Made by a program: the position numbers and the translations under genes. Under the pieces are notes generated by a model. That model was given only the letters and a program-made list of their open reading frames with translations. It made no database searches and was not told where the DNA came from. From Ruminococcus sp. (GTDB lineage: Bacteria > Bacillota > Clostridia > Oscillospirales > Ruminococcaceae): a stretch of DNA of 64,000 bases. The stretch spans positions 60,550 through 124,549 of the forward strand of contig JAFXDK010000042.1 in the NCBI GenBank assembly GCA_017521805.1, written 5' to 3'. Below, piece after piece: positions 1-64,000 of the stretch; within the stretch, counting starts at the first letter, position 1; each line of letters starts with the position of its first letter.

Positions 1-644
1 CCCTCGATAGCCCCTGCCTCGTACATAGTGCGGTCGATATTCTGGAATCCTGCTCTCAGAGCGAGAAAGCCAGCGCCAAGGGATATCCACAGCTGAACGA
101 TTATACAGATTCCCAAAACATAACGGGAATCGGTCAGCCACTGAACAGGGGCATTTATAATGCCTAAATTCATAAGGAATGAATTTACATATCCGTTCAT
201 ATCGCCGCTGAAAATAAGCTGCCAAACGGTGTAAACGTTTGCCATAGAGGGCGCGTAGAAAATCAGTGTAAATACGGTTTTCAGCTTAGGGTGAAGCTCA
301 TTTATAAGCCACGCGAGGAGAAAACACATAATATAGCTTACAGGGCCTGTAAACAAAGCGAATACAAGAGTTACGCGAATGGATTGGATAAATACCTTAT
401 CCGAAAGGAAAAGCGCGGTATAGTTGGAAAGTCCCACAAATTCGGGAGCTTGTGCCATGTTGAAATCCGTAAATCCCATAGGCAGAGACATAATAACAGG
501 GATTATGGTAAATACGGTGAAAAACAGCATAAAAGGAGCAAGCATGGCATAGCAGGCTTTGTTTTTCTTCACGGAAAGCCACAGCTCTGCCTGTTTTTCT
601 TTTTTTGTACGTTTGCCGATTTCTTCGGCTGTAAGATGTGCCAT
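1..644 (-). CDS. Sugar ABC transporter permease, MalF/UgpA type (3' end outside window)
   Basis: Inner-membrane permease subunit of a carbohydrate ABC importer. The minus strand is open from an ATG at 644 to the window edge, giving 214 codons. The start follows a good ribosome site (GAAAGGAG). The protein begins MAHLTAEEIGKRTKKEKQ, then has hydrophobic segments at about residues 30-50 and 85-110 and a MetI-like transmembrane domain. Just before the edge it reads YEAGAIEG, the start of the EAA loop that docks on the ATPase. It lies about 110 bp downstream of the binding-protein gene on the same strand, so the two are probably one operon, and a second permease is expected beyond the edge. The substrate cannot be told. 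The family is well supported. Confidence 0.88.
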   Translation of the reverse strand, partial: MAHLTAEEIGKRTKKEKQAELWLSVKKNKACYAMLAPFMLFFTVFTIIPVIMSLPMGFTDFNMAQAPEFVGLSNYTALFLSDKVFIQSIRVTLVFALFTGPVSYIMCFLLAWLINELHPKLKTVFTLIFYAPSMANVYTVWQLIFSGDMNGYVNSFLMNLGIINAPVQWLTDSRYVLGICIIVQLWISLGAGFLALRAGFQNIDRTMYEAGAIE

Positions 645-693
645 AGTTTCTCCTTTCGTTATTAATTGAGAATCAATTTGATTTTACATTTTT

Positions 694-719
694 TGTAGGG
701 ACACGGCGTGCCGTGTCCG
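694..719. repeat. Short TAGGGG hairpin repeat, GGACACGG type
   Basis: A near-perfect palindrome GGACACGGCGTGCCGTGTCC preceded by TAGGG, in the gap between the binding-protein and permease genes. The same unit recurs in many intergenic gaps of this window. As an mRNA hairpin between the two genes it could lower permease expression or protect the upstream message; that is inference. Confidence 0.75.
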
Positions 720-755
720 ATAGTAAATCACCGTTTGAACAGAGAATATTTGTTT

Positions 756-3689
756 TTAATTCCCATATTTTTCAAGAGTTTTTCGTTTTCGTTCAATTTC
801 ATCATTTATATCACGGTTGTACCAAATCAGCGTATCACGGGGATTTTCCCTTTCGTTTACCGTTTCTCTGAAAGCGTTCATAATATTTCGAGTAACGGCA
901 TAAGAGGAGGGAATAACAGGGATTTCTACAAGCTCCGCCTGCTGAGCGTAGAGCCGCCGCAGCTCCTCCGCAGACCATGAAAGCTGAGAAAGCGCCTGAG
1001 TATTTGCGGTATCGAATCTGCCGAGAGTTCCAAGAAGTCCCTCTGTACGTGCGGCATATTCCGCCTGAGTTTCGGAAGATGTAAACCATTTTATAAATTG
1101 CCATGCATTTTCTGCATTTTCCACCTGCTTGAAGATTACAGCACCTGAGCCACTGGAGTTTGCGGCGTGGGATATAGTACCGTCAGCCTGTTCTGTTCCG
1201 GGGACGGGGCAGAAATCCCATAATCCCGTTATTTCCGGAGCCGCCGCAGAAAGCTGATTCGCAAAGGTATAATTTTGTATAACTATTGGGTATTCGCCTG
1301 TTCTGAATCGGCTGAAAGCGTCGTAATTCTGGTCGAAGCTGTATTGAGTATAGAAATCCGTCCATTCCTCAAAAGCCTGAACAGCTTCGATAGAATCAAA
1401 GGTTGATTCCGTCAAATCCTCGTTGTAGTAGTTCTGCCCTTTCTGGAGCAGGAGCATTGCAAAGGTATGTCCCGATTCAGTCGCAGGGGATATATTTGCA
1501 GGCGGCAGAACAAGTCCCACATTCATATAATTCCGCTGAATCGCAGGGAGCATATCAACAAGCTCCGTCCACGTTTCAGGGGGAGACGTAAAACCAAGCT
1601 CTGTCAGGACATCGGTTCTGTAGAACATCATAGGAAAGCTCTGGCTGACAGGGAGACCATAAGTTCCGCCATTGTACTGGTACGGGGTAAGCGCATTTTT
1701 CTGGAATTGAGTTACAGTTGAGTTGAATTCCGGAAACTGTGATATATCTACAAGCATATCACGGGCGGCAAGATTTACAGGGAATTCACCGCCGAGGAAA
1801 AGCGCCGCGTCAGGACCTTTTCCCGCAAGAGAGGCCTCCACAATGCCTCCTGTCACAAGATTTATGGATATGGGGATATTGTATTCGGGGATAAATTCAT
1901 TTTCTGTCATTTCCTTGATAATCTGCGCCTGATCCCGTCCAAGAGCAACCCAGACCTCCACAGCTTCTTCCCCTGTTACGTCGGAAAGTGTGGTATAATC
2001 CTCAAAGAATGAGCCGAAAAAGCTTTTCAGACCGAAGCCAATGGCTTTACCCAGCTTTTCCTTACAGCTTGTAAATTCTCCGTTTTCCGTTGCAAATTCT
2101 ATATAATCGACTTCAAGGGGCTGGTCGCGGTATTCCAGAATCCACGCAGAAATTGAAGCAGTATTATTTTTTATCTGATTGAGATATGTGGGGATTTTCA
2201 GCGGTTTATCAACGCATTTGTCAAGAATTACCGTCATATTTTCAAGAGCCGCCGCCTCCGAGCCGGATGAGCCTGTGATAGCTTCAATTTCCTGCTGAGT
2301 ACTTTTCAGCTCTGCGGAAAGACGGGCAAAACCCTCAGTAAGACCTTCAATTTTTTCGTGAACGTAATAATCGGTGTATTTATCAGGGGAGGGACCTGTT
2401 ATCATCAGAATCTGACGGTAATAGCCGTTAAGCTCCGCAACAGCGTCATCAAGTCGGCGGAGAGAGTTCCCGATTTCGCCGGGAACACATTCCATTGTTA
2501 TAGTGTGAGCCTGTCCGCCCTCCAGATACACATATACATCATCGCCTGTTTCAGTTTGTGGAGTTATTCTGTTCCAGTGGTTATCATAGGGGAACTGCAC
2601 GCAGTCAAGTTCACGGCAAGGCACTTTTCCGTCGATATATATACGGCGATTTGAGGCAAGACCTCTCATGGTATCCTGCTTTGCTTTTATGCCGAGTCTG
2701 AACCAGCCGCCGTTTCTCGTTTCATCCGCTGGAATTTCCCATGTAACCGTCTGCAAAGCTTTTTTCCAGCTGTCAGCGCCGAGAGTGTTGTATACCACTT
2801 TTACAGGGTCAGAGGGAGATGTAAGATAGCTCGAATTATCAGCAGAGGGGCAGAGTGATGCGTCCGATTTATACACCGCATTTTCCGCTTCTATGCGGAT
2901 AACGCGGGCTTCGCCGCCGTCGGATATATCAGCTGAACCGCGGTATTCCGCGTAATTCTGGAGTTTTTCGGGAGTGAAGAATTTCAGATATTCTATGGCA
3001 AACTGCGCCCGTTCAGATGTAAAGCTGATTTCATGAGTTCCCTTTTCCAGATAGAACAAAAGGGGCGTATTGAAAAGACCGTCGCTGTCGCCGATAACGG
3101 TTTCAAGCCACATACCCTGCTGAATCTGAGAGGGGCGAATCTGATTTCCCCTTGAATCTATGTAAATGTCGTGTTCATTTACCCACGTTTTATTAAGTGT
3201 AATTCTGGAAGCGGTATCAAAGGGCGTTTCACCGTCGATTTTCATTGCAAGTTCAATTCGGCTGCTGTTGGATTCTATGGGGAAATAGCCGATTCCAAGG
3301 GCGTATACACCCGATTCTGCAACAGTTATATCATAGGAGAGTACACCCTCGGCGCTTTCCCAGATTAAGACATTGTCGCGGATATTTCCCTCTGAGCCGT
3401 AGCTTCCCGTGGAAAAAGTGCCGTTTTCGGCACGGGAGAAGTCCGTACCTCTGAGGAAAATTTCAGAATCGGGGCGATTTTCTGCCGAATACATATCATA
3501 GTATTGGCTGTATGAGGGGATATCTGAATTTTCTGCTGAAATCGGGTAATATGAATCGGAATAATCGCTGTTAAAATCTGAAAAAGAGTGGAGTTCTGCA
3601 TAAGCGGTTGAGCTGTTAAAAAGAGAGAGAGGCGCGAGGCAGGCGATAATTGTTGAAATAATTCGTTTTCGGATATTTTTGGAATACAT
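756..3689 (-). CDS. Large extracellular solute-binding protein with N-terminal carbohydrate-binding-like domains
   Basis: Extracytoplasmic sugar-binding component of the adjacent ABC importer. At 977 residues it is more than twice the usual length (about 430). A Sec signal peptide is seen, with cleavage likely after AYA at residue 31; IIAC at 14-17 resembles a lipobox but the hydrophobic stretch before it is too short. Residues about 80-240 and 262-402 look like two beta-sandwich, CBM6/35-like modules; the second opens with the typical RIEAEN. A helical linker spans about 405-570. The classical family-1 binding fold runs from about 575 to 950 (VWVALGRD, then AWQFIKWFTSSETQ near the C terminus). 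It is transcribed from a strong promoter at 3747-3775 and followed by the permease. The domain reading of the N-terminal half is by pattern only. Confidence 0.85.
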   Translation of the reverse strand: MYSKNIRKRIISTIIACLAPLSLFNSSTAYAELHSFSDFNSDYSDSYYPISAENSDIPSYSQYYDMYSAENRPDSEIFLRGTDFSRAENGTFSTGSYGSEGNIRDNVLIWESAEGVLSYDITVAESGVYALGIGYFPIESNSSRIELAMKIDGETPFDTASRITLNKTWVNEHDIYIDSRGNQIRPSQIQQGMWLETVIGDSDGLFNTPLLFYLEKGTHEISFTSERAQFAIEYLKFFTPEKLQNYAEYRGSADISDGGEARVIRIEAENAVYKSDASLCPSADNSSYLTSPSDPVKVVYNTLGADSWKKALQTVTWEIPADETRNGGWFRLGIKAKQDTMRGLASNRRIYIDGKVPCRELDCVQFPYDNHWNRITPQTETGDDVYVYLEGGQAHTITMECVPGEIGNSLRRLDDAVAELNGYYRQILMITGPSPDKYTDYYVHEKIEGLTEGFARLSAELKSTQQEIEAITGSSGSEAAALENMTVILDKCVDKPLKIPTYLNQIKNNTASISAWILEYRDQPLEVDYIEFATENGEFTSCKEKLGKAIGFGLKSFFGSFFEDYTTLSDVTGEEAVEVWVALGRDQAQIIKEMTENEFIPEYNIPISINLVTGGIVEASLAGKGPDAALFLGGEFPVNLAARDMLVDISQFPEFNSTVTQFQKNALTPYQYNGGTYGLPVSQSFPMMFYRTDVLTELGFTSPPETWTELVDMLPAIQRNYMNVGLVLPPANISPATESGHTFAMLLLQKGQNYYNEDLTESTFDSIEAVQAFEEWTDFYTQYSFDQNYDAFSRFRTGEYPIVIQNYTFANQLSAAAPEITGLWDFCPVPGTEQADGTISHAANSSGSGAVIFKQVENAENAWQFIKWFTSSETQAEYAARTEGLLGTLGRFDTANTQALSQLSWSAEELRRLYAQQAELVEIPVIPSSYAVTRNIMNAFRETVNERENPRDTLIWYNRDINDEIERKRKTLEKYGN

Positions 3690-3746
3690 CTTTTCACACC
3701 TTTCTCAGCGGATTTCATGGCAAAACTGCATAATTGTACATAATAT

Positions 3747-3775
3747 ATTATAGCAAAAATTCAGCTTTTTGTCAA
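3747..3775 (-). promoter_or_regulatory. Sigma-A promoter of the sugar ABC operon
   Basis: On the minus strand a TTGACA -35 box (3770-3775) and a TATAAT -10 box (3747-3752) are separated by exactly 17 bp, about 60 bp before the ATG at 3689. Both boxes match the consensus fully. Confidence 0.85.
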
Positions 3776-3863
3776 GTTGGATGTTAGAGATCAGAGGTAA
3801 GAAGTCAGATGTCACCCAATTCTCAAAAATCCCATATAATAACCATAAAGAAATTTTTCTTTT

Positions 3864-3906
3864 GGGAACCTCTAATACCTCGTGTTCCGGTTTTCAGAGA
3901 ATCCCA
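3864..3906. repeat. Remnant of the 164-bp palindromic element
   Basis: GGGAACCTCTAA followed shortly by CTCGTGTTCCGGTTTTCAGAG. Both pieces match the ends of the larger element at 58066-58229, with the middle lost. It lies directly before the ribosome site of dpsA and so forms part of its leader. Confidence 0.55.
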
Positions 3907-3921
3907 TTTAAGGAGTTTATT

Positions 3922-4767
3922 ATGACAAAAAATTTACTTATTGCAGGGGGAGACCTGCGGCAGATATATTGCGCACAGCGGCTGAGCGAGAATTTCAATG
4001 TCTTTTACACCGGCTTTGATGAAAAGTATTTCGGCGATATTTCCACTGTTCTGCCTGTATCTAAAATGAGGGGAAAGGCTGATTATGCCGTCCTTCCCAT
4101 ACTTCCGCCCGATGAATCGGAGGAGATTTCAACACCGATGTTTTCAGGGACGGTAAACACAAGGGATATAGCGCCTTTGCTGTCGGATAATGCCATAATT
4201 TTCACAGGCATGGACAGCGGAAAGGTTTCGGGATTTTTCCCGTCCCACGAGGTAATTGCCTATATGGAAAGCGAGGAGCTTGCCCTGCGTAATGCCATAC
4301 CAACCGCCGAGGGAGCAATAATGATTGCTCTGGAAAAGCTTCCTGTAACTCTTAACGGGCTTTCGGTTCTCATTGTGGGATTGGGCAGAATCGGTACGGC
4401 TCTTGCGCATATTCTAAAAGGCTTCGGTGCGGATATCACAGCGGCTGTGCGCAACGGCAGAGGCGCGGCAAAGGCTGAAATGCTCGGTATAAAATCGGTA
4501 TGCACCAAGGATATAAAAGGGGAATACAGCCTTGTATACAATACAGTGCCAACTCCTATTTTCAATGAGGAGATTCTGGCAAAATTTCCCGAAGATACGC
4601 TGTTTGTGGAGCTTGCTTCTCGTCCATTCGGCATTGATATGGAATCTGCGGAGAAAATCGGCAGGCAGGTTATTATGGCAAGCGGTCTGCCGGGGAAAAC
4701 TGCTCCCGTTACGGCAGGCAGAGCGGTGGGTGAAGTAATAGTAAGAACAATTGACGAGAGGGGATAA
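3922..4767 (+). CDS. dpsA: Dipicolinate synthase subunit A
   Basis: Subunit of the enzyme that oxidises dihydrodipicolinate to dipicolinic acid, the spore-core chelator made in the mother cell (spoVFA in Bacillus). The protein has 281 residues, close to the usual length of about 300. It starts MTKNLLIAGGD and contains the Rossmann motif GLGRIGTALAH in the middle. The C-terminal stretch VELASRPFGID followed by ASGLPGKTAPVTAG is a hallmark of this family. The ATG at 3922 is chosen because AAGGAG lies just before it and the dinucleotide fold starts there; the frame is open upstream but reads into a repeat remnant. dpsB follows after 3 bp, as in other spore formers. No sporulation sigma-factor promoter could be identified with confidence. 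Confidence 0.93.
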   Translation: MTKNLLIAGGDLRQIYCAQRLSENFNVFYTGFDEKYFGDISTVLPVSKMRGKADYAVLPILPPDESEEISTPMFSGTVNTRDIAPLLSDNAIIFTGMDSGKVSGFFPSHEVIAYMESEELALRNAIPTAEGAIMIALEKLPVTLNGLSVLIVGLGRIGTALAHILKGFGADITAAVRNGRGAAKAEMLGIKSVCTKDIKGEYSLVYNTVPTPIFNEEILAKFPEDTLFVELASRPFGIDMESAEKIGRQVIMASGLPGKTAPVTAGRAVGEVIVRTIDERG

Positions 4768-4770
4768 TAT

Positions 4771-5361
4771 ATGAGCGAAGAATTCAAGGGATTACGTATC
4801 GGCTATGCCATGACAGGCTCATTTTGCTCATTTGAACGCTGTTTCAGACAGGCAGAAATTCTTGCAGAGCGTGGGGCGGAGCTTATACCTATCATATCTG
4901 AAAACGTGGCTGAGTTTTCAACGCGTTTCGGCTCGAATGTTGAAAATTCAGAGAGATTAAAGAAAATATGCAGCAAAACTCCCATATCGTCTATTACGGA
5001 GGCAGAACCAATCGGACCTAAGAATATGACGGATATACTTGTGGTTGCACCGTGTACATCTAACACAGCGGCAAAGCTTGCAAATGGCATTACAGATACG
5101 GCAGTAACAATGGCGGTGAAATCTCATCTGCGAAGCGGAAAGCCTGTGGTTCTTGCAATAGCGTCCAACGATTCGCTGCTTGCATCGGCGAAGAATATAG
5201 GTGAGCTTTTCAACAGAAAAAACTACTATTTTGTGCCAATGCTTCAGGACGATATAGTAAAAAAGCCCGCGTCATTGGTTGCAAGATTTGAACTTATTCC
5301 CGAAGCCATTTCTGCGGCATTGCAGGGAATACAGCTGAGACCTATAATTTTCAGCAGTTAA
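4771..5361 (+). CDS. dpsB: Dipicolinate synthase subunit B (flavoprotein)
   Basis: Second subunit of dipicolinate synthase (spoVFB), from the flavoprotein/phosphopantothenoylcysteine-decarboxylase fold. 196 residues, full length. It opens with LRIGYAMTGSFCSFERC, the flavin-binding start of the fold. ILVVAPCTSNTAAKLANGI is the conserved active-site region, and a late VPMLQDD is also typical. The gene is translationally linked to dpsA (3 bp gap). Together they imply the host can make dipicolinate and therefore probably heat-resistant spores. Confidence 0.94.
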   Translation: MSEEFKGLRIGYAMTGSFCSFERCFRQAEILAERGAELIPIISENVAEFSTRFGSNVENSERLKKICSKTPISSITEAEPIGPKNMTDILVVAPCTSNTAAKLANGITDTAVTMAVKSHLRSGKPVVLAIASNDSLLASAKNIGELFNRKNYYFVPMLQDDIVKKPASLVARFELIPEAISAALQGIQLRPIIFSS

Positions 5362-5369
5362 TTAACTCT

Positions 5370-5592
5370 GTAGGGACACGGCATGCCGTGTCCGCAGTTT
5401 CAGGCGGATAATATCTGCTCCTACACGAAACAAAAAAAACGAGCCGTCAGCTAAAAACTGACGGCTCAGTCTATAGAAAAAGACATATTGTATAACGGAC
5501 ACGGCGCGCCGTGTCCCTACAAAACGGCTATTTTACATCGTTCTGCGTAGGGGCTGCCTTTGGCAGTCCGCAATTTCGGGACGAAATTCAGG
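5370..5592. repeat. Cluster of four short TAGGGG hairpin repeats
   Basis: The gap after dpsB holds a GGACACGG-type hairpin (5370-5395), a degenerate GGCGGATAATATCTGCTCC unit (5403-5424), a GGACACGGCGCGCCGTGTCC unit in reverse (5496-5521) and a GGCTGCCTTTGGCAGTCC unit with the AATTTCGGGACGAAATT palindrome (5547-5592). No coding sequence is seen here. Confidence 0.75.
5430..5467 (-). terminator. Intrinsic terminator of the minus-strand nad/DUF4869 operon
   Basis: On the minus strand a perfect 10-bp stem GAGCCGTCAG/CTGACGGCTC with a short loop is followed by G and eight T. It lies about 165 bp downstream of the P-loop ATPase gene. Confidence 0.8.
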
Positions 5593-5610
5593 TTTTTCGA
5601 CACTCTCCGA

Positions 5611-5643
5611 GCCGTCAGCTAAAGGCTAACGGCTTATTTTTTC
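5611..5643 (+). terminator. Intrinsic terminator facing dpsAB
   Basis: The stem GCCGTCAGC/GCTAACGGC (one mismatch) is followed by TTATTTTTTC on the plus strand. It abuts the stop codon of the convergent ATPase gene, so it can end dpsAB transcription and form a hairpin at the end of the opposite message. Its sequence resembles the hairpin at 5441-5467. Confidence 0.65.
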
Positions 5644-6599
5644 TTGATTTTCATTGCATTTATTATTTTATCAATATTGCTTTCGTTTAAATATCCCGAA
5701 GGAAGCTGACTTTTATTTTTAGGATATTCAAGATTGGCTTTACCTTTGGTAGAATTTACCAACAGCATAGTGAAATACTGCTCCCAGCTGAAATATTTCT
5801 GACATTCAATATAATCCACGGGATTAGTTAAAATTTCCTGTATATCTGCACTGCCACTGAAAATATCAGAACGAAGAATAAGCCATTCAAAGCTTTCAGG
5901 CAGAAAGAAATCTGTTTTATTCTGTGATTTTTCCTTGAAGTACACAAGCTCTCTTATTTCCGAACCAAGTGCAGCTGAATCAGCTATTATAAGAATCTTT
6001 TTATTCTTGTTTTTTTTGAGCAATTCTACAATTCCGCTTTTTCCATTGGAGCTGATACATTCCGTATCAGTCCCCTCACTTGCCTTGGTGTAAAACTGAA
6101 AACCTGTTTTGCTGTCCTCAATAATTGCCAGTTCATACGGGAAATCTGATATATCCTTTACGGAGATATTCTTATATATGCTTTCAAAGGTTGATTTTTT
6201 TCCGTTTTTTCGGATTTGCTTAATTGAGTCAATGCTGTATGGAATCTGCGGCAAAGGCTCTCTTGTTATGAGTACGTAATAGTTATCAGAATTTTTTATC
6301 ATTCTGGCAAAATCATAAGAAGTGAGAAACGGTGTGCTTTCCTCAACAAAAACAACGCTTTCATGAGTGTCTTCAAGTTCCGTTTCCCAGTATTTACTAT
6401 CTTCTAAAACAATACAAGATTTATCACATTTTAAGGTAACACCACTTGATTTTCCATATTTAGAAAAGTTTTGGATCATTTTTATAAGCGTACTTTTTCC
6501 CGTTCCGCTGTCACCAGTTAAAATGGTCACATTTCTTTCGAGAGTGAAATTGAATGAAATAAATTTATCTTTAACTGATATTTTAATTTTACCCTTCAT
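5634..6599 (-). CDS. P-loop ATPase of unknown function, partner of the DUF4869-like gene
   Basis: 321 residues, cytoplasmic. Residues 29-37 form a clear Walker A motif (GDSGTGKST), and SVVFVEES at 81-88 looks like a Walker B strand. YYVLITREPLPQIPYS at 107-122 has the pattern of the next beta strand with polar residues, as in sensor regions. The second half has two further hydrophobic-acidic strands, ELAIIEDSKTG (156-166) and KILIIADSAALGSEI (201-215). These could be a TOPRIM-like or other nucleotide-handling domain, but that is speculation. The ATG lies inside the end of the upstream gene (11-bp overlap), behind AGAGGTAA, so the two are translationally coupled. I know of no assigned function. 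Confidence 0.72.
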   Translation of the reverse strand: MKGKIKISVKDKFISFNFTLERNVTILTGDSGTGKSTLIKMIQNFSKYGKSSGVTLKCDKSCIVLEDSKYWETELEDTHESVVFVEESTPFLTSYDFARMIKNSDNYYVLITREPLPQIPYSIDSIKQIRKNGKKSTFESIYKNISVKDISDFPYELAIIEDSKTGFQFYTKASEGTDTECISSNGKSGIVELLKKNKNKKILIIADSAALGSEIRELVYFKEKSQNKTDFFLPESFEWLILRSDIFSGSADIQEILTNPVDYIECQKYFSWEQYFTMLLVNSTKGKANLEYPKNKSQLPSGYLNESNIDKIINAMKIKKK

Positions 6600-7050
6600 T
6601 TGTATTACCTCTTAAATATTGATTGGCAAGGGAGAGGTATTCCATAGGGTCAGATATAATTTTTCTTCGATTGTCGTTGATTATCTTAAATGAAAAATCC
6701 TTGCCAAAATTCATAAGGTGATGCAGACATACTTTAATATCTCTTTCTTTAGCTATTTCAAGGAGATATTTAGCACAGTTATCGCCACAATTTGATATAT
6801 TGAATATCAGGTTAGGCTTATTATAAATGAGTAAAAGGGTTTTTACACCAGCCGATAAATTATTTGAGTTAAACAAACCGAAAATGTCGTTTTTTATTAA
6901 ATCTGGAGCTATTACTGTTGAGTCGTCGATGTCTGCTATTATTTTTTTAGCAAATGGATCCGTAACCCAATTTTTATCATATTGGTGTGAATAGTACGTT
7001 TCAGTATTGTAGATTTCATCGGGGTGACTGCCGAAAAATATTTTTAACAA
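6589..7050 (-). CDS. DUF4869-like protein
   Basis: 153 residues, no signal peptide or membrane segment. It starts with TTG at 7050 behind a strong site (AAAAGGAG, 8 bases before). Features that match my memory of DUF4869 are LKIFFGSHPDEIYNT at the N terminus, WVTDPFAKKIIADID, the phrase LSAGVKTLLLIYNKP, and ISNCGDNCAKYLLEIA with a Cys pair. The gene sits 51 bp after nadC on the same strand and overlaps the P-loop ATPase gene by 11 bp. Family assignment is from memory; function is unknown. Confidence 0.7.
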   Translation of the reverse strand: MLKIFFGSHPDEIYNTETYYSHQYDKNWVTDPFAKKIIADIDDSTVIAPDLIKNDIFGLFNSNNLSAGVKTLLLIYNKPNLIFNISNCGDNCAKYLLEIAKERDIKVCLHHLMNFGKDFSFKIINDNRRKIISDPMEYLSLANQYLRGNTNEG

Positions 7051-7101
7051 GATATCATCTCCTTTTGAAACATAGTATGTGCTGAAAGCAGGAAGCTATA
7101 C

Positions 7102-7944
7102 TTATTTCTTCTTAATCTTCATAGAAATATCAAAACACTTAACAGAGTGCGTCAATGCACCGAGAGAGATAATATCAACTCCTGTTTCTGCTACGGAGCG
7201 GATATTTTCAGCGGTTACATTTCCCGACGCTTCAAGGAGCGCCGCGCCGCCTGTAATCTCAACAGCCTGTTTCATCTCGTCGCAGGACATATTATCCAGC
7301 ATGATAATCTCAACATTATTTGCAAGAGCCTCTTTCAGCTCGTCGAGAGTGCGCACCTCAACCTCGATTTTTACCGTATGTCCGATTTTTTCGCGGAGAG
7401 CTGTCACAGCCGCGGTAATTCCGCCGTATGCGTCAATATGGTTGTCTTTCAGCATAGCCGCGTCGGAGAGATTATAGCGGTGATTTTTGCCGCCGCCTAC
7501 TGTTACAGCATATTTCTGCAATGCGCGAAGTCCGGGGAGCGTTTTTCTTGTATCTGTAACAGCGGCATTTGTGCCAGCCACAAGCTCAACGCATTTGTTT
7601 GTAGCCGTAGCAATTCCCGACATATGCTGTAAGATGTTGAGTGCGGTTCTCTCGCCCTTTAACATAGTGAGAGTGCTTCCCTCCAGTTCAGCGATGATAT
7701 CGCCCTTGTTTACCTTTGTGCCGTCGGGGATAAGGATTTTAAAAGTCACATTTTCGCCTGCAAGTTCAAAAACACGCTTTGCAATTTCAATTCCGCAGAC
7801 AACTCCGCTGTCCTTAGCGACATAGTATGCGGAGCTTTCGTGTTCAGGAGGAATAAGGTTGTCCGCCGCAGCGTCAATGTAATTTATATCCTCCATAAGT
7901 GCATTGGTGATTATATTGTCAATATAGCATTGTAAAAGCTTCAT
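7102..7944 (-). CDS. nadC: Nicotinate-nucleotide pyrophosphorylase (quinolinate phosphoribosyltransferase)
   Basis: Cytoplasmic enzyme converting quinolinate and PRPP into nicotinate mononucleotide in de novo NAD synthesis. 280 residues, the normal length. Seen motifs are ERTALNILQHMSGIAT, the TDTRKTLPGLR loop with catalytic Arg/Lys, GGGKNHRYNLSDAAMLKDNH, and the late VDIISLGALTHS phosphate-binding stretch. It lies 15 bp downstream of nadB behind GGAG. No nadA is present in the window. Confidence 0.96.
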   Translation of the reverse strand: MKLLQCYIDNIITNALMEDINYIDAAADNLIPPEHESSAYYVAKDSGVVCGIEIAKRVFELAGENVTFKILIPDGTKVNKGDIIAELEGSTLTMLKGERTALNILQHMSGIATATNKCVELVAGTNAAVTDTRKTLPGLRALQKYAVTVGGGKNHRYNLSDAAMLKDNHIDAYGGITAAVTALREKIGHTVKIEVEVRTLDELKEALANNVEIIMLDNMSCDEMKQAVEITGGAALLEASGNVTAENIRSVAETGVDIISLGALTHSVKCFDISMKIKKK

Positions 7945-7959
7945 AATTCAAATTCTCCT

Positions 7960-9417
7960 TTACTGTATAACCTCATTCAGAATAATATAAGCTACGGTAA
8001 CAATAGATTTTGCAAGGACAAAATCAGCGTCAACCACGTATTTTCCGCTTAAAAGGTCGTTTCTGATAGCTGTTACACGCTTTAATCCCTCGGCAGCCGC
8101 CTCTTTATCGGGAATTACGAAATAGCTGTTCTGCATAATTTTTCTTGTTTCCGTGCGGATACCTGCGGGAATATGTGGATTGCCGATATGCGCATCAAAG
8201 CTTACTTCCTCGTAGCTTTCTGAAACTGTATCAAGCTTTGATACGATATTCTCTGCAGCCTTGCGTGAAAATACAAGAGCTTCTAAAAGGGAATTGCTTG
8301 CAAGACGGTTACTGCCGTGAACACCTGTGTGTGAACACTCACCGCAGGCATAGAGATTCGGCAGAGTAGTCTCCGAATTGCTGTCAACATCGATACCGCC
8401 CATAAGGTAGTGCTGACATGGGAAAATCGGCACAGGCTCTTTCGTCAGATCGTAGCCCTGTTCAAGAAGATTTTTGTATATCATAGGGAAGCGATTTTTC
8501 AGAAATTCGCTGTCCTTGTAACTTATATCAAGGTAGAAATCCGTAGAATTCTGCTTTCTTGCTTCATGGACAATGGAATGTGATACAACATCACGGGGAG
8601 CAAGCTCCAGACGCTTGTCGTAGTTATGCATAAAGCGTTCCTTGTGGCAATTCAGGAGATATGCACCCTCACCGCGTACAGCCTCGGAAATGAGGAAGCA
8701 CTCACGGGTTGCACGGTTGTTGAATGCTGTGGGGTGGAACTGCACGTAGCTTAAATTCTTTATTTTCGCGCCCATTTCATAGGCAAAAGTAATGCCGTCG
8801 CCTGTAGCAATTGCAGAATTTGTGGTAAACTGATAAACTCGTCCGATACCGCCTGTTGCAAGTATCATAAAGTGGCAGTTTACCGTGGAATAATTATCCT
8901 CCGCATCTTTGAGAAGTGCGGAATAGCCTGTGTAAGTCCGCCTTGTTTCGCACATAATGGTATTTTCCAGAATTGTTACATTAGGGAGCTTGCGGACGTT
9001 TTCAAGAAGCGCCGTAGTAATCTCCTTGCCTGTAGAATCAGCCTTGTGGAAAACGCGGTGGTGGCTGTGACCGCCTTCGAGGGTACGGTGGTATGTACCG
9101 TCAGGGTTCTTGTCGAAATTTACGCCAAGCTCAATGATACGCTCGATATCCTGTGCGGCTTCGCTGACAAGGGTATGAACAGCGTCTACATTGTTTTTGA
9201 AGCTTCCTGCAACGAGGGTATCGTTTTGGTGATACTGGATATTATCGGTATCCGAGTTGTAAACGCCAGCGATTCCGCCCTGAGCAAGCATAGAGTTGCA
9301 AAGGGAGAGATCCTTTTTGCACAGAATAAGTATATTAAGCTCCTGTGGGAGATTAAGAGCGGCATACAGACCTGCAACTCCGCAGCCTGCTATAATTACA
9401 TCATAATTTACAGACAT
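7960..9417 (-). CDS. nadB: L-aspartate oxidase
   Basis: FAD enzyme oxidising L-aspartate to iminoaspartate, the first step of de novo NAD synthesis. 485 residues from the ATG at 9417, which has GGAAGGA ten bases before it and places the dinucleotide motif at the very N terminus (YDVIIAGCGVAGLYAA); an upstream TTG in frame has no ribosome site. Further family motifs are MLAQGGIAGV, EGGHSHHRVFH, and CGECSHTGVHGSNRLASNSL in the FAD-binding region. The C-terminal helical domain is somewhat shorter than in E. coli. It is the first gene of the operon, with a promoter at 9475-9503. Confidence 0.95.
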   Translation of the reverse strand: MSVNYDVIIAGCGVAGLYAALNLPQELNILILCKKDLSLCNSMLAQGGIAGVYNSDTDNIQYHQNDTLVAGSFKNNVDAVHTLVSEAAQDIERIIELGVNFDKNPDGTYHRTLEGGHSHHRVFHKADSTGKEITTALLENVRKLPNVTILENTIMCETRRTYTGYSALLKDAEDNYSTVNCHFMILATGGIGRVYQFTTNSAIATGDGITFAYEMGAKIKNLSYVQFHPTAFNNRATRECFLISEAVRGEGAYLLNCHKERFMHNYDKRLELAPRDVVSHSIVHEARKQNSTDFYLDISYKDSEFLKNRFPMIYKNLLEQGYDLTKEPVPIFPCQHYLMGGIDVDSNSETTLPNLYACGECSHTGVHGSNRLASNSLLEALVFSRKAAENIVSKLDTVSESYEEVSFDAHIGNPHIPAGIRTETRKIMQNSYFVIPDKEAAAEGLKRVTAIRNDLLSGKYVVDADFVLAKSIVTVAYIILNEVIQ

Positions 9418-9474
9418 ATCTGACACGTCCTTCCGGAATTTTGGAATAATCAAACCACATATGCGGTATAACTT

Positions 9475-9503
9475 ATTTTACCATATTACAACGGATTTTG
9501 CAA
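9475..9503 (-). promoter_or_regulatory. Promoter of nadB-nadC
   Basis: The minus strand shows TTGCAA (9498-9503) and TAAAAT (9475-9480) with a 17-bp spacer, about 58 bp before the nadB ATG. No NiaR or NrtR operator could be recognised. Confidence 0.65.
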
Positions 9504-9527
9504 TAGAAAAAGAGAAATTTTGAATAA

Positions 9528-9606
9528 AATGGGATTCTAAAGGGTGAAACCCTTTAGCAGAGTCCAGAGACAGCGTCTCTGGTGGGTGCAGGGCAAAGCC
9601 CTGCGT
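9528..9606 (+). repeat. Composite hairpin repeat, partial copy (modules A, B and a variant)
   Basis: Starts GGGATTC, then module A (CTAAAGGG/CCCTTTAG), module B (CCAGAGAC/GTCTCTGG) and a third hairpin GCAGGGC/GCCCTGC. The remaining modules of the full-length copies are missing. Lies between the divergently placed nadB promoter and the end of the ABC-F gene. Confidence 0.8.
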
Positions 9607-9610
9607 AGTA

Positions 9611-9684
9611 GGCCGGATATTATCCGTCCCTACACCAAACAACGATATATAGCCGATTTGTAGGGGCCGCCTTTGGCGGTCCGC
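9611..9684. repeat. Two short TAGGGG hairpin repeats
   Basis: A reverse-oriented CCGGATATTATCCG unit ending in CCCTAC (9611-9634), and a forward TAGGGG unit with GGCCGCCTTTGGCGGTCC (9660-9684). In the second unit both stem arms carry GCCGCC/GGCGG where other copies have GCTGCC/GGCAG, a paired change. Confidence 0.75.
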
Positions 9685-9742
9685 GTTGAAATAACGACTT
9701 TTTCTACAGACTGAACACCGCACAAGCTCTGTGTGATGTTGC

Positions 9743-11230
9743 CTAAAATTCATAATACCGCGCGTTTACCGCCTCACAAAAAGTCCTGTCGTGTTCAACG
9801 ATAAGCATAGAGGGTTTACAGCTGATTATCAATTCTTCAAGCTGTTTTCGTGAATATACATCAAGATAATTCAGCGGTTCGTCCCAGATGTACAGATGAG
9901 CAGGGGTACAAAGACTTGCGGCAATCAAAACTTTTTTCTTTTGCCCATCGCTGAAATCAGCAATATCTTTTTCAAACTGCTCCCTTGAAAAATCAAGTTT
10001 GCGGAGAATGGCTTTAAACAGGCTTTCATCGAATCCGTTAGCTGTCGCATAGTCGGAGAGATTTCCTGAAAGATGTGAAAAATCCTGTGAAATACGCGAT
10101 ATTTTCAGCTGACGGTTCATCGTTATCTCGCCTGTGTGAGAGACATTCTCGCCGCAGATAAGCTTGATTATACTTGTTTTTCCGCAGCCGTTTTTCCCCG
10201 AAAGTGCAAGAATTTCTCCCTCGCTTATGTCAAAGGAAACATTATTACAAATCACATTTTCATCATAACTGACAGACAAATTTCTCACACTCAATAGCCT
10301 TGAACTGTGGAATTTCATTACAGGCAGTTTCAACACAGCCGTTTTCTCGATATTTTTCAGAAGTCCCGATTTTTTCTCAATATCCGCTTCGATTCTGTTT
10401 TCCATAGACTTTGAGCGATTCATAAGTTTTTTTGATTTTCTCGCAACAGAACAGCGTCTTGATATGGATTTTTCGGTTTTTGTCGGGTCAAATCCGATTT
10501 TTGTACTTTCAATGCGGTCGGAGTGTTCAGCGGCATGGCGTGCAGCGGCTTCAAGGTTTTTTATTTCCTTTTTCAGCCTGTCATTCTGAACGGCTTCAAA
10601 GTTGTCCCTTGCCGCTTTATTTCTCTCCCACGAGGAATAATTTCCCTGTTCGATTTCAATATTAGTCCTGTTGATTGAAAGCACATGGTCTATACATTCA
10701 TCAAGTACAGCGCGGTCATGGGATATAAGTATAAATCCTTTTTTCCGCTTCAGATATCGGCTTACGATTTCTCTGCCTTTTCGGTCAAGATGATTTGTAG
10801 GCTCGTCTATCAGTAAAAAGCAGTTTTCGCGGAGAAACAGCATAGCAAGCATCACCTTTGTTCTTTCGCCTCCCGAAAGTGTTATAAATGGGCGATATAG
10901 CACATCATCGCTTACTTCAAGGAGAGAAAGCTCCCTTACAAGTTCCCAGTTTTCAGCGTTTGGGCATATTTCTTCCGCAAGAAATACAACAAGGGAATTT
11001 TCATCGGCAACATGAAAGGGGAAATATTCAAAATCCACGCTTGAAATAATTTTTCCGATGTATTCCTGTTCCCCCATAAGAAGCTTCATAAAGGTAGTTT
11101 TTCCTCTGCCGTTTCGCCCTGTGAATCCAAGTTTCCAGTCCGTGTCAATACGGAAACTTACATTTTCAAAGATGTTATCAGCACTTCCGTCATAGCCAAA
11201 AGTGAGATTTTCTACACTTATTACAGACAT
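9743..11230 (-). CDS. ABC-F ribosome-protection ATPase, Lsa/Vga-like
   Basis: Soluble ABC-F protein of 495 residues with two nucleotide-binding domains and no membrane part. ABC-F members of this branch dislodge lincosamide, streptogramin A or pleuromutilin antibiotics from the ribosome. First domain: Walker A GRNGRGKT (38-45), signature LSGGER (118-123), LIDEPTNHLD (140-149). A charged helical linker spans about 190-300. Second domain: Walker A GKNGCGKT (345-352), signature FSDGQ, and WDEPLNYLDV. The last motif, in place of DEPTNHLD, is typical of the Lsa/Vga group. The ATG at 11230 follows GGAGG with nine bases between. A leader with a terminator and tiny ORF lies upstream, as in other drug-inducible ABC-F genes. 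The substrate drug is not known. Confidence 0.88.
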   Translation of the reverse strand: MSVISVENLTFGYDGSADNIFENVSFRIDTDWKLGFTGRNGRGKTTFMKLLMGEQEYIGKIISSVDFEYFPFHVADENSLVVFLAEEICPNAENWELVRELSLLEVSDDVLYRPFITLSGGERTKVMLAMLFLRENCFLLIDEPTNHLDRKGREIVSRYLKRKKGFILISHDRAVLDECIDHVLSINRTNIEIEQGNYSSWERNKAARDNFEAVQNDRLKKEIKNLEAAARHAAEHSDRIESTKIGFDPTKTEKSISRRCSVARKSKKLMNRSKSMENRIEADIEKKSGLLKNIEKTAVLKLPVMKFHSSRLLSVRNLSVSYDENVICNNVSFDISEGEILALSGKNGCGKTSIIKLICGENVSHTGEITMNRQLKISRISQDFSHLSGNLSDYATANGFDESLFKAILRKLDFSREQFEKDIADFSDGQKKKVLIAASLCTPAHLYIWDEPLNYLDVYSRKQLEELIISCKPSMLIVEHDRTFCEAVNARYYEF

Positions 11231-11250
11231 AATACAATACCTCCGATAAT

Positions 11251-11280
11251 ATAAAAATAGCCGCAGGATATACTGCGGCT
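11251..11280 (-). terminator. Attenuator terminator before the ABC-F gene
   Basis: The perfect 8-bp stem AGCCGCAG/CTGCGGCT with loop TATATC is followed by ATTTTTAT, ending only about 20 bases before the ABC-F start codon. Its position before rather than after a gene marks it as a regulatory terminator. Confidence 0.85.
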
Positions 11281-11435
11281 CATAATTTATACGTCGGAAG
11301 TACCCAAAGACAGCAGAATATGGCTGTCCCAAGTAATGACTGTATTATATGAAAAGACCGTAATATTTCCTGCAGGGCACAACAAAACAGACGGTATTGC
11401 CGTCATTGTTTATATGTTGTTTGCCCGATTAATTC

Positions 11436-11456
11436 TTAGCAGGAAATTTTACGCAT
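11436..11456 (-). CDS. Leader peptide MRKISC
   Basis: A seven-codon ORF (six residues plus stop) with its own ribosome site (GAGGTGG, four bases before the ATG), starting about 25 bases after the likely transcription start. Codons 4-6 form the strand that pairs with the antiterminator segment at 11365-11373, so translation through it should control folding. No homologue search was possible. Confidence 0.7.
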   Translation of the reverse strand: MRKISC

Positions 11457-11486
11457 CTTTCCACCTCAATTCTTATAATATGTTTC

Positions 11487-11515
11487 ATTCTATCACATAT
11501 TTCAAGAAATGTCAA
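11487..11515 (-). promoter_or_regulatory. Promoter of the ABC-F leader
   Basis: Minus strand TTGACA (11510-11515) and TAGAAT (11487-11492) with a 17-bp spacer. It predicts a leader of about 250 bases before the ABC-F gene. Confidence 0.85.
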
Positions 11516-11607
11516 GGCTTAATGAAAGAATTTCACGCAAATCAAATTTTTTATTTTTGTTCTGTAAGGGGCGATGCTTACATCGTATAACGTAAAACAG
11601 CCAATTC

Positions 11608-11653
11608 GTAGGGGCGGATATTATCCGCCTGCAATTTCGAAACGAAATTCAGG
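11608..11653 (+). repeat. Short TAGGGG hairpin repeat, GGCGGATATT type
   Basis: TAGGGGCGGATATTATCCGCC followed by the palindrome AATTTCGAAACGAAATT and CAGG. Same two-hairpin layout as the unit at 5547-5592. Confidence 0.75.
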
Positions 11654-11671
11654 GTTTTCGACAATCTCAGA

Positions 11672-11694
11672 CGCTCCATTGCGGAGCGCTTTTT
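11672..11694 (+). terminator. Terminator-like hairpin without an obvious upstream gene
   Basis: CGCTCC/GGAGCG stem followed by CTTTTTG on the plus strand. No plus-strand gene precedes it; it may be part of the repeat cluster or insulate the promoter at 11757. Confidence 0.45.
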
Positions 11695-11756
11695 GTAATA
11701 TATTCACAAAACAACGCATCTATTTTTGTATATTCCTACAAATATTAAAAAACCTA

Positions 11757-11785
11757 TTGACATTCGTTGAATTTTGGTCTACAAT
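11757..11785 (+). promoter_or_regulatory. Promoter of the small regulator pair
   Basis: TTGACA (11757-11762) and TACAAT (11780-11785), 17 bp apart, 45 bp before the ATG at 11830. It may also serve the downstream yaaO-holB-ricT run. Confidence 0.8.
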
Positions 11786-11829
11786 AATAGTAGAATCATT
11801 TTCAACATACCAAAGGAGGCTGACGGTCA

Positions 11830-12066
11830 ATGAATAAGCTTATAAATGATTACAAGGCAAGCTGCGAAATGGCTAAAGTACGTATCTGCGAATTGCTCTC
11901 ACAGCGCAGACATCTGAGGAATAATGGCGATATAAAGGCAATTGAGCAGCTCGACCTCAACAGGCGTATACAGCTGTTGTATGCAGAATACAGCGATATG
12001 GCTGAAATAATTGTGAATCTTGAAAGCAAAAATCACATCCGCAGCATCGGAGGGGAGCTGATATGA
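11830..12066 (+). CDS. Small helical protein of unknown function
   Basis: 78 residues, rich in Leu, Arg, Glu and Ile, predicted to be almost entirely helical (MNKLINDYKASCEMAKVRI, then LNRRIQLLYAEYSDMAEIIV). No signal peptide or cysteine motif. Ribosome site AAAGGAGG is ten bases before the ATG. It ends directly against the sigma-region-4-like gene, and such tight pairing suggests the two proteins act together, for example as an accessory or antagonist of the HTH protein. I do not recognise the family. Confidence 0.65.
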   Translation: MNKLINDYKASCEMAKVRICELLSQRRHLRNNGDIKAIEQLDLNRRIQLLYAEYSDMAEIIVNLESKNHIRSIGGELI

Positions 12067-12354
12067 TTGTCAAAGAGAAACTGTTACTATGATACCTCAA
12101 CAGGCGAGGCAGATGATTATATTCGACAATTGTTGAAGCACAGTCAACACAACAAAGCGGGAGAAATAACGTTAAAAATAATAAATAATGAGCTGACTGC
12201 GAGACAAAAAGAAATATTTATGCTATACTATTTTAAGGAACTGACTCTGGCTGAGATTGCTCGATCTCAAGGTATATCTCATCAGGCTGTTTCCGCAGTC
12301 ATTTCAAGGGCGAGAAAAAGGATTTTCCGATATATGAAATATTACTTTCAATAA
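12067..12354 (+). CDS. Sigma-70 region-4-like helix-turn-helix protein
   Basis: 95 residues. LTARQKEIFMLYYFKELTLA followed by EIARSQGISHQAVSAVISRA and a basic tail is the region-4 HTH of sigma-70 factors; there is no region 2, so it is not a complete sigma factor. Phage and integrative-element regulators and YlxM-type proteins share this layout. The start is a TTG at 12067 overlapping the end of the previous ORF region behind GGAGGGG; no ATG is available in frame nearby. It is probably co-transcribed with the preceding small ORF. Target unknown. Confidence 0.7.
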   Translation: MSKRNCYYDTSTGEADDYIRQLLKHSQHNKAGEITLKIINNELTARQKEIFMLYYFKELTLAEIARSQGISHQAVSAVISRARKRIFRYMKYYFQ

Positions 12355-12377
12355 AAGAAACCTCTAAAGGAGTTTTT

Positions 12378-13709
12378 ATGAATACACCGATTTATGATTT
12401 TCTGAAAAAATATGGGGATTCCCACACAATGCGCGGTCATATGCCGGGGCATCATGGGAAAAATATTACGGATAATGACGATTTATCGGCGATGTACCGC
12501 CTTGATATAACAGAAATAAGCGGCGCGGACAGCCTTTTTGAAGCTGACGGAATTATCCTCGAAAGCGAAAATAACACTGCAAAGCTTTACGGCTCTGACG
12601 CGTGTCTCTTTTCCGCAGGAGGCTCAACAGCCTGCATACAGGCAATGCTTGGTGCTATGAAGCTTGAAAAACGCCGTATTATAGCCGTCCGCAACGTTCA
12701 CCGAGGATTCCTCAATGCCTGTGTGCTTCTTGGTCTTGACGTTGAATGGATAATGCCCGACTATACAAGCGGCATACTCTCGGGAATAATAAATCCCGAC
12801 GATGTTGAAGCGGCTCTTGCAAAATTTCCCCATAGCTGTCTTTATGTCACATCTCCCGATTATACGGGGAGAATCGCCGATATAGCAAGCCTTGCCGCAC
12901 TTTGCCGCAAGTATGATTCACTGCTGATTGTTGACAACGCACACGGGGCGCATCTGAGATTTCTTCCCCGAAGTCTCCACCCGATTTCTCTCGGAGCAGA
13001 TATGTGCTGTGATTCCGCACATAAAATGCTCCCTGCACTTACAGGGGCGGCGGTACTTCACGTAAGGGATAAGAAATACAAGCCCATTCTGAAACAGACT
13101 ATGAGCATGTTTACCTCCACAAGTCCCTCTTATCTCATTATGATGTCGCTGGATTTGTGCAATAAGTACATAAATGAGCGTATACGGCGCGATATCGCGG
13201 CAAATCTTATGTATATCCACGAATTCCGCGTGAATTTCGCGGACAGGCTGAAATTTGCCGAAAGTGAGCCGTTTCACATTACGATTAAAGCGGCTGAAAG
13301 CGGATACAACGGCAATGAGCTTGCGGAAACGCTCCGAAGAAACGGCGCAGAATGTGAATATTCCGACAGAGACACGGTTATTCTGCTCATGTCACCTGCC
13401 AATAAAGCGGAGGATTACAAAAAGCTGACAAGCGCCCTTGAAAATGCCCTTGATACGCTGAGTAAGGCAGATTTAAAGCCTATATATATCCCTCCTGTAC
13501 TGCCTGAAAAGGCAATGTCCATACGTGATGCCGCTTTTTCACTCTGCGAGGAAATCCCCGTAGATGAGGCTGAGGGAAGAATCTGTGCCGCAGTAAAGGT
13601 TCCCTGTCCTCCTGCTGTGCCTATTGCCGCCAGCGGAGAAATAATTGATGAAAACTGCGTAAAAATTTTCAAAAGCTATAGCATTTCAAGCGTAATTGTG
13701 GTAAAATAG
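12378..13709 (+). CDS. Orn/Lys/Arg decarboxylase-family PLP enzyme, YaaO-like
   Basis: 443 residues, a short-form fold-type-I decarboxylase lacking the N-terminal wing of the inducible enterobacterial enzymes. HMPGHHGK at 21-28 is the usual family start; DNAHGAH at 186-192 holds the PLP-contacting Asp and His; SAHKMLPALTG at 213-223 carries the Schiff-base Lys216. In Bacillus the yaaO gene sits upstream of tmk and holB; here holB follows directly, which supports the YaaO assignment. The substrate (arginine, lysine or ornithine) cannot be told. Ribosome site AAGGAG precedes the ATG. Confidence 0.88.
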   Translation: MNTPIYDFLKKYGDSHTMRGHMPGHHGKNITDNDDLSAMYRLDITEISGADSLFEADGIILESENNTAKLYGSDACLFSAGGSTACIQAMLGAMKLEKRRIIAVRNVHRGFLNACVLLGLDVEWIMPDYTSGILSGIINPDDVEAALAKFPHSCLYVTSPDYTGRIADIASLAALCRKYDSLLIVDNAHGAHLRFLPRSLHPISLGADMCCDSAHKMLPALTGAAVLHVRDKKYKPILKQTMSMFTSTSPSYLIMMSLDLCNKYINERIRRDIAANLMYIHEFRVNFADRLKFAESEPFHITIKAAESGYNGNELAETLRRNGAECEYSDRDTVILLMSPANKAEDYKKLTSALENALDTLSKADLKPIYIPPVLPEKAMSIRDAAFSLCEEIPVDEAEGRICAAVKVPCPPAVPIAASGEIIDENCVKIFKSYSISSVIVVK

Positions 13710-13816
13710 AAATTAGAGGTGAGAGATTAGAAGTTAGAAATTATTAATTTCAAATCATTCGGCTCACAATTACATTTACAATTTCTAACCTCTAACATCT
13801 GACTTTCTAACCTCTA
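13710..13816. repeat. AT-rich inverted repeat of TTAGAGGT units
   Basis: Between yaaO and holB, a run of TTAGAGGT/GTTAGAAATT words on the left is mirrored on the right by AATTTCTAACCTCTAAC and TTTCTAACCTCTAA. A related fragment occurs at 3783-3815 (GTTAGAG, AAGTCAGATGTCA). No gene seen in the gap. Confidence 0.55.
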
Positions 13817-13831
13817 AAAAAGGAAAATATT

Positions 13832-14815
13832 ATGAAAAAAATTTACGGTAATGAGTACCTCATCGGTACATTGAATAATATGCGGAAAAACAACCGCCTT
13901 GCGCAATCCGTTATTTTCTACGGCGAAAGAGGCTGCGGTAAAAAGCTTTTTGCCGATTATTACACATCTCTGTTGCTGTGTCAGTCCCCGACGGAGAACG
14001 GTCCATGCGGCAAATGCACCGCCTGCCGAATCCTTTCCACATCCTCTCACCCCGATGTTATATACGTTCCAACCGAGGGCAAACTGGAGGGCTACACTGT
14101 CAAAACTGCAAGAGCAGTCAGCAGTGATGTCTGTATCAAGCCGAATAATAACACGGGAAAAAAGATTTACATCTTCCGCGACTGCCATAATATGACGGTA
14201 CAGGCTCAAAATGCCCTGCTGAAGCTTATTGAAGAACCGCCCGAGTATGCCTGCTTTATATTCACGGCAGAGGCAAAAAGCGAGTTTCTGCCCACGATAA
14301 TCTCACGATGCGTATGCTTCGGAGTATCTGTCTGCACCGAGGAAGAAGCGGAAGCCTCCCTCCTTGAAAGCGGATTTACAGCGGAGGAAACCGCCGAAGC
14401 TGTCAGTCGATTCCACGGAAATATCGGAAGATGTGAAACATATATCCGCAATGAGAACCTGCGCGGTCAGGTGGATTTGACAAATCGCATTGCAAATAGT
14501 ATAATAAGAAAGGACGAGTATGAACTCAATGCCGCTTTCTTCTCTGTGGGGAATAACAGAAATGATATTCTTGAAATTCTCTCCATGATAGACAAGCTGG
14601 CAAGAGATGCCGCCGTCCTCAGCCGTGACAGTTCTGCGGGAACTATAGGCTGTTTCAGAGAAGCCGCAGAAACCCTTTCACGTATGCTGACAATATATCA
14701 GGCAATGAATATCCATAATGCCATTGAGCGCGGCTGTCGTGCCATTGAGGCAAATGTCAACGGAGCTTTTGTTCTTGCAGGCGTATGCGCCGAAATTATG
14801 GAAATAGTTGCATAA
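13832..14815 (+). CDS. holB: DNA polymerase III delta-prime subunit
   Basis: Clamp-loader subunit of the replisome, 327 residues. The N-terminal AAA+ domain has GERGCGKK at 31-38, a degenerate Walker A ending in Lys instead of Ser/Thr, as in delta-prime proteins that do not hydrolyse ATP. The four-Cys zinc module follows (CQSP..CGKCTAC). NALLKLIEEPP and a late TIISRC are the sensor and SRC motifs. The C-terminal half is a variable helical collar. Placed between yaaO and ricT as in Bacillus, but tmk, yaaQ and yaaR are missing. Confidence 0.93.
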   Translation: MKKIYGNEYLIGTLNNMRKNNRLAQSVIFYGERGCGKKLFADYYTSLLLCQSPTENGPCGKCTACRILSTSSHPDVIYVPTEGKLEGYTVKTARAVSSDVCIKPNNNTGKKIYIFRDCHNMTVQAQNALLKLIEEPPEYACFIFTAEAKSEFLPTIISRCVCFGVSVCTEEEAEASLLESGFTAEETAEAVSRFHGNIGRCETYIRNENLRGQVDLTNRIANSIIRKDEYELNAAFFSVGNNRNDILEILSMIDKLARDAAVLSRDSSAGTIGCFREAAETLSRMLTIYQAMNIHNAIERGCRAIEANVNGAFVLAGVCAEIMEIVA

Positions 14816-14855
14816 GCAACAGGCATCAAGCAAATAAACAATGAGGTAATATATT

Positions 14856-15722
14856 ATGAAAGAAATAGTTGGTATTCGCTTTAAAAAGGTGGGAAAGATT
14901 TATTATTTTTCGCCTAATGACATAAAATTTGAGACAGGAGAATTCGCAATCGTGGAAACTGTCCGCGGTATAGAGTGCGGCGAGGTAGTCCTCGAAAACC
15001 GCGAACTTGCTGACAATGCGATAACTTCGCCCCTTAAACCCATTATCCGCAAGGCTGACAAAAACGACCTTAAAACCGTTGAGAAAAATAAAATAAGAGA
15101 GCAGGAGGCATTCAAAATCTGCGTTGAAAAAATCAATGCAAGAGGTCTTAAAATGAATCTTGTGGACGTTGAGTGCACTTTCGACAACAATAAGCTTCTG
15201 TTTTATTTCACAGCGGAAAATCGTATTGACTTCCGCGAACTTGTAAAAGACCTTGCCGCTGTATTCCGCACACGTATTGAGCTGAGACAGATCGGTGTGC
15301 GCGATGAAGCGAAAGTTCTGGGCGGTCTTGGCATATGCGGACGCGAATTCTGCTGTAAGGCTCATATGGGGGATTTTAACCCCGTATCAATCAAAATGGC
15401 TAAAGAGCAGGGACTTTCTCTCAATCCCACAAAAATTTCGGGTACATGTGGCAGACTTATGTGTTGTCTCAAAAATGAGCAGCCGGCATATGAGGCTCTG
15501 CTGAAAATCACTCCCAAAGTTGGAGCTGTTGTGGTTACTCCTGAGGGAGACAAGGGCAAGGTTATTGACGCTAACCTTATAACAGGAAAGCTTCGAGTTA
15601 AAACCGACAAATCAGAAGTCCCTGTAACCCTTGACAGAAGCGAGGTAAAACTCCTTAAAGACGCTGAAATCAAGCTTGACAAGGAAGAACTCCGCGCTCT
15701 GAAAAATCTTGAGGATAAATAA
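14856..15722 (+). CDS. ricT: PSP1/RicT-family protein (YaaT)
   Basis: 288 residues. The N-terminal PSP1 domain starts at once (VGIRFKKVGKIYYFSP, then TVRGIECGEVV). The conserved Cys patches GICGREFCCKAHMGDF and GTCGRLMCCLKNEQ are present; in Bacillus subtilis such cysteines help bind Fe-S clusters in the RicA-RicF-RicT complex, which acts with RNase Y in mRNA maturation and affects sporulation and biofilm decisions. A YlbF/YmcA-family partner lies at 26864 in this window. The stop overlaps the start of queH by one base (TAATG). Confidence 0.93.
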   Translation: MKEIVGIRFKKVGKIYYFSPNDIKFETGEFAIVETVRGIECGEVVLENRELADNAITSPLKPIIRKADKNDLKTVEKNKIREQEAFKICVEKINARGLKMNLVDVECTFDNNKLLFYFTAENRIDFRELVKDLAAVFRTRIELRQIGVRDEAKVLGGLGICGREFCCKAHMGDFNPVSIKMAKEQGLSLNPTKISGTCGRLMCCLKNEQPAYEALLKITPKVGAVVVTPEGDKGKVIDANLITGKLRVKTDKSEVPVTLDRSEVKLLKDAEIKLDKEELRALKNLEDK

Positions 15723-16339
15723 TGCAGAAGATAAATTACGGCAGGCTTCTTGACGATAAGCTGGCGGAGCTGAAAAAATCGGGGGAAAAGCCCTCCCTGC
15801 TGCTTCATGCCTGCTGTGCGCCTTGCAGCAGTCATACTCTGCTGTATCTGTACGACTATTTTAATATAACCGTCTATTTCTGTAATCCCAATATTGCTCC
15901 CGAGTCGGAGTATATATACCGCAAAAATGAGCTGAAAAGGCTTGTTTCGGAGCTTGGACTTGATGTAAAAATTATCGACGAGGATTATGATTCCGAACCC
16001 TTTTACGCTCTTGCAAAGGGACTTGAACATCTCCCCGAAAAAAGCGAAAGATGTCAGAAATGCATTGAATATCGTCTGCGTAAAACAGGGGATATGGCGA
16101 AAAATCTCGGTTCGGACTACTTCACTACAACTCTGACAATAAGTCCTCACAAGGACTGCGCATTTATAAACGAGTGCGGCGGCAGACTTGCCGAAGAACT
16201 GGGAGTTGCCTATCTTTTCTCCGATTTCAAAAAGCATGAGGGCTATAAACATTCAATTGAGCTTTCAAAAAAATATAATCTCTACCGTCAGGATTACTGC
16301 GGCTGTATCTACAGCAGAAAGGCAAGGGAAAATGGCTAA
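15722..16339 (+). CDS. queH: Epoxyqueuosine reductase QueH
   Basis: 205 residues, formerly DUF208. Reduces epoxyqueuosine to queuosine in tRNA in organisms without QueG. LLLHACCAPCSSHTL at the N terminus and DYCGCIYS near the C terminus hold the Cys residues that bind an Fe-S cluster and metal. It begins at the one-base overlap with ricT and its end overlaps ybaK by 8 bases. Confidence 0.93.
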   Translation: MQKINYGRLLDDKLAELKKSGEKPSLLLHACCAPCSSHTLLYLYDYFNITVYFCNPNIAPESEYIYRKNELKRLVSELGLDVKIIDEDYDSEPFYALAKGLEHLPEKSERCQKCIEYRLRKTGDMAKNLGSDYFTTTLTISPHKDCAFINECGGRLAEELGVAYLFSDFKKHEGYKHSIELSKKYNLYRQDYCGCIYSRKARENG

Positions 16340-16808
16340 GGAGCAGAAAACAAATGCCATGCGTTTTCTTGAAAAATGCAAAATAAGCTATACCGTGCAG
16401 ACATACGAATGTGATGAATTTATCGACGGCATACATACCGCAGAAAAGCTTGGTCAGCCTGTTGAGGAGACTTTCAAAACTCTCGTGGCTCACGGAAAAT
16501 CGGGGGCATATTACTGCTTTCAGCTTCCTGTGGCAGAGGAGCTTGACCTGAAAAAAGCCGCTAAAAGCGTTGGAGAAAAATCCGTGGAGCTTATAGCGGT
16601 TAAGGATATTACTAAAATTACGGGATATGTCCGCGGCGGCTGTACACCTATCGGCATGAAAAAGCAGTTTATGACTGTTGTGCATAATTCCGCTGAAAAT
16701 ATGGAGCTTTTCTATATCAGCGGCGGAAAAATCGGCGTACAGATACGGCTTTCTCCTGCTGAACTCGTTAAAGCAATTCGCGGCAAATTTGAGGATATTG
16801 TATTGTAA
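16332..16808 (+). CDS. ybaK: Cys-tRNA(Pro)/Cys-tRNA(Cys) deacylase YbaK
   Basis: 158 residues; trans-editing enzyme that clears Cys-tRNA(Pro). The YbaK/EbsC fold is recognised from KTLVAHGKSGAYYCFQLP, DITKITGYVRGGCTPIGMKK and the C-terminal GGKIGVQIRLSPAEL. The frame is open upstream inside queH, but the ATG at 16332 gives the standard N terminus (MAKEQKTNAMRFL) and the usual length, with AAGGGAAA before it. Confidence 0.93.
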   Translation: MAKEQKTNAMRFLEKCKISYTVQTYECDEFIDGIHTAEKLGQPVEETFKTLVAHGKSGAYYCFQLPVAEELDLKKAAKSVGEKSVELIAVKDITKITGYVRGGCTPIGMKKQFMTVVHNSAENMELFYISGGKIGVQIRLSPAELVKAIRGKFEDIVL

Positions 16809-16870
16809 TTAAGCCTTTAGATATTAGCTGATTGTGTGGCGATATTGTATAACGTAGAATAGCTAATTTA

Positions 16871-16895
16871 TAGGGGCGTATTCCTGTGCGCCCGT
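16871..16895 (+). repeat. Short TAGGGG hairpin repeat, divergent
   Basis: TAGGGGCGTATTCCTGTGCGCCC, a weaker hairpin of the short repeat family, placed directly before the composite repeat. Confidence 0.5.
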
Positions 16896-16921
16896 GCATA
16901 AAACCGGCTTTTTACAAATTA

Positions 16922-17108
16922 AGGGGACGCTCTCTCTTGCAGAGCGTCCCCTCTTTCAAAACAGTCCGCAGGACTGTTTTGAAATTCACCCCTTGCAGAG
17001 CGCTTGAACGCACCGCAGAGCTTTGCTCTGCGTGGGACGCTGTCCCACACCCTGCAAGAGACTCTGTCTCTTGACTCTGCTAAAGGGTTTCACCCTTTAG
17101 AATCCCAT
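16922..17108 (-). repeat. Composite hairpin repeat, full-length copy in reverse orientation
   Basis: All seven modules are present, read here G to A: GGGGACGCTCT/AGAGCGTCCCC, TTTCAAAACAGTCC/GGACTGTTTTGAAA, GCGCTTGAACGC, CGCAGAGC/GCTCTGCG, GTGGGAC/GTCCCAC, CAAGAGAC/GTCTCTTG, CTAAAGGG/CCCTTTAG, ending in GAATCCC. Several stems differ from other copies on both arms. It fills most of the gap between ybaK and the dockerin gene. Confidence 0.88.
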
Positions 17109-17138
17109 TTTTATAGCTGCAATTTAAACAAATAGCTT

Positions 17139-17164
17139 CGGGCGGAAAATTTCCGCCCGTTTTA
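17139..17164 (+). terminator. Intrinsic terminator, plus strand
   Basis: CGGGCGGAA/TTCCGCCCG with a three-base loop followed by TTTT. It faces ybaK and the composite repeat and lies just past the end of the convergent dockerin gene. Confidence 0.65.
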
Positions 17165-17181
17165 TCATTTGATTCAATTTT

Positions 17182-17745
17182 TTATGATGTCATAGTTTTT
17201 GAGTATTCATAGAGAATCATAGAAGCATCAGCGGCATCTATTGAATTATCGCCGTTTATATCGCCAAGATTACGCATATTTGTATCAATTTCAAATTCAA
17301 CTGCGTTTTCTACCATTGTTCCGGCATAATAGTATAAAACAAGACTTGCATCAGCTGCTGTCAACGAACCGTCGCAATCTACATCACCTGCTTCAAATCC
17401 GCTGTAATAGTAATTCAGCAGGAGAGAAGCTTCTGACGTGTCAACTTGACCGTCGCTATTATAATCAAAGTTATCGCGGACATTATTAAATACTTCTTCT
17501 GAAATTTTCTTGGATTCTGTATATGTGTGGTCAGGATTCAGCAATGATATCGTATAATACATCATTATTGCGTGGATATCGGAAGCATCTGTTTTACCGT
17601 CCATATTTGCATCAGTTGGCAATTCTCCGTTTTCAAGCATTGCAAGAATTTCATCGTTTTTTGTTTCCTCTGCGGCTGTGCTTAATGGCATTGCTGAAAC
17701 AGCAAGCGACATTGCTGAAATGATTGGAATTATTTTCTTTTTCAT
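17182..17745 (-). CDS. Secreted protein composed only of dockerin repeats
   Basis: 187 residues. A Sec signal peptide (MKKKIIPIISAMSLAVSAMP, cleaved near STAA) is followed by four calcium-binding dockerin-type repeats: DANMDGKTDASDIHAI, DYNSDGQVDTSEASLLL, DVDCDGSLTAADASLVL and DINGDNSIDAADASMIL. Each has the Asp/Asn ligand loop and the helix of a type I dockerin. Two repeats make one dockerin, so this is formally two dockerins with no catalytic module. It could be an adaptor that bridges cohesins. Ribosome site AAAGGAG; no clear promoter. Confidence 0.85.
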   Translation of the reverse strand: MKKKIIPIISAMSLAVSAMPLSTAAEETKNDEILAMLENGELPTDANMDGKTDASDIHAIMMYYTISLLNPDHTYTESKKISEEVFNNVRDNFDYNSDGQVDTSEASLLLNYYYSGFEAGDVDCDGSLTAADASLVLYYYAGTMVENAVEFEIDTNMRNLGDINGDNSIDAADASMILYEYSKTMTS

Positions 17746-17835
17746 AAGGATTCTCCTTTCTGAATATGGAATTTTCTTATCCTACGCTTGTTTTATTGAC
17801 GATTATTTATTTGTTTAAACTTTCCCAATAAGTAA

Positions 17836-17877
17836 GCAGAAGCGAAGCTTCGCTCATGTTCCGTTTTTTAGGGCACC
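17836..17877. repeat. Remnant of the 164-bp palindromic element
   Basis: CTCATGTTCCGTTTTTTAGG followed by GCACCTC, resembling one end of the element at 58066-58229 (CTCGTGTTCCGG then TTTTTAGAGAGCC in reverse). It lies between two dockerin genes. Confidence 0.45.
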
Positions 17878-17881
17878 TCTA

Positions 17882-20509
17882 TTATTCAGCCTTAAGTGGA
17901 AGTGAAGATATCAGCTTAGCGTCAAGCTTCTGGATAGCAATAGCATCAGCGGCTGTAATGCCCTTTACACCGTCAACATCGGCATTTGCTGTACCCTCAT
18001 CTGAAAGTCCGTACTTATCGGGATTTCCGAGGGACTGGAGAATTGCAGTTGAATCAGCAATAGTAACCTTGCCGTCGCAGTTTGAGTCACCGTAGAGAAC
18101 ATCACCGACAGGCTCTGTGGGGTCTGTAGGCTTTGGCTCAGTGGGCTTGGGTTCTGTGCCGTCGGAAAGCTTACCGCATACGATACCTGCACCGACTGTT
18201 GACATATAAACTGTACCAAATTCGTCCATATCGCCTACGAGGAAGTTTCCGTTTCCTGTACCGCCGTAGAGATTATCAGTATTTATGCAATCCCATGACT
18301 TTCCTCCGTCAGTTGAACGATAGATGCCCTCAACATCAGACTCAGTTGGTCTGCCGTACATATAAACTGTATTAAATACGCTGTCCGGCTTTGGAGCGCC
18401 ATAGCCGAGAGTCTTACAGTAGAAAATATCAGTCTTTTCAATTACTGTACCGCCCTCAGTAATTGAGTACACACCATTCCAGCCTACAGCCATAAGGAGA
18501 TTATCCTCTTTAACATAAGCAAGGTCGCCTGTGTGGTCGCACATATCATACTTTGAAATTACAGTTTCCTCAAAAGTTGCGCCGTAGTCGGTACTGATAT
18601 AGAAAGAGTAGTGGGATTCTTCAAGTGTGGGTTCTTTCTTTGTGGTATCAGATGCCCAGTAATCGTTATGCTTTATTCCTGAACCGTATACAATAGCAGG
18701 ATTATTCAGATCAACAAGGGGATATGTTGTCTTAGAGCCGTCAAGTCCCGTTGACTTATTCCATGTTGCGCCGAAATCGTCGGAATACTGGAGAGAGCCG
18801 TTTGCGCCGTCAGCCTTTATGAATCGGTATGAGCCGTCCGCAAGCTTTGTTATAGCCATTTTGCCGCTGCTGCTGGGAATTGTCAGCTCCTGCCATGTAG
18901 CACCTGCGTCTTTGGTATAGTAAGCCTTTGCGTTGTCCTGACTTACACGGCACATAACCTTTGTATCAGAGGGACAATAAGCAATAGCGGAGGTTGAACC
19001 CATATTAGGCTTGTACTGTTCAGGAATCTCGTTTATATCCTTGTGTATGAAGCCGTCATAGTCGCCGATAGCGGAGTAATTTTCGCCGTTGGGAACACTT
19101 ACGAAGTCAAGGCATACAACCTCTTCAACGCCGTCGGGCTGGAAGTAGAACTGAATACCCTTTTCGTCCCACACGTTATCGCAGGCATATACACCGTTAC
19201 CCGATGTCATAACAACTCTGTCAGAATTTCTGGGGTCGAACATAATACCGCTTCCCCAGTGGCAAGCCTTGCCGTAAATCCAGTCGTAGCCGTTTGTATC
19301 AATGGGATTTGAAATAAAATAGTGATTGTCAGTATACTGTCCGAACTGCTGACCGGGAGTAATATCCAGCCATGTAGCGCCGCCGTCCTCGGAGCGATAG
19401 AAGTGGTCGCCCCATGCGATACTGTTATCAGTCCATTCTGTTTCAAACCACTGGTCAGACCATACGCCGCAGGTTCTTGTTACAAGCTTATTCGGGTTGC
19501 TCTTGTCAACTTCAATTTTACCGAAAGCGTTGCCCGAGGGTGAAATATCAGTCACCTTGCCGCTTTCAATGTTGTACTTGAAAGCGCCGCCTGCTGTACC
19601 GCTGAAAGCAAGTCCTGCAATATAAGTAAAGAACAGATTTCCGTTCTTGTCTGTGGAGAATGTACAGGGATAATTAGCTGTCGGGAGATCCTTTGAAAGT
19701 ACGGAGAATTTATCGTCTTTAACGCTTGCAACGTGGATATTAGCCTGTCCCGTTACGGAAGTACCGACATACACCTTACCGCCCTCAATAAGAATACAGC
19801 CGATACCGTTCTGCTGATTGTACTCCTTATTTTCAGTACCTCTTACCATATGCTCTGTCCACATGGGATATTTCAGCTCTGTTGTGAAAAGCCCCAGTTC
19901 ATCGTAGCCAAGTACAGCCTCCCATGTTTTACCGCCGTCTGTGGACTTGATAAGAGCCGATTTGCCTGCGGTAACATCGCCGCCTGCGTAAATAGTATCG
20001 GGATTATCGGGGTCAATGGCAATAGGCTCGATACACTCTCTGCCGTCGCCGTTTCCGTGCACCTGAATAAGCTCTGTAACATCTGATTTAGTGAATGTCT
20101 TACCGCCGTCTGTTGTCTTATAGATAACAGTTCTTGCATCTGAGAAATAAGCGCAGCCGCAGAGGAAATAAGCGATATTGTCGTCAGTAGGGTCAATAGC
20201 GATACCCTTAACGCTGAGATATCCTCTGTCAGCCTCGTTAATGAAAGCGAAAAGCTGCTCCCATTCGTTGATTTCGTAGTTGTACTTGTATGCGCCGCCA
20301 ACGTCTGTACGGAGATACATTTCTTTCTGACCTGTAACGATACCGGAAACGAAGCCTGCGCCGCCTATTTTCAGTGCTTCCCATTCCATATCAGCTGTGA
20401 GGTCTGCTGCATACGCATAGTTTGTGCCGATGATACCGCTCTGTGCTAAACAAGCGATACCGAGGCAGAGAGCCGAAGCTGCAGCTGCCGTTCTTTTGAG
20501 AATTTTCAT
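17882..20509 (-). CDS. GH74 xyloglucanase/endoglucanase with C-terminal dockerin
   Basis: 875 residues, secreted. A signal peptide (MKILKRTAAAASALCLGIAC, cleavage near YAYA) precedes a two-propeller GH74 catalytic region at about 35-790. Seen in it are LRTDVGGAYKYN, where the family has a catalytic Asp, and repeated Asp-box motifs such as KTTDGGKTF, KSTDGGKTW, RSEDGGATW and RSTDGGKSW. A Pro/Thr linker follows, then a type I dockerin at about 805-875 (YGDSNCDGKVTIADSTAILQ and a second ITAADAIAIQK repeat). It should attack xyloglucan as part of a cellulosome. Start is the ATG at 20509 behind a purine-rich AGGAGG-like site. Confidence 0.94.
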   Translation of the reverse strand: MKILKRTAAAASALCLGIACLAQSGIIGTNYAYAADLTADMEWEALKIGGAGFVSGIVTGQKEMYLRTDVGGAYKYNYEINEWEQLFAFINEADRGYLSVKGIAIDPTDDNIAYFLCGCAYFSDARTVIYKTTDGGKTFTKSDVTELIQVHGNGDGRECIEPIAIDPDNPDTIYAGGDVTAGKSALIKSTDGGKTWEAVLGYDELGLFTTELKYPMWTEHMVRGTENKEYNQQNGIGCILIEGGKVYVGTSVTGQANIHVASVKDDKFSVLSKDLPTANYPCTFSTDKNGNLFFTYIAGLAFSGTAGGAFKYNIESGKVTDISPSGNAFGKIEVDKSNPNKLVTRTCGVWSDQWFETEWTDNSIAWGDHFYRSEDGGATWLDITPGQQFGQYTDNHYFISNPIDTNGYDWIYGKACHWGSGIMFDPRNSDRVVMTSGNGVYACDNVWDEKGIQFYFQPDGVEEVVCLDFVSVPNGENYSAIGDYDGFIHKDINEIPEQYKPNMGSTSAIAYCPSDTKVMCRVSQDNAKAYYTKDAGATWQELTIPSSSGKMAITKLADGSYRFIKADGANGSLQYSDDFGATWNKSTGLDGSKTTYPLVDLNNPAIVYGSGIKHNDYWASDTTKKEPTLEESHYSFYISTDYGATFEETVISKYDMCDHTGDLAYVKEDNLLMAVGWNGVYSITEGGTVIEKTDIFYCKTLGYGAPKPDSVFNTVYMYGRPTESDVEGIYRSTDGGKSWDCINTDNLYGGTGNGNFLVGDMDEFGTVYMSTVGAGIVCGKLSDGTEPKPTEPKPTDPTEPVGDVLYGDSNCDGKVTIADSTAILQSLGNPDKYGLSDEGTANADVDGVKGITAADAIAIQKLDAKLISSLPLKAE

Positions 20510-20822
20510 TTGAGGGTTCCTCCTAAAATATAATATATTTTAACCGCATACATTCTATAACACGCCATTCTTTTTTTATCATCGTATTACAGAACGTTAT
20601 GCAATTATTAACATTATTACACAATTACACAGACAAACGCCTAAATCTGCCTGAGTTCGATTGTTGCATATATTTCTTTATTTATAGATAATTAACAATT
20701 GATTAAATGTGTTTCTAATTTATTCCTCACGTATATTCTATCATTAAAATTACTGTTTGTCAATGGCTTTTCATATATTTTTTCTGATATATTATGCTAT
20801 TATCTTTATATCACGTAAATTT
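20510..20822. other. AT-rich intergenic region between divergent GH74 and hsp20 genes
   Basis: About 310 bp, very AT-rich. It must hold the promoters of the GH74 gene (minus) and hsp20 (plus), but no box pair is convincing enough to place. No gene or dispersed repeat is seen. Confidence 0.5.
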
Positions 20823-20849
20823 TTAGCACTCCTTTAGTACGAGTGTTAG
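20823..20849 (+). promoter_or_regulatory. CIRCE-like HrcA operator, imperfect copy
   Basis: TTAGCACTC-N9-GAGTGTTAG. The right arm has two differences from the consensus GAGTGCTAA. It overlaps the next CIRCE by four bases (20846-20849). Confidence 0.75.
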
Positions 20850-20872
20850 CACTCTTAGCATAAGAGTGCTAA
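20846..20872 (+). promoter_or_regulatory. CIRCE HrcA operator, perfect copy
   Basis: TTAGCACTC-N9-GAGTGCTAA, a full match to the HrcA operator, about 160 bp before the hsp20 start. With the overlapping imperfect copy it forms a double operator. Confidence 0.9.
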
Positions 20873-21032
20873 ATTTCATTTTATTTTCACATAATCATTA
20901 ACAACTGCACATATAACAGGGGTATTATAGATACATCGAAAGGGAAAGGAATGATTCCAATGGAACAGGAATATCACAGGCAGAATCGCATAAGATAACA
21001 ACACATAGATATTTTTCAGGAGGTAAATTATT

Positions 21033-21461
21033 ATGATGTATGGAATGACACCATTTGCAAGAAACGCTTTCAGCATTTTCAATGCTCTTGATGACTTCGA
21101 CAAGGACTTTTTCAGCGGCACAATGCCAATGAATACCTGCCGCACCGATATCCGCGACGCAGGAGATAAATATATTATGGAATCAGAGCTTCCGGGCTTT
21201 GAGAAAGAGGACATCAAGCTTGATATCAACGGAGATTACCTCGTTATTTCTGCCGAGAAAAAGGCAGAAAAGGAAGATACTGCTGAAAACGGCAGATATA
21301 TCCGCCGTGAGCGCACAGTGGGCACATTCAAGAGAAGTTTCGGAATTGCAGACGTAAACGCTGAGGAAATCACAGCAGAATACAAAAACGGCATACTCAT
21401 TATAGGACTTCCCAAGAAGAAGCCGCAGGAGCCGCTTTCAAAGAGACTTGAAATAATGTAA
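21033..21461 (+). CDS. Hsp20/alpha-crystallin small heat-shock protein
   Basis: 142 residues; ATP-independent chaperone that holds unfolding proteins. The alpha-crystallin domain is at about 40-135 (RTDIRDAGDKYIMESELPGF, then YKNGILIIGLPKKKP, the A-x-x-x-n-GvL type motif). The ribosome site AGGAGGT precedes the ATG. HrcA control is indicated by the double CIRCE upstream. A convergent terminator lies directly after it. Confidence 0.95.
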   Translation: MMYGMTPFARNAFSIFNALDDFDKDFFSGTMPMNTCRTDIRDAGDKYIMESELPGFEKEDIKLDINGDYLVISAEKKAEKEDTAENGRYIRRERTVGTFKRSFGIADVNAEEITAEYKNGILIIGLPKKKPQEPLSKRLEIM

Positions 21462-21465
21462 AAAT

Positions 21466-21491
21466 GACAGGGCGGATTTTTCCGCCCTGTC
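21466..21491. terminator. Bidirectional terminator between hsp20 and the LRR-dockerin gene
   Basis: Perfect 11-bp stem GACAGGGCGGA/TCCGCCCTGTC with a TTTT loop. On the minus strand it is followed by ATTTTTAC; the plus side has only a weak T tract. Confidence 0.8.
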
Positions 21492-21498
21492 GTGTTAA

Positions 21499-22872
21499 TT
21501 ATGAATTGAGATATTCTTCAAGTGTGCCTGTTCCGCCTGTGGAGATATGCGCGTAGTATGCAAGTATCAGTGATGCGTCGGAAGCGTCGATTGTGCCGTC
21601 TTTGTTGACATCTGCGGCGGCTATCTGCGCCTCTGTCAGCCCTGATTCCTTGCCTGTTGATACAAGTGCGTATACTGCAAGGACATTTGAAGCGTCGCTG
21701 GCATCTACTGTGCTGTCGCCGTTTATGTCGCCGAGGGGGAGGGTGGGTTCGTCTGTGGGAGGTGTTACAGGTTCATCTGTGGGATTTAATGCAAATGTTG
21801 CAGTTGTTTCGTTTCCGCAATCATATTTATACGAAACAGCCTTTGTATCATCCTCAACTGTGAGAATATTTCCCTCAACAGTGCCATTTGTCCATTCAGA
21901 AGCTTTTGTTAAATCAAAGCCAGTGGGGAGAGTAGAGAGGTCAAATTTGCCATCTGTAAGGGGGATTTCGTAGCTGTTATAATCGCAATACAAATATGTT
22001 AATTCAGTATTATTGCTTACATCAAGTGAAGTGAGTTGATTGTCAATGCATATAAACATTTCTAATGCTGTATTATTGCTTATATCAAGTGAAGTGAGCT
22101 GGTTATAGCCACAATTTAACTGTTCTAAATTTACATTTTTCCTTATATCAAGTGTAGTGAGTTGGTTTCCAATAAAACTCAAACTTGTTATTGAAGTATT
22201 TCTGCTTATATCAAGAGAAGTCAGTTGATTGTTTCCACAATCCAACAATTTTAACGCAATATTATTACTTACATCAAGCGAAGTTAGTAAGTTGCTTTGG
22301 CACGTTAAATATAACAACGAAGTGTTTTTGCTTATATCAAGGGAAGTAAGCTGATTATTACCACAATCTAATTGCTCTAAAGTTGAATTTTGGCTTATAT
22401 TAAGTAAAGATAATTGATTGTCTTCGCAGCCTAATTGTGATAATTTAATATTTCTACTTAAATCAAGCGAGGTAAGTTGATTATAAGCGCAATACAAATT
22501 TTTCAACGCAGTATTCTTGCTAACATCAAGAGAAGTAAGGCTATTTACATTACATGACAAATATGTTAATGCTGTAAAGTATTCTATGCCGTTTAAATCT
22601 GAAATACCTTTGGAGTCTATATGTATTTCAATAATAGTTGCAATTTCCTCCGCAGAAAGCACTCCGTCCTCGTCTTTGTCAAAATTCTCAGCTATATACC
22701 CACGAAAAATATCATCAGGGAAATTTGCCGCGTTAATTGCCACACTTCCCTCGGCGGCATATGCGGTTTTTGTATCAGCGTTTATGAACGAACCCTGCGG
22801 CATATAAGCCATAGTTCCCGAACATATCAGCAAAGCCGCTGTTACTGCAAGAATTTTTTTTAATTTGTGCAT
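21499..22872 (-). CDS. Secreted leucine-rich-repeat protein with C-terminal dockerin
   Basis: 457 residues. A signal peptide (MHKLKKILAVTAALLICSG, cleavage near AYAAE) precedes an EF-hand-like loop (NFDKDEDGVLSAEEI) and about ten LRRs of 21 residues with the pattern NQLTSLDISKNTSLxxLxC. A beta-rich segment (about 305-365) and a Pro-rich linker lead to a dockerin: GDINGDSTVDASDASNVL and ADVNKDGTIDASDASLIL. The Cys at a fixed LRR position is seen in surface LRR proteins of gut Firmicutes. Its role could be protein or carbohydrate binding on the cellulosome or cell surface. Promoter at 22927-22955. Confidence 0.9.
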   Translation of the reverse strand: MHKLKKILAVTAALLICSGTMAYMPQGSFINADTKTAYAAEGSVAINAANFPDDIFRGYIAENFDKDEDGVLSAEEIATIIEIHIDSKGISDLNGIEYFTALTYLSCNVNSLTSLDVSKNTALKNLYCAYNQLTSLDLSRNIKLSQLGCEDNQLSLLNISQNSTLEQLDCGNNQLTSLDISKNTSLLYLTCQSNLLTSLDVSNNIALKLLDCGNNQLTSLDISRNTSITSLSFIGNQLTTLDIRKNVNLEQLNCGYNQLTSLDISNNTALEMFICIDNQLTSLDVSNNTELTYLYCDYNSYEIPLTDGKFDLSTLPTGFDLTKASEWTNGTVEGNILTVEDDTKAVSYKYDCGNETTATFALNPTDEPVTPPTDEPTLPLGDINGDSTVDASDASNVLAVYALVSTGKESGLTEAQIAAADVNKDGTIDASDASLILAYYAHISTGGTGTLEEYLNS

Positions 22873-22926
22873 TTTTAAATTCTCCTTTAATTTAAATAGT
22901 TCAATGTAGCAACATTGATTACCTAT

Positions 22927-22955
22927 ATTATACAGAAAATCACAATAAAATTCAA
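22927..22955 (-). promoter_or_regulatory. Promoter of the LRR-dockerin gene
   Basis: Minus strand TTGAAT (22950-22955) and TATAAT (22927-22932) with a 17-bp spacer, about 55 bp before the start codon. Confidence 0.75.
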
Positions 22956-23039
22956 CAATATTAAAATGGAGTTAATAATTTTTCGTCTGTCTGCCTAAAT
23001 CTTGATACACATTAACCGCAATTTATACAGAGAACTCCT

Positions 23040-23071
23040 AAAAACAAAAGGCGGAAGAAACCCTCCGCCTT
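23040..23071 (-). terminator. Terminator of groES-groEL
   Basis: Minus strand stem AAGGCGGA/TCCGCCTT followed by TTGTTTTTAG, about 120 bp after the groEL stop. Confidence 0.8.
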
Positions 23072-23097
23072 AATCTGTATAAAATTTATTATTGTAT

Positions 23098-23189
23098 GCG
23101 GACTGCCAAAGGCAGCCCCTACAAAATAATTACGCATTACGAATTACGCATTACGCATTAATTCTTAATTCATAATTCTTAATTCTGAA

Positions 23190-23190
<1 letters not shown>
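23098..23190. repeat. Short hairpin repeat plus AT-rich ATTACGCATT/ATTCTTAATT repeat after groEL
   Basis: A reverse GGACTGCCAAAGGCAGCCCC unit (23098-23122) is followed by ATTACGCATT words and then ATTCTTAATT words running into the groEL stop codon. The AT-rich part is related to the block between groEL and groES. Confidence 0.75.
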
Positions 23191-25300
<2,110 letters not shown>

Positions 25301-25405
25301 GGGGTATTGCGTATTTTCAGAATTTTGCATAAAAATATATGTAAAATGTGGAGATAGAATTGCTGTGATATGGAATTAGGTAAAATATAAATCATTTTAT
25401 AATGC

Positions 25406-25434
25406 TTGCATAATCCCTGTAAATATGTTATAAT
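25406..25434 (+). promoter_or_regulatory. Promoter of miaB
   Basis: TTGCAT (25406-25411) and TATAAT (25429-25434), 17 bp apart, about 40 bp before the ATG. It probably starts the miaB-mutS-mutL transcript. Confidence 0.75.
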
Positions 25435-25474
25435 AAATGTGTATTGCTAAAATTCAACACAAGGAGTTGATGAA

Positions 25475-26836
25475 ATGAATACATATATTGAAGAAATACG
25501 AAAATACACCTCCGCTGACGCGAAAAAAGCCTATGTCCGCAGTTTCGGCTGTCAGCTTAATATATCAGACGGAGAAAAGATTAAAGGTCTGCTGAAAAAT
25601 GCGGGGTATTCCTTTACCGAGGACGAAAACGAGGCTGATTTGATTATCCTCAACACCTGCGCCGTCCGCGAAAACGCCGAGGACAGAGTGTTTGGAATCG
25701 TGGGCAGTATGAAGAAGCTGAAAGAGCAGAAACCCTCCCTGATTATTGGTATATCCGGCTGTATGACGGCCCAGGAGCATATTGCGGAACGCATTAAAAA
25801 ATCATATCCGCAGGTTGATATCGTAGTGGGAACATCTGCGCTGAACAGCCTGCCGAAGCTTCTTGCAGACTGCATAAGAGGACAGAAATTCGGCATGGAT
25901 ATCGCCGAATATGCCGATTTTTCACAGGCTGTGGAGCAGGTGCGCGAAAGCACTTTCAGAGCAAGTGTGCCGATTATGTTCGGCTGCAATAACTTCTGCA
26001 CATACTGCATTGTTCCCTATGTAAGAGGCAGGGAGCGCAGCCGCAAGCAGGAGGATATCATCGCAGAAGTGCGCGGACTTGTGCAGAACGGCTACAAGGA
26101 AATTATGCTTCTCGGTCAGAATGTCAACAGCTACGGCAATGATTTTGGCGAAACAGAGGCGTTTCCGCGGCTTCTCCGTGAGCTTGACAAAATCGAGGGG
26201 GATTTCATAATCCGCTTTATGTCCTCTCATCCAAAGGACGCTACACGGGAGCTTATCGACGCTATTTTCGACTGCAAAAAGGTTGCAAAGCATCTGCATC
26301 TGCCTCTGCAAAGCGGCAGCAGTGACGTTCTGGAGCGTATGAACCGCAGATACACCGCTGAAAAGTATTTGGAGATAGTAGACTATATCCGCGAAAAAGA
26401 CGAGAATTTCTCTCTCACAACTGATATCATTGTGGGATTCCCCAACGAGAGCGACGAGGAATTTGAGGCTACAATAGATATGATGAAGCGCGTGAAATAC
26501 GACAATATTTACTCGTTTATCTATTCAAAGCGGACAGGCACAAAAGCGGCTGAAATGGAGGATTTAACTCCCGAGGACGTAAAGGGACAGCGTATGAGGC
26601 GGCTTTTAGAGATTCAGCGCGAGATTTCCACGGAGCATTACAAGCGGTTTATCGACAAGAAAATGCGCGTTCTTGCAGATGATGTTTCAAAGAAGAAAAT
26701 CGGCTGTATATCGGGAAAATCTGAGGAATTCATAATAGTTGAGTTTGAGGGTGACGAATCCCTTATCGGTCAATTTGTAGAAGTTGAAATCACCGGCGCA
26801 ATGAATTGGGCAGTGTTTGGTAAGTTAATAAAATAA
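25475..26836 (+). CDS. miaB: tRNA-2-methylthio-N6-dimethylallyladenosine synthase MiaB
   Basis: 453 residues; radical-SAM methylthiotransferase acting on tRNA position 37 after MiaA. The N-terminal UPF0004 domain binds an Fe-S cluster through SFGCQLNISDGE, NTCAVRE and SGCMTAQ. The radical-SAM motif is NNFCTYCIVPYVRGRERSR. HLPLQSGSSDVLERMNRRY and a C-terminal TRAM domain follow. Here miaB, the YlbF/YmcA gene, mutS, mutL, miaA and hfq follow the order seen in Bacillus and Clostridium. Confidence 0.97.
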   Translation: MNTYIEEIRKYTSADAKKAYVRSFGCQLNISDGEKIKGLLKNAGYSFTEDENEADLIILNTCAVRENAEDRVFGIVGSMKKLKEQKPSLIIGISGCMTAQEHIAERIKKSYPQVDIVVGTSALNSLPKLLADCIRGQKFGMDIAEYADFSQAVEQVRESTFRASVPIMFGCNNFCTYCIVPYVRGRERSRKQEDIIAEVRGLVQNGYKEIMLLGQNVNSYGNDFGETEAFPRLLRELDKIEGDFIIRFMSSHPKDATRELIDAIFDCKKVAKHLHLPLQSGSSDVLERMNRRYTAEKYLEIVDYIREKDENFSLTTDIIVGFPNESDEEFEATIDMMKRVKYDNIYSFIYSKRTGTKAAEMEDLTPEDVKGQRMRRLLEIQREISTEHYKRFIDKKMRVLADDVSKKKIGCISGKSEEFIIVEFEGDESLIGQFVEVEITGAMNWAVFGKLIK

Positions 26837-26863
26837 ATTTATATATTTAAGGAGAAAAATACA

Positions 26864-27268
26864 ATGGATATTATGGAAATGACAAGAGAATTAGGTAAGG
26901 CTTTACAGGCAGATGACCGCTATATTGCGTACAATCTCGCAAAGCAGGTAAACGACAACGACGCTGAATTACAGCAGCAGATTAACGATTTTGACAGAAT
27001 GAGAAACGAGCTCAACGCTGAACTTTGCAAAGAAAACAAGGATACAGACAAAATCAAGGAGCTTGACGAGGGTATAAAAGACAACTACAAAAAGATTATG
27101 TCTAATAAGAATATGGTTGTATTCTCTGCGGCACAGGGCGCATTAGAGGCTCTTGTGAACAACATCAACCAGATTATTACACTCTGCGCAAACGGTGAGG
27201 ACCCTGATACCTGCCAGCCCTCACAGGGATGCACAGGCAGCTGTGAATCCTGCGGAGGATGTCACTAA
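26864..27268 (+). CDS. YlbF/YmcA (RicF/RicA) family protein with Cys-rich tail
   Basis: 134 residues. The first 110 are helical and match the YlbF/YmcA family (MTRELGKALQADDRYIAY, then VVFSAAQGALEALVNNINQI). The last 20 hold five Cys (CQPSQGCTGSCESCGGC), a plausible Fe-S ligand set. The position between miaB and mutS equals that of ymcA (ricA) in Bacillus, whereas the Cys tail is more like ylbF (ricF), so I leave the symbol open. It is the likely partner of RicT at 14856. Confidence 0.85.
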   Translation: MDIMEMTRELGKALQADDRYIAYNLAKQVNDNDAELQQQINDFDRMRNELNAELCKENKDTDKIKELDEGIKDNYKKIMSNKNMVVFSAAQGALEALVNNINQIITLCANGEDPDTCQPSQGCTGSCESCGGCH

Positions 27269-27283
27269 AGGGAACCTCTAAAT

Positions 27284-27504
27284 TAATTAAGAATTATGAA
27301 TGAAGAATTAAGAATTAATTCGTAATGCATAATTATTGTGTGCGTTGAATTTTGCCGTGAAATTATGAATTTGTAGGGACACGGCGTGACGTGTCCGAAA
27401 TTTTGGAACGAAATTCAGGCATATATACAGAATGTATTTATACACCAATATTCTTTGTGTAAAATAACATTTAAGGCACGGACACGGCACGCCGTGCCCC
27501 TACG
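27284..27504. repeat. AT-rich repeat and two short hairpin repeats before mutS
   Basis: ATTAAGAATT words at 27284-27335, a degenerate TAGGGACACGGCGTGACGTG unit with AATTTTGGAACGAAATTCAGG (27372-27419) and a reverse GGACACGGCACGCCGTGCCCC unit (27478-27504). The insertion lengthens the gap between the YlbF/YmcA gene and mutS to about 275 bp. Confidence 0.7.
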
Positions 27505-27544
27505 ATATTGTATTTTTCACAAACAAAAAATAAGGAGAAATCTT

Positions 27545-30169
27545 ATGGGAATCGAAATCGACAGAAAAAAATTATCACCTATGATGCAACAGTATTTCGA
27601 GGTGAAAGATAAATATAAAGACTGTATTCTGTTCTTCCGTCTGGGAGATTTCTATGAGATGTTCTTCGACGACGCTGTTACAGTATCGAAAATGCTGGAA
27701 CTCACTCTTACAGGACGTGACTGCGGACTGCCCGAAAGAGCTCCTATGTGCGGAATCCCTTATCATTCGGCGGATATGTACATCAAGCGCCTTATAGATA
27801 TGGGCAAAAAGGTGGCTGTATGCGAACAACTCACCGACCCTGCGGAGACAAAGGGAATTGTTGTCCGCGATGTTATCCGCGTTGTAACTCCCGGTACAAT
27901 TACGGAATCGGGTATGCTTGACGACGGCGAAAACAACTATATATGCAGTATTTTCTACGATGAATACAATAAAACCTGCGGCATAGCCTCTGCGGATATT
28001 TCCACAGGCGAGGCTGATATAAGCTTTTACGAGGGAAAAGAAATGGAGCAGGGCGTTATCAATGAGCTGTCACGCTGTCAGCCTGCGGAGGTAATTTTTC
28101 CCGAAAGCTTTCTTTCCCTTAAAACAGTTGCGGATTTCATCAAGACACGGTTAAACTGCGCTGTAACTCTCCGTGATACAGACTGCTTTTCCCCCGAAAA
28201 ACAGCGGGATTATATATGCGAGGTATTTAGTGTAAGCTCCGTTGCAGAGCTTGGCATATCTGAAAATGGTGCTGATTGTGCCGCTGTATGCGGACTTTTC
28301 GACTATATCCGCGATACGCAGAAAACCTCTGTTTCACGATTTACAGCCCTTAATCTCCTCAACGGTGATGCCTTTATGGGACTTGACCTCAACGCGCGCC
28401 GAAATCTCGAATTGACGGAAACTCTGCGAAATAAGGAGAAAAAAGGCTCTCTGCTGTGGGTACTGGATTCCACACGCACCTCAATGGGTAGACGTATGCT
28501 GAAAAGCTGGATTGAACAGCCGCTGAAAAGTCCTGCAAGAATTATCGAGCGCCTTGACGCTGTGGACGCACTTTATAAAAAGAGCGTAGTTCTTTCCGAT
28601 ATAGGCGAGCTTCTCGACCGCACATACGACCTTGAACGACTTATGACGAAAATCATGTATAAGTCGGCAAATCCCCGTGATGTGAAATCCCTGTCGGCTA
28701 CGGCAATGCAGCTGCCCCTGCTGAAACAGGAGCTTTCAAAGCTTGAAAATTCAAAGCTTTTAGCGCGATATAACAGCGAAATTTCCGACTTGGGAGAAAT
28801 CGTCCGCCTTGTTGAAAATGCCATTATGGACGAGCCGCCTGTGTCTGTCAAGGACGGCGGAGTTATCAAGGACGGCTTCAATAAGGAGCTTGACGACTTG
28901 CGTCATATCATGACACACGGCAAGGAGATAATTGACGAAATTGAACAGCGTGAAAAAGAGGCTACGGGTATCAAGAATCTGAAAATTGGCTTTAACCGTG
29001 TATTCGGCTATTATCTCGAAGTTACACGCTCCTACTATGACCTTATCCCTGACGGGTGGATTCGCAAACAAACCCTTGCCAATGCGGAGCGATTTATCAC
29101 CGAGGAGCTGAAAAATGCCGAAAATTCCATTCTCGGAGCAAAGGACAAGGCGCTTTCATTAGAGGCTGAAATTTTCAGCGAAGTCCGTGATTTCCTTGCA
29201 ACAAAGCTTGCCTCTGTACAGCAGACAGCCTCTGCGGTTGCGGCTGTGGACGTACTCTGCGCCTTTGCGGAAACTTCTCTGCGGAATATGTATGTTAAGC
29301 CCGATATCGCTATTGACGGCGCGGTTGATATAAAGGGCGGCAGACACCCTGTTGTTGAGCTTATGCTCAAAGATGAAATGTTTGTTCCAAATGATATTTA
29401 CATAGACAACAAATCAAACAGAATGTCGATTATTACAGGTCCTAATATGTCCGGTAAATCCACATATATGCGACAGACGGCGCTTATTGTGCTTATGGCG
29501 CAGATTGGCTGTTTTGTCCCTGCGGATTCCGCAAAAATCTCTGTAGTGGATAAGATTTTCACCCGTGTTGGAGCGTCCGATGATTTGACGGCAGGACAGT
29601 CAACTTTTATGGTGGAAATGAGCGAGGTATCGGATATACTGAAAAATGCAACGCCAAACAGTCTTGTTATTCTTGACGAGGTTGGACGAGGAACTTCAAC
29701 TTTTGACGGCGTGAGCATTGCCCGTGCCGTAGCGGAGCATATCTGCGGAAGTAAAAAGCTTGGCTGTAAAACTCTTTTTGCTACCCATTACCATGAGCTT
29801 ATCGGCTTGGAGAATGAGCTGGAGGGCGTTAAGAATTACAGTATAGCCGTAAATAAACACGGCGGAAATATCCGCTTCCTGCGAAAGATTGTACGCGGCG
29901 GAGTTGATGAAAGCTACGGTATAGACGTTGCAAAGCTTGCAGGTCTTCCCTCAAAGGTGGTAAGCCGCGCAAGAGAGCTTCTTGCGGAAATGGAGCTTTC
30001 ACACAAGGCAGAAAAGGCAGTACAGCCTGAAAGCGATAACCAGATAAGCTTCGGCAGTATGAATCGTGAAGCGGCTCTTGATATGCTTGAAAGAACAAAT
30101 ATAGACGAACTTACCGACAGCGAATGCCGCGATTTATTGCGCGATATGGCAGGTTTATTGAGCCTTTAG
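27545..30169 (+). CDS. mutS: DNA mismatch repair protein MutS
   Basis: 874 residues, a full-length MutS1. The N-terminal mismatch-reading motif is FRLGDFYEMFFDDA (Phe-Tyr-Glu). The ATPase has GPNMSGKST, then the LVILDEVGRGTSTFDG Walker B/ABC region and FATHYHEL. The frame is open further upstream through repeat sequence, but the ATG at 27545 follows AAGGAG and gives the normal N terminus (MGIEIDRKKLSPMMQQYFEV). mutL lies downstream but is separated by two small genes and repeats. Confidence 0.97.
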   Translation: MGIEIDRKKLSPMMQQYFEVKDKYKDCILFFRLGDFYEMFFDDAVTVSKMLELTLTGRDCGLPERAPMCGIPYHSADMYIKRLIDMGKKVAVCEQLTDPAETKGIVVRDVIRVVTPGTITESGMLDDGENNYICSIFYDEYNKTCGIASADISTGEADISFYEGKEMEQGVINELSRCQPAEVIFPESFLSLKTVADFIKTRLNCAVTLRDTDCFSPEKQRDYICEVFSVSSVAELGISENGADCAAVCGLFDYIRDTQKTSVSRFTALNLLNGDAFMGLDLNARRNLELTETLRNKEKKGSLLWVLDSTRTSMGRRMLKSWIEQPLKSPARIIERLDAVDALYKKSVVLSDIGELLDRTYDLERLMTKIMYKSANPRDVKSLSATAMQLPLLKQELSKLENSKLLARYNSEISDLGEIVRLVENAIMDEPPVSVKDGGVIKDGFNKELDDLRHIMTHGKEIIDEIEQREKEATGIKNLKIGFNRVFGYYLEVTRSYYDLIPDGWIRKQTLANAERFITEELKNAENSILGAKDKALSLEAEIFSEVRDFLATKLASVQQTASAVAAVDVLCAFAETSLRNMYVKPDIAIDGAVDIKGGRHPVVELMLKDEMFVPNDIYIDNKSNRMSIITGPNMSGKSTYMRQTALIVLMAQIGCFVPADSAKISVVDKIFTRVGASDDLTAGQSTFMVEMSEVSDILKNATPNSLVILDEVGRGTSTFDGVSIARAVAEHICGSKKLGCKTLFATHYHELIGLENELEGVKNYSIAVNKHGGNIRFLRKIVRGGVDESYGIDVAKLAGLPSKVVSRARELLAEMELSHKAEKAVQPESDNQISFGSMNREAALDMLERTNIDELTDSECRDLLRDMAGLLSL

Positions 30170-30230
30170 CTTTTAGCCTATAGCCTTTAGCTGACGGTGC
30201 GGAAAATTTAACGGATACAAGTTAATTTCG

Positions 30231-30325
30231 TAGGGGCTGCCTTTGGCAGTCCGCGGGCGGATAATATCCGCCCCTACACAGAACAACGTATTATATGCCG
30301 TGTCCGCAATTTCGCAATGAAATTG
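30231..30325. repeat. Short hairpin repeats after mutS
   Basis: TAGGGGCTGCCTTTGGCAGTCC joined head to head with GGCGGATAATATCCGCCCC and CTAC (30231-30278), and then a half GGACACGG unit with AATTTCGCAATGAAATT (30297-30325). The last palindrome runs up to the next gene. Confidence 0.7.
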
Positions 30326-30346
30326 ATAATTGAAAAGGGGATTGTT

Positions 30347-30580
30347 ATGAAACACACAATAAAAGATGAAAAATGTCCCTATTGCGGAGAAACCGAATTT
30401 CTGACTTTTATAGAGCCAACAGGACTTCAGAACTATCTTGTTCCTGAATATGACAGTTTTTTCAATGAAACTGATAAATATCTTCGTCACGTAATATGCC
30501 GCAGTTGTGGAAGCGTTGTAAGAAGCTATATAAAAAATCCAGAGTTGCTTTTGCCGAAAAAGGACAGACGGGAGAATTAA
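30347..30580 (+). CDS. Small zinc-ribbon protein
   Basis: 77 residues from the ATG at 30347, behind AAAAGGGG. KCPYCGE at the N terminus and ICRSCGS near residue 55 form a two-CxxC zinc ribbon. The part between them is acidic and aromatic. No catalytic domain. I do not recognise the family beyond the zinc ribbon. The upstream repeat forms its leader. Confidence 0.65.
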   Translation: MKHTIKDEKCPYCGETEFLTFIEPTGLQNYLVPEYDSFFNETDKYLRHVICRSCGSVVRSYIKNPELLLPKKDRREN

Positions 30581-30592
30581 TTCGTAATTATT

Positions 30593-30620
30593 TTGTAGGG
30601 GCGATGCCTACATAGCCCCG
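30593..30620 (+). repeat. Short TAGGGG hairpin repeat, divergent
   Basis: TAGGGGCGATGCCTACATAG then CCCCG; a weak member of the short family, directly before the ribosome site of the next gene. Confidence 0.45.
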
Positions 30621-30642
30621 TTTAATAACAGAGGTGAACAAT

Positions 30643-31263
30643 ATGCCTGCATACTTTTCTTTAATAATGGAGTACAGCCGTGCAGAGTTGGATTTTGACA
30701 ATATGAAGGAGCTCACGGCGTACATCAAACACGCAGGACTTGAATTCAAGGGCGGAACATATCATTCCGCAAATGATACGCTCGAGGATATCATGGAATG
30801 GAACCAGAAAAAGCTTGAAGAGGATTTTGAGCTGGATTATGATGAGAATGCCGACAACGATTACAAGCAGATGTGCTTTAGTTACGGCGGCTTTTCCGAG
30901 GTTCGCGGCTTCATCATGAACGAGGAACCCATACGCGGAGAGTATATCTTTACTCTGTTGATACCTCAGAAGGAGGTCCACGCTGAGGGGCATACCTACA
31001 GGAAAGAAGCTGTTGAGAAACTGAAAGCCCTTGCTGCAAAGCTTTGGATGTTCCAAAAGACAAGAACTGTACAGACAGAGCTAGAGCTGGGCGATGGCAT
31101 CGTTTCCGAAATGGATATCAAGGAGGGCGCAGAGCCCAGTGCCTGTCCATTTGCTATCGTATCGGAAAAGCAGTTCGGACGCATGGACACAGCCAATTAT
31201 ACTGTCGAGCATATAGAATACGGCGGAGTTATCCTCATACCAAAGGATATAAAGCTGGTATGA
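30643..31263 (+). CDS. Conserved-looking protein of unknown function between mutS and mutL
   Basis: 206 residues from the ATG at 30643 (MPAYFSLIMEYSRAELDFD), chosen because GAGGTG lies six bases before it; a GTG nine bases upstream would be part of that site. Acidic and soluble, with no signal peptide or membrane segment. It alternates strands and helices, with a central FSYGGFSEVRGFIMNEEP and a C-terminal YTVEHIEYGGVILIPKDI. No known motif. Base use fits the neighbours, so it does not look recently acquired. Confidence 0.7.
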   Translation: MPAYFSLIMEYSRAELDFDNMKELTAYIKHAGLEFKGGTYHSANDTLEDIMEWNQKKLEEDFELDYDENADNDYKQMCFSYGGFSEVRGFIMNEEPIRGEYIFTLLIPQKEVHAEGHTYRKEAVEKLKALAAKLWMFQKTRTVQTELELGDGIVSEMDIKEGAEPSACPFAIVSEKQFGRMDTANYTVEHIEYGGVILIPKDIKLV

Positions 31264-31291
31264 CCTGGCGAAATTAGAAAGGAAGTAAGCA

Positions 31292-33292
31292 ATGCCTCCA
31301 ATTAATGTCCTCAGCAAAGAAATATCAGAGCTTATCGCCGCAGGTGAGGTTATTGAACGTCCCTCCTCGGTTATAAAGGAGCTTGTGGAAAATTCAATAG
31401 ATTCGGGAGCAAGGCATATCACCGTTGAGATAAAAAACGGCGGTACGACCTATATGCGTGTTACCGACGACGGCTGTGGAATTGCCTTTGATGATGTTCC
31501 AAAAGCCTTTCTTCGTCATGCCACAAGCAAGATTTCCGAAAAAGACGACCTTGACAACATCTTCACCCTCGGATTCAGAGGTGAGGCTCTTGCCTCCGTC
31601 TGTGCCGTTTCAAAGGTGGAGCTTATGACAAAGCAGAAAGACGATGTCTACGGCACACGGTACACAATCGAGGGCAGCGTTGAAGTCTCCCACGAGGAAA
31701 GCGGCTGTCCCGACGGTACAACTGTAATTATCCGCGATATTTTCTATAACGTCCCTGCCCGTGCAAAGTTCATGAAAAAGGACGTTACAGAGGCTAATGC
31801 TGTGAGCAGTATCGTCCAGAAAATTGCTCTGTCACACCCCGATATCGCCATAAAAATGATACGCGATAACCGTGTGGAGTTCAACTCCAGCGGCGACGGA
31901 GAGCTGTATTCCGCTGTATATGCTATTTTCGGCAAGGATTTCGTCCGTGACCTACTTCCCGTTGACTATGAGGAAAACGGCATTAAAATAAGCGGATACA
32001 TCATAAAGCCGCTGTATGCCAAGTTCAACCGTTCATTCCAGAATTTCTTCGTAAACGGCAGATTTGTGAAGTCTAAGCTGTGTTCCGCGGCACTTGAAAA
32101 TTCCTACGAAAATATGATTATGACGGGGAAATTCCCTGCCTGCGTCCTTATGATTGATATGCACCCGTCACTCATGGACGTAAATATCCACCCCACAAAA
32201 GCGGAGGTGCGGTTCATCAACGAAAAGCAGGTGACAAATGCTATATATTTCGCTGTAAAGAATACTTTTTCACAAAGCGGACTTATATACGAATTCGAGA
32301 CAAAACAACAGCGTGACTGGTACAAACAGCCTGAACCCGAGCCTGTCATTCAGCAGGAAATCATGTTCACTCCCATTTCGGATATAGCAAAAAAAGAGGA
32401 AGAAATGCGTAAAACTGAGGATATCCCACAGCCTGCCTCAGCTCCGATTATAAAACCTGATATCCCGATTGTCAAGCCTGATACATCGCGTGAATGGGCT
32501 GAGCTTGACAAAAAGCCTGAGGAAAAATCGGAATACGCTGTATTCAAAAGTGAGCCTGCGGAAGAAAAGCCTCTCCTTGACAGGAAAAATCTGGATTTGG
32601 AAGCTGTGAAATCTGCGGCAGAGGCGGCTGAAGAAGGGTTCAAATACCTTGATGTAAAGGCTTTTGAAAAGAAAAAAGAGCCTGAGATTGTACAACCCAC
32701 AGTTCAGCAGGAAAAGCCTACAATCCCTGAAATAAAAGTAATTGGCGAAGCTTTCGGACTTTATGTTATTGTGGAATCCGAGGGCAAGCTGATTATGATT
32801 GACAAGCATGCCGCCCATGAGCGTATAATATTTGAACGGCTGAAAAGCAGAAATTGCCGACAGTACAGCCAGAAACTCCTTGTGGGGATAAAGCTTCTTC
32901 TCACTGCGGAGGAAATCGACGCACTTGAAAATAACAGCGAACTTCTTGACGATATGGGATTTGCCTTTGATTTCAGCGAAAAGCCCTATATCACTGCAAC
33001 TGCTCTGCCGACGTTTCTTATGGACTGCGACGCAGAGGCAATGATTTGCGAGGTTGCGGAAAATCTCCGCCGCCACAAGCTGAATCCGCAATCCTCCTAT
33101 CTTGACGATGTATTGCACAATATGGCTTGCAAGGCGGCTATAAAGGCGAATGACAAAAATACTCCCGAGGAAATGAAAGCTCTTGCGGAGCAGGTTTTCG
33201 CCGATGAAAAAATACGCCACTGTCCCCACGGCAGACCTGTTATGTTTACTATGACAAAATCAAATATAGACCACCAGTTTAAGCGGACTTGA
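31292..33292 (+). CDS. mutL: DNA mismatch repair endonuclease MutL
   Basis: 666 residues. The N-terminal GHKL ATPase has ELVENSIDSGA, VTDDGCGIAF and LGFRGEALAS. A Pro/Glu-rich linker spans about 350-470. The C-terminal domain carries DKHAAHERIIFE, the nickase metal motif with Lys where many proteins have Gln, and the late CPHGRPVMF motif. The enzyme should therefore cut DNA, as expected in an organism without MutH. Ribosome site AAAGGAAG. Confidence 0.97.
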   Translation: MPPINVLSKEISELIAAGEVIERPSSVIKELVENSIDSGARHITVEIKNGGTTYMRVTDDGCGIAFDDVPKAFLRHATSKISEKDDLDNIFTLGFRGEALASVCAVSKVELMTKQKDDVYGTRYTIEGSVEVSHEESGCPDGTTVIIRDIFYNVPARAKFMKKDVTEANAVSSIVQKIALSHPDIAIKMIRDNRVEFNSSGDGELYSAVYAIFGKDFVRDLLPVDYEENGIKISGYIIKPLYAKFNRSFQNFFVNGRFVKSKLCSAALENSYENMIMTGKFPACVLMIDMHPSLMDVNIHPTKAEVRFINEKQVTNAIYFAVKNTFSQSGLIYEFETKQQRDWYKQPEPEPVIQQEIMFTPISDIAKKEEEMRKTEDIPQPASAPIIKPDIPIVKPDTSREWAELDKKPEEKSEYAVFKSEPAEEKPLLDRKNLDLEAVKSAAEAAEEGFKYLDVKAFEKKKEPEIVQPTVQQEKPTIPEIKVIGEAFGLYVIVESEGKLIMIDKHAAHERIIFERLKSRNCRQYSQKLLVGIKLLLTAEEIDALENNSELLDDMGFAFDFSEKPYITATALPTFLMDCDAEAMICEVAENLRRHKLNPQSSYLDDVLHNMACKAAIKANDKNTPEEMKALAEQVFADEKIRHCPHGRPVMFTMTKSNIDHQFKRT

Positions 33293-33295
33293 ATA

Positions 33296-33384
33296 ATGCG
33301 TAATTATTATGCGAAAATTGTTATTTTGTAGGGGACGGCGCCCACGACGTCCCGAAATTGAGGCGGATAATATCCGCCCCTACA
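33296..33384. repeat. Short hairpin repeats before miaA
   Basis: TAATGCGTAATT (AT-rich word), then TAGGGGACGGCGCCCACGACG and TCCC, then a reverse GGCGGATAATATCCGCCCC unit ending in CTAC. It fills the gap of about 110 bp between mutL and miaA. Confidence 0.7.
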
Positions 33385-33400
33385 CAAAAGAAGGGATATT

Positions 33401-34348
33401 ATGACCGAAAATAAACCAAAAGTTATTGCTGTATGCGGACCAACGGCAAGCGGTAAAACATGGCTTGGTGTGGAGCTTGCGCTTCTCCTTGACGGCGAAA
33501 TTGTCTCCGCTGATTCTATGCAGATATATAAAGGTATGGATATCGCCTCCGCAAAGCCCACAGAGGCTGAAAAAAAGGGAATTCCGCATCATCTTATGGA
33601 TTTCCTCGACCGTGATGTAACATTCAGCGCCGCCGATTACGTCCGCCTTGCCCACGAAAAAATCAGGGATATTCTCAGCAGAGGGAAAATGCCCATTATC
33701 GTAGGCGGTACGGGACTTTACATTGATTCCCTGCTCAACAATGTAAATTTTTCCGAGGTAAAAAGCGATGAGGAATACAGAAAAAGTCTGTATGATTTTG
33801 CCGAAAAAAACGGCAACGAGGCGCTTTACGATAGGCTTGTTTCCGCCGATCCTGAGGCGGCAGAGCAGATACACATGAACAATCTCGTCCGGGTTATACG
33901 TGCTCTGGAGGTTATACACGTTACAGGCAGAAAATTTAGCGAACTCAAAGCTGAAAGCCGTCTTGTTGAAAATCCCTACGATTCGCTTATAATCGGGCTT
34001 AATGCCGCTGACCGTTCCGTGCTGTACGACAGAATAAATCAGCGGGTTGACGAAATGGTGGAAACGGGACTTGTGGATGAGGCGCGTGAACTCTGGCAGT
34101 CGCCGCCCATGAAAACAGCGGCAAACGCTATCGGCTATAAGGAGCTTATCCCGTATTTCCAAAATACCATGGCTTTAGGTGAATGTATAGACAAAATTAA
34201 GCAGGAAACACGACGTTATGCCAAAAGACAGCTCACTTGGTTTAGAAGAAATGACAGTATTCAGTGGGTTATTATAGATGATTTTAGTAAAAAATGTGAA
34301 ATTTTTGAAAAATGTAAAAAAGCTATAGCAAAATACGGAATAATGTGA
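33401..34348 (+). CDS. miaA: tRNA dimethylallyltransferase MiaA
   Basis: 315 residues. CGPTASGKTWLGVELA is the Walker A loop; SADSMQIYKGMDIASAKPT and GGTGLYIDSLL are the family signatures. It isopentenylates A37 of tRNAs, the substrate of MiaB encoded 7 kb upstream. Ribosome site AAGAAGGG. Confidence 0.97.
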   Translation: MTENKPKVIAVCGPTASGKTWLGVELALLLDGEIVSADSMQIYKGMDIASAKPTEAEKKGIPHHLMDFLDRDVTFSAADYVRLAHEKIRDILSRGKMPIIVGGTGLYIDSLLNNVNFSEVKSDEEYRKSLYDFAEKNGNEALYDRLVSADPEAAEQIHMNNLVRVIRALEVIHVTGRKFSELKAESRLVENPYDSLIIGLNAADRSVLYDRINQRVDEMVETGLVDEARELWQSPPMKTAANAIGYKELIPYFQNTMALGECIDKIKQETRRYAKRQLTWFRRNDSIQWVIIDDFSKKCEIFEKCKKAIAKYGIM

Positions 34349-34476
34349 TATAATGTATAGTGTGTATTTTTATCTATGGATAAATTATGGATAAACAGAT
34401 GCACGATGTAGAGCAAAATAACCCGTTCCGCTGAAGAAATCTCAGGAACAGGAATAAAAAAGAATGGAGAATTATT

Positions 34477-34716
34477 ATGAACAAGGCTATTAACTTACAG
34501 GACGTTTTCCTTAATCAGTGCCGCAAAGGAAAAATTGCTGTTACTATAATCCTCACAAACGGATTTCAGTTCAAGGGACTGGTAAAGGGCTTCGATAATT
34601 ATGTTGCTATTTTCGACTGCGACGGCAAACAGCAGCTTGTGTACAAGCATGCTATTTCTACAATTATTCCTGCAAAGTCAGTTTCTATCCTCGATACAGC
34701 CGATAAAGCAGAGTAA
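34477..34716 (+). CDS. hfq: RNA chaperone Hfq
   Basis: 79 residues. The Sm1 motif is at [20 protein letters not shown] and the Sm2 motif YKHAISTI is intact. It follows miaA as in many bacteria. The 128-bp gap contains a hairpin GTTCCGCTGA/TCAGGAAC just before the ribosome site; its role is unknown. Confidence 0.97.
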
Positions 34717-34727
34717 GCGGTGATATA

Positions 34728-36008
34728 ATGCAGTCAAACAAATCCGGCAGCAAATCGGAAAGCAGCTTTATCGTAAAATCACTGAGAAATCTGGTGCTTG
34801 TACTCCTTTTTATTGTGTTTATAAGCATTATGTATAACTTTCAGAATAAGGGTGTTACTACAGAAACGGCTCTGCTCTCCGACGCTATCTTTTCCGAGGA
34901 GATTCAGGGTGTGTTTATCCGCGAGGAAACTCCTGTAACCTACAGCGGAAAAGGCGTTCTCAGCTATAAGGTTGATGACGGTGGCAAGGTCGGAAAAAAT
35001 GAGGTCATTGCCGATGTTTACCCCAACGATGAACAGATAACCCGTAACCGTGAAATAGCAAAGCTTGAACGTGAGCTTGCAATTCTTGAAAAGATACAGA
35101 ATCCCGGTACGCTTGAATCTGCTCAGCCGTCAGGACTTTCTGTGAATATCAGCGAAAGCTACCGCAGTCTGCTCTACAGCAGAGATATGAAAGATTATGA
35201 TACTCTCCGCGATGAAATGGAAAATCTCGTTGTGGGAATGAGTACATACCAGATAATTACACAGCAAGTTACAGGATTTAATCAGGAAATAATTGATATC
35301 AATGCAAAGCTTGCAGAGCTGAAAGCTGCATCCGCAGTTCCCGTTGAATCCATTAAGTCAAAGGATTCCGCATATTTTGTAAGCTACTGCGACGGTTATG
35401 AATCAGAACTTACTCCCGATAATCTGGACAAGCTGACAATTGGTCAGCTCAGCAGCATCACCGACAGAAAAAGCGATGAACCCTCAATTGTGGGAAAAAT
35501 GGTTGACGGTTATGAATGGTATCTTGCAGGTGTGATAAACAACAGCAGAAAGCTCTATTCAATCGGTGATTATATCTATATCAGCTTCGATTATTCCGAC
35601 GAAAAATATGACGCGGAAATCGTTGATATACGGGACGAGGGCAATCCCGAAAAAAGCATTATTATCTTGAAATGCATCCATTTCAATGCGAACTTTGTTG
35701 AACACCGTGCGCAGAGATGCAAGCTCATAAAAGGCGAATATAGCGGTCTTAAGGTTCCCCGAGAGGCTATACGCTTTGATGATGTGGAAAAAAGGACTAC
35801 AAATGCCGAGGGCGAAACCGACGGTATGACTATTGTCAATACAAAGGGTGTATACATCATGAAAGGCGAGCAGGTGATGTTTAAGAAAATCGACGTTATC
35901 TACGAGGGTACGGATTATGTGCTTTCAAGGGTTCACGAGGAAGATTCCTCTTATCTTGCTCTCTATGACGATATCTTAATGGAAACCGAGGGAGAATTCA
36001 ATGGATAA
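34728..36008 (+). CDS. HlyD-like membrane-anchored adaptor protein
   Basis: 426 residues. A single membrane segment lies at about 20-38 (NLVLVLLFIVFISIMYNF). The extracellular part starts with a barrel-sandwich half (GVFIREETPVTYSGKGVLSY, then VDDGGKVGKNEVIADVY), then a coiled coil (about 105-215), then more beta structure. This is the HlyD/membrane-fusion layout, but no transporter is adjacent. The gene overlaps the following ylmE-type gene by 8 bases and starts the division cluster. Similar genes are found there in related Clostridia, from memory. Function unknown; a cell-envelope role is likely. Confidence 0.75.
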   Translation: MQSNKSGSKSESSFIVKSLRNLVLVLLFIVFISIMYNFQNKGVTTETALLSDAIFSEEIQGVFIREETPVTYSGKGVLSYKVDDGGKVGKNEVIADVYPNDEQITRNREIAKLERELAILEKIQNPGTLESAQPSGLSVNISESYRSLLYSRDMKDYDTLRDEMENLVVGMSTYQIITQQVTGFNQEIIDINAKLAELKAASAVPVESIKSKDSAYFVSYCDGYESELTPDNLDKLTIGQLSSITDRKSDEPSIVGKMVDGYEWYLAGVINNSRKLYSIGDYIYISFDYSDEKYDAEIVDIRDEGNPEKSIIILKCIHFNANFVEHRAQRCKLIKGEYSGLKVPREAIRFDDVEKRTTNAEGETDGMTIVNTKGVYIMKGEQVMFKKIDVIYEGTDYVLSRVHEEDSSYLALYDDILMETEGEFNG

Positions 36009-36702
36009 TTACAGCTTCGAGACCGTTAAAGAGAATATCAGGATAATTAATGAGAATATCCGTGAGGTGCAGGAAAGATATGGCTGCAATCAGACCACGG
36101 AGCTTATGGCTGTTACAAAAACAGTTCCCCCCGAGGTCGTAAACTGGGTGTTTGGCGAGGGTGTGAAGCTTTTAGGCGAGAACAGAGTTCAGGAGTTTCT
36201 CTCGAAAAAAGATTGCTATGATATGAGCACTTCACCGAGGATTCATTTTATCGGTCATTTGCAGACGAATAAAGTTAAATACATTATTGATGATGTCGAT
36301 ATGATACAATCTGTGGACAGCTTAAAGCTGGCACAGGAAATAAACCGCCTTGCACTTGCCCATAATAAAATTATGGACGTACTCTGCGAGGTCAATATCG
36401 GAGGAGAGGAAAGCAAAAGCGGAATTTCCCCCGATGAAACTGAAAATCTCCTTGAAAAGCTCAGCGACATGGAGGGAATAAGGGTAAAGGGTCTTATGAC
36501 TATACCTCCGCCTGTGGAAAGCGATATCTACTTCGGCAGAATGGCAGAGCTTTTCAGCAGAATAAAGGATAAAGCCATTGAGGGTATTTCAATGGATACT
36601 CTTTCAATGGGCATGACCCATGATTATGCTACCGCTGTGAAGTATGGTTCAACCATAGTCAGAGTGGGAACTGGCATTTTCGGAAAAAGAGATTACAGAT
36701 AA
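36001..36702 (+). CDS. ylmE: YggS-family PLP homeostasis protein (YlmE)
   Basis: 233 residues; binds pyridoxal phosphate without a known catalytic activity. ELMAVTKTVPPEVV contains the PLP Lys, and GENRVQEFLSK, FIGHLQTNKVKYI and LSMGMTHDYATAVKYGSTIV are family signatures. Position before sepF matches the ylm cluster. Confidence 0.94.
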   Translation: MDNYSFETVKENIRIINENIREVQERYGCNQTTELMAVTKTVPPEVVNWVFGEGVKLLGENRVQEFLSKKDCYDMSTSPRIHFIGHLQTNKVKYIIDDVDMIQSVDSLKLAQEINRLALAHNKIMDVLCEVNIGGEESKSGISPDETENLLEKLSDMEGIRVKGLMTIPPPVESDIYFGRMAELFSRIKDKAIEGISMDTLSMGMTHDYATAVKYGSTIVRVGTGIFGKRDYR

Positions 36703-36793
36703 CAACGTTTATACGTAAAATAGGTGATTAAGGGATTTTCCGCATTATTCCCCGAAAGCTGAACTAAGGTAAATGCGGAGAATGGAGTATACT

Positions 36794-37327
36794 ATGAAAT
36801 TATTTGATTTTGCTAAGGATTTCTTTTTTTCATCCGATGAGGAAGAAGAACTGAACGAAAGCGCAGCTTATGAGGACGAGCCTCGTCAGGAAAGACCTTC
36901 AAGAAGCTCCTCAACTGCTTCATCTTCTTACTCAGCATCTTCATCAGCCTCTTCTTCAACTTCCTCCTACAGCACAACAGCTCAGGAGCGTGAGGAAGCT
37001 ATGGCTGAAATTAACAGAAGAAACAAGGTTGTGAACATTCAGGCAACTGCACAGCTTCAGGTTGTTCTCGTAAAACCCTCCGCTTTCACAGATGCAAAGC
37101 AGATTGCGGACCACCTTATTTCAAAGAAAACAGTCGTTCTTAACCTCGAAACAGCTTCTCCCGATAACAAGAGAAGAATCATCGACTTTCTCGGCGGCGT
37201 TGCTTATGCAAATGGCGGAAGCCTCAAGCCCGTTGCTAACCTCACATATATTATTACCCCCTACAATGTAGGCTTCATCGGTGAGGACTTAGTTGGGGAG
37301 CTTGAAAACAACGGCGTATTCATCTGA
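36794..37327 (+). CDS. sepF: Cell division protein SepF
   Basis: 177 residues; membrane-bound anchor of FtsZ filaments. The N terminus MKLFDFAKDFFF is the amphipathic membrane helix. A Ser-rich, low-complexity linker (about 40-70) leads to the SepF core (VVLVKPSAFTDAKQIADHLI, then RRIIDFLGGVAYANGGSLKP). The ATG at 36794 follows GGAG by six bases; ATGs further upstream would spoil the helix. Confidence 0.95.
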   Translation: MKLFDFAKDFFFSSDEEEELNESAAYEDEPRQERPSRSSSTASSSYSASSSASSSTSSYSTTAQEREEAMAEINRRNKVVNIQATAQLQVVLVKPSAFTDAKQIADHLISKKTVVLNLETASPDNKRRIIDFLGGVAYANGGSLKPVANLTYIITPYNVGFIGEDLVGELENNGVFI

Positions 37328-38091
37328 TGAATAATTCGTCCGATTCGCTTTTAGCTCCGAAAATAGCCGATATGATACGGCGGTGTGAAAGGGATGGATG
37401 CAGTATATTCTCCCGCTTTCTCGATGAAAGAGAATGCGCGGAGGCTGAAATCTATTGCAAAAAAAACGCAGGAGAGCTGAAATACGGCTTCTTCGGCGGA
37501 TTCTCCGACGCTCAGCGGCGTATCCTTGCACTGTATCACGATTATTCCGCTGACTATATCAGCGAGGAGCTTCCCATACTCTGCCTTACTTTTACTTTTC
37601 GCAGTGAGGACAGCCTTTCACATCGTGATTTTCTCGGCTCATTTATGGCGCTGAGACTAAAGCGTGATACTATCGGCGATATTGTTATAAAAGACGGTAT
37701 GGCTCAGGCGGCAGTGACAGAAACTGCGGCAAGGGATATTACCGCAAGTATTTCAAAAATAGGCAGGGTAGGCGTTAAAATTACCGACAGCCGCCCTTTT
37801 GAACTGACTGTTGAAGAAACAAGAAAGTTCAAAGAGCAGGGCTGTACAGTTGCCTCTCTCCGCCTTGATTGTGTAGTTGCTGCAGCGGCAAATATAAGCC
37901 GTGATAAAGCAGCGTCGCTTATCCGCTCCGAAAAGGCAGAAGTAAATCACTTTCCTGCCCTGTCCGTCTCCCGTGAGCTTAAAGAGGGGGATATACTTTC
38001 AATCCGCGGATATGGCAGATTTGTTCTTTCGGGTATAAACGGCACTACCAAAAAAGGCCGTATACACATAATTCTGAAAAAATATATTTAG
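37327..38091 (+). CDS. ylmH: S4-domain RNA-binding protein YlmH
   Basis: 254 residues. The C-terminal S4 domain is seen in LDCVVAAAANISRDKAASLI, then GDILSIRGYGRFVL. The N-terminal two-thirds match YlmH (FLDERECAEAE, FGGFSDAQRRI). YlmH has been linked to rescue of stalled ribosomes. Its ATG overlaps the sepF stop by one base (TGATG). Confidence 0.93.
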   Translation: MNNSSDSLLAPKIADMIRRCERDGCSIFSRFLDERECAEAEIYCKKNAGELKYGFFGGFSDAQRRILALYHDYSADYISEELPILCLTFTFRSEDSLSHRDFLGSFMALRLKRDTIGDIVIKDGMAQAAVTETAARDITASISKIGRVGVKITDSRPFELTVEETRKFKEQGCTVASLRLDCVVAAAANISRDKAASLIRSEKAEVNHFPALSVSRELKEGDILSIRGYGRFVLSGINGTTKKGRIHIILKKYI

Positions 38092-38103
38092 AGGTGAATA
38101 GCT

Positions 38104-38652
38104 ATGATTACTTCAAAAGATGTAAGAAATAAACGATTCGAAAAAGCTGCTTTCGGCTATAAGCTGGAGGAAATTGACGAGTTTCTCGCACAGCTCGAGG
38201 CTGAACTTGACGAAATGGAGCGTGAGCGTCAGGAAGCTAACAACAAGATTCAGATTCTTGCTGACAAGGTAAGAGAGTACATGAAGGACGAGGACGCTCT
38301 CAAGGACGCTCTCCTCGGCGCTCAGAAGCAGGGACATCTTGTTATCAACGAGGCTAACGCAAAGGCTGAGGAAATTCTCGCCGCTGCACAGGCTAAGGCT
38401 GCAGAGCTTGAAGATGAAGCTGTACGTCAGCACGCTGAGGCTATGGAAAGAAACAGAATTGAAATCGCTAAGGAAAAGGACAGCCTTACAGAAGCACGTC
38501 GTCAGGTTGCTGAGTTCAAAAAGAGCCTTTTCGATATGTACAAAACTCACCTCGAAATGATTTCCACAATGCCCGACGCATTTGATGAGGAATTTGAAAC
38601 AGAGACAGCTGAGGAAATCGCTGCCGCTGTTGCTGCTGAAAACGAAGTATGA
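38104..38652 (+). CDS. divIVA: DivIVA-family cell-pole/division protein
   Basis: 182 residues, nearly all coiled coil after the N-terminal membrane-curvature domain (ITSKDVRNKRFEKAAFGYKL, EEIDEFLAQLEAEL). Placed between ylmH and ileS as in other Firmicutes. Acidic C terminus. Confidence 0.94.
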   Translation: MITSKDVRNKRFEKAAFGYKLEEIDEFLAQLEAELDEMERERQEANNKIQILADKVREYMKDEDALKDALLGAQKQGHLVINEANAKAEEILAAAQAKAAELEDEAVRQHAEAMERNRIEIAKEKDSLTEARRQVAEFKKSLFDMYKTHLEMISTMPDAFDEEFETETAEEIAAAVAAENEV

Positions 38653-38690
38653 AAGGAGAATCATCGCATTTGTGATGATCGGTGATACCA

Positions 38691-41459
38691 ATGGCACAGG
38701 ATTATAACGCAACCCTTAATTTACCGAAAACAGATTTCCCCATGCGCGGAAATCTGCCCAAAAGAGAGCCTGAAACCCTTGAAAAATGGGAGAACGAAAG
38801 ACTCTACTACAAGATAATAGAAAAAAATGAGGGAAAGCCTGATTTTATTCTTCACGACGGCCCTCCCTACGCTAACGGTGATATTCACCTCGGTCACGCT
38901 CTCAATAAGTCCCTTAAAGATTTTATTGTAAAGTACAAGAATATGAGCGGATTCCGTGCACCTTACGTTCCCGGCTGGGATACTCATGGTCTGCCTATCG
39001 AGTTAAAGGCTATGAAGGAAATCGGCGTTGAAAACGGCGCAATTCCTCCTGTTGAGCTGAGAAAGCACTGCCACGACTATGCTATGACTCAGGTTGCAAA
39101 GCAGATGAATGGCTTCAAGAGAATGGGTGCACTGGGAGACTATGACTATCCCTACCTCACTCTCCGCCCTGAATATGAGGCAAGACAGGTTGAGGTATTC
39201 GGCGAAATGGCAAAGAAGGGCTATATGTACAAGGGTCTGAAGCCTGTTTACTGGTGTCCCGATTGTAATACAGCTCTTGCTGAGGCTGAGATTGAGTATT
39301 CAAATGACCCTTGCTACTCTATCTACGTAAAGTTCAATGTTACAGATGATAAGGGCATTTTCACAAATCTCGGACTTGACCTTTCTAAGATTTATTTCGT
39401 TATCTGGACAACAACTACATGGACAATTCCCGGAAACCTGGCTATCTGCCTTGGTCCCGAATATAACTATACCCTCGTAAATGCCAACGGCGAATACTAC
39501 GTTATGGCTGAGGAGCTTGTAAAGACTACTATGGAAACTGCCGGTATCACAGAGTATACCACAGAGCACATCTTTACAGGTGCAGAATTAGAGGGAATGA
39601 AAACAAAGCATCCTCTTTATGACCGTTCCTCTCCTATTATCGTAGGTGACCACGTTACACTTGAAAGCGGTACAGGCTGTGTTCATACAGCTCCCGGCTA
39701 CGGTGTTGAGGACTTTGAGGTGTGCAAGAAGTACGATGATATCGGCATTATCGTTTGCGTTGACGCAAAGGGTAAGCAGACTGCCGAAGCAGGCGAGTTT
39801 GAGGGTATGGATACAGATACCGCAAACAAGGCTATTGCCGCTAAGCTTGTTGAGCTTAACGCTATGCTTGCTACACAGAAAATCGTTCACCAGTATCCTC
39901 ACTGCTGGAGATGCCACAATCCGATTATCTACCGTGCAACTGAACAGTGGTTCTGCTCTGTAAGCGGCTTCAAGGACGAGGCTATCAAGGCTATTGAGGA
40001 AGTACAGTGGATTCCCGAATGGGGCGAGGAGCGTATCAAGGGAATGGTACGCGACAGAAGTGACTGGTGTATCAGCCGTCAGAGAACATGGGGTGTGCCT
40101 ATCCCTGTTATCTACTGTAAGGACTGCGGAAAGCCTATCTTCACAGACGAGACAATCAAGGCAATTGCTGATTTGTTCCGTGCAGAAGGCTCTGACGCAT
40201 GGTGGATTAAGGACGCAAGCGAGTTCATTCCTGCTTCCGTTAAGTGTGAATGCGGCTGCGGCGAATTCACTAAGGAATACGATATCATGGACGTATGGTT
40301 CGACAGCGGCGTATCACATACTGCTGTTATGGACGATTTTGACAGCCTTACATGGCCTGCTGACCTCTATCTTGAGGGTGCTGACCAGTACAGAGGCTGG
40401 TTCCAGTCCGCACTTCTTACATCTGTTGTATACAAGGGTACTGCTCCATACAAGGCTGTTTGTACTCATGGTTGGGTAGTTGACGGCGAGGGCAAGGTTA
40501 TGCACAAATCCCTCGGAAATGGTATTGACCCCTCAGAAGTTATCGACCAGTACGGCGCTGATATTCTTCGTCTCTGGGTTGCTTCCTCCGATTACCACAG
40601 TGATATCAGAATGTCCAAGACAATTCTCGGACAGCTTTCCGACGCTTACAAGAAAATCAGAAATACCGCAAGATATATACTCGGAAACCTCGGAAACGGC
40701 GAGGGCTTCAAGCCTGATACCGACTGCGTTTCCTACGATAAGCTTACAGAGCTTGATAAGTGGGCGATGATGAAGCTTGACGCTCTCATTGATACAGTCA
40801 AGGACGGCTATGAAAAGTACGATTTCCATATTGCATTCCACGCAATCCATAACTTCTGCGTTGTTGATATGTCCAACTTCTACCTTGACATCATCAAGGA
40901 CAGGCTTTACTGCGAAAAGGAAAATTCCGAAATCCGCCGTGCCGCACAGACTGTAATGTACAGAATTCTCAGCGCACTTACAAGACTTATGGCTCCTATT
41001 ATCTCCTACACAGCCGAGGAAATCTGGCAGTTCATGCCCCATGGCTCCGAGGACGATACACAGAGCGTATTCCTCAACCAGATGCCCGAAAAATCAGGTA
41101 TCGAGTACAGCGATGAATTTGTTGAAAAGTGGAACTTTATCTACAGCACACGTGAGGCTGCAAACAAGGCTCTCGAAGAAGCACGTAACGCAAAGACAAT
41201 CGGTAAATCACTTGAAGCTAAGGTGATTATTAAGGCTGATGCTGACTATGACCGCTATGCAGAGCTTGCACAGCAGCTTACAGAGGTACTTATCGTATCA
41301 GATGTTGCTGTTGAAAAGGCTGAGGGCGAAACTGTATTCGCTATCGAGACAGCCGAGGGCGGCAAGTGTGAGAGATGCTGGTGCTACTCCACAACAGTAG
41401 GCACAGACTGCAATCACCCCACACTCTGCAAGAGATGTGCTGTTGCAATTGAAATATAA
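38691..41459 (+). CDS. ileS: Isoleucyl-tRNA synthetase
   Basis: 922 residues from the ATG at 38691, class Ia. [20 protein letters not shown] is the HIGH region. The KMSKS loop is replaced by VMHKSLGN. The C-terminal zinc site is [12 protein letters not shown]. The 38-bp gap after divIVA holds no T-box; it has AAAGGAG at 38652-38658, a hairpin ATCATC/GATGAT (38660-38679) and GGTGA just before the ATG. GGTGA may be the working ribosome site, or the hairpin may bring AAAGGAG close. A GTG nine bases upstream is less likely. Confidence 0.96.
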
Positions 41460-41470
41460 TTAGCACTATA

Positions 41471-41498
41471 TTGCCTGCTGTATCAATGCAGCAGGCAA
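41471..41498 (+). terminator. Hairpin after ileS
   Basis: TTGCCTGCTG/CAGCAGGCAA, a perfect 10-bp stem without a T tract. It may stop some transcripts or protect the ileS message; lspA follows 30 bp later. Confidence 0.5.
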
Positions 41499-41530
41499 TA
41501 ATTATGATACTCCCCGAAAGGAGAAGCTAA

Positions 41531-42046
41531 ATGATTATTCTGCTTATTGCGGCAATTATTGTTCTTATCGGAGCTGACCAGCTTGTTAAATACTGGGCAG
41601 TGGAAAAGCTTGAACCCGTGGGCAATATGGATTTTATCCGTATCGGAGATTTTGAAATTCTTGACCTTACCTATGTTGAAAATACAGGCGCTATATTCGG
41701 CAGTATGGCAGGACAGCGGTGGTTTCTTGTTGGTCTGACTTCACTGCTTATAATTGCGGCGGCGGTATTTATGTTCTATATTGCGAATAAATCGAAGTTT
41801 ATTGCATGGGTATGCGCTCTTTTCGTGGCAGGTGGAATCGGCAATCTTATTGACCGTCTCCGCTATGGCTATGTTGTTGATATGTTTGATATCCAGCTTT
41901 TTGACTTTGCTGTGTTCAATGTTGCTGATATATGTATAACGGTTGCAGAGGGATTTATGATTGTTTATCTGCTTCTTGAAATCAAAAGGGATATGGCAAA
42001 GAAAAAGGCAGAAAAAGCCGCTGTGGAGGTAAAGGAAAATGAGTGA
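41531..42046 (+). CDS. lspA: Lipoprotein signal peptidase
   Basis: 171 residues with four membrane segments. The two catalytic Asp lie in GIGNLIDRLRYGYVVDMF and VFNVADICI; ENTGAIFG is the conserved first motif. It cleaves prolipoproteins such as the oligopeptide-binding protein at 47956. The end overlaps the next gene by 8 bases. Confidence 0.96.
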   Translation: MIILLIAAIIVLIGADQLVKYWAVEKLEPVGNMDFIRIGDFEILDLTYVENTGAIFGSMAGQRWFLVGLTSLLIIAAAVFMFYIANKSKFIAWVCALFVAGGIGNLIDRLRYGYVVDMFDIQLFDFAVFNVADICITVAEGFMIVYLLLEIKRDMAKKKAEKAAVEVKENE

Positions 42047-42953
42047 AATTCTCACTCTCATATGTACCGCCGAGGACAGCGGAAAGCGTATTGACAAGTA
42101 TATTTCGGACAATATTGCGGAGCTTACACGTTCCGCAGTGCAGGGAATAATCTCCAAAAACGGCATAACCGCCGACGGAAAAGCAGTCAGCAAGAATTAT
42201 AAAATCAAGGGGACGGAAACCATAGAAGTGGAAATTCCCGAAGCTGAGCCAATGGACGCTGTTCCTGAAGATATCCCCATAGAAATAGTTTATGAGGACG
42301 ATGACCTGCTTGTTGTGAATAAACCGAAGGGCATGGTTGTACACCCTGCTCACGGAAATTATCACGGAACTCTTGTAAATGCTCTGCTGTATCACTGCGG
42401 AGAAAGCCTTTCTGGGATAAACGGAGTAATCCGCCCCGGAATAGTACATCGAATTGATAAGAATACAAGCGGTCTGCTTATTGTGGCGAAAAATGATAAA
42501 TCTCATCTTCACCTTGCGGAGCAGATTAAGGCTCACAGCTTTACCCGCGAATACGAGGCAATTGTCAGCGGCTCTCTCAAACAGGAATCCGGAACTGTTG
42601 ACGCTCCAATCGGACGGCACAAGACCGACCGAAAGAAAATGTGTGTCACTGCGGAAAATTCCCGAAATGCCGTCACTCACTATTCTCTTATAAAGCAGTA
42701 CGGAGGATATGCTCATATAAAATGTCGTCTTGAAACGGGACGTACCCACCAGATACGCGTGCATATGGCATATATCGGCAATGCTGTTCTTGGTGACGAC
42801 ATTTACGGCAAGGCATACAAGGGCATTGAGGGGCAATGTCTCCACGCGCGTAAAATAGGCTTTGTTCATCCCTCAACAGAGGAATATATGGAGTTCACAA
42901 GCGAACTCCCCGACTATTTCAAGAGCATTATAAATAAGCTTGAAAAACAATAG
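42039..42953 (+). CDS. RluD-type pseudouridine synthase
   Basis: 304 residues. The N-terminal S4 domain (GKRIDKYISDNIAELTRSAV) is followed by the catalytic domain with HRIDKNTSGLLIVAK, in which Asp is the catalytic residue, and LETGRTHQIRVHMAYIG. It modifies 23S rRNA, most likely at RluD-type positions. Overlap with lspA suggests coupling. Confidence 0.94.
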   Translation: MSEILTLICTAEDSGKRIDKYISDNIAELTRSAVQGIISKNGITADGKAVSKNYKIKGTETIEVEIPEAEPMDAVPEDIPIEIVYEDDDLLVVNKPKGMVVHPAHGNYHGTLVNALLYHCGESLSGINGVIRPGIVHRIDKNTSGLLIVAKNDKSHLHLAEQIKAHSFTREYEAIVSGSLKQESGTVDAPIGRHKTDRKKMCVTAENSRNAVTHYSLIKQYGGYAHIKCRLETGRTHQIRVHMAYIGNAVLGDDIYGKAYKGIEGQCLHARKIGFVHPSTEEYMEFTSELPDYFKSIINKLEKQ

Positions 42954-42964
42954 GAGGTTTTGTT

Positions 42965-43822
42965 TTGGATATCAGAAATGTAATAATTCTCAGTGATATG
43001 GACGGAACTCTCCTGAATTCAAAAAAACAGATAAGCGACATTGACAGGGCGGCAATTGAAAAATTCACCACTATGGGCGGAAAATTCACTGTTGCTACAG
43101 GGCGCACGCTCCAGTCATTTGAGCAGTATCGCAGTATGATTGACTTGCCTATGCCTGTTGTGATGTACAACGGCGGCGGTATATACGACTATGCCAACGA
43201 AAAAATGCTGTATAGTCGTTTTCTCCCATGCAATGCAAGGGAGATAGCCGCAGAACTGCTCAGGCTTATGCCTGAACTGGGCGGCGAGGTACTCACTTCT
43301 GACGGTACATATGTTTTCAGCAACACCGACTACATGCAGTATCACACGAGGATATGCGGTATAACTCCAGAATTTGCGGATATAAACGATATCCCCGACA
43401 ACGGCTGGTTCAAGGTGCTGTTTACAATTGCTCCTGAGGATATACCGAATCTGGAACTTCTTGTCCGTCATCTTGGCTATGATAAGGAAATGGATTTTGT
43501 TAAATCCTCTGATATCTTCCTTGAAATGCTCCCAAAGGGAAGCAGTAAGGGTTCTGCGCTCAATGAATACCGCAGAATTGAGGGTATGGAGGATATGACC
43601 TTTGTTGCTATCGGTGATTTCAACAATGATATTGAAATGATAAAGGCGGCAGATATTGGCGCTTGTCCTGTAAATGCAGAGGAGGAAGTAAAGCAGTCTG
43701 CTGACATTATCCTTGAACACACCAACGATGAGGGAGCTGTGGCGGAACTGATAGAGTACATAATAAATCACAGCGATATCATAGGTGGAGAGGATAATAC
43801 AGCAATATCCGCATATAACTAA
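42965..43822 (+). CDS. Cof-type HAD-superfamily phosphatase
   Basis: 285 residues. SDMDGTLLNSKKQIS is HAD motif 1, GSSKGSALNEY holds motif 3 and VAIGDFNNDIEMIKAA is motif 4, with a C2 cap in between. The start is a TTG at 42965 seven bases after AGGAGG; no ATG is available before motif 1. It probably acts on a sugar or nucleotide phosphate, but this family is too broad to say more. Confidence 0.92.
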   Translation: MDIRNVIILSDMDGTLLNSKKQISDIDRAAIEKFTTMGGKFTVATGRTLQSFEQYRSMIDLPMPVVMYNGGGIYDYANEKMLYSRFLPCNAREIAAELLRLMPELGGEVLTSDGTYVFSNTDYMQYHTRICGITPEFADINDIPDNGWFKVLFTIAPEDIPNLELLVRHLGYDKEMDFVKSSDIFLEMLPKGSSKGSALNEYRRIEGMEDMTFVAIGDFNNDIEMIKAADIGACPVNAEEEVKQSADIILEHTNDEGAVAELIEYIINHSDIIGGEDNTAISAYN

Positions 43823-43835
43823 GGCAAGTATTGAG

Positions 43836-43864
43836 TTGACATAATGGTTTTTAAGTGATAAAAT
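43836..43864 (+). promoter_or_regulatory. Promoter of the transketolase genes
   Basis: TTGACA (43836-43841) and TAAAAT (43859-43864) with a 17-bp spacer, 34 bp before the start codon. Confidence 0.8.
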
Positions 43865-43898
43865 AAATATATAAAAAAATTCTTAACGGAGGTTATTT

Positions 43899-44738
43899 AT
43901 GGACGTTACAATTAAAAAGAATTTGCAGAAAACAGCCTGCAAGGTAAGAATGGGCGTTATCGAGGGAACTTTCAACGCTAAATCGGGACATCCCGGCGGC
44001 TCTCTCTCAATCAGCGATACACTCACATATCTTTACTTCAACAAGATGAACGTGAATCCCGCTGACGCTGAAAATCCTGACAGAGACAGACTTGTTCTCT
44101 CAAAGGGACACACTGCACCTGCGCTTTATTCCGTTCTTGCACAGAAGGGTTATTTTGCAGAGGATGAACTCAAATCTCTCCGCCACATCGGCGCTCTTTT
44201 ACAGGGACATCCCTGTATTCATATCCCCGGAGTTGATATGTCCAGCGGCTCTCTCGGACAGGGTATCTCCGCTGCTGCTGGTATGGCTCTTGCTGGTAAG
44301 CTTGATAACAAGTCCTACAAAGTATACACAATCTTAGGTGACGGCGAAATTGAGGAAGGTCAGGTTTGGGAGGCTGCTATGTTTGCGGCTCACTATAAGC
44401 TTGATAATCTTGTTGCAATCGTTGACAACAACGGTCTCCAGATTGACGGACCTATTACAGAGGTATGTTCACCTGAGCCTATCACAGATAAATTTGCAGC
44501 TTTTGGCTGGCACGTAATCACAATGGATGCTCACGATTTCGACAGCATTGACGCAGCTTTTGCTGAGGCTGAAACAGTTACAGGAAAGCCTGTTGCTATT
44601 ATTCAGAAATCTACAAAGGGCAAGGGCGTATCCTTTATGGAAAATCAGGTAAGCTGGCACGGAACAGCTCCCAATAAGGAGCAGTACGATCAGGCAATGG
44701 CAGAGCTCAGCGCGCAGTTAAAGGAATTGGAGGACTAA
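43899..44738 (+). CDS. Transketolase, N-terminal (thiamine-binding) subunit
   Basis: 279 residues, equal to the N-terminal third to half of a one-chain transketolase. KSGHPGGSLSISDTL and the thiamine diphosphate motif GDGEIEEGQVWEAA ... VDNNGLQIDG are intact. The C-terminal subunit is encoded 4 bp downstream. Split transketolases are common in Clostridia and archaea. The pair interconverts pentose phosphates. Confidence 0.95.
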   Translation: MDVTIKKNLQKTACKVRMGVIEGTFNAKSGHPGGSLSISDTLTYLYFNKMNVNPADAENPDRDRLVLSKGHTAPALYSVLAQKGYFAEDELKSLRHIGALLQGHPCIHIPGVDMSSGSLGQGISAAAGMALAGKLDNKSYKVYTILGDGEIEEGQVWEAAMFAAHYKLDNLVAIVDNNGLQIDGPITEVCSPEPITDKFAAFGWHVITMDAHDFDSIDAAFAEAETVTGKPVAIIQKSTKGKGVSFMENQVSWHGTAPNKEQYDQAMAELSAQLKELED

Positions 44739-44742
44739 GACT

Positions 44743-45690
44743 ATGGCAGATGTAATCAAAAAGGCTACAAGAGAAAGCTATGGCGAGGCTCTGAGAGACC
44801 TTGCAGGAGAATACAAGGATTTAATCGTACTGGACGCTGACCTTGCGGCAGCTACAAAGACAGGCGTATTCAAGAAAGCTTGTCCCGAGCGTTTCTTTGA
44901 CTGCGGTATTGCAGAGGCAAATATGATGGGCGTTGCGGCAGGTCTTGCTGCTTGCGGAAAGATTCCTTTTGCAAGCACATTCGCGATGTTTGCGGCTGGA
45001 CGTGCTTATGAAATCGTAAGAAACTCTATCGGATATCCCCACCTCAACGTAAAAATCGGCGCTACACACGCAGGTATTTCCGTAGGCGAGGACGGTGCAA
45101 CTCACCAGTGCAACGAGGATATCGCTCTTATGAGAACTATCCCCGGAATGACAATCATCAACCCCAGCGATGACGTTGAGGCTAAGGCTGCTGTAAAGGC
45201 TGCTCTTGACTTTGAGGGTCCTGTATATATGCGTTTCGGCAGACTTGCAGTTCCCGTAATCAACGACGCTGAGACATATAAGTTTGAGCTTGGCAAGGGC
45301 GTTGTACTCAAGGACGGAAGCGATGTAACAATCGTTGCAACAGGACTTCTTGTAAACGAGGCTGTTGAGGCTGCAAAGGTTCTTGAAGCTGAGGGAATTT
45401 CCGCAAGAGTTGTAAATATCCACACAATCAAGCCTCTTGATAAGGAGCTTATCTGCAAGTGTGCTAAGGAAACAGGTGTAATTGTTACAGCTGAGGAACA
45501 CAGCGTAATCGGCGGACTTGGTTCTGCTGTAGCTGAAGCTGTTACAGAGTGCTGTCCTGTTCCCGTTGTTAAAATTGGTGTAAATGATGAATATGGTCAT
45601 TCAGGCCCTGCTGTTGACCTCCTTAAAGAATTCGGACTTTGCGCTGATAATATCGTTGCTAAGGTTAAGGAAGCTGTTAAGCTGAAATAA
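44743..45690 (+). CDS. Transketolase, C-terminal subunit
   Basis: 315 residues, holding the pyrimidine-binding and C-terminal domains. LDADLAAATKTG, FDCGIAEANMMGVAAGLAA (with the Glu that activates thiamine) and HAGISVGEDGATHQ are typical. It forms one enzyme with the gene just upstream. A composite hairpin repeat starts 20 bp after the stop. Confidence 0.95.
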   Translation: MADVIKKATRESYGEALRDLAGEYKDLIVLDADLAAATKTGVFKKACPERFFDCGIAEANMMGVAAGLAACGKIPFASTFAMFAAGRAYEIVRNSIGYPHLNVKIGATHAGISVGEDGATHQCNEDIALMRTIPGMTIINPSDDVEAKAAVKAALDFEGPVYMRFGRLAVPVINDAETYKFELGKGVVLKDGSDVTIVATGLLVNEAVEAAKVLEAEGISARVVNIHTIKPLDKELICKCAKETGVIVTAEEHSVIGGLGSAVAEAVTECCPVPVVKIGVNDEYGHSGPAVDLLKEFGLCADNIVAKVKEAVKLK

Positions 45691-45710
45691 AACAGGATTT
45701 TTTCTTGTTT

Positions 45711-45877
45711 GGGATTCCAAAGGGCACTGCCCTTTGGCAGAGTCCAGAAGCAGCGCCTCTGGCAGGGTGTGGGACAGCGTCCCACATAGCGTTCAAGCGC
45801 TCTGCAAGGGGTGACTTTCAAAACAGTCCAGTGTACTGTTTTGAAAGAGGGGATGCTCTGTAAGAGAGAGCGTCCCC
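45711..45877 (+). repeat. Composite hairpin repeat, near full-length copy
   Basis: GGGATTC, then module A (CCAAAGGGCA/TGCCCTTTGG), B (CCAGAAGC/GCCTCTGG), C (TGTGGGAC/GTCCCACA), E (GCGTTCAAGCGC), F (TTTCAAAACAGT/ACTGTTTTGAAA) and G (GGGGATGCTCT/AGAGAGCGTCCCC). Module D is missing exactly. Confidence 0.88.
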
Positions 45878-45941
45878 AAAAACACGCTGTATATTTTAAA
45901 GAAACTTCTAAAAAGTTTTCTTATTACATTTTTTGACAAGC

Positions 45942-45971
45942 TGAGACAAGAATTTTTCTTGTCTCATTTTT
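45942..45971 (+). terminator. Intrinsic terminator just before the AraC-type gene
   Basis: TGAGACAAG/CTTGTCTCA with loop AATTTTT, followed by five T and G. It ends 12 bp before the AraC ATG. It can terminate the transketolase transcript or attenuate the regulator gene. Confidence 0.8.
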
Positions 45972-45983
45972 GCAGGTAAGAAT

Positions 45984-46757
45984 ATGAAAATTACGAAAAT
46001 AAAAACTGCCGAAAAAAATCCCGTTGAAATAAAGGGGACAGATATGCAGGATTATTGCCTGTATATATTCAGAAGTCCTGTAAGTATTACTCTCAGCGGC
46101 ATTGAAAGAATCTTCCAGAAAAACACGGTGATACTATACGAGGGCGGAGCAAGCCGCTATTTCAGCAGTGCAGGCAATTCAGAGCTGAAATACGATTTGG
46201 TACAATTCAGCCCTTCCCCCGCAGATATGCAGCATATCGGAAGTCTGAATATTCCAATTAATAAACCATTTTCCGTTGAAGATGATTATATTTTGTCTTC
46301 AACGATAAGAAATCTGGATTTGCATGGCTGTACCGCAGGAAGACGTTCAGCGGAGCTTATAGGGCTTTATATGCGGATTATACTCATAGCCCTTGAAGAA
46401 GCCAACAGCGGCGAGGAAAATGTTATCAGCGATATTCCGAGATTTCCGCAGTTAAAAGAGATAAGGCGGGAGATGTACGATAATCCTCAGCAGCATATGT
46501 CAATAGACAAGCTATGCAGACGGCTTGCAGTAAGCCGCACATACTTTCATAGAATATATCAAGCGGCATTCGGGATATCATTCCGACAGGACGAGATAAA
46601 AAGCAGGCTTATGCACGCCTGTCGGCTTCTTACAGATACGAAGGTATCTGTAAGCGTTATAGCGGAGAAATGCGGCTATGAATCGGAAACCTTTTTTATG
46701 AGGCAGTTCCGACAGCATATGGGCTGTACTCCCAGTGAGTACAGGAGAAAGGGATAA
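45984..46757 (+). CDS. AraC-family transcriptional regulator
   Basis: 257 residues. The N-terminal part (1-150) is a likely cupin-type sensor; the C-terminal 100 residues hold two HTHs (MSIDKLCRRLAVSRTYFHRI, then VSVIAEKCGYESETFFMRQF and GCTPSEYRRKG). Only eight bases of AGGTAAG precede the ATG, a weak ribosome site, and a terminator lies directly upstream. The effector and target are unknown. Confidence 0.9.
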   Translation: MKITKIKTAEKNPVEIKGTDMQDYCLYIFRSPVSITLSGIERIFQKNTVILYEGGASRYFSSAGNSELKYDLVQFSPSPADMQHIGSLNIPINKPFSVEDDYILSSTIRNLDLHGCTAGRRSAELIGLYMRIILIALEEANSGEENVISDIPRFPQLKEIRREMYDNPQQHMSIDKLCRRLAVSRTYFHRIYQAAFGISFRQDEIKSRLMHACRLLTDTKVSVSVIAEKCGYESETFFMRQFRQHMGCTPSEYRRKG

Positions 46758-46764
46758 TAATTTC

Positions 46765-46787
46765 AAGGGCGATAATTCATCGCCCTT
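46765..46787 (+). terminator. Hairpin terminator after the AraC-type gene
   Basis: AAGGGCGAT/ATCGCCCTT with a five-base loop, followed by a mixed T-rich stretch. Confidence 0.6.
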
Positions 46788-46817
46788 ATTCATTGTTTAT
46801 AAAATTTTAAAAAGCCC

Positions 46818-46846
46818 TTTACATATGGTAATAATTGTGATATAAT
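46818..46846 (+). promoter_or_regulatory. Promoter of the VanY-like and oligopeptide-binding genes
   Basis: TTTACA (46818-46823) and TATAAT (46841-46846), 17 bp apart, 62 bp before the ATG. Confidence 0.75.
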
Positions 46847-46908
46847 TAAAAAGCGGTAAAATACCGCAGGAGAAATAAAAACAAAGAGAAAAGACAAGGA
46901 GAAAATTT

Positions 46909-47940
46909 ATGGCAAGAGGAGATAACAGACGAGGACGAAAAAAATATCGTGTGAGATACGACAGAATTGTTGTGCTTGCACTTGTTATCATTACAATGGC
47001 AGTTCTTATTTCATCATGCGTAAACGGCATAAAGGGCAAGAAAAATATAGGCTCAGTTCCTGAGCTTTCAAAAAATATCACAACTGCTGCAAAAAATACA
47101 CAAACAACCACAGAGGCAGCAGAAACAGAAGCAAATCCGCAGAATTCCGAAAATACTACAGAAACTGCAACAACTGCTGTAGGCTCAACAATTCCCGTTG
47201 CGGCTGAGGAAGTTCACAAGGGTAATCTTGTACTTGTAAATGCTGATTATGAATACACATTCCCCGAGGGTGATATCGAGCCTATCACAATTATAGAAAA
47301 TAAAAACGATTTCTATGATGCAGGCGACTACGTTACAAAGCTTGACAAGGAAGTTGTAATCCAGCTTAACGCACTTATGGAGGCTTATGCCGTTTCAAAG
47401 AATACAGATGATACAGATATATTTGTTCAGGACGGCTTCAGAACATACGATGAGCAGGTAGTCCGCCACAGCACCGGAAAGTCCAAAACCTTTGAAGCAG
47501 GACATGTTGACTATCACACAGGAAGAACTTTTGATATGTTCCTTATGGACAGCACGAGCAGTTCGGGATATGCTTACTTTACTGCTGACGAATGGTTTAA
47601 CCAGAATGCAGGCAGCTACGGATTTATTTTAAGATATCCCGAGGGCAAAAAGGAAAAGACAGGTGAAAACCCAAGATGCTATACATACCGCTATGTAGGA
47701 ATCCCTCATGCTTCATATATTAATTTCAATCAGCTTTGTCTTGAGGAGTATATTGAGGAAGTAAAGAGACATACTAACGATAACCCCCTTGAAATAACAG
47801 CAGGCGGAAATACTTATAACGTGTACTATGTTCCTGCGGCAGAAAGCGGAAACACCGACGTTCCCGTGCCTGATGACAAGCCATATACAATTTCAGGCTG
47901 TAATGCAGGCGGATTCATTGTAACTGTAACAATAAGCTGA
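46909..47940 (+). CDS. VanY/peptidase M15-like envelope protein lacking canonical catalytic residues
   Basis: 343 residues. A basic N terminus and membrane segment (about 20-36) end at LISSC, a possible lipobox with Cys37. A Thr/Glu-rich spacer spans 55-100. Residues about 140-285 match the VanY D-Ala-D-Ala carboxypeptidase fold: VQDGFRTYDEQ, DYHTGRTFDM, YGFILRYPEGKKEKTG and RYVGIPHASY. In the zinc motif SxHxxGxAxD the His position is Tyr202, while Asp209 is kept. In ExWHxRYVG the Glu and His positions appear as Arg256 and Thr259. It may thus be a non-catalytic cell-wall-binding protein, unless His203 and His267 take over. A 60-residue extension follows. Confidence 0.82.
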   Translation: MARGDNRRGRKKYRVRYDRIVVLALVIITMAVLISSCVNGIKGKKNIGSVPELSKNITTAAKNTQTTTEAAETEANPQNSENTTETATTAVGSTIPVAAEEVHKGNLVLVNADYEYTFPEGDIEPITIIENKNDFYDAGDYVTKLDKEVVIQLNALMEAYAVSKNTDDTDIFVQDGFRTYDEQVVRHSTGKSKTFEAGHVDYHTGRTFDMFLMDSTSSSGYAYFTADEWFNQNAGSYGFILRYPEGKKEKTGENPRCYTYRYVGIPHASYINFNQLCLEEYIEEVKRHTNDNPLEITAGGNTYNVYYVPAAESGNTDVPVPDDKPYTISGCNAGGFIVTVTIS

Positions 47941-47955
47941 TAAACGGAGACAAAA

Positions 47956-49593
47956 GTGAAAAAAAAAGCATTTCTTTTAAGTCTTGTTATGTGTGCCGCA
48001 GTGTTTTCATCCTGCGGCAACAACGATAAAGAGGACGGTTCGGGGCATATGTTCGACGTCGCTCTCAACGGAAATCCCGAGAGTCTTGACCCTCAGTTTG
48101 CATATGATTCCGCGTCAAATACCGTTATAAAGAACCTTTACAGCGGTCTTATGCGTGTTGATGAATCGGGAAACGTAGTCTGCTGCAACGCAGAAAAGTA
48201 CAAGGTTTCGGCAAATGGCATGGTTTATACATTTACACTCAGAGATGATAATTTCTGGTTTTTTGATGTAAACGATGACGACGTTATAACCGAGGACGAA
48301 TATTTCCCCGTAACTGCATATGATTATGCATTTGCGCTGAAACGCGTTCTTGACCCGCGAATGAAATCGCCCTACCGTGAGGAATTTTCCTGCATAGTGG
48401 GAGCATTTGAGGTAATGAACGGTATTGAATCCACTGATTTTGCAGAGATACACGCAGAAGATGAAAAAACGCTGAAAATTGTTCTGAATGCGCCTAACGC
48501 GGAATTTTTGCGCATAATGGCAACAGCGGCGGCATATCCCTGTAATGAGGAATTTTTCAATTCAACAAAGGGACGATATGGGCTTGACGACCGTTCTGTA
48601 ATGTCCAACGGAGCATTTTTCGTGCGTCAGTGGTTCTACGACCCCTACGGAAGCAACAATATTCTGTATATGAAGCGAAATGACGCTAACTGGAGTGAGA
48701 CATATGATATTATGCCCTCATTCCTCAGCTTTACAATCGAAAACGATGAAGAAGCCATACGTCAGGTTTTCAAAGAGGGCGACGTTGAGTGCTTTACTAC
48801 GCTGAACAGCAGTTCCTACAATACAAGCAAATATCTTGTGCAGGGTATTCCCGCAACAACGCTGGGTATTGTATTCAATCCCGAAAACGAGTATTTTTCG
48901 GATATAAACCTCAGAAAAGCTTTCGCACTGTCTATAGACCGTGAAACACTGAGTGAAAAAATTGATGATGATTTATTAGCGGCAAGTGGTATAATACCTC
49001 CTGCTGTTATGGTACACGGCAGAAGCTACAGAGAACTGGTTTCCGATAAGCCATTCTGCAATTATGACAGTAAACAGGCAGCTGAAAGCTATGAGACAGC
49101 AAAAAGCAATAAGAATTTTTCATCTCTTGGAGAAATAAAAATGCTTGTGAATGCGGAAACAGTGGATTCCTCATATCTTCACATAGTAACGCAGAAATGG
49201 CAGGAAATTTTCGGATTTCATGTGGGGATTGAGGACGTATCAGCAGAGGAATTCAACAGTCGTATTGAAAATGGAGATTATACTATAGCATTGTATGCGC
49301 TTAAAGGTAAAATTGCGGCTGGAAGTTCTGTTATACGTGAGTTTGAAAACAGTACTGTCTGCAAGGGATATCTGTCTGAGGGAAGCCTGACAGAAGCAAT
49401 TATAAGCTGTGAAACAGCAGACGGACTTGTGGAAAAATATTCCGAAGCTGAGCAGTATATAATACAAAGCTACAGATTCATACCATTATTTTATAAAAAT
49501 TCTTACCTTATAGCAGATAGCGAAAATGAAGATATAATATATGACCCATTCACAGAAGCGGTTGATTATCGAATAGCGCAGAATTATAGCTGA
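47956..49593 (+). CDS. Oligopeptide-binding lipoprotein (ABC transporter family 5)
   Basis: 545 residues. A lipoprotein signal MKKKAFLLSLVMCAAVFSSC with lipobox FSSC anchors it outside the membrane. The family-5 signature follows (NGNPESLDPQFAYDSASN, NLYSGLMRVDES). The start is a GTG at 47956 behind GGAGA. It is 15 bp downstream of the VanY-like gene and likely in the same transcript. No permease or ATPase genes are next to it, so it is an orphan binding protein that may serve a distant Opp system or sense wall peptides. Confidence 0.92.
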   Translation: MKKKAFLLSLVMCAAVFSSCGNNDKEDGSGHMFDVALNGNPESLDPQFAYDSASNTVIKNLYSGLMRVDESGNVVCCNAEKYKVSANGMVYTFTLRDDNFWFFDVNDDDVITEDEYFPVTAYDYAFALKRVLDPRMKSPYREEFSCIVGAFEVMNGIESTDFAEIHAEDEKTLKIVLNAPNAEFLRIMATAAAYPCNEEFFNSTKGRYGLDDRSVMSNGAFFVRQWFYDPYGSNNILYMKRNDANWSETYDIMPSFLSFTIENDEEAIRQVFKEGDVECFTTLNSSSYNTSKYLVQGIPATTLGIVFNPENEYFSDINLRKAFALSIDRETLSEKIDDDLLAASGIIPPAVMVHGRSYRELVSDKPFCNYDSKQAAESYETAKSNKNFSSLGEIKMLVNAETVDSSYLHIVTQKWQEIFGFHVGIEDVSAEEFNSRIENGDYTIALYALKGKIAAGSSVIREFENSTVCKGYLSEGSLTEAIISCETADGLVEKYSEAEQYIIQSYRFIPLFYKNSYLIADSENEDIIYDPFTEAVDYRIAQNYS

Positions 49594-49649
49594 TTCAAAA
49601 ATACTAGTGGCAACAAATTTATTTTTAGAAATTACCAATATAAAAAATT

Positions 49650-49675
49650 AAACGCAGTCTGAAAAGACTGCGTTT
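49650..49675. terminator. Bidirectional terminator
   Basis: AAACGCAGTC/GACTGCGTTT with loop TGAAAA. The minus side is followed by a T-rich stretch (AATTTTTTA), the plus side by AATTCAATT. It separates the convergent binding-protein and TetR genes. Confidence 0.8.
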
Positions 49676-49697
49676 AATTCAATTAGGGAGGTTTTAT

Positions 49698-50237
49698 TTA
49701 TTTTTTTCTTATAGCAACAATTGTTCCTGAGGAGAGATCTTCAAGCAGTTCAAGTACCTTGTTGATTCCCTGTTCGGAATATCTGAAATATGTGTGGTAT
49801 GAACCTTCAACAAGGAAAGTCATTTTCATTCTGTCCTCGATTGTGGGCTCGTATTCAGGAAAACTCTCAGCAATTACCTTATATAATTCGTCGATAAAAA
49901 TTTCAGCGAAACTATTGCTGCGCGAACCCTCAAAAAGAATTTTTATCATTTCTTCATTGGCAATAATTGAGTTGCTTAGCACACGCACAAATTCGCTTAC
50001 ATTTTCGAAAATATCATAGGTATTCGGTACACTTTTGAGACACTCGCAGATTAATTCACGTTCCAGCTTTTCCGAGAGGTCGTAAATATCACGATAGTGT
50101 AAATAGAAAGTCGCTTTGTTGATATTTGCAGCTGTTGAAAGCTCCTTGATAGTAATTTTTTCAAGTGGCTTTTGTTCTCTTACTTCGAGGAATGCTTTTT
50201 TTACGGCAGCTCTTGTTTTTGTAATTCTCAAATCCAT
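49698..50237 (-). CDS. TetR/AcrR-family transcriptional regulator
   Basis: 179 residues. The HTH is ITIKELSTAANINKATFYLH, followed by YRDIYDLSEKLE; the remaining helical part is the ligand domain. The ATG at 50237 follows GAGGTG by six bases; a GTG nine bases upstream is part of that ribosome site. It is divergent from glgB and 300 bp away, so glgB is a possible target, which is inference. Confidence 0.92.
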   Translation of the reverse strand: MDLRITKTRAAVKKAFLEVREQKPLEKITIKELSTAANINKATFYLHYRDIYDLSEKLERELICECLKSVPNTYDIFENVSEFVRVLSNSIIANEEMIKILFEGSRSNSFAEIFIDELYKVIAESFPEYEPTIEDRMKMTFLVEGSYHTYFRYSEQGINKVLELLEDLSSGTIVAIRKK

Positions 50238-50470
50238 TTTTTTCACCTCATTAATTTCTCTTATTTTTTTCTTTTTTTACAATTCTACCCTTTTCATTAA
50301 ATAATAGAATTTGTATAACTGAAGTTGTACTTAATACCTTATAATTATTATAGTATATTATTAGTCAAAAGTCAATAGTTTTTTATTATATTTTGATAGT
50401 TTTTTATTAAAAAATACGTAAATTTCCCTAAACATTTAACCAACCAAAATCTAACCTTGTGAAATGCTTG
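50238..50470. other. AT-rich intergenic region between TetR and glgB
   Basis: Very AT-rich, with TAGTTTTTTATTA words repeated twice near 50380-50410. It must hold the TetR promoter; no clear operator palindrome was found. Confidence 0.45.
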
Positions 50471-50499
50471 TTGACATTGGAATTTTCACATGCTATAAT
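50471..50499 (+). promoter_or_regulatory. Promoter of glgB
   Basis: TTGACA (50471-50476) and TATAAT (50494-50499), 17-bp spacer, a full consensus match, 45 bp before the start codon. Confidence 0.88.
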
Positions 50500-50543
50500 T
50501 ATGTGTACAATGTTGTGTATTGTGTGAAAAAGGAGATGTTTTT

Positions 50544-52331
50544 GTGGATATTTCTAATTTTTATAATGGAAATTCCTTTGATATATATGAATATCTGGGC
50601 GCTCATAGTACCGCAGAGGGTACAATTTTCAGAACTTATGCGCCGAATGCTTTAAAAGTTTCTCTTGTGGGAGATTTTTCAGATTGGCAGGAAATCCCTA
50701 TGAATCCTGTGAACGACGGCAGATTTTACGAAATTTTTGTCTCTGAAGCAAAGTCGGGAATGCGATACAAGTTTCGCATATACGACAAAAATGGAAAATA
50801 TCTCGACCACTGCGACCCTTGCGGCTTCGGCTGTGAGCTTCGCCCCAACACTTGTTCCGTTATTCGCAATATGGAGTATAATTTCAGCGACAGCGAATGG
50901 CTTAAAAAACGTACAGATTGCCATGACAGGCCGCTGAATATATATGAAATTCACCTTGGCTCATGGAAAAAAACTGAAAATAGCAGCTGTGAGTGGTACA
51001 ATTACGCTGAAATAGCTGATAAACTAATATCCCACATTAAGGAAAACGTCTATAACTATATTGAAATCATGCCTTTGAGCGAGCACCCCTGCGATGAATC
51101 ATGGGGATATCAGATAACGGGATTTTTCTCCCCTACCTCACGTTACGGCACAGCTGTACAGCTTATGGAGCTTATAGACAAATGCCACATGAACGGAATC
51201 GGCGTAATAATTGACTTTGTACCTGTTCATTTTGCTGTAAACGACTATGCCCTTGCAAAATATGACGGTACACCGCTGTTTGAATATTCCTCCGATGACA
51301 TAGGATATAACGAGTGGGGCAGCCGCAACTTCAACCATGCAAAAGGGGAGGTACGGTCATTTTTGCAGTCTGCGGCGAATTACTGGCTTGATGTGTATCA
51401 TTTTGACGGAATCCGCGTTGACGCTGTACGCAATCTTATATATTGGCAAGGGGACGAAAAACGGGGAATAAATACCCGTGCTATTGAATTTCTGCGGAAT
51501 ATGAACAGCGAATTGAAAAAAAGACATCCCACAGCCATAATTGCGGCGGAGGATTCCACAGCGTATCCGAAAATTACTGAATCAGTAGAAAAAGGCGGTT
51601 TAGGCTTTGATTACAAGTGGGATATGGGCTGGATGCACGATACGCTGGAATATTTTCAGACATCTCCCATGTATCGCACAAAGGATTACCACAAGCTTAC
51701 CTTTTCCATGGCATATTTTTATAATGAGCGTTTTATACTCCCCTTTTCTCATGATGAAGTCGTACACGGTAAGACGGCTATAGTTCAGAAGATGAACGGC
51801 GGCTATGAGGAAAAATTTCCGCAGGCAAGGTCGCTGTATCTGTATATGATAGCACATCCGGGAAAAAAGCTGAATTTTATGGGTAATGAGATAGGACAGC
51901 TCAGGGAATGGGACGAAAAACGTCAGCAGGACTGGGATTTGCTGGAATATCCTGTACACCACAGCTTCAATGGTTTTATAAAGGCTATAAATCGAATTTA
52001 TTTGCAATATGATGCACTTCACAGGGATTTTGAAAGAGATAATTTCCAGTGGGCGGACTGCGATTCCACAGAGGATTGTATATATGCCTTTTTCCGAAAG
52101 AGCAGTAATTCTGATATTCTTGCTGTATTCAATTTTTCGGATTGGGAAAAATTGGATTATACCGTAAAAATCGGGGAATATTCCAACACTGAGCTGCTTA
52201 TTGATTCTGATTGGGAGCAATTCGGTGGGAAATCACAGGAAATTGAAGTAAATATCCGTGACGGAAAGCTGACAATGGATATGCCGTCTTACAGCGGAAA
52301 AATATTTATACTAAAAAAGGACGCTATGTGA
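50544..52331 (+). CDS. glgB: 1,4-alpha-glucan branching enzyme
   Basis: 595 residues, GH13. It makes alpha-1,6 branches in glycogen. A CBM48 module (YLGAHSTAEGTIFRTYAPNA, then VSLVGDFSDW) precedes the barrel, with IYEIHLGSW, the nucleophile in FDGIRVDAVRN, the acid/base in AAEDST and the transition-state pair in PFSHDEVVHG. The start is a GTG at 50544 with AAGGAG eight bases before it. No other glycogen genes are adjacent. Confidence 0.96.
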   Translation: MDISNFYNGNSFDIYEYLGAHSTAEGTIFRTYAPNALKVSLVGDFSDWQEIPMNPVNDGRFYEIFVSEAKSGMRYKFRIYDKNGKYLDHCDPCGFGCELRPNTCSVIRNMEYNFSDSEWLKKRTDCHDRPLNIYEIHLGSWKKTENSSCEWYNYAEIADKLISHIKENVYNYIEIMPLSEHPCDESWGYQITGFFSPTSRYGTAVQLMELIDKCHMNGIGVIIDFVPVHFAVNDYALAKYDGTPLFEYSSDDIGYNEWGSRNFNHAKGEVRSFLQSAANYWLDVYHFDGIRVDAVRNLIYWQGDEKRGINTRAIEFLRNMNSELKKRHPTAIIAAEDSTAYPKITESVEKGGLGFDYKWDMGWMHDTLEYFQTSPMYRTKDYHKLTFSMAYFYNERFILPFSHDEVVHGKTAIVQKMNGGYEEKFPQARSLYLYMIAHPGKKLNFMGNEIGQLREWDEKRQQDWDLLEYPVHHSFNGFIKAINRIYLQYDALHRDFERDNFQWADCDSTEDCIYAFFRKSSNSDILAVFNFSDWEKLDYTVKIGEYSNTELLIDSDWEQFGGKSQEIEVNIRDGKLTMDMPSYSGKIFILKKDAM

Positions 52332-52346
52332 AGCGTCCTTTCGTTA
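52316..52346. terminator. Bidirectional terminator at the end of glgB
   Basis: AAAGGACGCT/AGCGTCCTTT overlapping the glgB stop codon, followed by CGTTATTTTT. The convergent regulator gene ends in the T-rich stretch. Confidence 0.75.
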
Positions 52347-54548
52347 TTTTTCCCTGTATTCCGTAGGCGACATACCCTCAGCAGCTTTGAATTGCCGCAC
52401 AAAATAGTTGTAGGAGGAATACCCACATTCTTTGGATATATCCGTGACCGTCATATCCGAGGTTGACAAAAGCTCCTTTGCTCTGGCAAGACGGAAATCA
52501 ATCATATCTACAATAATGCTTTTTCCGAAATACTGTTTATACATCTTTTGCAGATAGCTTTTGCTGAGATAAAGCTCTGCGGCAATTTCGTTGACATTCC
52601 AAGGCAATTCGGGATTTTTCATAATTCTGCCCCGAAGCTGAAATAGTTTTTCATACTGCGGATTTTCAGTTGTTTCCGATACTGTATAGCTGTATACGCG
52701 GTTGAGAGTTGCTTTATGGAGACTTGTTCCGGGAGATACTCCCGAATTTAGAGGCTGAGTATCAACGCCAATAGAAAAATTGATGTTACAGTTTTGCTCC
52801 TCTGAAAAGCAGGAATTGCTGATCTTTTCAGAAAGCTGACAAAATATTTCTTCATATCGGTTTTTGTGGGGAGTAATAACCGCAAAGGAGTATACCGACC
52901 ATAAACCATAGATTTCATCTGATTTTACACAGCTGCCGATAAGCTTTGCAAAGGCAGAGGTGACTTTTCCACATTTGTCATCGTCTCCCTGATAGCATGG
53001 GTCATTGAGCCCCGAAAGCTGAATACGGATAAAATCGGCTTCCGCGCTGATTTTCTTTATATCCTCCAGCCGTTCCTCAAAGGCTTTTTTTACACCTGCC
53101 CTGTTGAGAAGACCTGTAGTATTGTCGTATAGCAGTGCATATTCAGCTTTTTCGGCAGTGTGGTCAAGGATTGATTTTATCCGCACCTGTTCAAGAGCAA
53201 CGTTTATGTAATTTATCCAATGTGTATACAGCTCACTGAATGTCAGGGGATTTTTTCCAAATGATACGGCGGAATATCCGAAGAAATTCCCGTTGAAGTT
53301 CAGAGGGGTAATATAATACGAAACGGGATACCGTCTTTCCTCGTTGTACACAGGCAGAATATCGTATGAGGAAAAATATTCCTTTTCGGAATAATTTCGG
53401 TGAACCTCATTTTTGGCAAGGATAATTTTCATTTCATCGCCTATATCAAAATCCAGCCTGTCACCGACATTTCCGCTGTGGCATTGAGTATATTTTTTTG
53501 TAAGGCATATTCTCAGCCGTTTCATTTTGTATATGTAATATGTGTAATTGTCAAGGCGGTCTGCAAATTCCTCAGGACTTGAAGTATTTGTAATATCAAA
53601 AAGCATATCCCTGTGGAGAATATCGTAGTCGTAGGCGCGAAGCATACGCTGAGTTCTGTTATCCGGCTTGTATGGAGGAGGATTACAGCCGCAGCTTCTG
53701 GACGGCATAAAATTTCCGCTTTTGTCACGGACTTTGTGGCAGATTCTACCTGTAATCATGCGGTAGATACGGCGGAAAGCCTCTGCACCAAGCTGAAAAT
53801 TAGGTCTGCGGTAGCTTGAAATCTGTGGAATATTTCGCTTTCCCTCGTCGGAAGCGTCATAACCTGTTACAGCAATATCATCAGGAACACTTATACCGCC
53901 CTTTATAAGTGTTTCCGTAAGGGCAATTGCGGAGATGTCATTTCCGCATACAACGGCTTCTGGGCGTTCAATATCGCCTTTTACAATACCTGCAGCAAGC
54001 TCCTCAGCGGCAGATTTCCAGAAATCGCCGTATAAACAGCTGTTTTTCTCAAGGCTTATGCCATGGTTTTTCATAGAATTTTTAAATCCGCGAAGACGTT
54101 CTTCAGAAACGAGAATTTTCCTCGGTCCCGTAAGACAGTATATTTTTCTGAATCCGTGAACTTCTATAAGGTGGTCTGTTATCTGCTCAAATGCCGTACA
54201 ATCGTCAATTGCCGTGGATTCAAACAGCTTGTGTTCTTCACTGTCAAGGAGCATAACAGGCTTACCTGAACGGATTAGCAGATTATCAATTGTATTTCTT
54301 ATATTGTCGTCGTAAAATGTGTTGCGGTGATAGAGAAAGCCGTCAAAACGGTCTGAAAGTATAAGCTTGAAAATTTCCTTTGAAGCTTCTTTGTGAGGCG
54401 TTTGTTGATAAAAGTTATGAAGCGGAGCAAGTACAGCTGTATCGCTGTTTGTTTTATAAGCCTGAGAAATGATTCCATTTAAAATTTCCGCCTGAAAATC
54501 TACGGGACATTCTGTTATAATAACTCCTATAAGGAGACGTTTTTTCAT
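52344..54548 (-). CDS. Hybrid regulator: LacI-type sensor, degenerate GGDEF-like domain, AraC DNA-binding domain
   Basis: 734 residues, cytoplasmic. Residues 1-290 are a periplasmic-binding-protein-like sugar sensor as in LacI/GalR (LIGVIITECPVDFQAEILNG, VCGNDISAIALTETLI, DDIAVTGYDASDEG) but without its own HTH. A middle region (about 300-465) resembles a GAF/PAS linker. Residues about 470-600 look like a GGDEF fold (YDNTTGLLNRAGVKKAFEER) in which GLWS stands at the signature, so cyclase activity is unlikely. The last 97 residues are a two-HTH AraC domain ending in GMSPTEYREK. It lies divergent to the rhamnogalacturonan lyase gene and may control it in response to pectin sugars. Confidence 0.88.
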   Translation of the reverse strand: MKKRLLIGVIITECPVDFQAEILNGIISQAYKTNSDTAVLAPLHNFYQQTPHKEASKEIFKLILSDRFDGFLYHRNTFYDDNIRNTIDNLLIRSGKPVMLLDSEEHKLFESTAIDDCTAFEQITDHLIEVHGFRKIYCLTGPRKILVSEERLRGFKNSMKNHGISLEKNSCLYGDFWKSAAEELAAGIVKGDIERPEAVVCGNDISAIALTETLIKGGISVPDDIAVTGYDASDEGKRNIPQISSYRRPNFQLGAEAFRRIYRMITGRICHKVRDKSGNFMPSRSCGCNPPPYKPDNRTQRMLRAYDYDILHRDMLFDITNTSSPEEFADRLDNYTYYIYKMKRLRICLTKKYTQCHSGNVGDRLDFDIGDEMKIILAKNEVHRNYSEKEYFSSYDILPVYNEERRYPVSYYITPLNFNGNFFGYSAVSFGKNPLTFSELYTHWINYINVALEQVRIKSILDHTAEKAEYALLYDNTTGLLNRAGVKKAFEERLEDIKKISAEADFIRIQLSGLNDPCYQGDDDKCGKVTSAFAKLIGSCVKSDEIYGLWSVYSFAVITPHKNRYEEIFCQLSEKISNSCFSEEQNCNINFSIGVDTQPLNSGVSPGTSLHKATLNRVYSYTVSETTENPQYEKLFQLRGRIMKNPELPWNVNEIAAELYLSKSYLQKMYKQYFGKSIIVDMIDFRLARAKELLSTSDMTVTDISKECGYSSYNYFVRQFKAAEGMSPTEYREK

Positions 54549-54763
54549 AATTTCACCGCCTTTTTAGAAATGGCTCATTTGGTTAGTAATCTGGCACAAA
54601 AAATCATTGAAATATTCATATTTTAATGTTATAATATTAGTATGGTAATATTTCAATTCTGCACTATGTATTATTATATCATATTAAGCAGTCGAATGCA
54701 AGACAAAAATGCATATCTCGAAGGGAAAATAATATAATCTTTTTATTTGGATATTATAATTGA
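54549..54763. other. Intergenic region between hybrid regulator and rhamnogalacturonan lyase
   Basis: AT-rich, no gene. It should hold the regulator promoter and possibly its binding sites; no repeated 15-20 bp half-site pair typical of AraC proteins could be defined by eye. Confidence 0.45.
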
Positions 54764-54792
54764 TTGTATTAAGCCTGCTTATTGTGTATAAT
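54764..54792 (+). promoter_or_regulatory. Promoter of the rhamnogalacturonan lyase gene
   Basis: TTGTAT (54764-54769) and TATAAT (54787-54792) with a 17-bp spacer. It gives a leader of about 145 bases. Confidence 0.65.
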
Positions 54793-54944
54793 GATTATTG
54801 TCAGGAGTGACGCTCGCATCACGTGTCACAGGGCAATGTCAGGGGAAATCCGTATATTCATACGGAATAGCGGCTTATACACCGCAGTGCAGTATTTCGT
54901 CAGATTTAACGGTTTAACCAGAACATTGAACGGAGGAGATTCTT

Positions 54945-57900
54945 ATGAAGAAAAATTTCAAACGTATGATTTCGGCAGCGGCAGCTCTCGCTGTTACAGC
55001 AGCATCCTCAGTTGTTGTACCCGCAGCTGATTTTACCCTAAGAGCTGATGCCGCTTCCAACGTTATGCTTGAATATCTCGACAGGGGTATAACAGCAGTG
55101 AACACAGGAAACGGTATGCTTGTAAGCTGGCGCTATCTCGCAAACGATGACGATAACGCAGTATACAAACTCTATCGTGACAATACGCTGATTTATACAA
55201 GCGAAGCAGGAAAGGCGACCTGCTACCTCGACGCTCAGGGAAGTGCTTCTTCAAAATATCGTGTTGATACCCTCTCATCAGACGGTACTCTGAAAGGCTC
55301 GGAAGATTGCCGTTTTACCTCAAACAACGCATATTTCGATATTCCCATGTCACCGCCAACTGGTTCGGGATGTACTTACAGCCCCAATGATATGTCCGTT
55401 GGAGATATCGACGGTGACGGTCAGTATGAGCTTTTCGTAAAGTGGGACCCCAGCAACTCTCAGGATAACTCAAAGGGCGGAAATACAGGAAATGTATTCA
55501 TCGACTGCGTAAGACTGGACGGCACAAGAGTATGGAGAATTGATTTAGGCGTCAATATCCGTGCAGGTGCGCATTATACACAGTTCTACGTAGCCGATTT
55601 CGACCTTGACGGAAAGGCGGAAATGACCTGTAAAACTGCCGACGGAACAAAGGACGGCACAGGAAAGGTTATCGGCGACGGCTCTAAGGATTACCGCAAT
55701 TCCGACGGATACATACTCAGCGGACCTGAGTATTACACACTCTTTGACGGCGCAACAGGTGCAGCTCTTGATACAGTTGATTATGAGCCTGCACGAGGCG
55801 AAGTATCAAAAAGTACATGGGGCGATAACTACGGAAACCGAGTTGACAGATTCTGGGGTTCTGTTGCGTATGTTGACGGCGTTCACCCCTGCGTTATCAC
55901 AGGACGTGGATATTATACACGAATGACAGCCACCTGCTATGGTGTGGAAAACAAGAAGCTTGTAAAGAAATGGGCATTTGATACTGGCTTCAACAGTTCT
56001 GCAGTGGGCTACGGCGACGGAAATCACAACAGTATGCCTGCGGATGTTGACGGTGACGGCAGACAGGAAATCATCACAGGTGCAACATGTATTGATGACA
56101 ACGGTAAGGTTTTATGGTGTACCGATTTAGGACACGGTGACGCTATGCACCTTTCCGATTTCGAACCTGACAGAGCAGGTCTGGAGCTTTTTGTCTGCCA
56201 CGAAGAACAGAAATCAGGCTGGGGCGTAAGCATTATTGAAGCCGCAACAGGTAAAACAATCTACCACGAAAACGGTACAAAAGATACAGGACGATGCGGT
56301 GCGGCTAACGTAACTGCCGCAAATCCCGGTTCGGAATACTGGGGACCATACACAAACGGTACTATCAACGTAAAGGGAGGACAGGTATCCTCCACAAAGG
56401 GCGCACAGAATTTCTTTATCTACTGGGACGGTGACCTTGAAAGAGAGTACCTTGACGGCGGCGATGCTAAGCCTGCCACAATTTCAAAGATGAACGCAAG
56501 CGGCAAAATCGATACTCTTCTTACAACTACAGGATTTATTACAAATAACTCCACAAAAGCAAATCCCTGTCTTTCAGCTGATATCTTCGGCGACTGGCGT
56601 GAGGAGCTTATCGTAAGAGCTGCCGATAACAACTCAGTAAGAATTTACTGTACACCTTATGATACTGAATACCGTATAACAACCCTCATGCACGATGCTC
56701 AGTATCGTATGCAGGTATCCTCACAGAATACCGCATATAATCAGCCTCCGCACACAAGCTTTTTCCTCGGCACAGGCTACGACCTGCCCGCAAGACCCAC
56801 TGATACGGTCAACACAGAGGGAATCACAGTCAACACCTCCAAGACAGGCGCTGTAATCAACACAGGATACAATTATAAGATAAAGAACGTAAAAAGCGGT
56901 ATGTATCTTGAAGTAGCTGATTCAAAGGCAGAAAACGGCGCAAACGTTCAGCAGGGCACAACAGGTGCAACTGTATGGACATTTGCGGAATCAGCCGCAG
57001 GCGGATACTACTACATCTATTCCGAATTAGGCGACGGAAAGACATTCCTGCTTGATGTAGATTCAGCTAAAACCGAAAACGGCACAAATATCGGTATCTG
57101 GGGCAACACAAACAGTGACGCACAGCTTTTCAAGCTTGTTGACAACGGCGACGGTACTTACGCTATCTGTACAAAGGTTACAAAGGACGCAAGCGGTATC
57201 GGCGTAAACGGCGCTTCAACGGAAGCAGGTGCAAATGTCATTGAATGGGAATGTAACGACAGTGACGACCAGAAGTGGATTCTGGAAATTAAATATAATA
57301 CAATCAGCGGCAGTCTTGTAAAAGAGCTTGCTGTCAAGGATATGGAAAATAATGCTGACTGGAAAATCACAGGAAATGCGGCAGTAGGCTCTCTCATCTA
57401 CGGAGACAGAGACTTTACCTATACACAGCTCCCTGCTTCACTTACAGGAGCTGAAATGATACAGACAGCCTGCGATTCCAAGAACAGCGCAAATGAGCTT
57501 GCTGAATTCACAGCGGCTAAGGATATCAAGGCATATGTACTTCTTGATACACGAGTTGAGGAATCTATGGGAGCAATTCCCGAGTGGCTCAATGGCTGGA
57601 CAAAGACATCGGAGCAGGCGGCAAGCAGCAATGATGTAATTTTCGATATCTACGAAAAATCAGTTAAGGCAGGAGAACTTGTTTCGCTTGGTACAAATAC
57701 AACTTCCTACAACGTTATGAATTATGCTGTTCTCGTTAAGGAGGACGAAGCCATAACTACAACTACTACCACAACGACAGAACCAACTACAACAACCACT
57801 ACAACCCCTGCCGACACTCCAACAGATATACTTGCAGGCGACGCAAACTGCGACGGTAAGGTAACAATCGCAGATGCTACAGCAATTCTCCAGAGCATAG

Positions 57901-58043
57901 GTAACTACGATAAATACGGCTTATCCGAACAGGGCGCAAAGAATGGCGATGTATCAGGCAACGGCGATGGTATCACATCAGCTGATGCAATTGCAATAAA
58001 GAGATATGATGCAGGGCTTCTTGAAACTCTCCCTGAAAAGTAA
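54945..58043 (+). CDS. PL11 rhamnogalacturonan lyase with ricin-type domain and dockerin
   Basis: 1032 residues, secreted. A signal peptide (about 1-28, AAALAVTAASSVVVPAA) is followed by the PL11 eight-bladed domain (about 35-620): MLEYLDRGITAVNTGNGMLV, then Asp-rich calcium loops such as DIDGDGQYELF, DFDLDGKAEMTC and DVDGDGRQEI. A ricin B/CBM13-like module spans about 640-785, then a further domain of about 140 residues. A run of Thr (about 938-955) leads to a type I dockerin (AGDANCDGKVTIADATAILQ, GITSADAIAIKRYD). It cleaves the rhamnogalacturonan I backbone by beta elimination, in the cellulosome. Ribosome site GGAGGAG. Confidence 0.95.
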   Translation: MKKNFKRMISAAAALAVTAASSVVVPAADFTLRADAASNVMLEYLDRGITAVNTGNGMLVSWRYLANDDDNAVYKLYRDNTLIYTSEAGKATCYLDAQGSASSKYRVDTLSSDGTLKGSEDCRFTSNNAYFDIPMSPPTGSGCTYSPNDMSVGDIDGDGQYELFVKWDPSNSQDNSKGGNTGNVFIDCVRLDGTRVWRIDLGVNIRAGAHYTQFYVADFDLDGKAEMTCKTADGTKDGTGKVIGDGSKDYRNSDGYILSGPEYYTLFDGATGAALDTVDYEPARGEVSKSTWGDNYGNRVDRFWGSVAYVDGVHPCVITGRGYYTRMTATCYGVENKKLVKKWAFDTGFNSSAVGYGDGNHNSMPADVDGDGRQEIITGATCIDDNGKVLWCTDLGHGDAMHLSDFEPDRAGLELFVCHEEQKSGWGVSIIEAATGKTIYHENGTKDTGRCGAANVTAANPGSEYWGPYTNGTINVKGGQVSSTKGAQNFFIYWDGDLEREYLDGGDAKPATISKMNASGKIDTLLTTTGFITNNSTKANPCLSADIFGDWREELIVRAADNNSVRIYCTPYDTEYRITTLMHDAQYRMQVSSQNTAYNQPPHTSFFLGTGYDLPARPTDTVNTEGITVNTSKTGAVINTGYNYKIKNVKSGMYLEVADSKAENGANVQQGTTGATVWTFAESAAGGYYYIYSELGDGKTFLLDVDSAKTENGTNIGIWGNTNSDAQLFKLVDNGDGTYAICTKVTKDASGIGVNGASTEAGANVIEWECNDSDDQKWILEIKYNTISGSLVKELAVKDMENNADWKITGNAAVGSLIYGDRDFTYTQLPASLTGAEMIQTACDSKNSANELAEFTAAKDIKAYVLLDTRVEESMGAIPEWLNGWTKTSEQAASSNDVIFDIYEKSVKAGELVSLGTNTTSYNVMNYAVLVKEDEAITTTTTTTTEPTTTTTTTPADTPTDILAGDANCDGKVTIADATAILQSIGNYDKYGLSEQGAKNGDVSGNGDGITSADAIAIKRYDAGLLETLPEK

Positions 58044-58065
58044 AAATTCCAACCCATTTTCATAA

Positions 58066-58229
58066 GGGGCTCTCTAAAAACCGGAACACGAGCGGAATTT
58101 CGTATATGACAAATATCAGTTACAAGGCGACAAACCGTAGTAATACTTGATGTATTGCAAGGTTTGCCAACGCAGTAAATGATGTTTGTCATAGAAATTC
58201 AGTCGTGAGGGAGGTTTTTAGAGGTTCCC
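58066..58229. repeat. 164-bp imperfect palindromic element (MITE-like)
   Basis: The ends are inverted: CTCTAAAAACC at the left and GGTTTTTAGAG at the right. The inner arms also pair: GGAATTTCGTATATGACAAA on the left against TTTGTCATAGAAATTC on the right, and GACAAACC against GGTTTGCC near the centre. It carries no ORF. Remnants occur at 3864-3906 and 17836-17877. The layout fits a non-autonomous mobile element or a long structured RNA. Confidence 0.7.
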
Positions 58230-58299
58230 ACAGTACCCTTTTTGAAAGGCTCTCCGTTAATTCAGAAGGTTAAGCTTGTCGAAAAACTATAAATAAAAA

Positions 58300-58360
58300 G
58301 GGATTCTAAAGGGCAAAGCCCTGCGTAGCGTTTAAGCGCTCTGCAAGAGAGAGCGTCCTC
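58300..58360 (+). repeat. Composite hairpin repeat, internally deleted copy
   Basis: GGGATTCTAAAGGGC then AAAGCCCTGCG (half of A joined to a later module), GCGTTTAAGCGC (module E, with a paired-loop change) and the right arm of G. The deletions fall at module borders. Confidence 0.75.
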
Positions 58361-58399
58361 TAGAAAATTATCTCATTATAGCTTTTTCTGCAAACTGAG

Positions 58400-58424
58400 C
58401 TCCCCGTTAATTCGGGGAGTTTTT
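58400..58424 (+). terminator. Intrinsic terminator after the lyase locus
   Basis: CTCCCCG/CGGGGAG with loop TTAATT followed by TTTTTC. It lies beyond the repeats and before the ABC-F promoter. Confidence 0.8.
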
Positions 58425-58491
58425 CATTTTTCAATAATTTACGAACTATTAAAGGAGTTGCATATTATAAGCTAAAGGCTTTTCACCGCAG

Positions 58492-58520
58492 TTGACAGGA
58501 AAATAAAAATATGGTATCAT
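58492..58520 (+). promoter_or_regulatory. Promoter of the second ABC-F gene
   Basis: TTGACA (58492-58497) and TATCAT (58515-58520), 17-bp spacer, 30 bp before the ATG. The short leader has no room for an attenuator. Confidence 0.75.
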
Positions 58521-58549
58521 AATAGTACTAATGTGTAAAGGAAGATATT

Positions 58550-60475
58550 ATGCTTGTCAGCCTGAATAATATAAATAAATTCTATAACGGAAAGCAAATA
58601 CTGAGCAACGTCTCATTGACCGTTGACGAAAATGACAAAATCGGACTTGTGGGCAACAATGGCTGCGGCAAGTCCACCTTGCTGAAAATCCTGACAGGTT
58701 CAGTAGAGCCTGACCGTTTCAGCGAAAAAGACGGTATTATCTCATTTGCCGCAAAAACGACAATAGGTTATCTGGAGCAAATGGGCGGTCTGGATTCCGA
58801 AAATACTGTTATGGAGGAAATGAATAAGGTTTTTGAGCCAATACATAAGGCAATTGAACGCCTCCGCGACATTGAGCTTGAAATCGAGCTGGGTGATAAC
58901 TCCTCCGCCGACGAATATCAGCAGCTTTCCTCGTGGATTGAAGCCAACGACGGTTATAATACTGATGTTAAAATCCGCACCGTCCTCAACGGTATGGGAT
59001 TTTCAGGTGAACAGCTTAACCGCACCGTATCGGGATTCAGCGGCGGCGAGAAAACCCGTCTTTGTATTGCAAAACTGCTCCTTGAGGAGCCGAATCTGCT
59101 TATCCTTGACGAGCCGACCAACCACCTCGACTTCAAAACGATTATGTGGCTTGAAGATTATCTCCGCAGTTACCGCGGAGCTGTTCTCATCGTCAGCCAT
59201 GACAGATATTTTCTGGACAGACTCTGTACTTCTGTATGTGAAATCGAGAGGGGCATTCTCACACGCTACAAGGGTAATTATTCCGCCTTTGTCCGTCAGC
59301 GCGAGGAAAACACCGCCCGCCGCGAAAAAGAGTACGAACAGCAGCAGAAGCAGATTGCAAAAATGGAGGACTATGTGGCAAGAAATCTTGTTCGCGCCTC
59401 CACCACGAAAATGGCACAGAGCCGCAGAAAGCAGCTTGAAAAAATTGAGCGTATCGAGAAGCCTTTCCACGAGGAAAAGCATGCTAAAATCAAGTTCACA
59501 TATGCTGTTGAGCCGCCTCTTGACGTGCTGAAAGTCAAGAATACAGATATCTCCGTAGGAGAGGGTGCAAACCGCAAGACGCTGGTTGACAGTGTAAGCT
59601 TTGATGTCCGCAGAGGCGAAAAAATCGGTATTATCGGCGATAACGGCATAGGAAAATCAACTCTGCTGAAAATTATACAGGGACTTCATCCTCACGAGGG
59701 AACAGTCCGCTGGAATACAAATATCAAGATATCCTACTTTGAGCAGGAGAGCACCAATCTCAACCGCGAACTGACGGTTATGGAGGAGCTCCACAACCGA
59801 TATCCCTCACTTTCTGATTTGGAAGTCCGCAATCTTTTAGCGCAGGTTCGCTTTGTTGGAGAGAATGTATTCAAGGAAACTGGAGTAATCAGCGGCGGCG
59901 AGCGTGCAAAGCTCTGTTTCGCCATTATGATGCAGGAACACGGCAATGTGCTTATCCTTGACGAGCCTACAAACCACCTTGATTTAAGCTCTAAAGAGGC
60001 TATAGAAACGGCTCTGGAGGAGTACACAGGAACTATTATATTTGTATCTCATGACCGCTATCTTCTCAGCAAAATCGCTGACAGACTTATTGAACTGACT
60101 GACGGTTCATACCGTGAGCACAACTATGGATTCGAGAAATATCTGGATGTTTTACGTGCCGAGCAAGCAGAGGAAAAACGCGCCGCAGATGCGGAAAAAT
60201 TTGCAAAAGCCGCAGAAGCCGCAAAGGAGAAGCAGGCTAAGACATACCGTAATAAACAGCAGAGAAGCGCCGATGCCGCACGTAAGAATGAAATGCGCCG
60301 TCTGGAAAAGGAAATTGATGAATTTCAGGCTAAAATCGACGCTCTCAGCGAGGAAATCACCCATGAGGAAGTTTATTCTGATTATGAGCTTATGAACGCA
60401 AAATGCCGCGAAATAGACGAATTAAAGGGAAAAATCGACGAAAACTTTGAAAAGCTGATTGAGCTTGACGAGTAA
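58550..60475 (+). CDS. ABC-F ATPase, Uup/YfmR/YdiF-type housekeeping member
   Basis: 641 residues, two ABC domains without membrane parts. Walker A motifs are GNNGCGKST and GDNGIGKST; signatures FSGGEKT and ISGGERA; both Walker B strands end in LDEPTNHLD. A long charged linker (about 240-310) includes the P-site tRNA interaction motif, and the C-terminal 90 residues are coiled coil (EMRRLEKEIDEFQAKIDALS). The DEPTNHLD in both domains, the C-terminal coil and the lack of an attenuator suggest a translation-quality factor rather than a drug-resistance protein. Confidence 0.92.
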   Translation: MLVSLNNINKFYNGKQILSNVSLTVDENDKIGLVGNNGCGKSTLLKILTGSVEPDRFSEKDGIISFAAKTTIGYLEQMGGLDSENTVMEEMNKVFEPIHKAIERLRDIELEIELGDNSSADEYQQLSSWIEANDGYNTDVKIRTVLNGMGFSGEQLNRTVSGFSGGEKTRLCIAKLLLEEPNLLILDEPTNHLDFKTIMWLEDYLRSYRGAVLIVSHDRYFLDRLCTSVCEIERGILTRYKGNYSAFVRQREENTARREKEYEQQQKQIAKMEDYVARNLVRASTTKMAQSRRKQLEKIERIEKPFHEEKHAKIKFTYAVEPPLDVLKVKNTDISVGEGANRKTLVDSVSFDVRRGEKIGIIGDNGIGKSTLLKIIQGLHPHEGTVRWNTNIKISYFEQESTNLNRELTVMEELHNRYPSLSDLEVRNLLAQVRFVGENVFKETGVISGGERAKLCFAIMMQEHGNVLILDEPTNHLDLSSKEAIETALEEYTGTIIFVSHDRYLLSKIADRLIELTDGSYREHNYGFEKYLDVLRAEQAEEKRAADAEKFAKAAEAAKEKQAKTYRNKQQRSADAARKNEMRRLEKEIDEFQAKIDALSEEITHEEVYSDYELMNAKCREIDELKGKIDENFEKLIELDE

Positions 60476-60495
60476 GTAATTAAAAGTTATTGAAT

Positions 60496-60679
60496 GGGAT
60501 TCCAAAGGGCATTGCCCTTTGGCAGAGTCCAGAGACAGAGTCTCTGGCAGGGTATGGGACAGCGTCCCATGCAGAGCAAAGCTCTGCGATGCGTTCAAGC
60601 GCTCTGCAAGGGGTGAATTCCCAAACAGTCCTGTGGACTGTTTGGGAAGAGGGGACGCTCTGTAAGAGAGAGCGTCCCC
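60496..60679 (+). repeat. Composite hairpin repeat, complete reference copy
   Basis: All seven modules in order: A CCAAAGGGCA/TGCCCTTTGG, B CCAGAGAC/GTCTCTGG, C ATGGGAC/GTCCCAT, D GCAGAGC/GCTCTGC, E GCG/CGC with TTCAAG loop, F CCCAAACAGTCC/GGACTGTTTGGG, G GGGGACGCTCT/AGAGCGTCCCC. It starts about 20 bp after the ABC-F stop and ends 130 bp before the SCIFF promoter. Confidence 0.9.
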
Positions 60680-60810
60680 TAAATAAAATATTTCGTTATG
60701 TTTTTTACAGATATAATTATTAATCCGCATACTTGCGCGTTACATTTCAACAATATTTTTTGTCATAAATTGTCTGAAATGCCAAAAATTGCGATTGCGA
60801 AAAAAAACTA

Positions 60811-60839
60811 TTGAAAAATAGTTGCAGATATGCTATAAT
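60811..60839 (+). promoter_or_regulatory. Promoter of the SCIFF operon
   Basis: TTGAAA (60811-60816) and TATAAT (60834-60839) with a 17-bp spacer, 39 bp before the SCIFF start. Confidence 0.8.
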
Positions 60840-60877
60840 AAATACAAGCTATTTTCGAAAAAAAGGGGGTTTCTGTA

Positions 60878-61015
60878 ATGAAACATATCAAGACAATGAA
60901 CAAGGCTAATCTTAAGGAGTCTGCTCAGAAGGGCGGCTGCGGCAAGTGCCAGGCTTCATGCCAGTCAGCTTGCAAGACTTCATGCACTGTTGCTAACCAG
61001 AAGTGCGAGAGATAA
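60878..61015 (+). CDS. SCIFF ranthipeptide precursor
   Basis: 45 residues, the exact length that gave the family its name (six cysteines in forty-five residues). The leader is MKHIKTMNKANLKESAQKGG; Cys sit at 21, 24, 28, 32, 36 and 43. From memory, the Clostridium thermocellum homologue CteA receives a thioether between Cys32 and Thr37; here residues 32 and 37 are also Cys and Thr. It is too short for common gene callers' cutoffs but has its own promoter, an A-rich GGGGG ribosome site and its maturase next door. The biological role of the mature peptide is not settled. Confidence 0.95.
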   Translation: MKHIKTMNKANLKESAQKGGCGKCQASCQSACKTSCTVANQKCER

Positions 61016-61038
61016 GAAGATTTTTCAGAAATCTTTAA

Positions 61039-61067
61039 GGGCAGTGTTATGCTGCCCTGTTTTTTTA
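61039..61067 (+). terminator. Intrinsic terminator between SCIFF and its maturase
   Basis: GGGCAG/CTGCCC with loop TGTTATG followed by TGTTTTTTTA. Partial read-through would give much more precursor than enzyme from one promoter. Confidence 0.85.
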
Positions 61068-61086
61068 CTTAGAGGAGTGTGTTTGT

Positions 61087-62454
61087 ATGATACATAAGTA
61101 TAAATTAAATGGATTTAATATAGTTCTTGATGTCAACAGCGGCGGCGTTCATATCGTTGATGAACTTACATATGACCTGCTTGACAATATTGAGCCGCCT
61201 TTTGAAGAAAAATGTCCTGAGAAAGTTGTGGACAAGCTTTCAAAGGTGTATTCCGTGGAGGATATCGAATCCTGCTATGATGAAATTGTGGAGCTTTACA
61301 ACGAAAAAATCCTCTTTTCCGAGGACGATTACGAGAAGTATGCCAAGTATTCCGTAGCTTCACCCGTAAAGGCAATGTGCCTGAATATCGCCCACGACTG
61401 TCAGCTGAGATGCAAATATTGCTTTGCTTCAACAGGCGATTTCGGACAGGGACGCAAGCTTATGACGCTGGAAACAGGAAAGCACGCTATCGACTTTCTC
61501 CTTGAAAATTCCGGAGACCGTACAAATCTGGAGCTTGATTTCTTCGGCGGCGAGCCTCTGATGAATTTCAAGGTAGTAAAGCAGATTGTGGAGTATGCCC
61601 GTTCCCGCGAGGCTGAATACAACAAGAAATTCCGCTTTACAATCACAACAAACGGACTTCTCCTTGACGATGACAAGATTGAGTTTATCAACAAAGAGAT
61701 GTCAAACGTCGTTCTTTCCATTGACGGACGTAAGGAAATCAACGATTATTTCCGCGTACTTCCAAACGGACAGGGCTGTTACGACATGATTCTTCCAAAG
61801 TATAAGAAGCTTGTGGAGGGCAGAGGCGACAAGGAGTACTACGTAAGAGGTACATTCACTAATAAAAATCTTGATTTCTCCAACGACGTATTTGCGCTGT
61901 ATGAAGCAGGTTTTGACCAGATTTCAGTTGAGCCTGTTGTAGGCGAGGGAGACGAATACGCTCTTACCGAAAAGGAGCTCCACGCAGTATTCAAGGAGTA
62001 TGAGAATCTTGCAAACCGTATTCTTGAAAACGAGAAAAAGGGCGGAAAGTTCAATTTCTTCCATTTTATGATAGACCTTGACCAAGGACCATGCGCAATC
62101 AAGCGTCTGAGAGGATGCGGCTGCGGTAACGACTATGTTGCAATCACTCCCGACGGTGATATTTACCCCTGCCACCAGTTTGTAGGCATGGAAGAGTACA
62201 AAATGGGCAATATCGACGAGGGCACTTTCAATCAGGAGATGAAAGCGGATTTTGCAAACTGCCACGTTTACTCCAAGCCTGAGTGCCGCAAGTGCTGGGC
62301 AAAGTTCTATTGCAGCGGCGGCTGTAACGCCAATAATTATCAGTATATGGGCGATGTGCGTTCAGCACACAAGATTTCCTGCGAGCTTGAAAAGAAGCGC
62401 CTTGAATGTGCAATTATGCTGAAAGCGGCAAGAACATTCGGCGACGCGGAATGA
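61087..62454 (+). CDS. SCIFF radical-SAM maturase (CteB-type)
   Basis: 455 residues. The N-terminal 90 residues are the peptide-recognition domain (VLDVNSGGVHIVDELTYDLL). The radical-SAM cluster motif is CQLRCKYC within NIAHDCQLRCKYCFASTGDF. The C-terminal SPASM domain carries the auxiliary Fe-S ligands: GCGCGNDYVAITPDGDIYPC, then PECRKCWAKFYCSGGCNANN and a last Cys near ISCELEKKR. It installs Cys thioether links in the peptide encoded just upstream. Ribosome site AGAGGAG, six bases from the ATG. Confidence 0.96.
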   Translation: MIHKYKLNGFNIVLDVNSGGVHIVDELTYDLLDNIEPPFEEKCPEKVVDKLSKVYSVEDIESCYDEIVELYNEKILFSEDDYEKYAKYSVASPVKAMCLNIAHDCQLRCKYCFASTGDFGQGRKLMTLETGKHAIDFLLENSGDRTNLELDFFGGEPLMNFKVVKQIVEYARSREAEYNKKFRFTITTNGLLLDDDKIEFINKEMSNVVLSIDGRKEINDYFRVLPNGQGCYDMILPKYKKLVEGRGDKEYYVRGTFTNKNLDFSNDVFALYEAGFDQISVEPVVGEGDEYALTEKELHAVFKEYENLANRILENEKKGGKFNFFHFMIDLDQGPCAIKRLRGCGCGNDYVAITPDGDIYPCHQFVGMEEYKMGNIDEGTFNQEMKADFANCHVYSKPECRKCWAKFYCSGGCNANNYQYMGDVRSAHKISCELEKKRLECAIMLKAARTFGDAE

Positions 62455-62460
62455 GTTTAA

Positions 62461-62566
62461 ATTAAGAATTATGAATTAAGAATTCAGAATTAAACTAAAA
62501 TGTGCGGTAAATTTGCCGCACATTTTTTAAAAATAAGATGTAGGATGCGGATATTATCCGCAAGCA
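62461..62566. repeat. AT-rich ATTAAGAATT repeat and a short hairpin unit
   Basis: ATTAAGAATT words at 62461-62495, then a terminator, then GATGCGGATATTATCCGCA (62545-62563), a member of the short hairpin family without the usual TAGGGG. Confidence 0.6.
62499..62528 (+). terminator. Terminator of the SCIFF operon
   Basis: TGTGCGG/CCGCACA with loop TAAATTTG, followed by six T. Confidence 0.88.
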
Positions 62567-62590
62567 ATTTAATAATTAAAGGAAAAAAAT

Positions 62591-63382
62591 ATGTTCAAAA
62601 TAAATTATCAGCTAAAGAAACCGCAAGAAATTGAGCCATGGGGAGAAATTGAAAATGTTCTGCATTGGTTCGGTTTGACGGATAGCTTGCTATGGATAGA
62701 TGTTGGTGATTCTGTAATATACGAACATTCGGAAGAAGCTATGAAAGAATTTGGTATTCCGATAAAATATAATGATTATCAGCTTTCACGATTTTTAGAA
62801 GATTTTTCAGATATTCTTCCATATGTTTCAGAATCACTTCCCGAATTCCTGTATAATTCCGTGGAGACTTTTTCGGAAAATATCCGTAAATGGAATTTGC
62901 AGTACGTCGAAAAGTCAGATGAAGAATATGACTATTTCTTCGATGTTTTATATGAACCTCTGGATAAATGGTTTTATGAGCGGACATTTGATTCTGGACA
63001 TCTTATAGGAGGACCTCTTATTGGCTGTTTCAGATGCGGTGACAATATAAAAATATATTGGGAAAGTGACTATTCATTAAAAGACGGCAGCAGTATATGG
63101 AAGAATCCAAAAGGATTATATGAAATGAAATATAATGATTTTGTTTCGGAGGTATCCCGTTTTTTTGAATCTTTTGCATGTGATATGGATAAACAGGTAG
63201 CTGATGTTCAGAAAAACGGTATAAAAGGCGTATTTGTGGATATTGACAGGCTTGGCAAAGAAAATGAATCACGCAAAGAAATATTTGCTGAGAAAGTGGA
63301 GACACTGTATTCTGAAAAAGAAACAAATACCGATTGGTCACAGGTAAAACATTTATATGACAAAATGATAATGGAAATATAA
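62591..63382 (+). CDS. DUF5984-like protein
   Basis: 263 residues, acidic and aromatic, no signal peptide. The N-terminal part reads EPWGEIENVLHWFGLTDSLL then WIDVGDSVIYEHSEEAM, which I recall from DUF5984 proteins of unknown function. Three Phe/Trp-rich blocks follow (KWFYERTFDSGHLIGGPLIG is the most distinctive). Lower GC than its neighbours and isolated by terminators on both sides. Such proteins are scattered among bacteria, often near polymorphic-toxin or mobile regions, so it may be accessory. Confidence 0.65.
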   Translation: MFKINYQLKKPQEIEPWGEIENVLHWFGLTDSLLWIDVGDSVIYEHSEEAMKEFGIPIKYNDYQLSRFLEDFSDILPYVSESLPEFLYNSVETFSENIRKWNLQYVEKSDEEYDYFFDVLYEPLDKWFYERTFDSGHLIGGPLIGCFRCGDNIKIYWESDYSLKDGSSIWKNPKGLYEMKYNDFVSEVSRFFESFACDMDKQVADVQKNGIKGVFVDIDRLGKENESRKEIFAEKVETLYSEKETNTDWSQVKHLYDKMIMEI

Positions 63383-63385
63383 AAA

Positions 63386-63407
63386 AAGCGGATGAAAATA
63401 TCCGCTT
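63386..63407. terminator. Hairpin after the DUF5984-like gene
   Basis: AAGCGGAT/ATCCGCTT directly after the stop codon. The T tract is on the minus-strand side only, so it is a weak terminator for this gene. Confidence 0.45.
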
Positions 63408-63423
63408 GAGATTGTTGATAAAC

Positions 63424-63682
63424 CTGAATTTCGTTCCGAAATTGCGGTCACGGCACGCCGTGGCCCTACATCGTACAACGTAAAATATCTGTTTTATAAA
63501 ATCTGAGGCGGCATTTTTGCCGCCTCTGCTTGTCGATAAACTATAAATAAAATGGGATTCTAAAGGGCGAAGCCCTTTAGGCGGAGAGTCTCCGCGGGCA
63601 TCACGCAGGTTTTGGAACAGCGTCCCATCAGTCTGTAGAAAAGGTATTTTTGAATGCGGACTGCCAAAGACGCCCCTACAAA
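63424..63682. repeat. Repeat block: short hairpins around a partial composite repeat
   Basis: AATTTCGTTCCGAAATT with GGTCACGGCACGCCGTGGCC and CTACA (63424-63471), a composite copy starting GGGATTC with modules A (CTAAAGGGC/GCCCTTTAG), a recast B (GCGGAGAGTCTCCGC) and a decayed C (63554-63628), and a reverse GGACTGCCAAAGACGCCCC unit (63656-63682). Confidence 0.7.
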
Positions 63683-64000
63683 TTGACTATTTTACGTTAT
63701 TTCGTGTAGTACGCAGTAACATCTAAAACGTTATGTTTGAAGATTTTTTTTATAAATGTATATGATATAGAAATAAAATGAAAAACATTTGAAAAGACTA
63801 TTTGATACGTATAAAAAGGCATGCCTTTTCTTGTATATCAATCCCTTTCATCAAAAGTTGGCAAAGGGAGGGAAAAAGGGGAAAGGGAAAGGAGAGCCCA
63901 GAGAGGAAAACCGTAGGGGAAAAAGGGAGGCGGCGTGTCGCCGCTGACATTTTGGGCTTTGGAAAATGCACATTAGCGCGATAATATTTGTTCTGATGAA
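63683..64000. other. Non-coding, purine-rich window end
   Basis: Holds AAAAGGCATGCCTTTT (a palindrome near 63816-63831), a long G/A-rich run at about 63858-63930, and GGCGGCGTGTCGCCGC (about 63930-63945). No supported gene; the one ORF here has an unlikely composition. It may be the leader of a gene beyond the edge. Confidence 0.4.

Follow-up and report, generated by a model that had tools for sequence, protein, structure and literature searches.

A predicted ribosome-mediated transcription attenuator before an Lsa-like ABC-F gene of Ruminococcus, and related leaders with start-stop ORFs in Paenibacillaceae

The Lsa-like gene and its leader

The window studied here, meaning the whole stretch of 64,000 nucleotides of Ruminococcus sp. 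that was analysed (assembly GCA_017521805.1, contig JAFXDK010000042.1, positions 60,550 to 124,549), carries on its minus strand an ABC-F gene of the ribosomal protection type, preceded by a compact leader (Table 1). The encoded protein scores 473.2 bits against the NCBIfam model NF000355 (ribosomal protection-like ABC-F; cut-off 380), and its best sequence match among solved PDB structures is Lsa(A) (7nhk, E 3e-132, residues 1-488). Against the Lsa family model NF000167 it scores 703.5 bits, below the curated cut-off of 750, and the gene is thus named "Lsa-like" here. By family analogy, protection against lincosamides, pleuromutilins and streptogramin A may be expected; ARE3 is listed with these drugs (PMC10201436). 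The nearest named relatives of the genome are mostly Ruminococcus MAGs from goat, sheep and buffalo gut.

The consensus promoter, the leader ORF with its own Shine-Dalgarno (SD) sequence, the two inner hairpins and the terminator all lie on the minus strand where the initial annotation had placed them, and a gene SD, GGAGG, stands ahead of the ATG at 11230. No match to Rfam 15 families was obtained at gathering score in the window. The nine-base pairing of segment 1 that had been described earlier is present, and its extent had been underestimated: it is part of an anti-antiterminator of about 24 bp with two mismatches, which extends beyond segment 1 over the AUG and into the leader SD. Similarly, the GCAGGA/TCCTGC contact was correctly seen and is one part of an antiterminator of about 21 bp, formed by 11374-11348 with 11284-11262. 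Note also that the stem sequestering the gene SD is predicted in both states and is thus not counted as part of the switch; a coupled release of the gene SD was considered and is not predicted in the window. Elsewhere in the window, a short plus-strand ORF (12067-12354), by eye like a helix-turn-helix protein of the sigma-factor region 4 kind, lies downstream of a promoter-like site at 11757-11785.

Table 1. Positions of the gene and of its leader elements in the window
Feature	Position	Strand	Basis or remark
Lsa-like gene, ABC-F of the ribosomal protection type, 495 aa and a stop	9743..11230	-	profile and structure-sequence matches
Sigma-70 type promoter TTGACA-17-TAGAAT, TG before -10	11487..11515	-	sequence; matching promoter in 19/20 related leaders
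Leader-ORF SD GAGGTGG	11461..11467	-	first six bases invariant in 20 + 13 leaders (two sets)
Leader ORF ATGCGTAAAATTTCCTGCTAA, MRKISC-stop, ATG..TAA	11436..11456	-	last codons TCC TGC double as pairing element (segment 1)
Segment 1 ATTTCCTGC	11439-11447	-	9 bp pairing with GCAGGAAAT, 11365-11373
Anti-antiterminator 5' arm (part of SD, AUG, segment 1)	11439..11464	-	predicted folds
Anti-antiterminator 3' arm, segment 2 GCAGGAAATATTACGGTCTTTTCAT, starts GCAGGAAAT	11349..11373	-	predicted folds, relatives
First inner hairpin, within anti-antiterminator loop	11375..11426	-	sequence and predicted folds
Antiterminator 5' strand, forms once leader ORF is masked	11348..11374	-	predicted folds
Antiterminator 3' strand (segment 3), overlaps terminator stem	11262..11284	-	predicted folds
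Second inner hairpin, in the interval from segment 2 to terminator	11309..11328	-	predicted folds
Intrinsic terminator: 8 bp stem 11280-11259 AGCCGCAG-UAUAUC-CUGCGGCU, then U-rich tail AUUUUUAUAUUAU	11246..11280	-	sequence and fold
Stem 11302-11294 with 11246-11238, encloses terminator, sequesters gene SD	11238..11302	-	predicted in both states

Two predicted states of the leader

The leader folds at -93.8 kcal/mol, compared with -54.7 +/- 4.5 kcal/mol for 200 dinucleotide shuffles (z -8.8), and no shuffle folds as well. An exact six-base word shared three ways was tried as evidence and rejected: among shuffles of the leader, 274 of 1000 contain a word at least as long, and the best one of the window is itself an unrelated six-mer. 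The significance lies in the total fold and in conservation, not in the shared word.

In the predicted fold of the unmasked leader, 11464-11439 pairs with 11373-11349 and the terminator forms, while with the leader ORF and its SD kept unpaired segment 2 pairs with 11284-11262 and spans both terminator arms. This comparison had been proposed in the initial annotation; in it, the antiterminator replaces the terminator, and control masks are without effect. By partition function, a 34-nt footprint at the start codon raises the probability of the antiterminator from 0.00 to 0.85 and brings that of the terminator to 0; two control masks, placed in the two loops, change nothing. When the footprint is moved along the window leader, the flip is full for P-site codons 1 to 8, partial at the preceding codon (0.68) and at codon 9 (0.27), and nil farther off, so that the presence of a ribosome, and not one specific codon, sets the predicted state. 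The earlier proposal of two exclusive states set by ribosome position is supported as regards the exclusive pairings, with the amendment that no particular codon is predicted to matter. The swap is seen for a transcript ending at the terminator; the full-length masked leader is computed to refold to the terminator and the SD stem, hence the decision would have to be co-transcriptional, taken with RNA polymerase still near the terminator.

Leaders before related genes

The gene occurs at 66 places in 63 of the 125 genus genomes, the genome of the window counted, and the upstream sequence was read for 65 of these places, the 66th being cut by the contig start. By reading, 20 leaders are of the window type, one (L046) encodes MINFSC-stop, 41 belong to a second type, and no leader is visible before three homologues (L016, L021, L023). 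The analysed window-type set (n=20, hereafter Ruminococcus-type) is made up of 19 genus leaders and L038, from one MAG of a named collection, with L015 left outside. Its ORFs encode MRKISC, MRRISC, MRKFSC, MRIVSC, MRNISC, MRYNFC (with a TTG start) or MRK, and the start codon lies 18 nt from the end of segment 1 in all 20, regardless of whether the ORF has three or six codons. Five of them (L012, L018, L019, L020, L078) stop after MRK yet keep TCCTG[C/T], and L015 (G031:C159) is by eye a further such leader. Since these relatives retain the motif, the "SC" or "ISC" of MRKISC is best read as RNA pairing letters. In L015 the leader lies further upstream, and a much longer stretch, in which additional hairpins can be made out by eye, separates segment 1 from the terminator.

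A covariance model of the first hairpin (R1) was run on the 125 genus genomes; it missed L015 and the second type and is informative on close copies only. It finds 21 strong places (E 1.4e-7 or better), 19 of which precede the ABC-F gene, the other two lying near a sequence end with no gene in view; in the window's own genome it finds a single place, the leader described here, besides an antisense echo. Close copies of the leader look dedicated to the ABC-F gene. We also would like to point out a second leader copy at L264:1501-1614 (G046:C186; 133 bits to R1), in a genome that has a normal locus as well: it stands behind an ORF that by eye resembles a recombinase (3-1202), the available sequence ends 11 bases past the leader and before any gene, and a mobile copy is possible.

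Leaders of the second Ruminococcus type, with ORFs like MKR-stop, could be parsed in 38 of 41 cases, the other three being incomplete or divergent by the patterns used. Of these 38, 37 have a three-codon ORF and one a four-codon ORF; the commonest form is ATGAAAAGATAA (24 leaders), and the distance from the start to the end of the pairing element is 22 nt in 37. A third segment could be recognised in 36 leaders: the anti-antiterminator is predicted in all of them and the antiterminator, on masking, in only nine, a result that counts against one shared mechanism. In second-type leaders (e.g., L025 and L066), the stem of the anti-antiterminator, with the leader SD inside it, runs directly into UUUUU, so that this first hairpin may itself be the terminator, which a ribosome on the leader would open. 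L071 (G062:C28) has a second-type segment 2 and terminator and lacks the leader-ORF half, being a naturally truncated attenuator.

In Paenibacillaceae, the gene was found in 215 of the 295 genomes searched, the query's own counted (E <= 1e-150). We examined 130 upstream sequences; in 106 of them, segment 1, SD and start could be assigned by rule. A bare start-stop ORF, in which a stop directly follows the start codon, is present in 73 of these 106 leaders (68 with ATG, 5 with GTG; TAG in 32, TAA in 29, TGA in 12), or in 81 under a second rule; as a control, 47 of the 1212 other ATG or GTG in the same sequences are directly followed by a stop. The non-start-stop ORFs include MDISC (7), MDFSC (5), ME (5) and MK (2), and the window leader, with its six codons, is not start-stop either. 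The ORF is no longer than eight codons in 106/106 (expected fraction 0.35 per leader), and the start lies 15-19 nt from the end of segment 1 in 98/106. A class-wide draw gave 20 more close leaders; in seven, the rule used places a start-stop ORF at 16 nt. Some features weaken the start-stop reading. By motif rule, the SD often lies far from the candidate start (12 nt in 32 leaders) or close to it (3 nt in 46). An alternative start, TTG or CTG immediately behind the SD, exists in 87 leaders and shares the frame of the ATG in 75 of these, so that phase does not speak against it; it leaves no spacing to the SD, and it is out of frame in 12 leaders and absent in 19. A test of stop selection by avoidance of TGG (TAA 29, TAG 32, TGA 12, TGG 2; Fisher p 0.015) gives weak support, because pairing with segment 2 alone favours T-purine-purine after ATG. 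Two of the Paenibacillaceae lsa-like genes (G268:C1:3385919-3387376 and G390:C1:4010920-4012374) have one in-frame TGA each, a sign of decay or a sequencing error.

On masking of the leader ORF, the swap is predicted in 18 of the 20 Ruminococcus-type leaders, L007 and L009 staying under an antiterminator probability of 0.5, and in 87 of the 100 Paenibacillaceae leaders that were anchored alike for this test, the other 13 falling below the same value. Neither control mask produces a swap in either set; the first covers 34 nt throughout, and the second has this length in 11/20 Ruminococcus-type and 99/100 Paenibacillaceae leaders and is shorter, down to 11 nt, in the remaining ones. A second measure, with a definition of its own, registers loss of the terminator in 16/20 and 80/106 leaders of the two sets; by it, the 3' arm of the terminator takes a distant, far-upstream partner with a probability above 0.5 in only 10/20 and 36/106.

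The three segments change together between clades, from TTTCCTGC/GCAGGAAA/TCCTGC in Ruminococcus to TTTCTTGC/GCAAGAAA/CTTTCTTGC in Paenibacillaceae (CC/GG to CT/AG). Across 120 leaders, 98.1% of the cells of the anti-antiterminator core are paired, compared with 95.0 +/- 0.3% when segment 2 is shuffled (0/2000 shuffles as high), and the corresponding values for the antiterminator core are 98.1% and 95.0% (0/2000); the positions of segments 2 and 3 had been assigned by best complementarity, the 104-row set of the clade comparison includes at least one wrong anchor (L098), and the shuffles take no account of leader relatedness. For the 20 Ruminococcus-type leaders alone, the same comparison gives 96.9% against 89.5% for the anti-antiterminator (2/2000) and 90.6% against 87.7% for the antiterminator (43/2000). 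In a set of 13 near leaders, 95.9% of the anti-antiterminator cells are paired, compared with 47-58% for slid partners; the pairing is nearly invariant there, and covariation does not exceed that of shuffles (49/500).

At the level of the order, the gene was found in 52 of the 197 genomes searched, the window's own counted (E <= 1e-120), and by eye 27 of 29 upstream sequences have a uORF of 3 to 7 codons, the peptides including MRNISC, MRKISC, MYRFSC, MRNFSC, MIR, MKNR and MINFSCK. The duplex between the start region and downstream sequence beats shuffles (<= 2/200) in 16 of 24 leaders, two of the 24 being too short. Twenty-seven leaders entered the masking test and a terminator was found in 23; none of the 23 shows the swap by the criterion applied, and three lose the terminator. 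As the same measure registers terminator loss in most leaders of the two main sets, this low count is not simply a failure of the measure. The initial annotation had made conservation of the alternative pairings in relatives a test of its reading: they are conserved in the window's clade, and in distant leaders the antiterminator is mostly not predicted. Further leaders stand before homologues in Bacilli. A different conserved leader (L303-L308 and L310) has, by eye, a 17-codon ORF like MSNSDTIVTHVMLYISR-stop with an SD, downstream of a terminator-like U-run, and from its sequence looks like another, peptide-type attenuator. Before distant Bacilli homologues (L316-L319), a TTG-started three-codon ORF (MRF or MRL) overlaps, by eye, the start of AATCTTGC; the distance from start to segment end is again 18 nt and CAAGATT lies downstream, the same layout in other letters.

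A proposed mechanism and its place among known systems

The leader's parts, its conserved pairing and predicted swap, and the fixed distance between start codon and segment 1 underlie our proposal, which we regard as probable, that this leader is a ribosome-mediated transcription attenuator of the Lsa-like gene that senses ribosome dwell and to which the peptide is incidental. An attenuator with a leader ORF and exclusive pairings before the ABC-F gene had been claimed from the start, and the parts, the folds and the relatives support it. For the cell we infer a transcription start at the promoter, followed by termination or read-through. With no drug, ribosomes would translate the tiny leader ORF fast and leave, the vacated SD and ORF region would pair with segment 2, the terminator would form and the polymerase would halt about 230 nt into the transcript. 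An early blocker of the peptidyl-transferase centre (lincosamide, pleuromutilin or streptogramin A, by family analogy) would park a ribosome on the first codons and so cover segment 1, whereupon the freed segment 2 would capture both terminator arms and transcription would enter the gene. What the parsed leaders conserve is a start codon placed some 15-22 nt ahead of the point where the pairing element ends. A stalled initiating ribosome, with its toeprint 16 nt from the start A in vmlR (PMC9226507), would cover segment 1 wholly or for the most part, since the end of this segment lies 18 nt from the start in the Ruminococcus type and 15-19 nt from it in 98 of 106 Paenibacillaceae leaders. What is sensed would be how long a ribosome dwells near the start codon. 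The peptide would probably be incidental, and I-S-C would owe its conserved coding letters to RNA pairing. We lean somewhat towards a further reading drawn from the sequences, in which the leader ORF before Lsa-like genes serves as a mere landing pad and the start-stop switch of Paenibacillaceae would read whether an initiation complex can carry out its first A-site reaction, here peptide release, with no peptide being made.

Three other explanations have to be weighed. The peptide could be what is read, the nascent MRKISC or MRK meeting drug and tunnel and stalling the ribosome at a defined codon, as on erm or msrD leaders. We think this unlikely: M-R is common in Ruminococcus-type and order-level leaders, and in vmlR the sequence of the uORF alters efficiency, MRK being weaker than MIN, MDN and MDK (PMC9226507), but the peptides are diverse (MRKISC, MRIVSC, MRYNFC, MYRFSC, MIR, MKR, MRK, MDFSC), the start-stop leaders of Paenibacillaceae encode the start residue alone, and what is fixed is the distance and not the peptide, with a flip predicted at any of codons 1 to 8. 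As some relatives end after MRK and keep the TCCTG[C/T] motif, MRKISC is an improbable sensor. Shortage of an amino acid, sensed without any drug at the UGC cysteine or the CGU arginine codon, would fit the last codon of the window leader, which is Cys, and codon 2, which is Arg in 20/20 Ruminococcus-type leaders. We find it scarcely credible, however, because start-stop, MRK-stop, MKR-stop and MDM-stop leaders have no Cys codon, start-stop leaders have no elongator codon at all, and the downstream product is a ribosome-protection ATPase rather than a biosynthetic protein.

The remaining alternative, a plain constitutive terminator and SD-blocking hairpin that hold the gene low while the ORF and the alternative pairing go unused, agrees with the sequestration of the gene SD in both states and with the antiterminator being unpredicted in most second-type and order-level leaders. 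However, it leaves unexplained both why a start codon with an SD stands at a fixed distance from segment 1 and why ORF length is limited (<= 8 codons in 106/106 Paenibacillaceae leaders), and we hold it to be quite improbable. The landing-pad reading of the start-stop leaders would, if true, mean that there is a class of antibiotic sensors without any leader peptide. Inhibition of the ribosome at its first catalytic step would then be something that an attenuator can sense, and uORF searches set to three or more codons would miss such sensors. Natural peptide-less leaders would help to settle whether ABC-F attenuators read a peptide or only a parked ribosome, and Paenibacillaceae, some of which are in culture, commonly have start-stop leaders. 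As for the window, a gut commensal gains a likely inducible ribosome-protection gene.

The general kind of attenuator is already known, from reports on rli53/lmo0919, vmlR, cplR, are5sc and tiaA, and the initial annotation rightly named the vmlR type, the mechanism of which is already established (PMC9226507). As described there for Bacillus subtilis, vmlR has a short uORF (MIN) inside an anti-antiterminator, an antiterminator, an intrinsic terminator, a hairpin at the gene SD and an ABC-F gene; initiation on the uORF is needed, a toeprint lies 16 nt from the A of the AUG, and four tested uORF peptides all work, though unequally (PMC9226507). The window differs in its Lsa-like gene, in the other sequences of its leader, in a six-codon uORF and in having segment 1 inside the ORF, and its relatives include start-stop forms. 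Similarly, rli53/lmo0919 of Listeria is reported with an anti-antiterminator and antiterminator over a three-amino-acid ORF on which lincomycin-stalled ribosomes induce (PMC8079631; PMC11550727), whereas the Listeria gene belongs to another ABC-F subfamily, ARE1 (PMC10201436), and is likened here by arrangement and not by sequence alignment. cplR of Clostridioides difficile shares a short uORF (MR[I/M]), a terminator and SD sequestration, and its induction by drugs is shown in that report; its terminator stem holds the gene SD, giving a coupled release, while the SD stem of the window is predicted to persist (PMC10201436). For lsa(A), the same report gives a predicted uORF, MAGN, the peptide of which differs from that of the window (PMC10201436). 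The uORFs of are5sc (MLV) and tiaA in Streptomyces come with predicted terminator and antiterminator forms as well, but before actinobacterial ARE5 genes and with other leaders (PMC12421871).

Start-stop ORFs as such are known in bacteria from ribosome profiling, according to a report that cites E. coli work (PMC11955535), and start-stop sites are reported in work on initiation in E. coli (PMC9841429); in the open-licence library searched we found no report of a start-stop uORF in an attenuator. Note also that uORF4u, which serves to find uORFs of this class of genes, is described with a default minimum of nine nucleotides (PMC10219788), and at that setting it would omit a start-stop ORF of six nucleotides. 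Set beside these known systems, what looks new is a series of ORFs of six to three codons at a constant 18 nt and, in Paenibacillaceae, the reduction of the leader ORF to a start and a stop.
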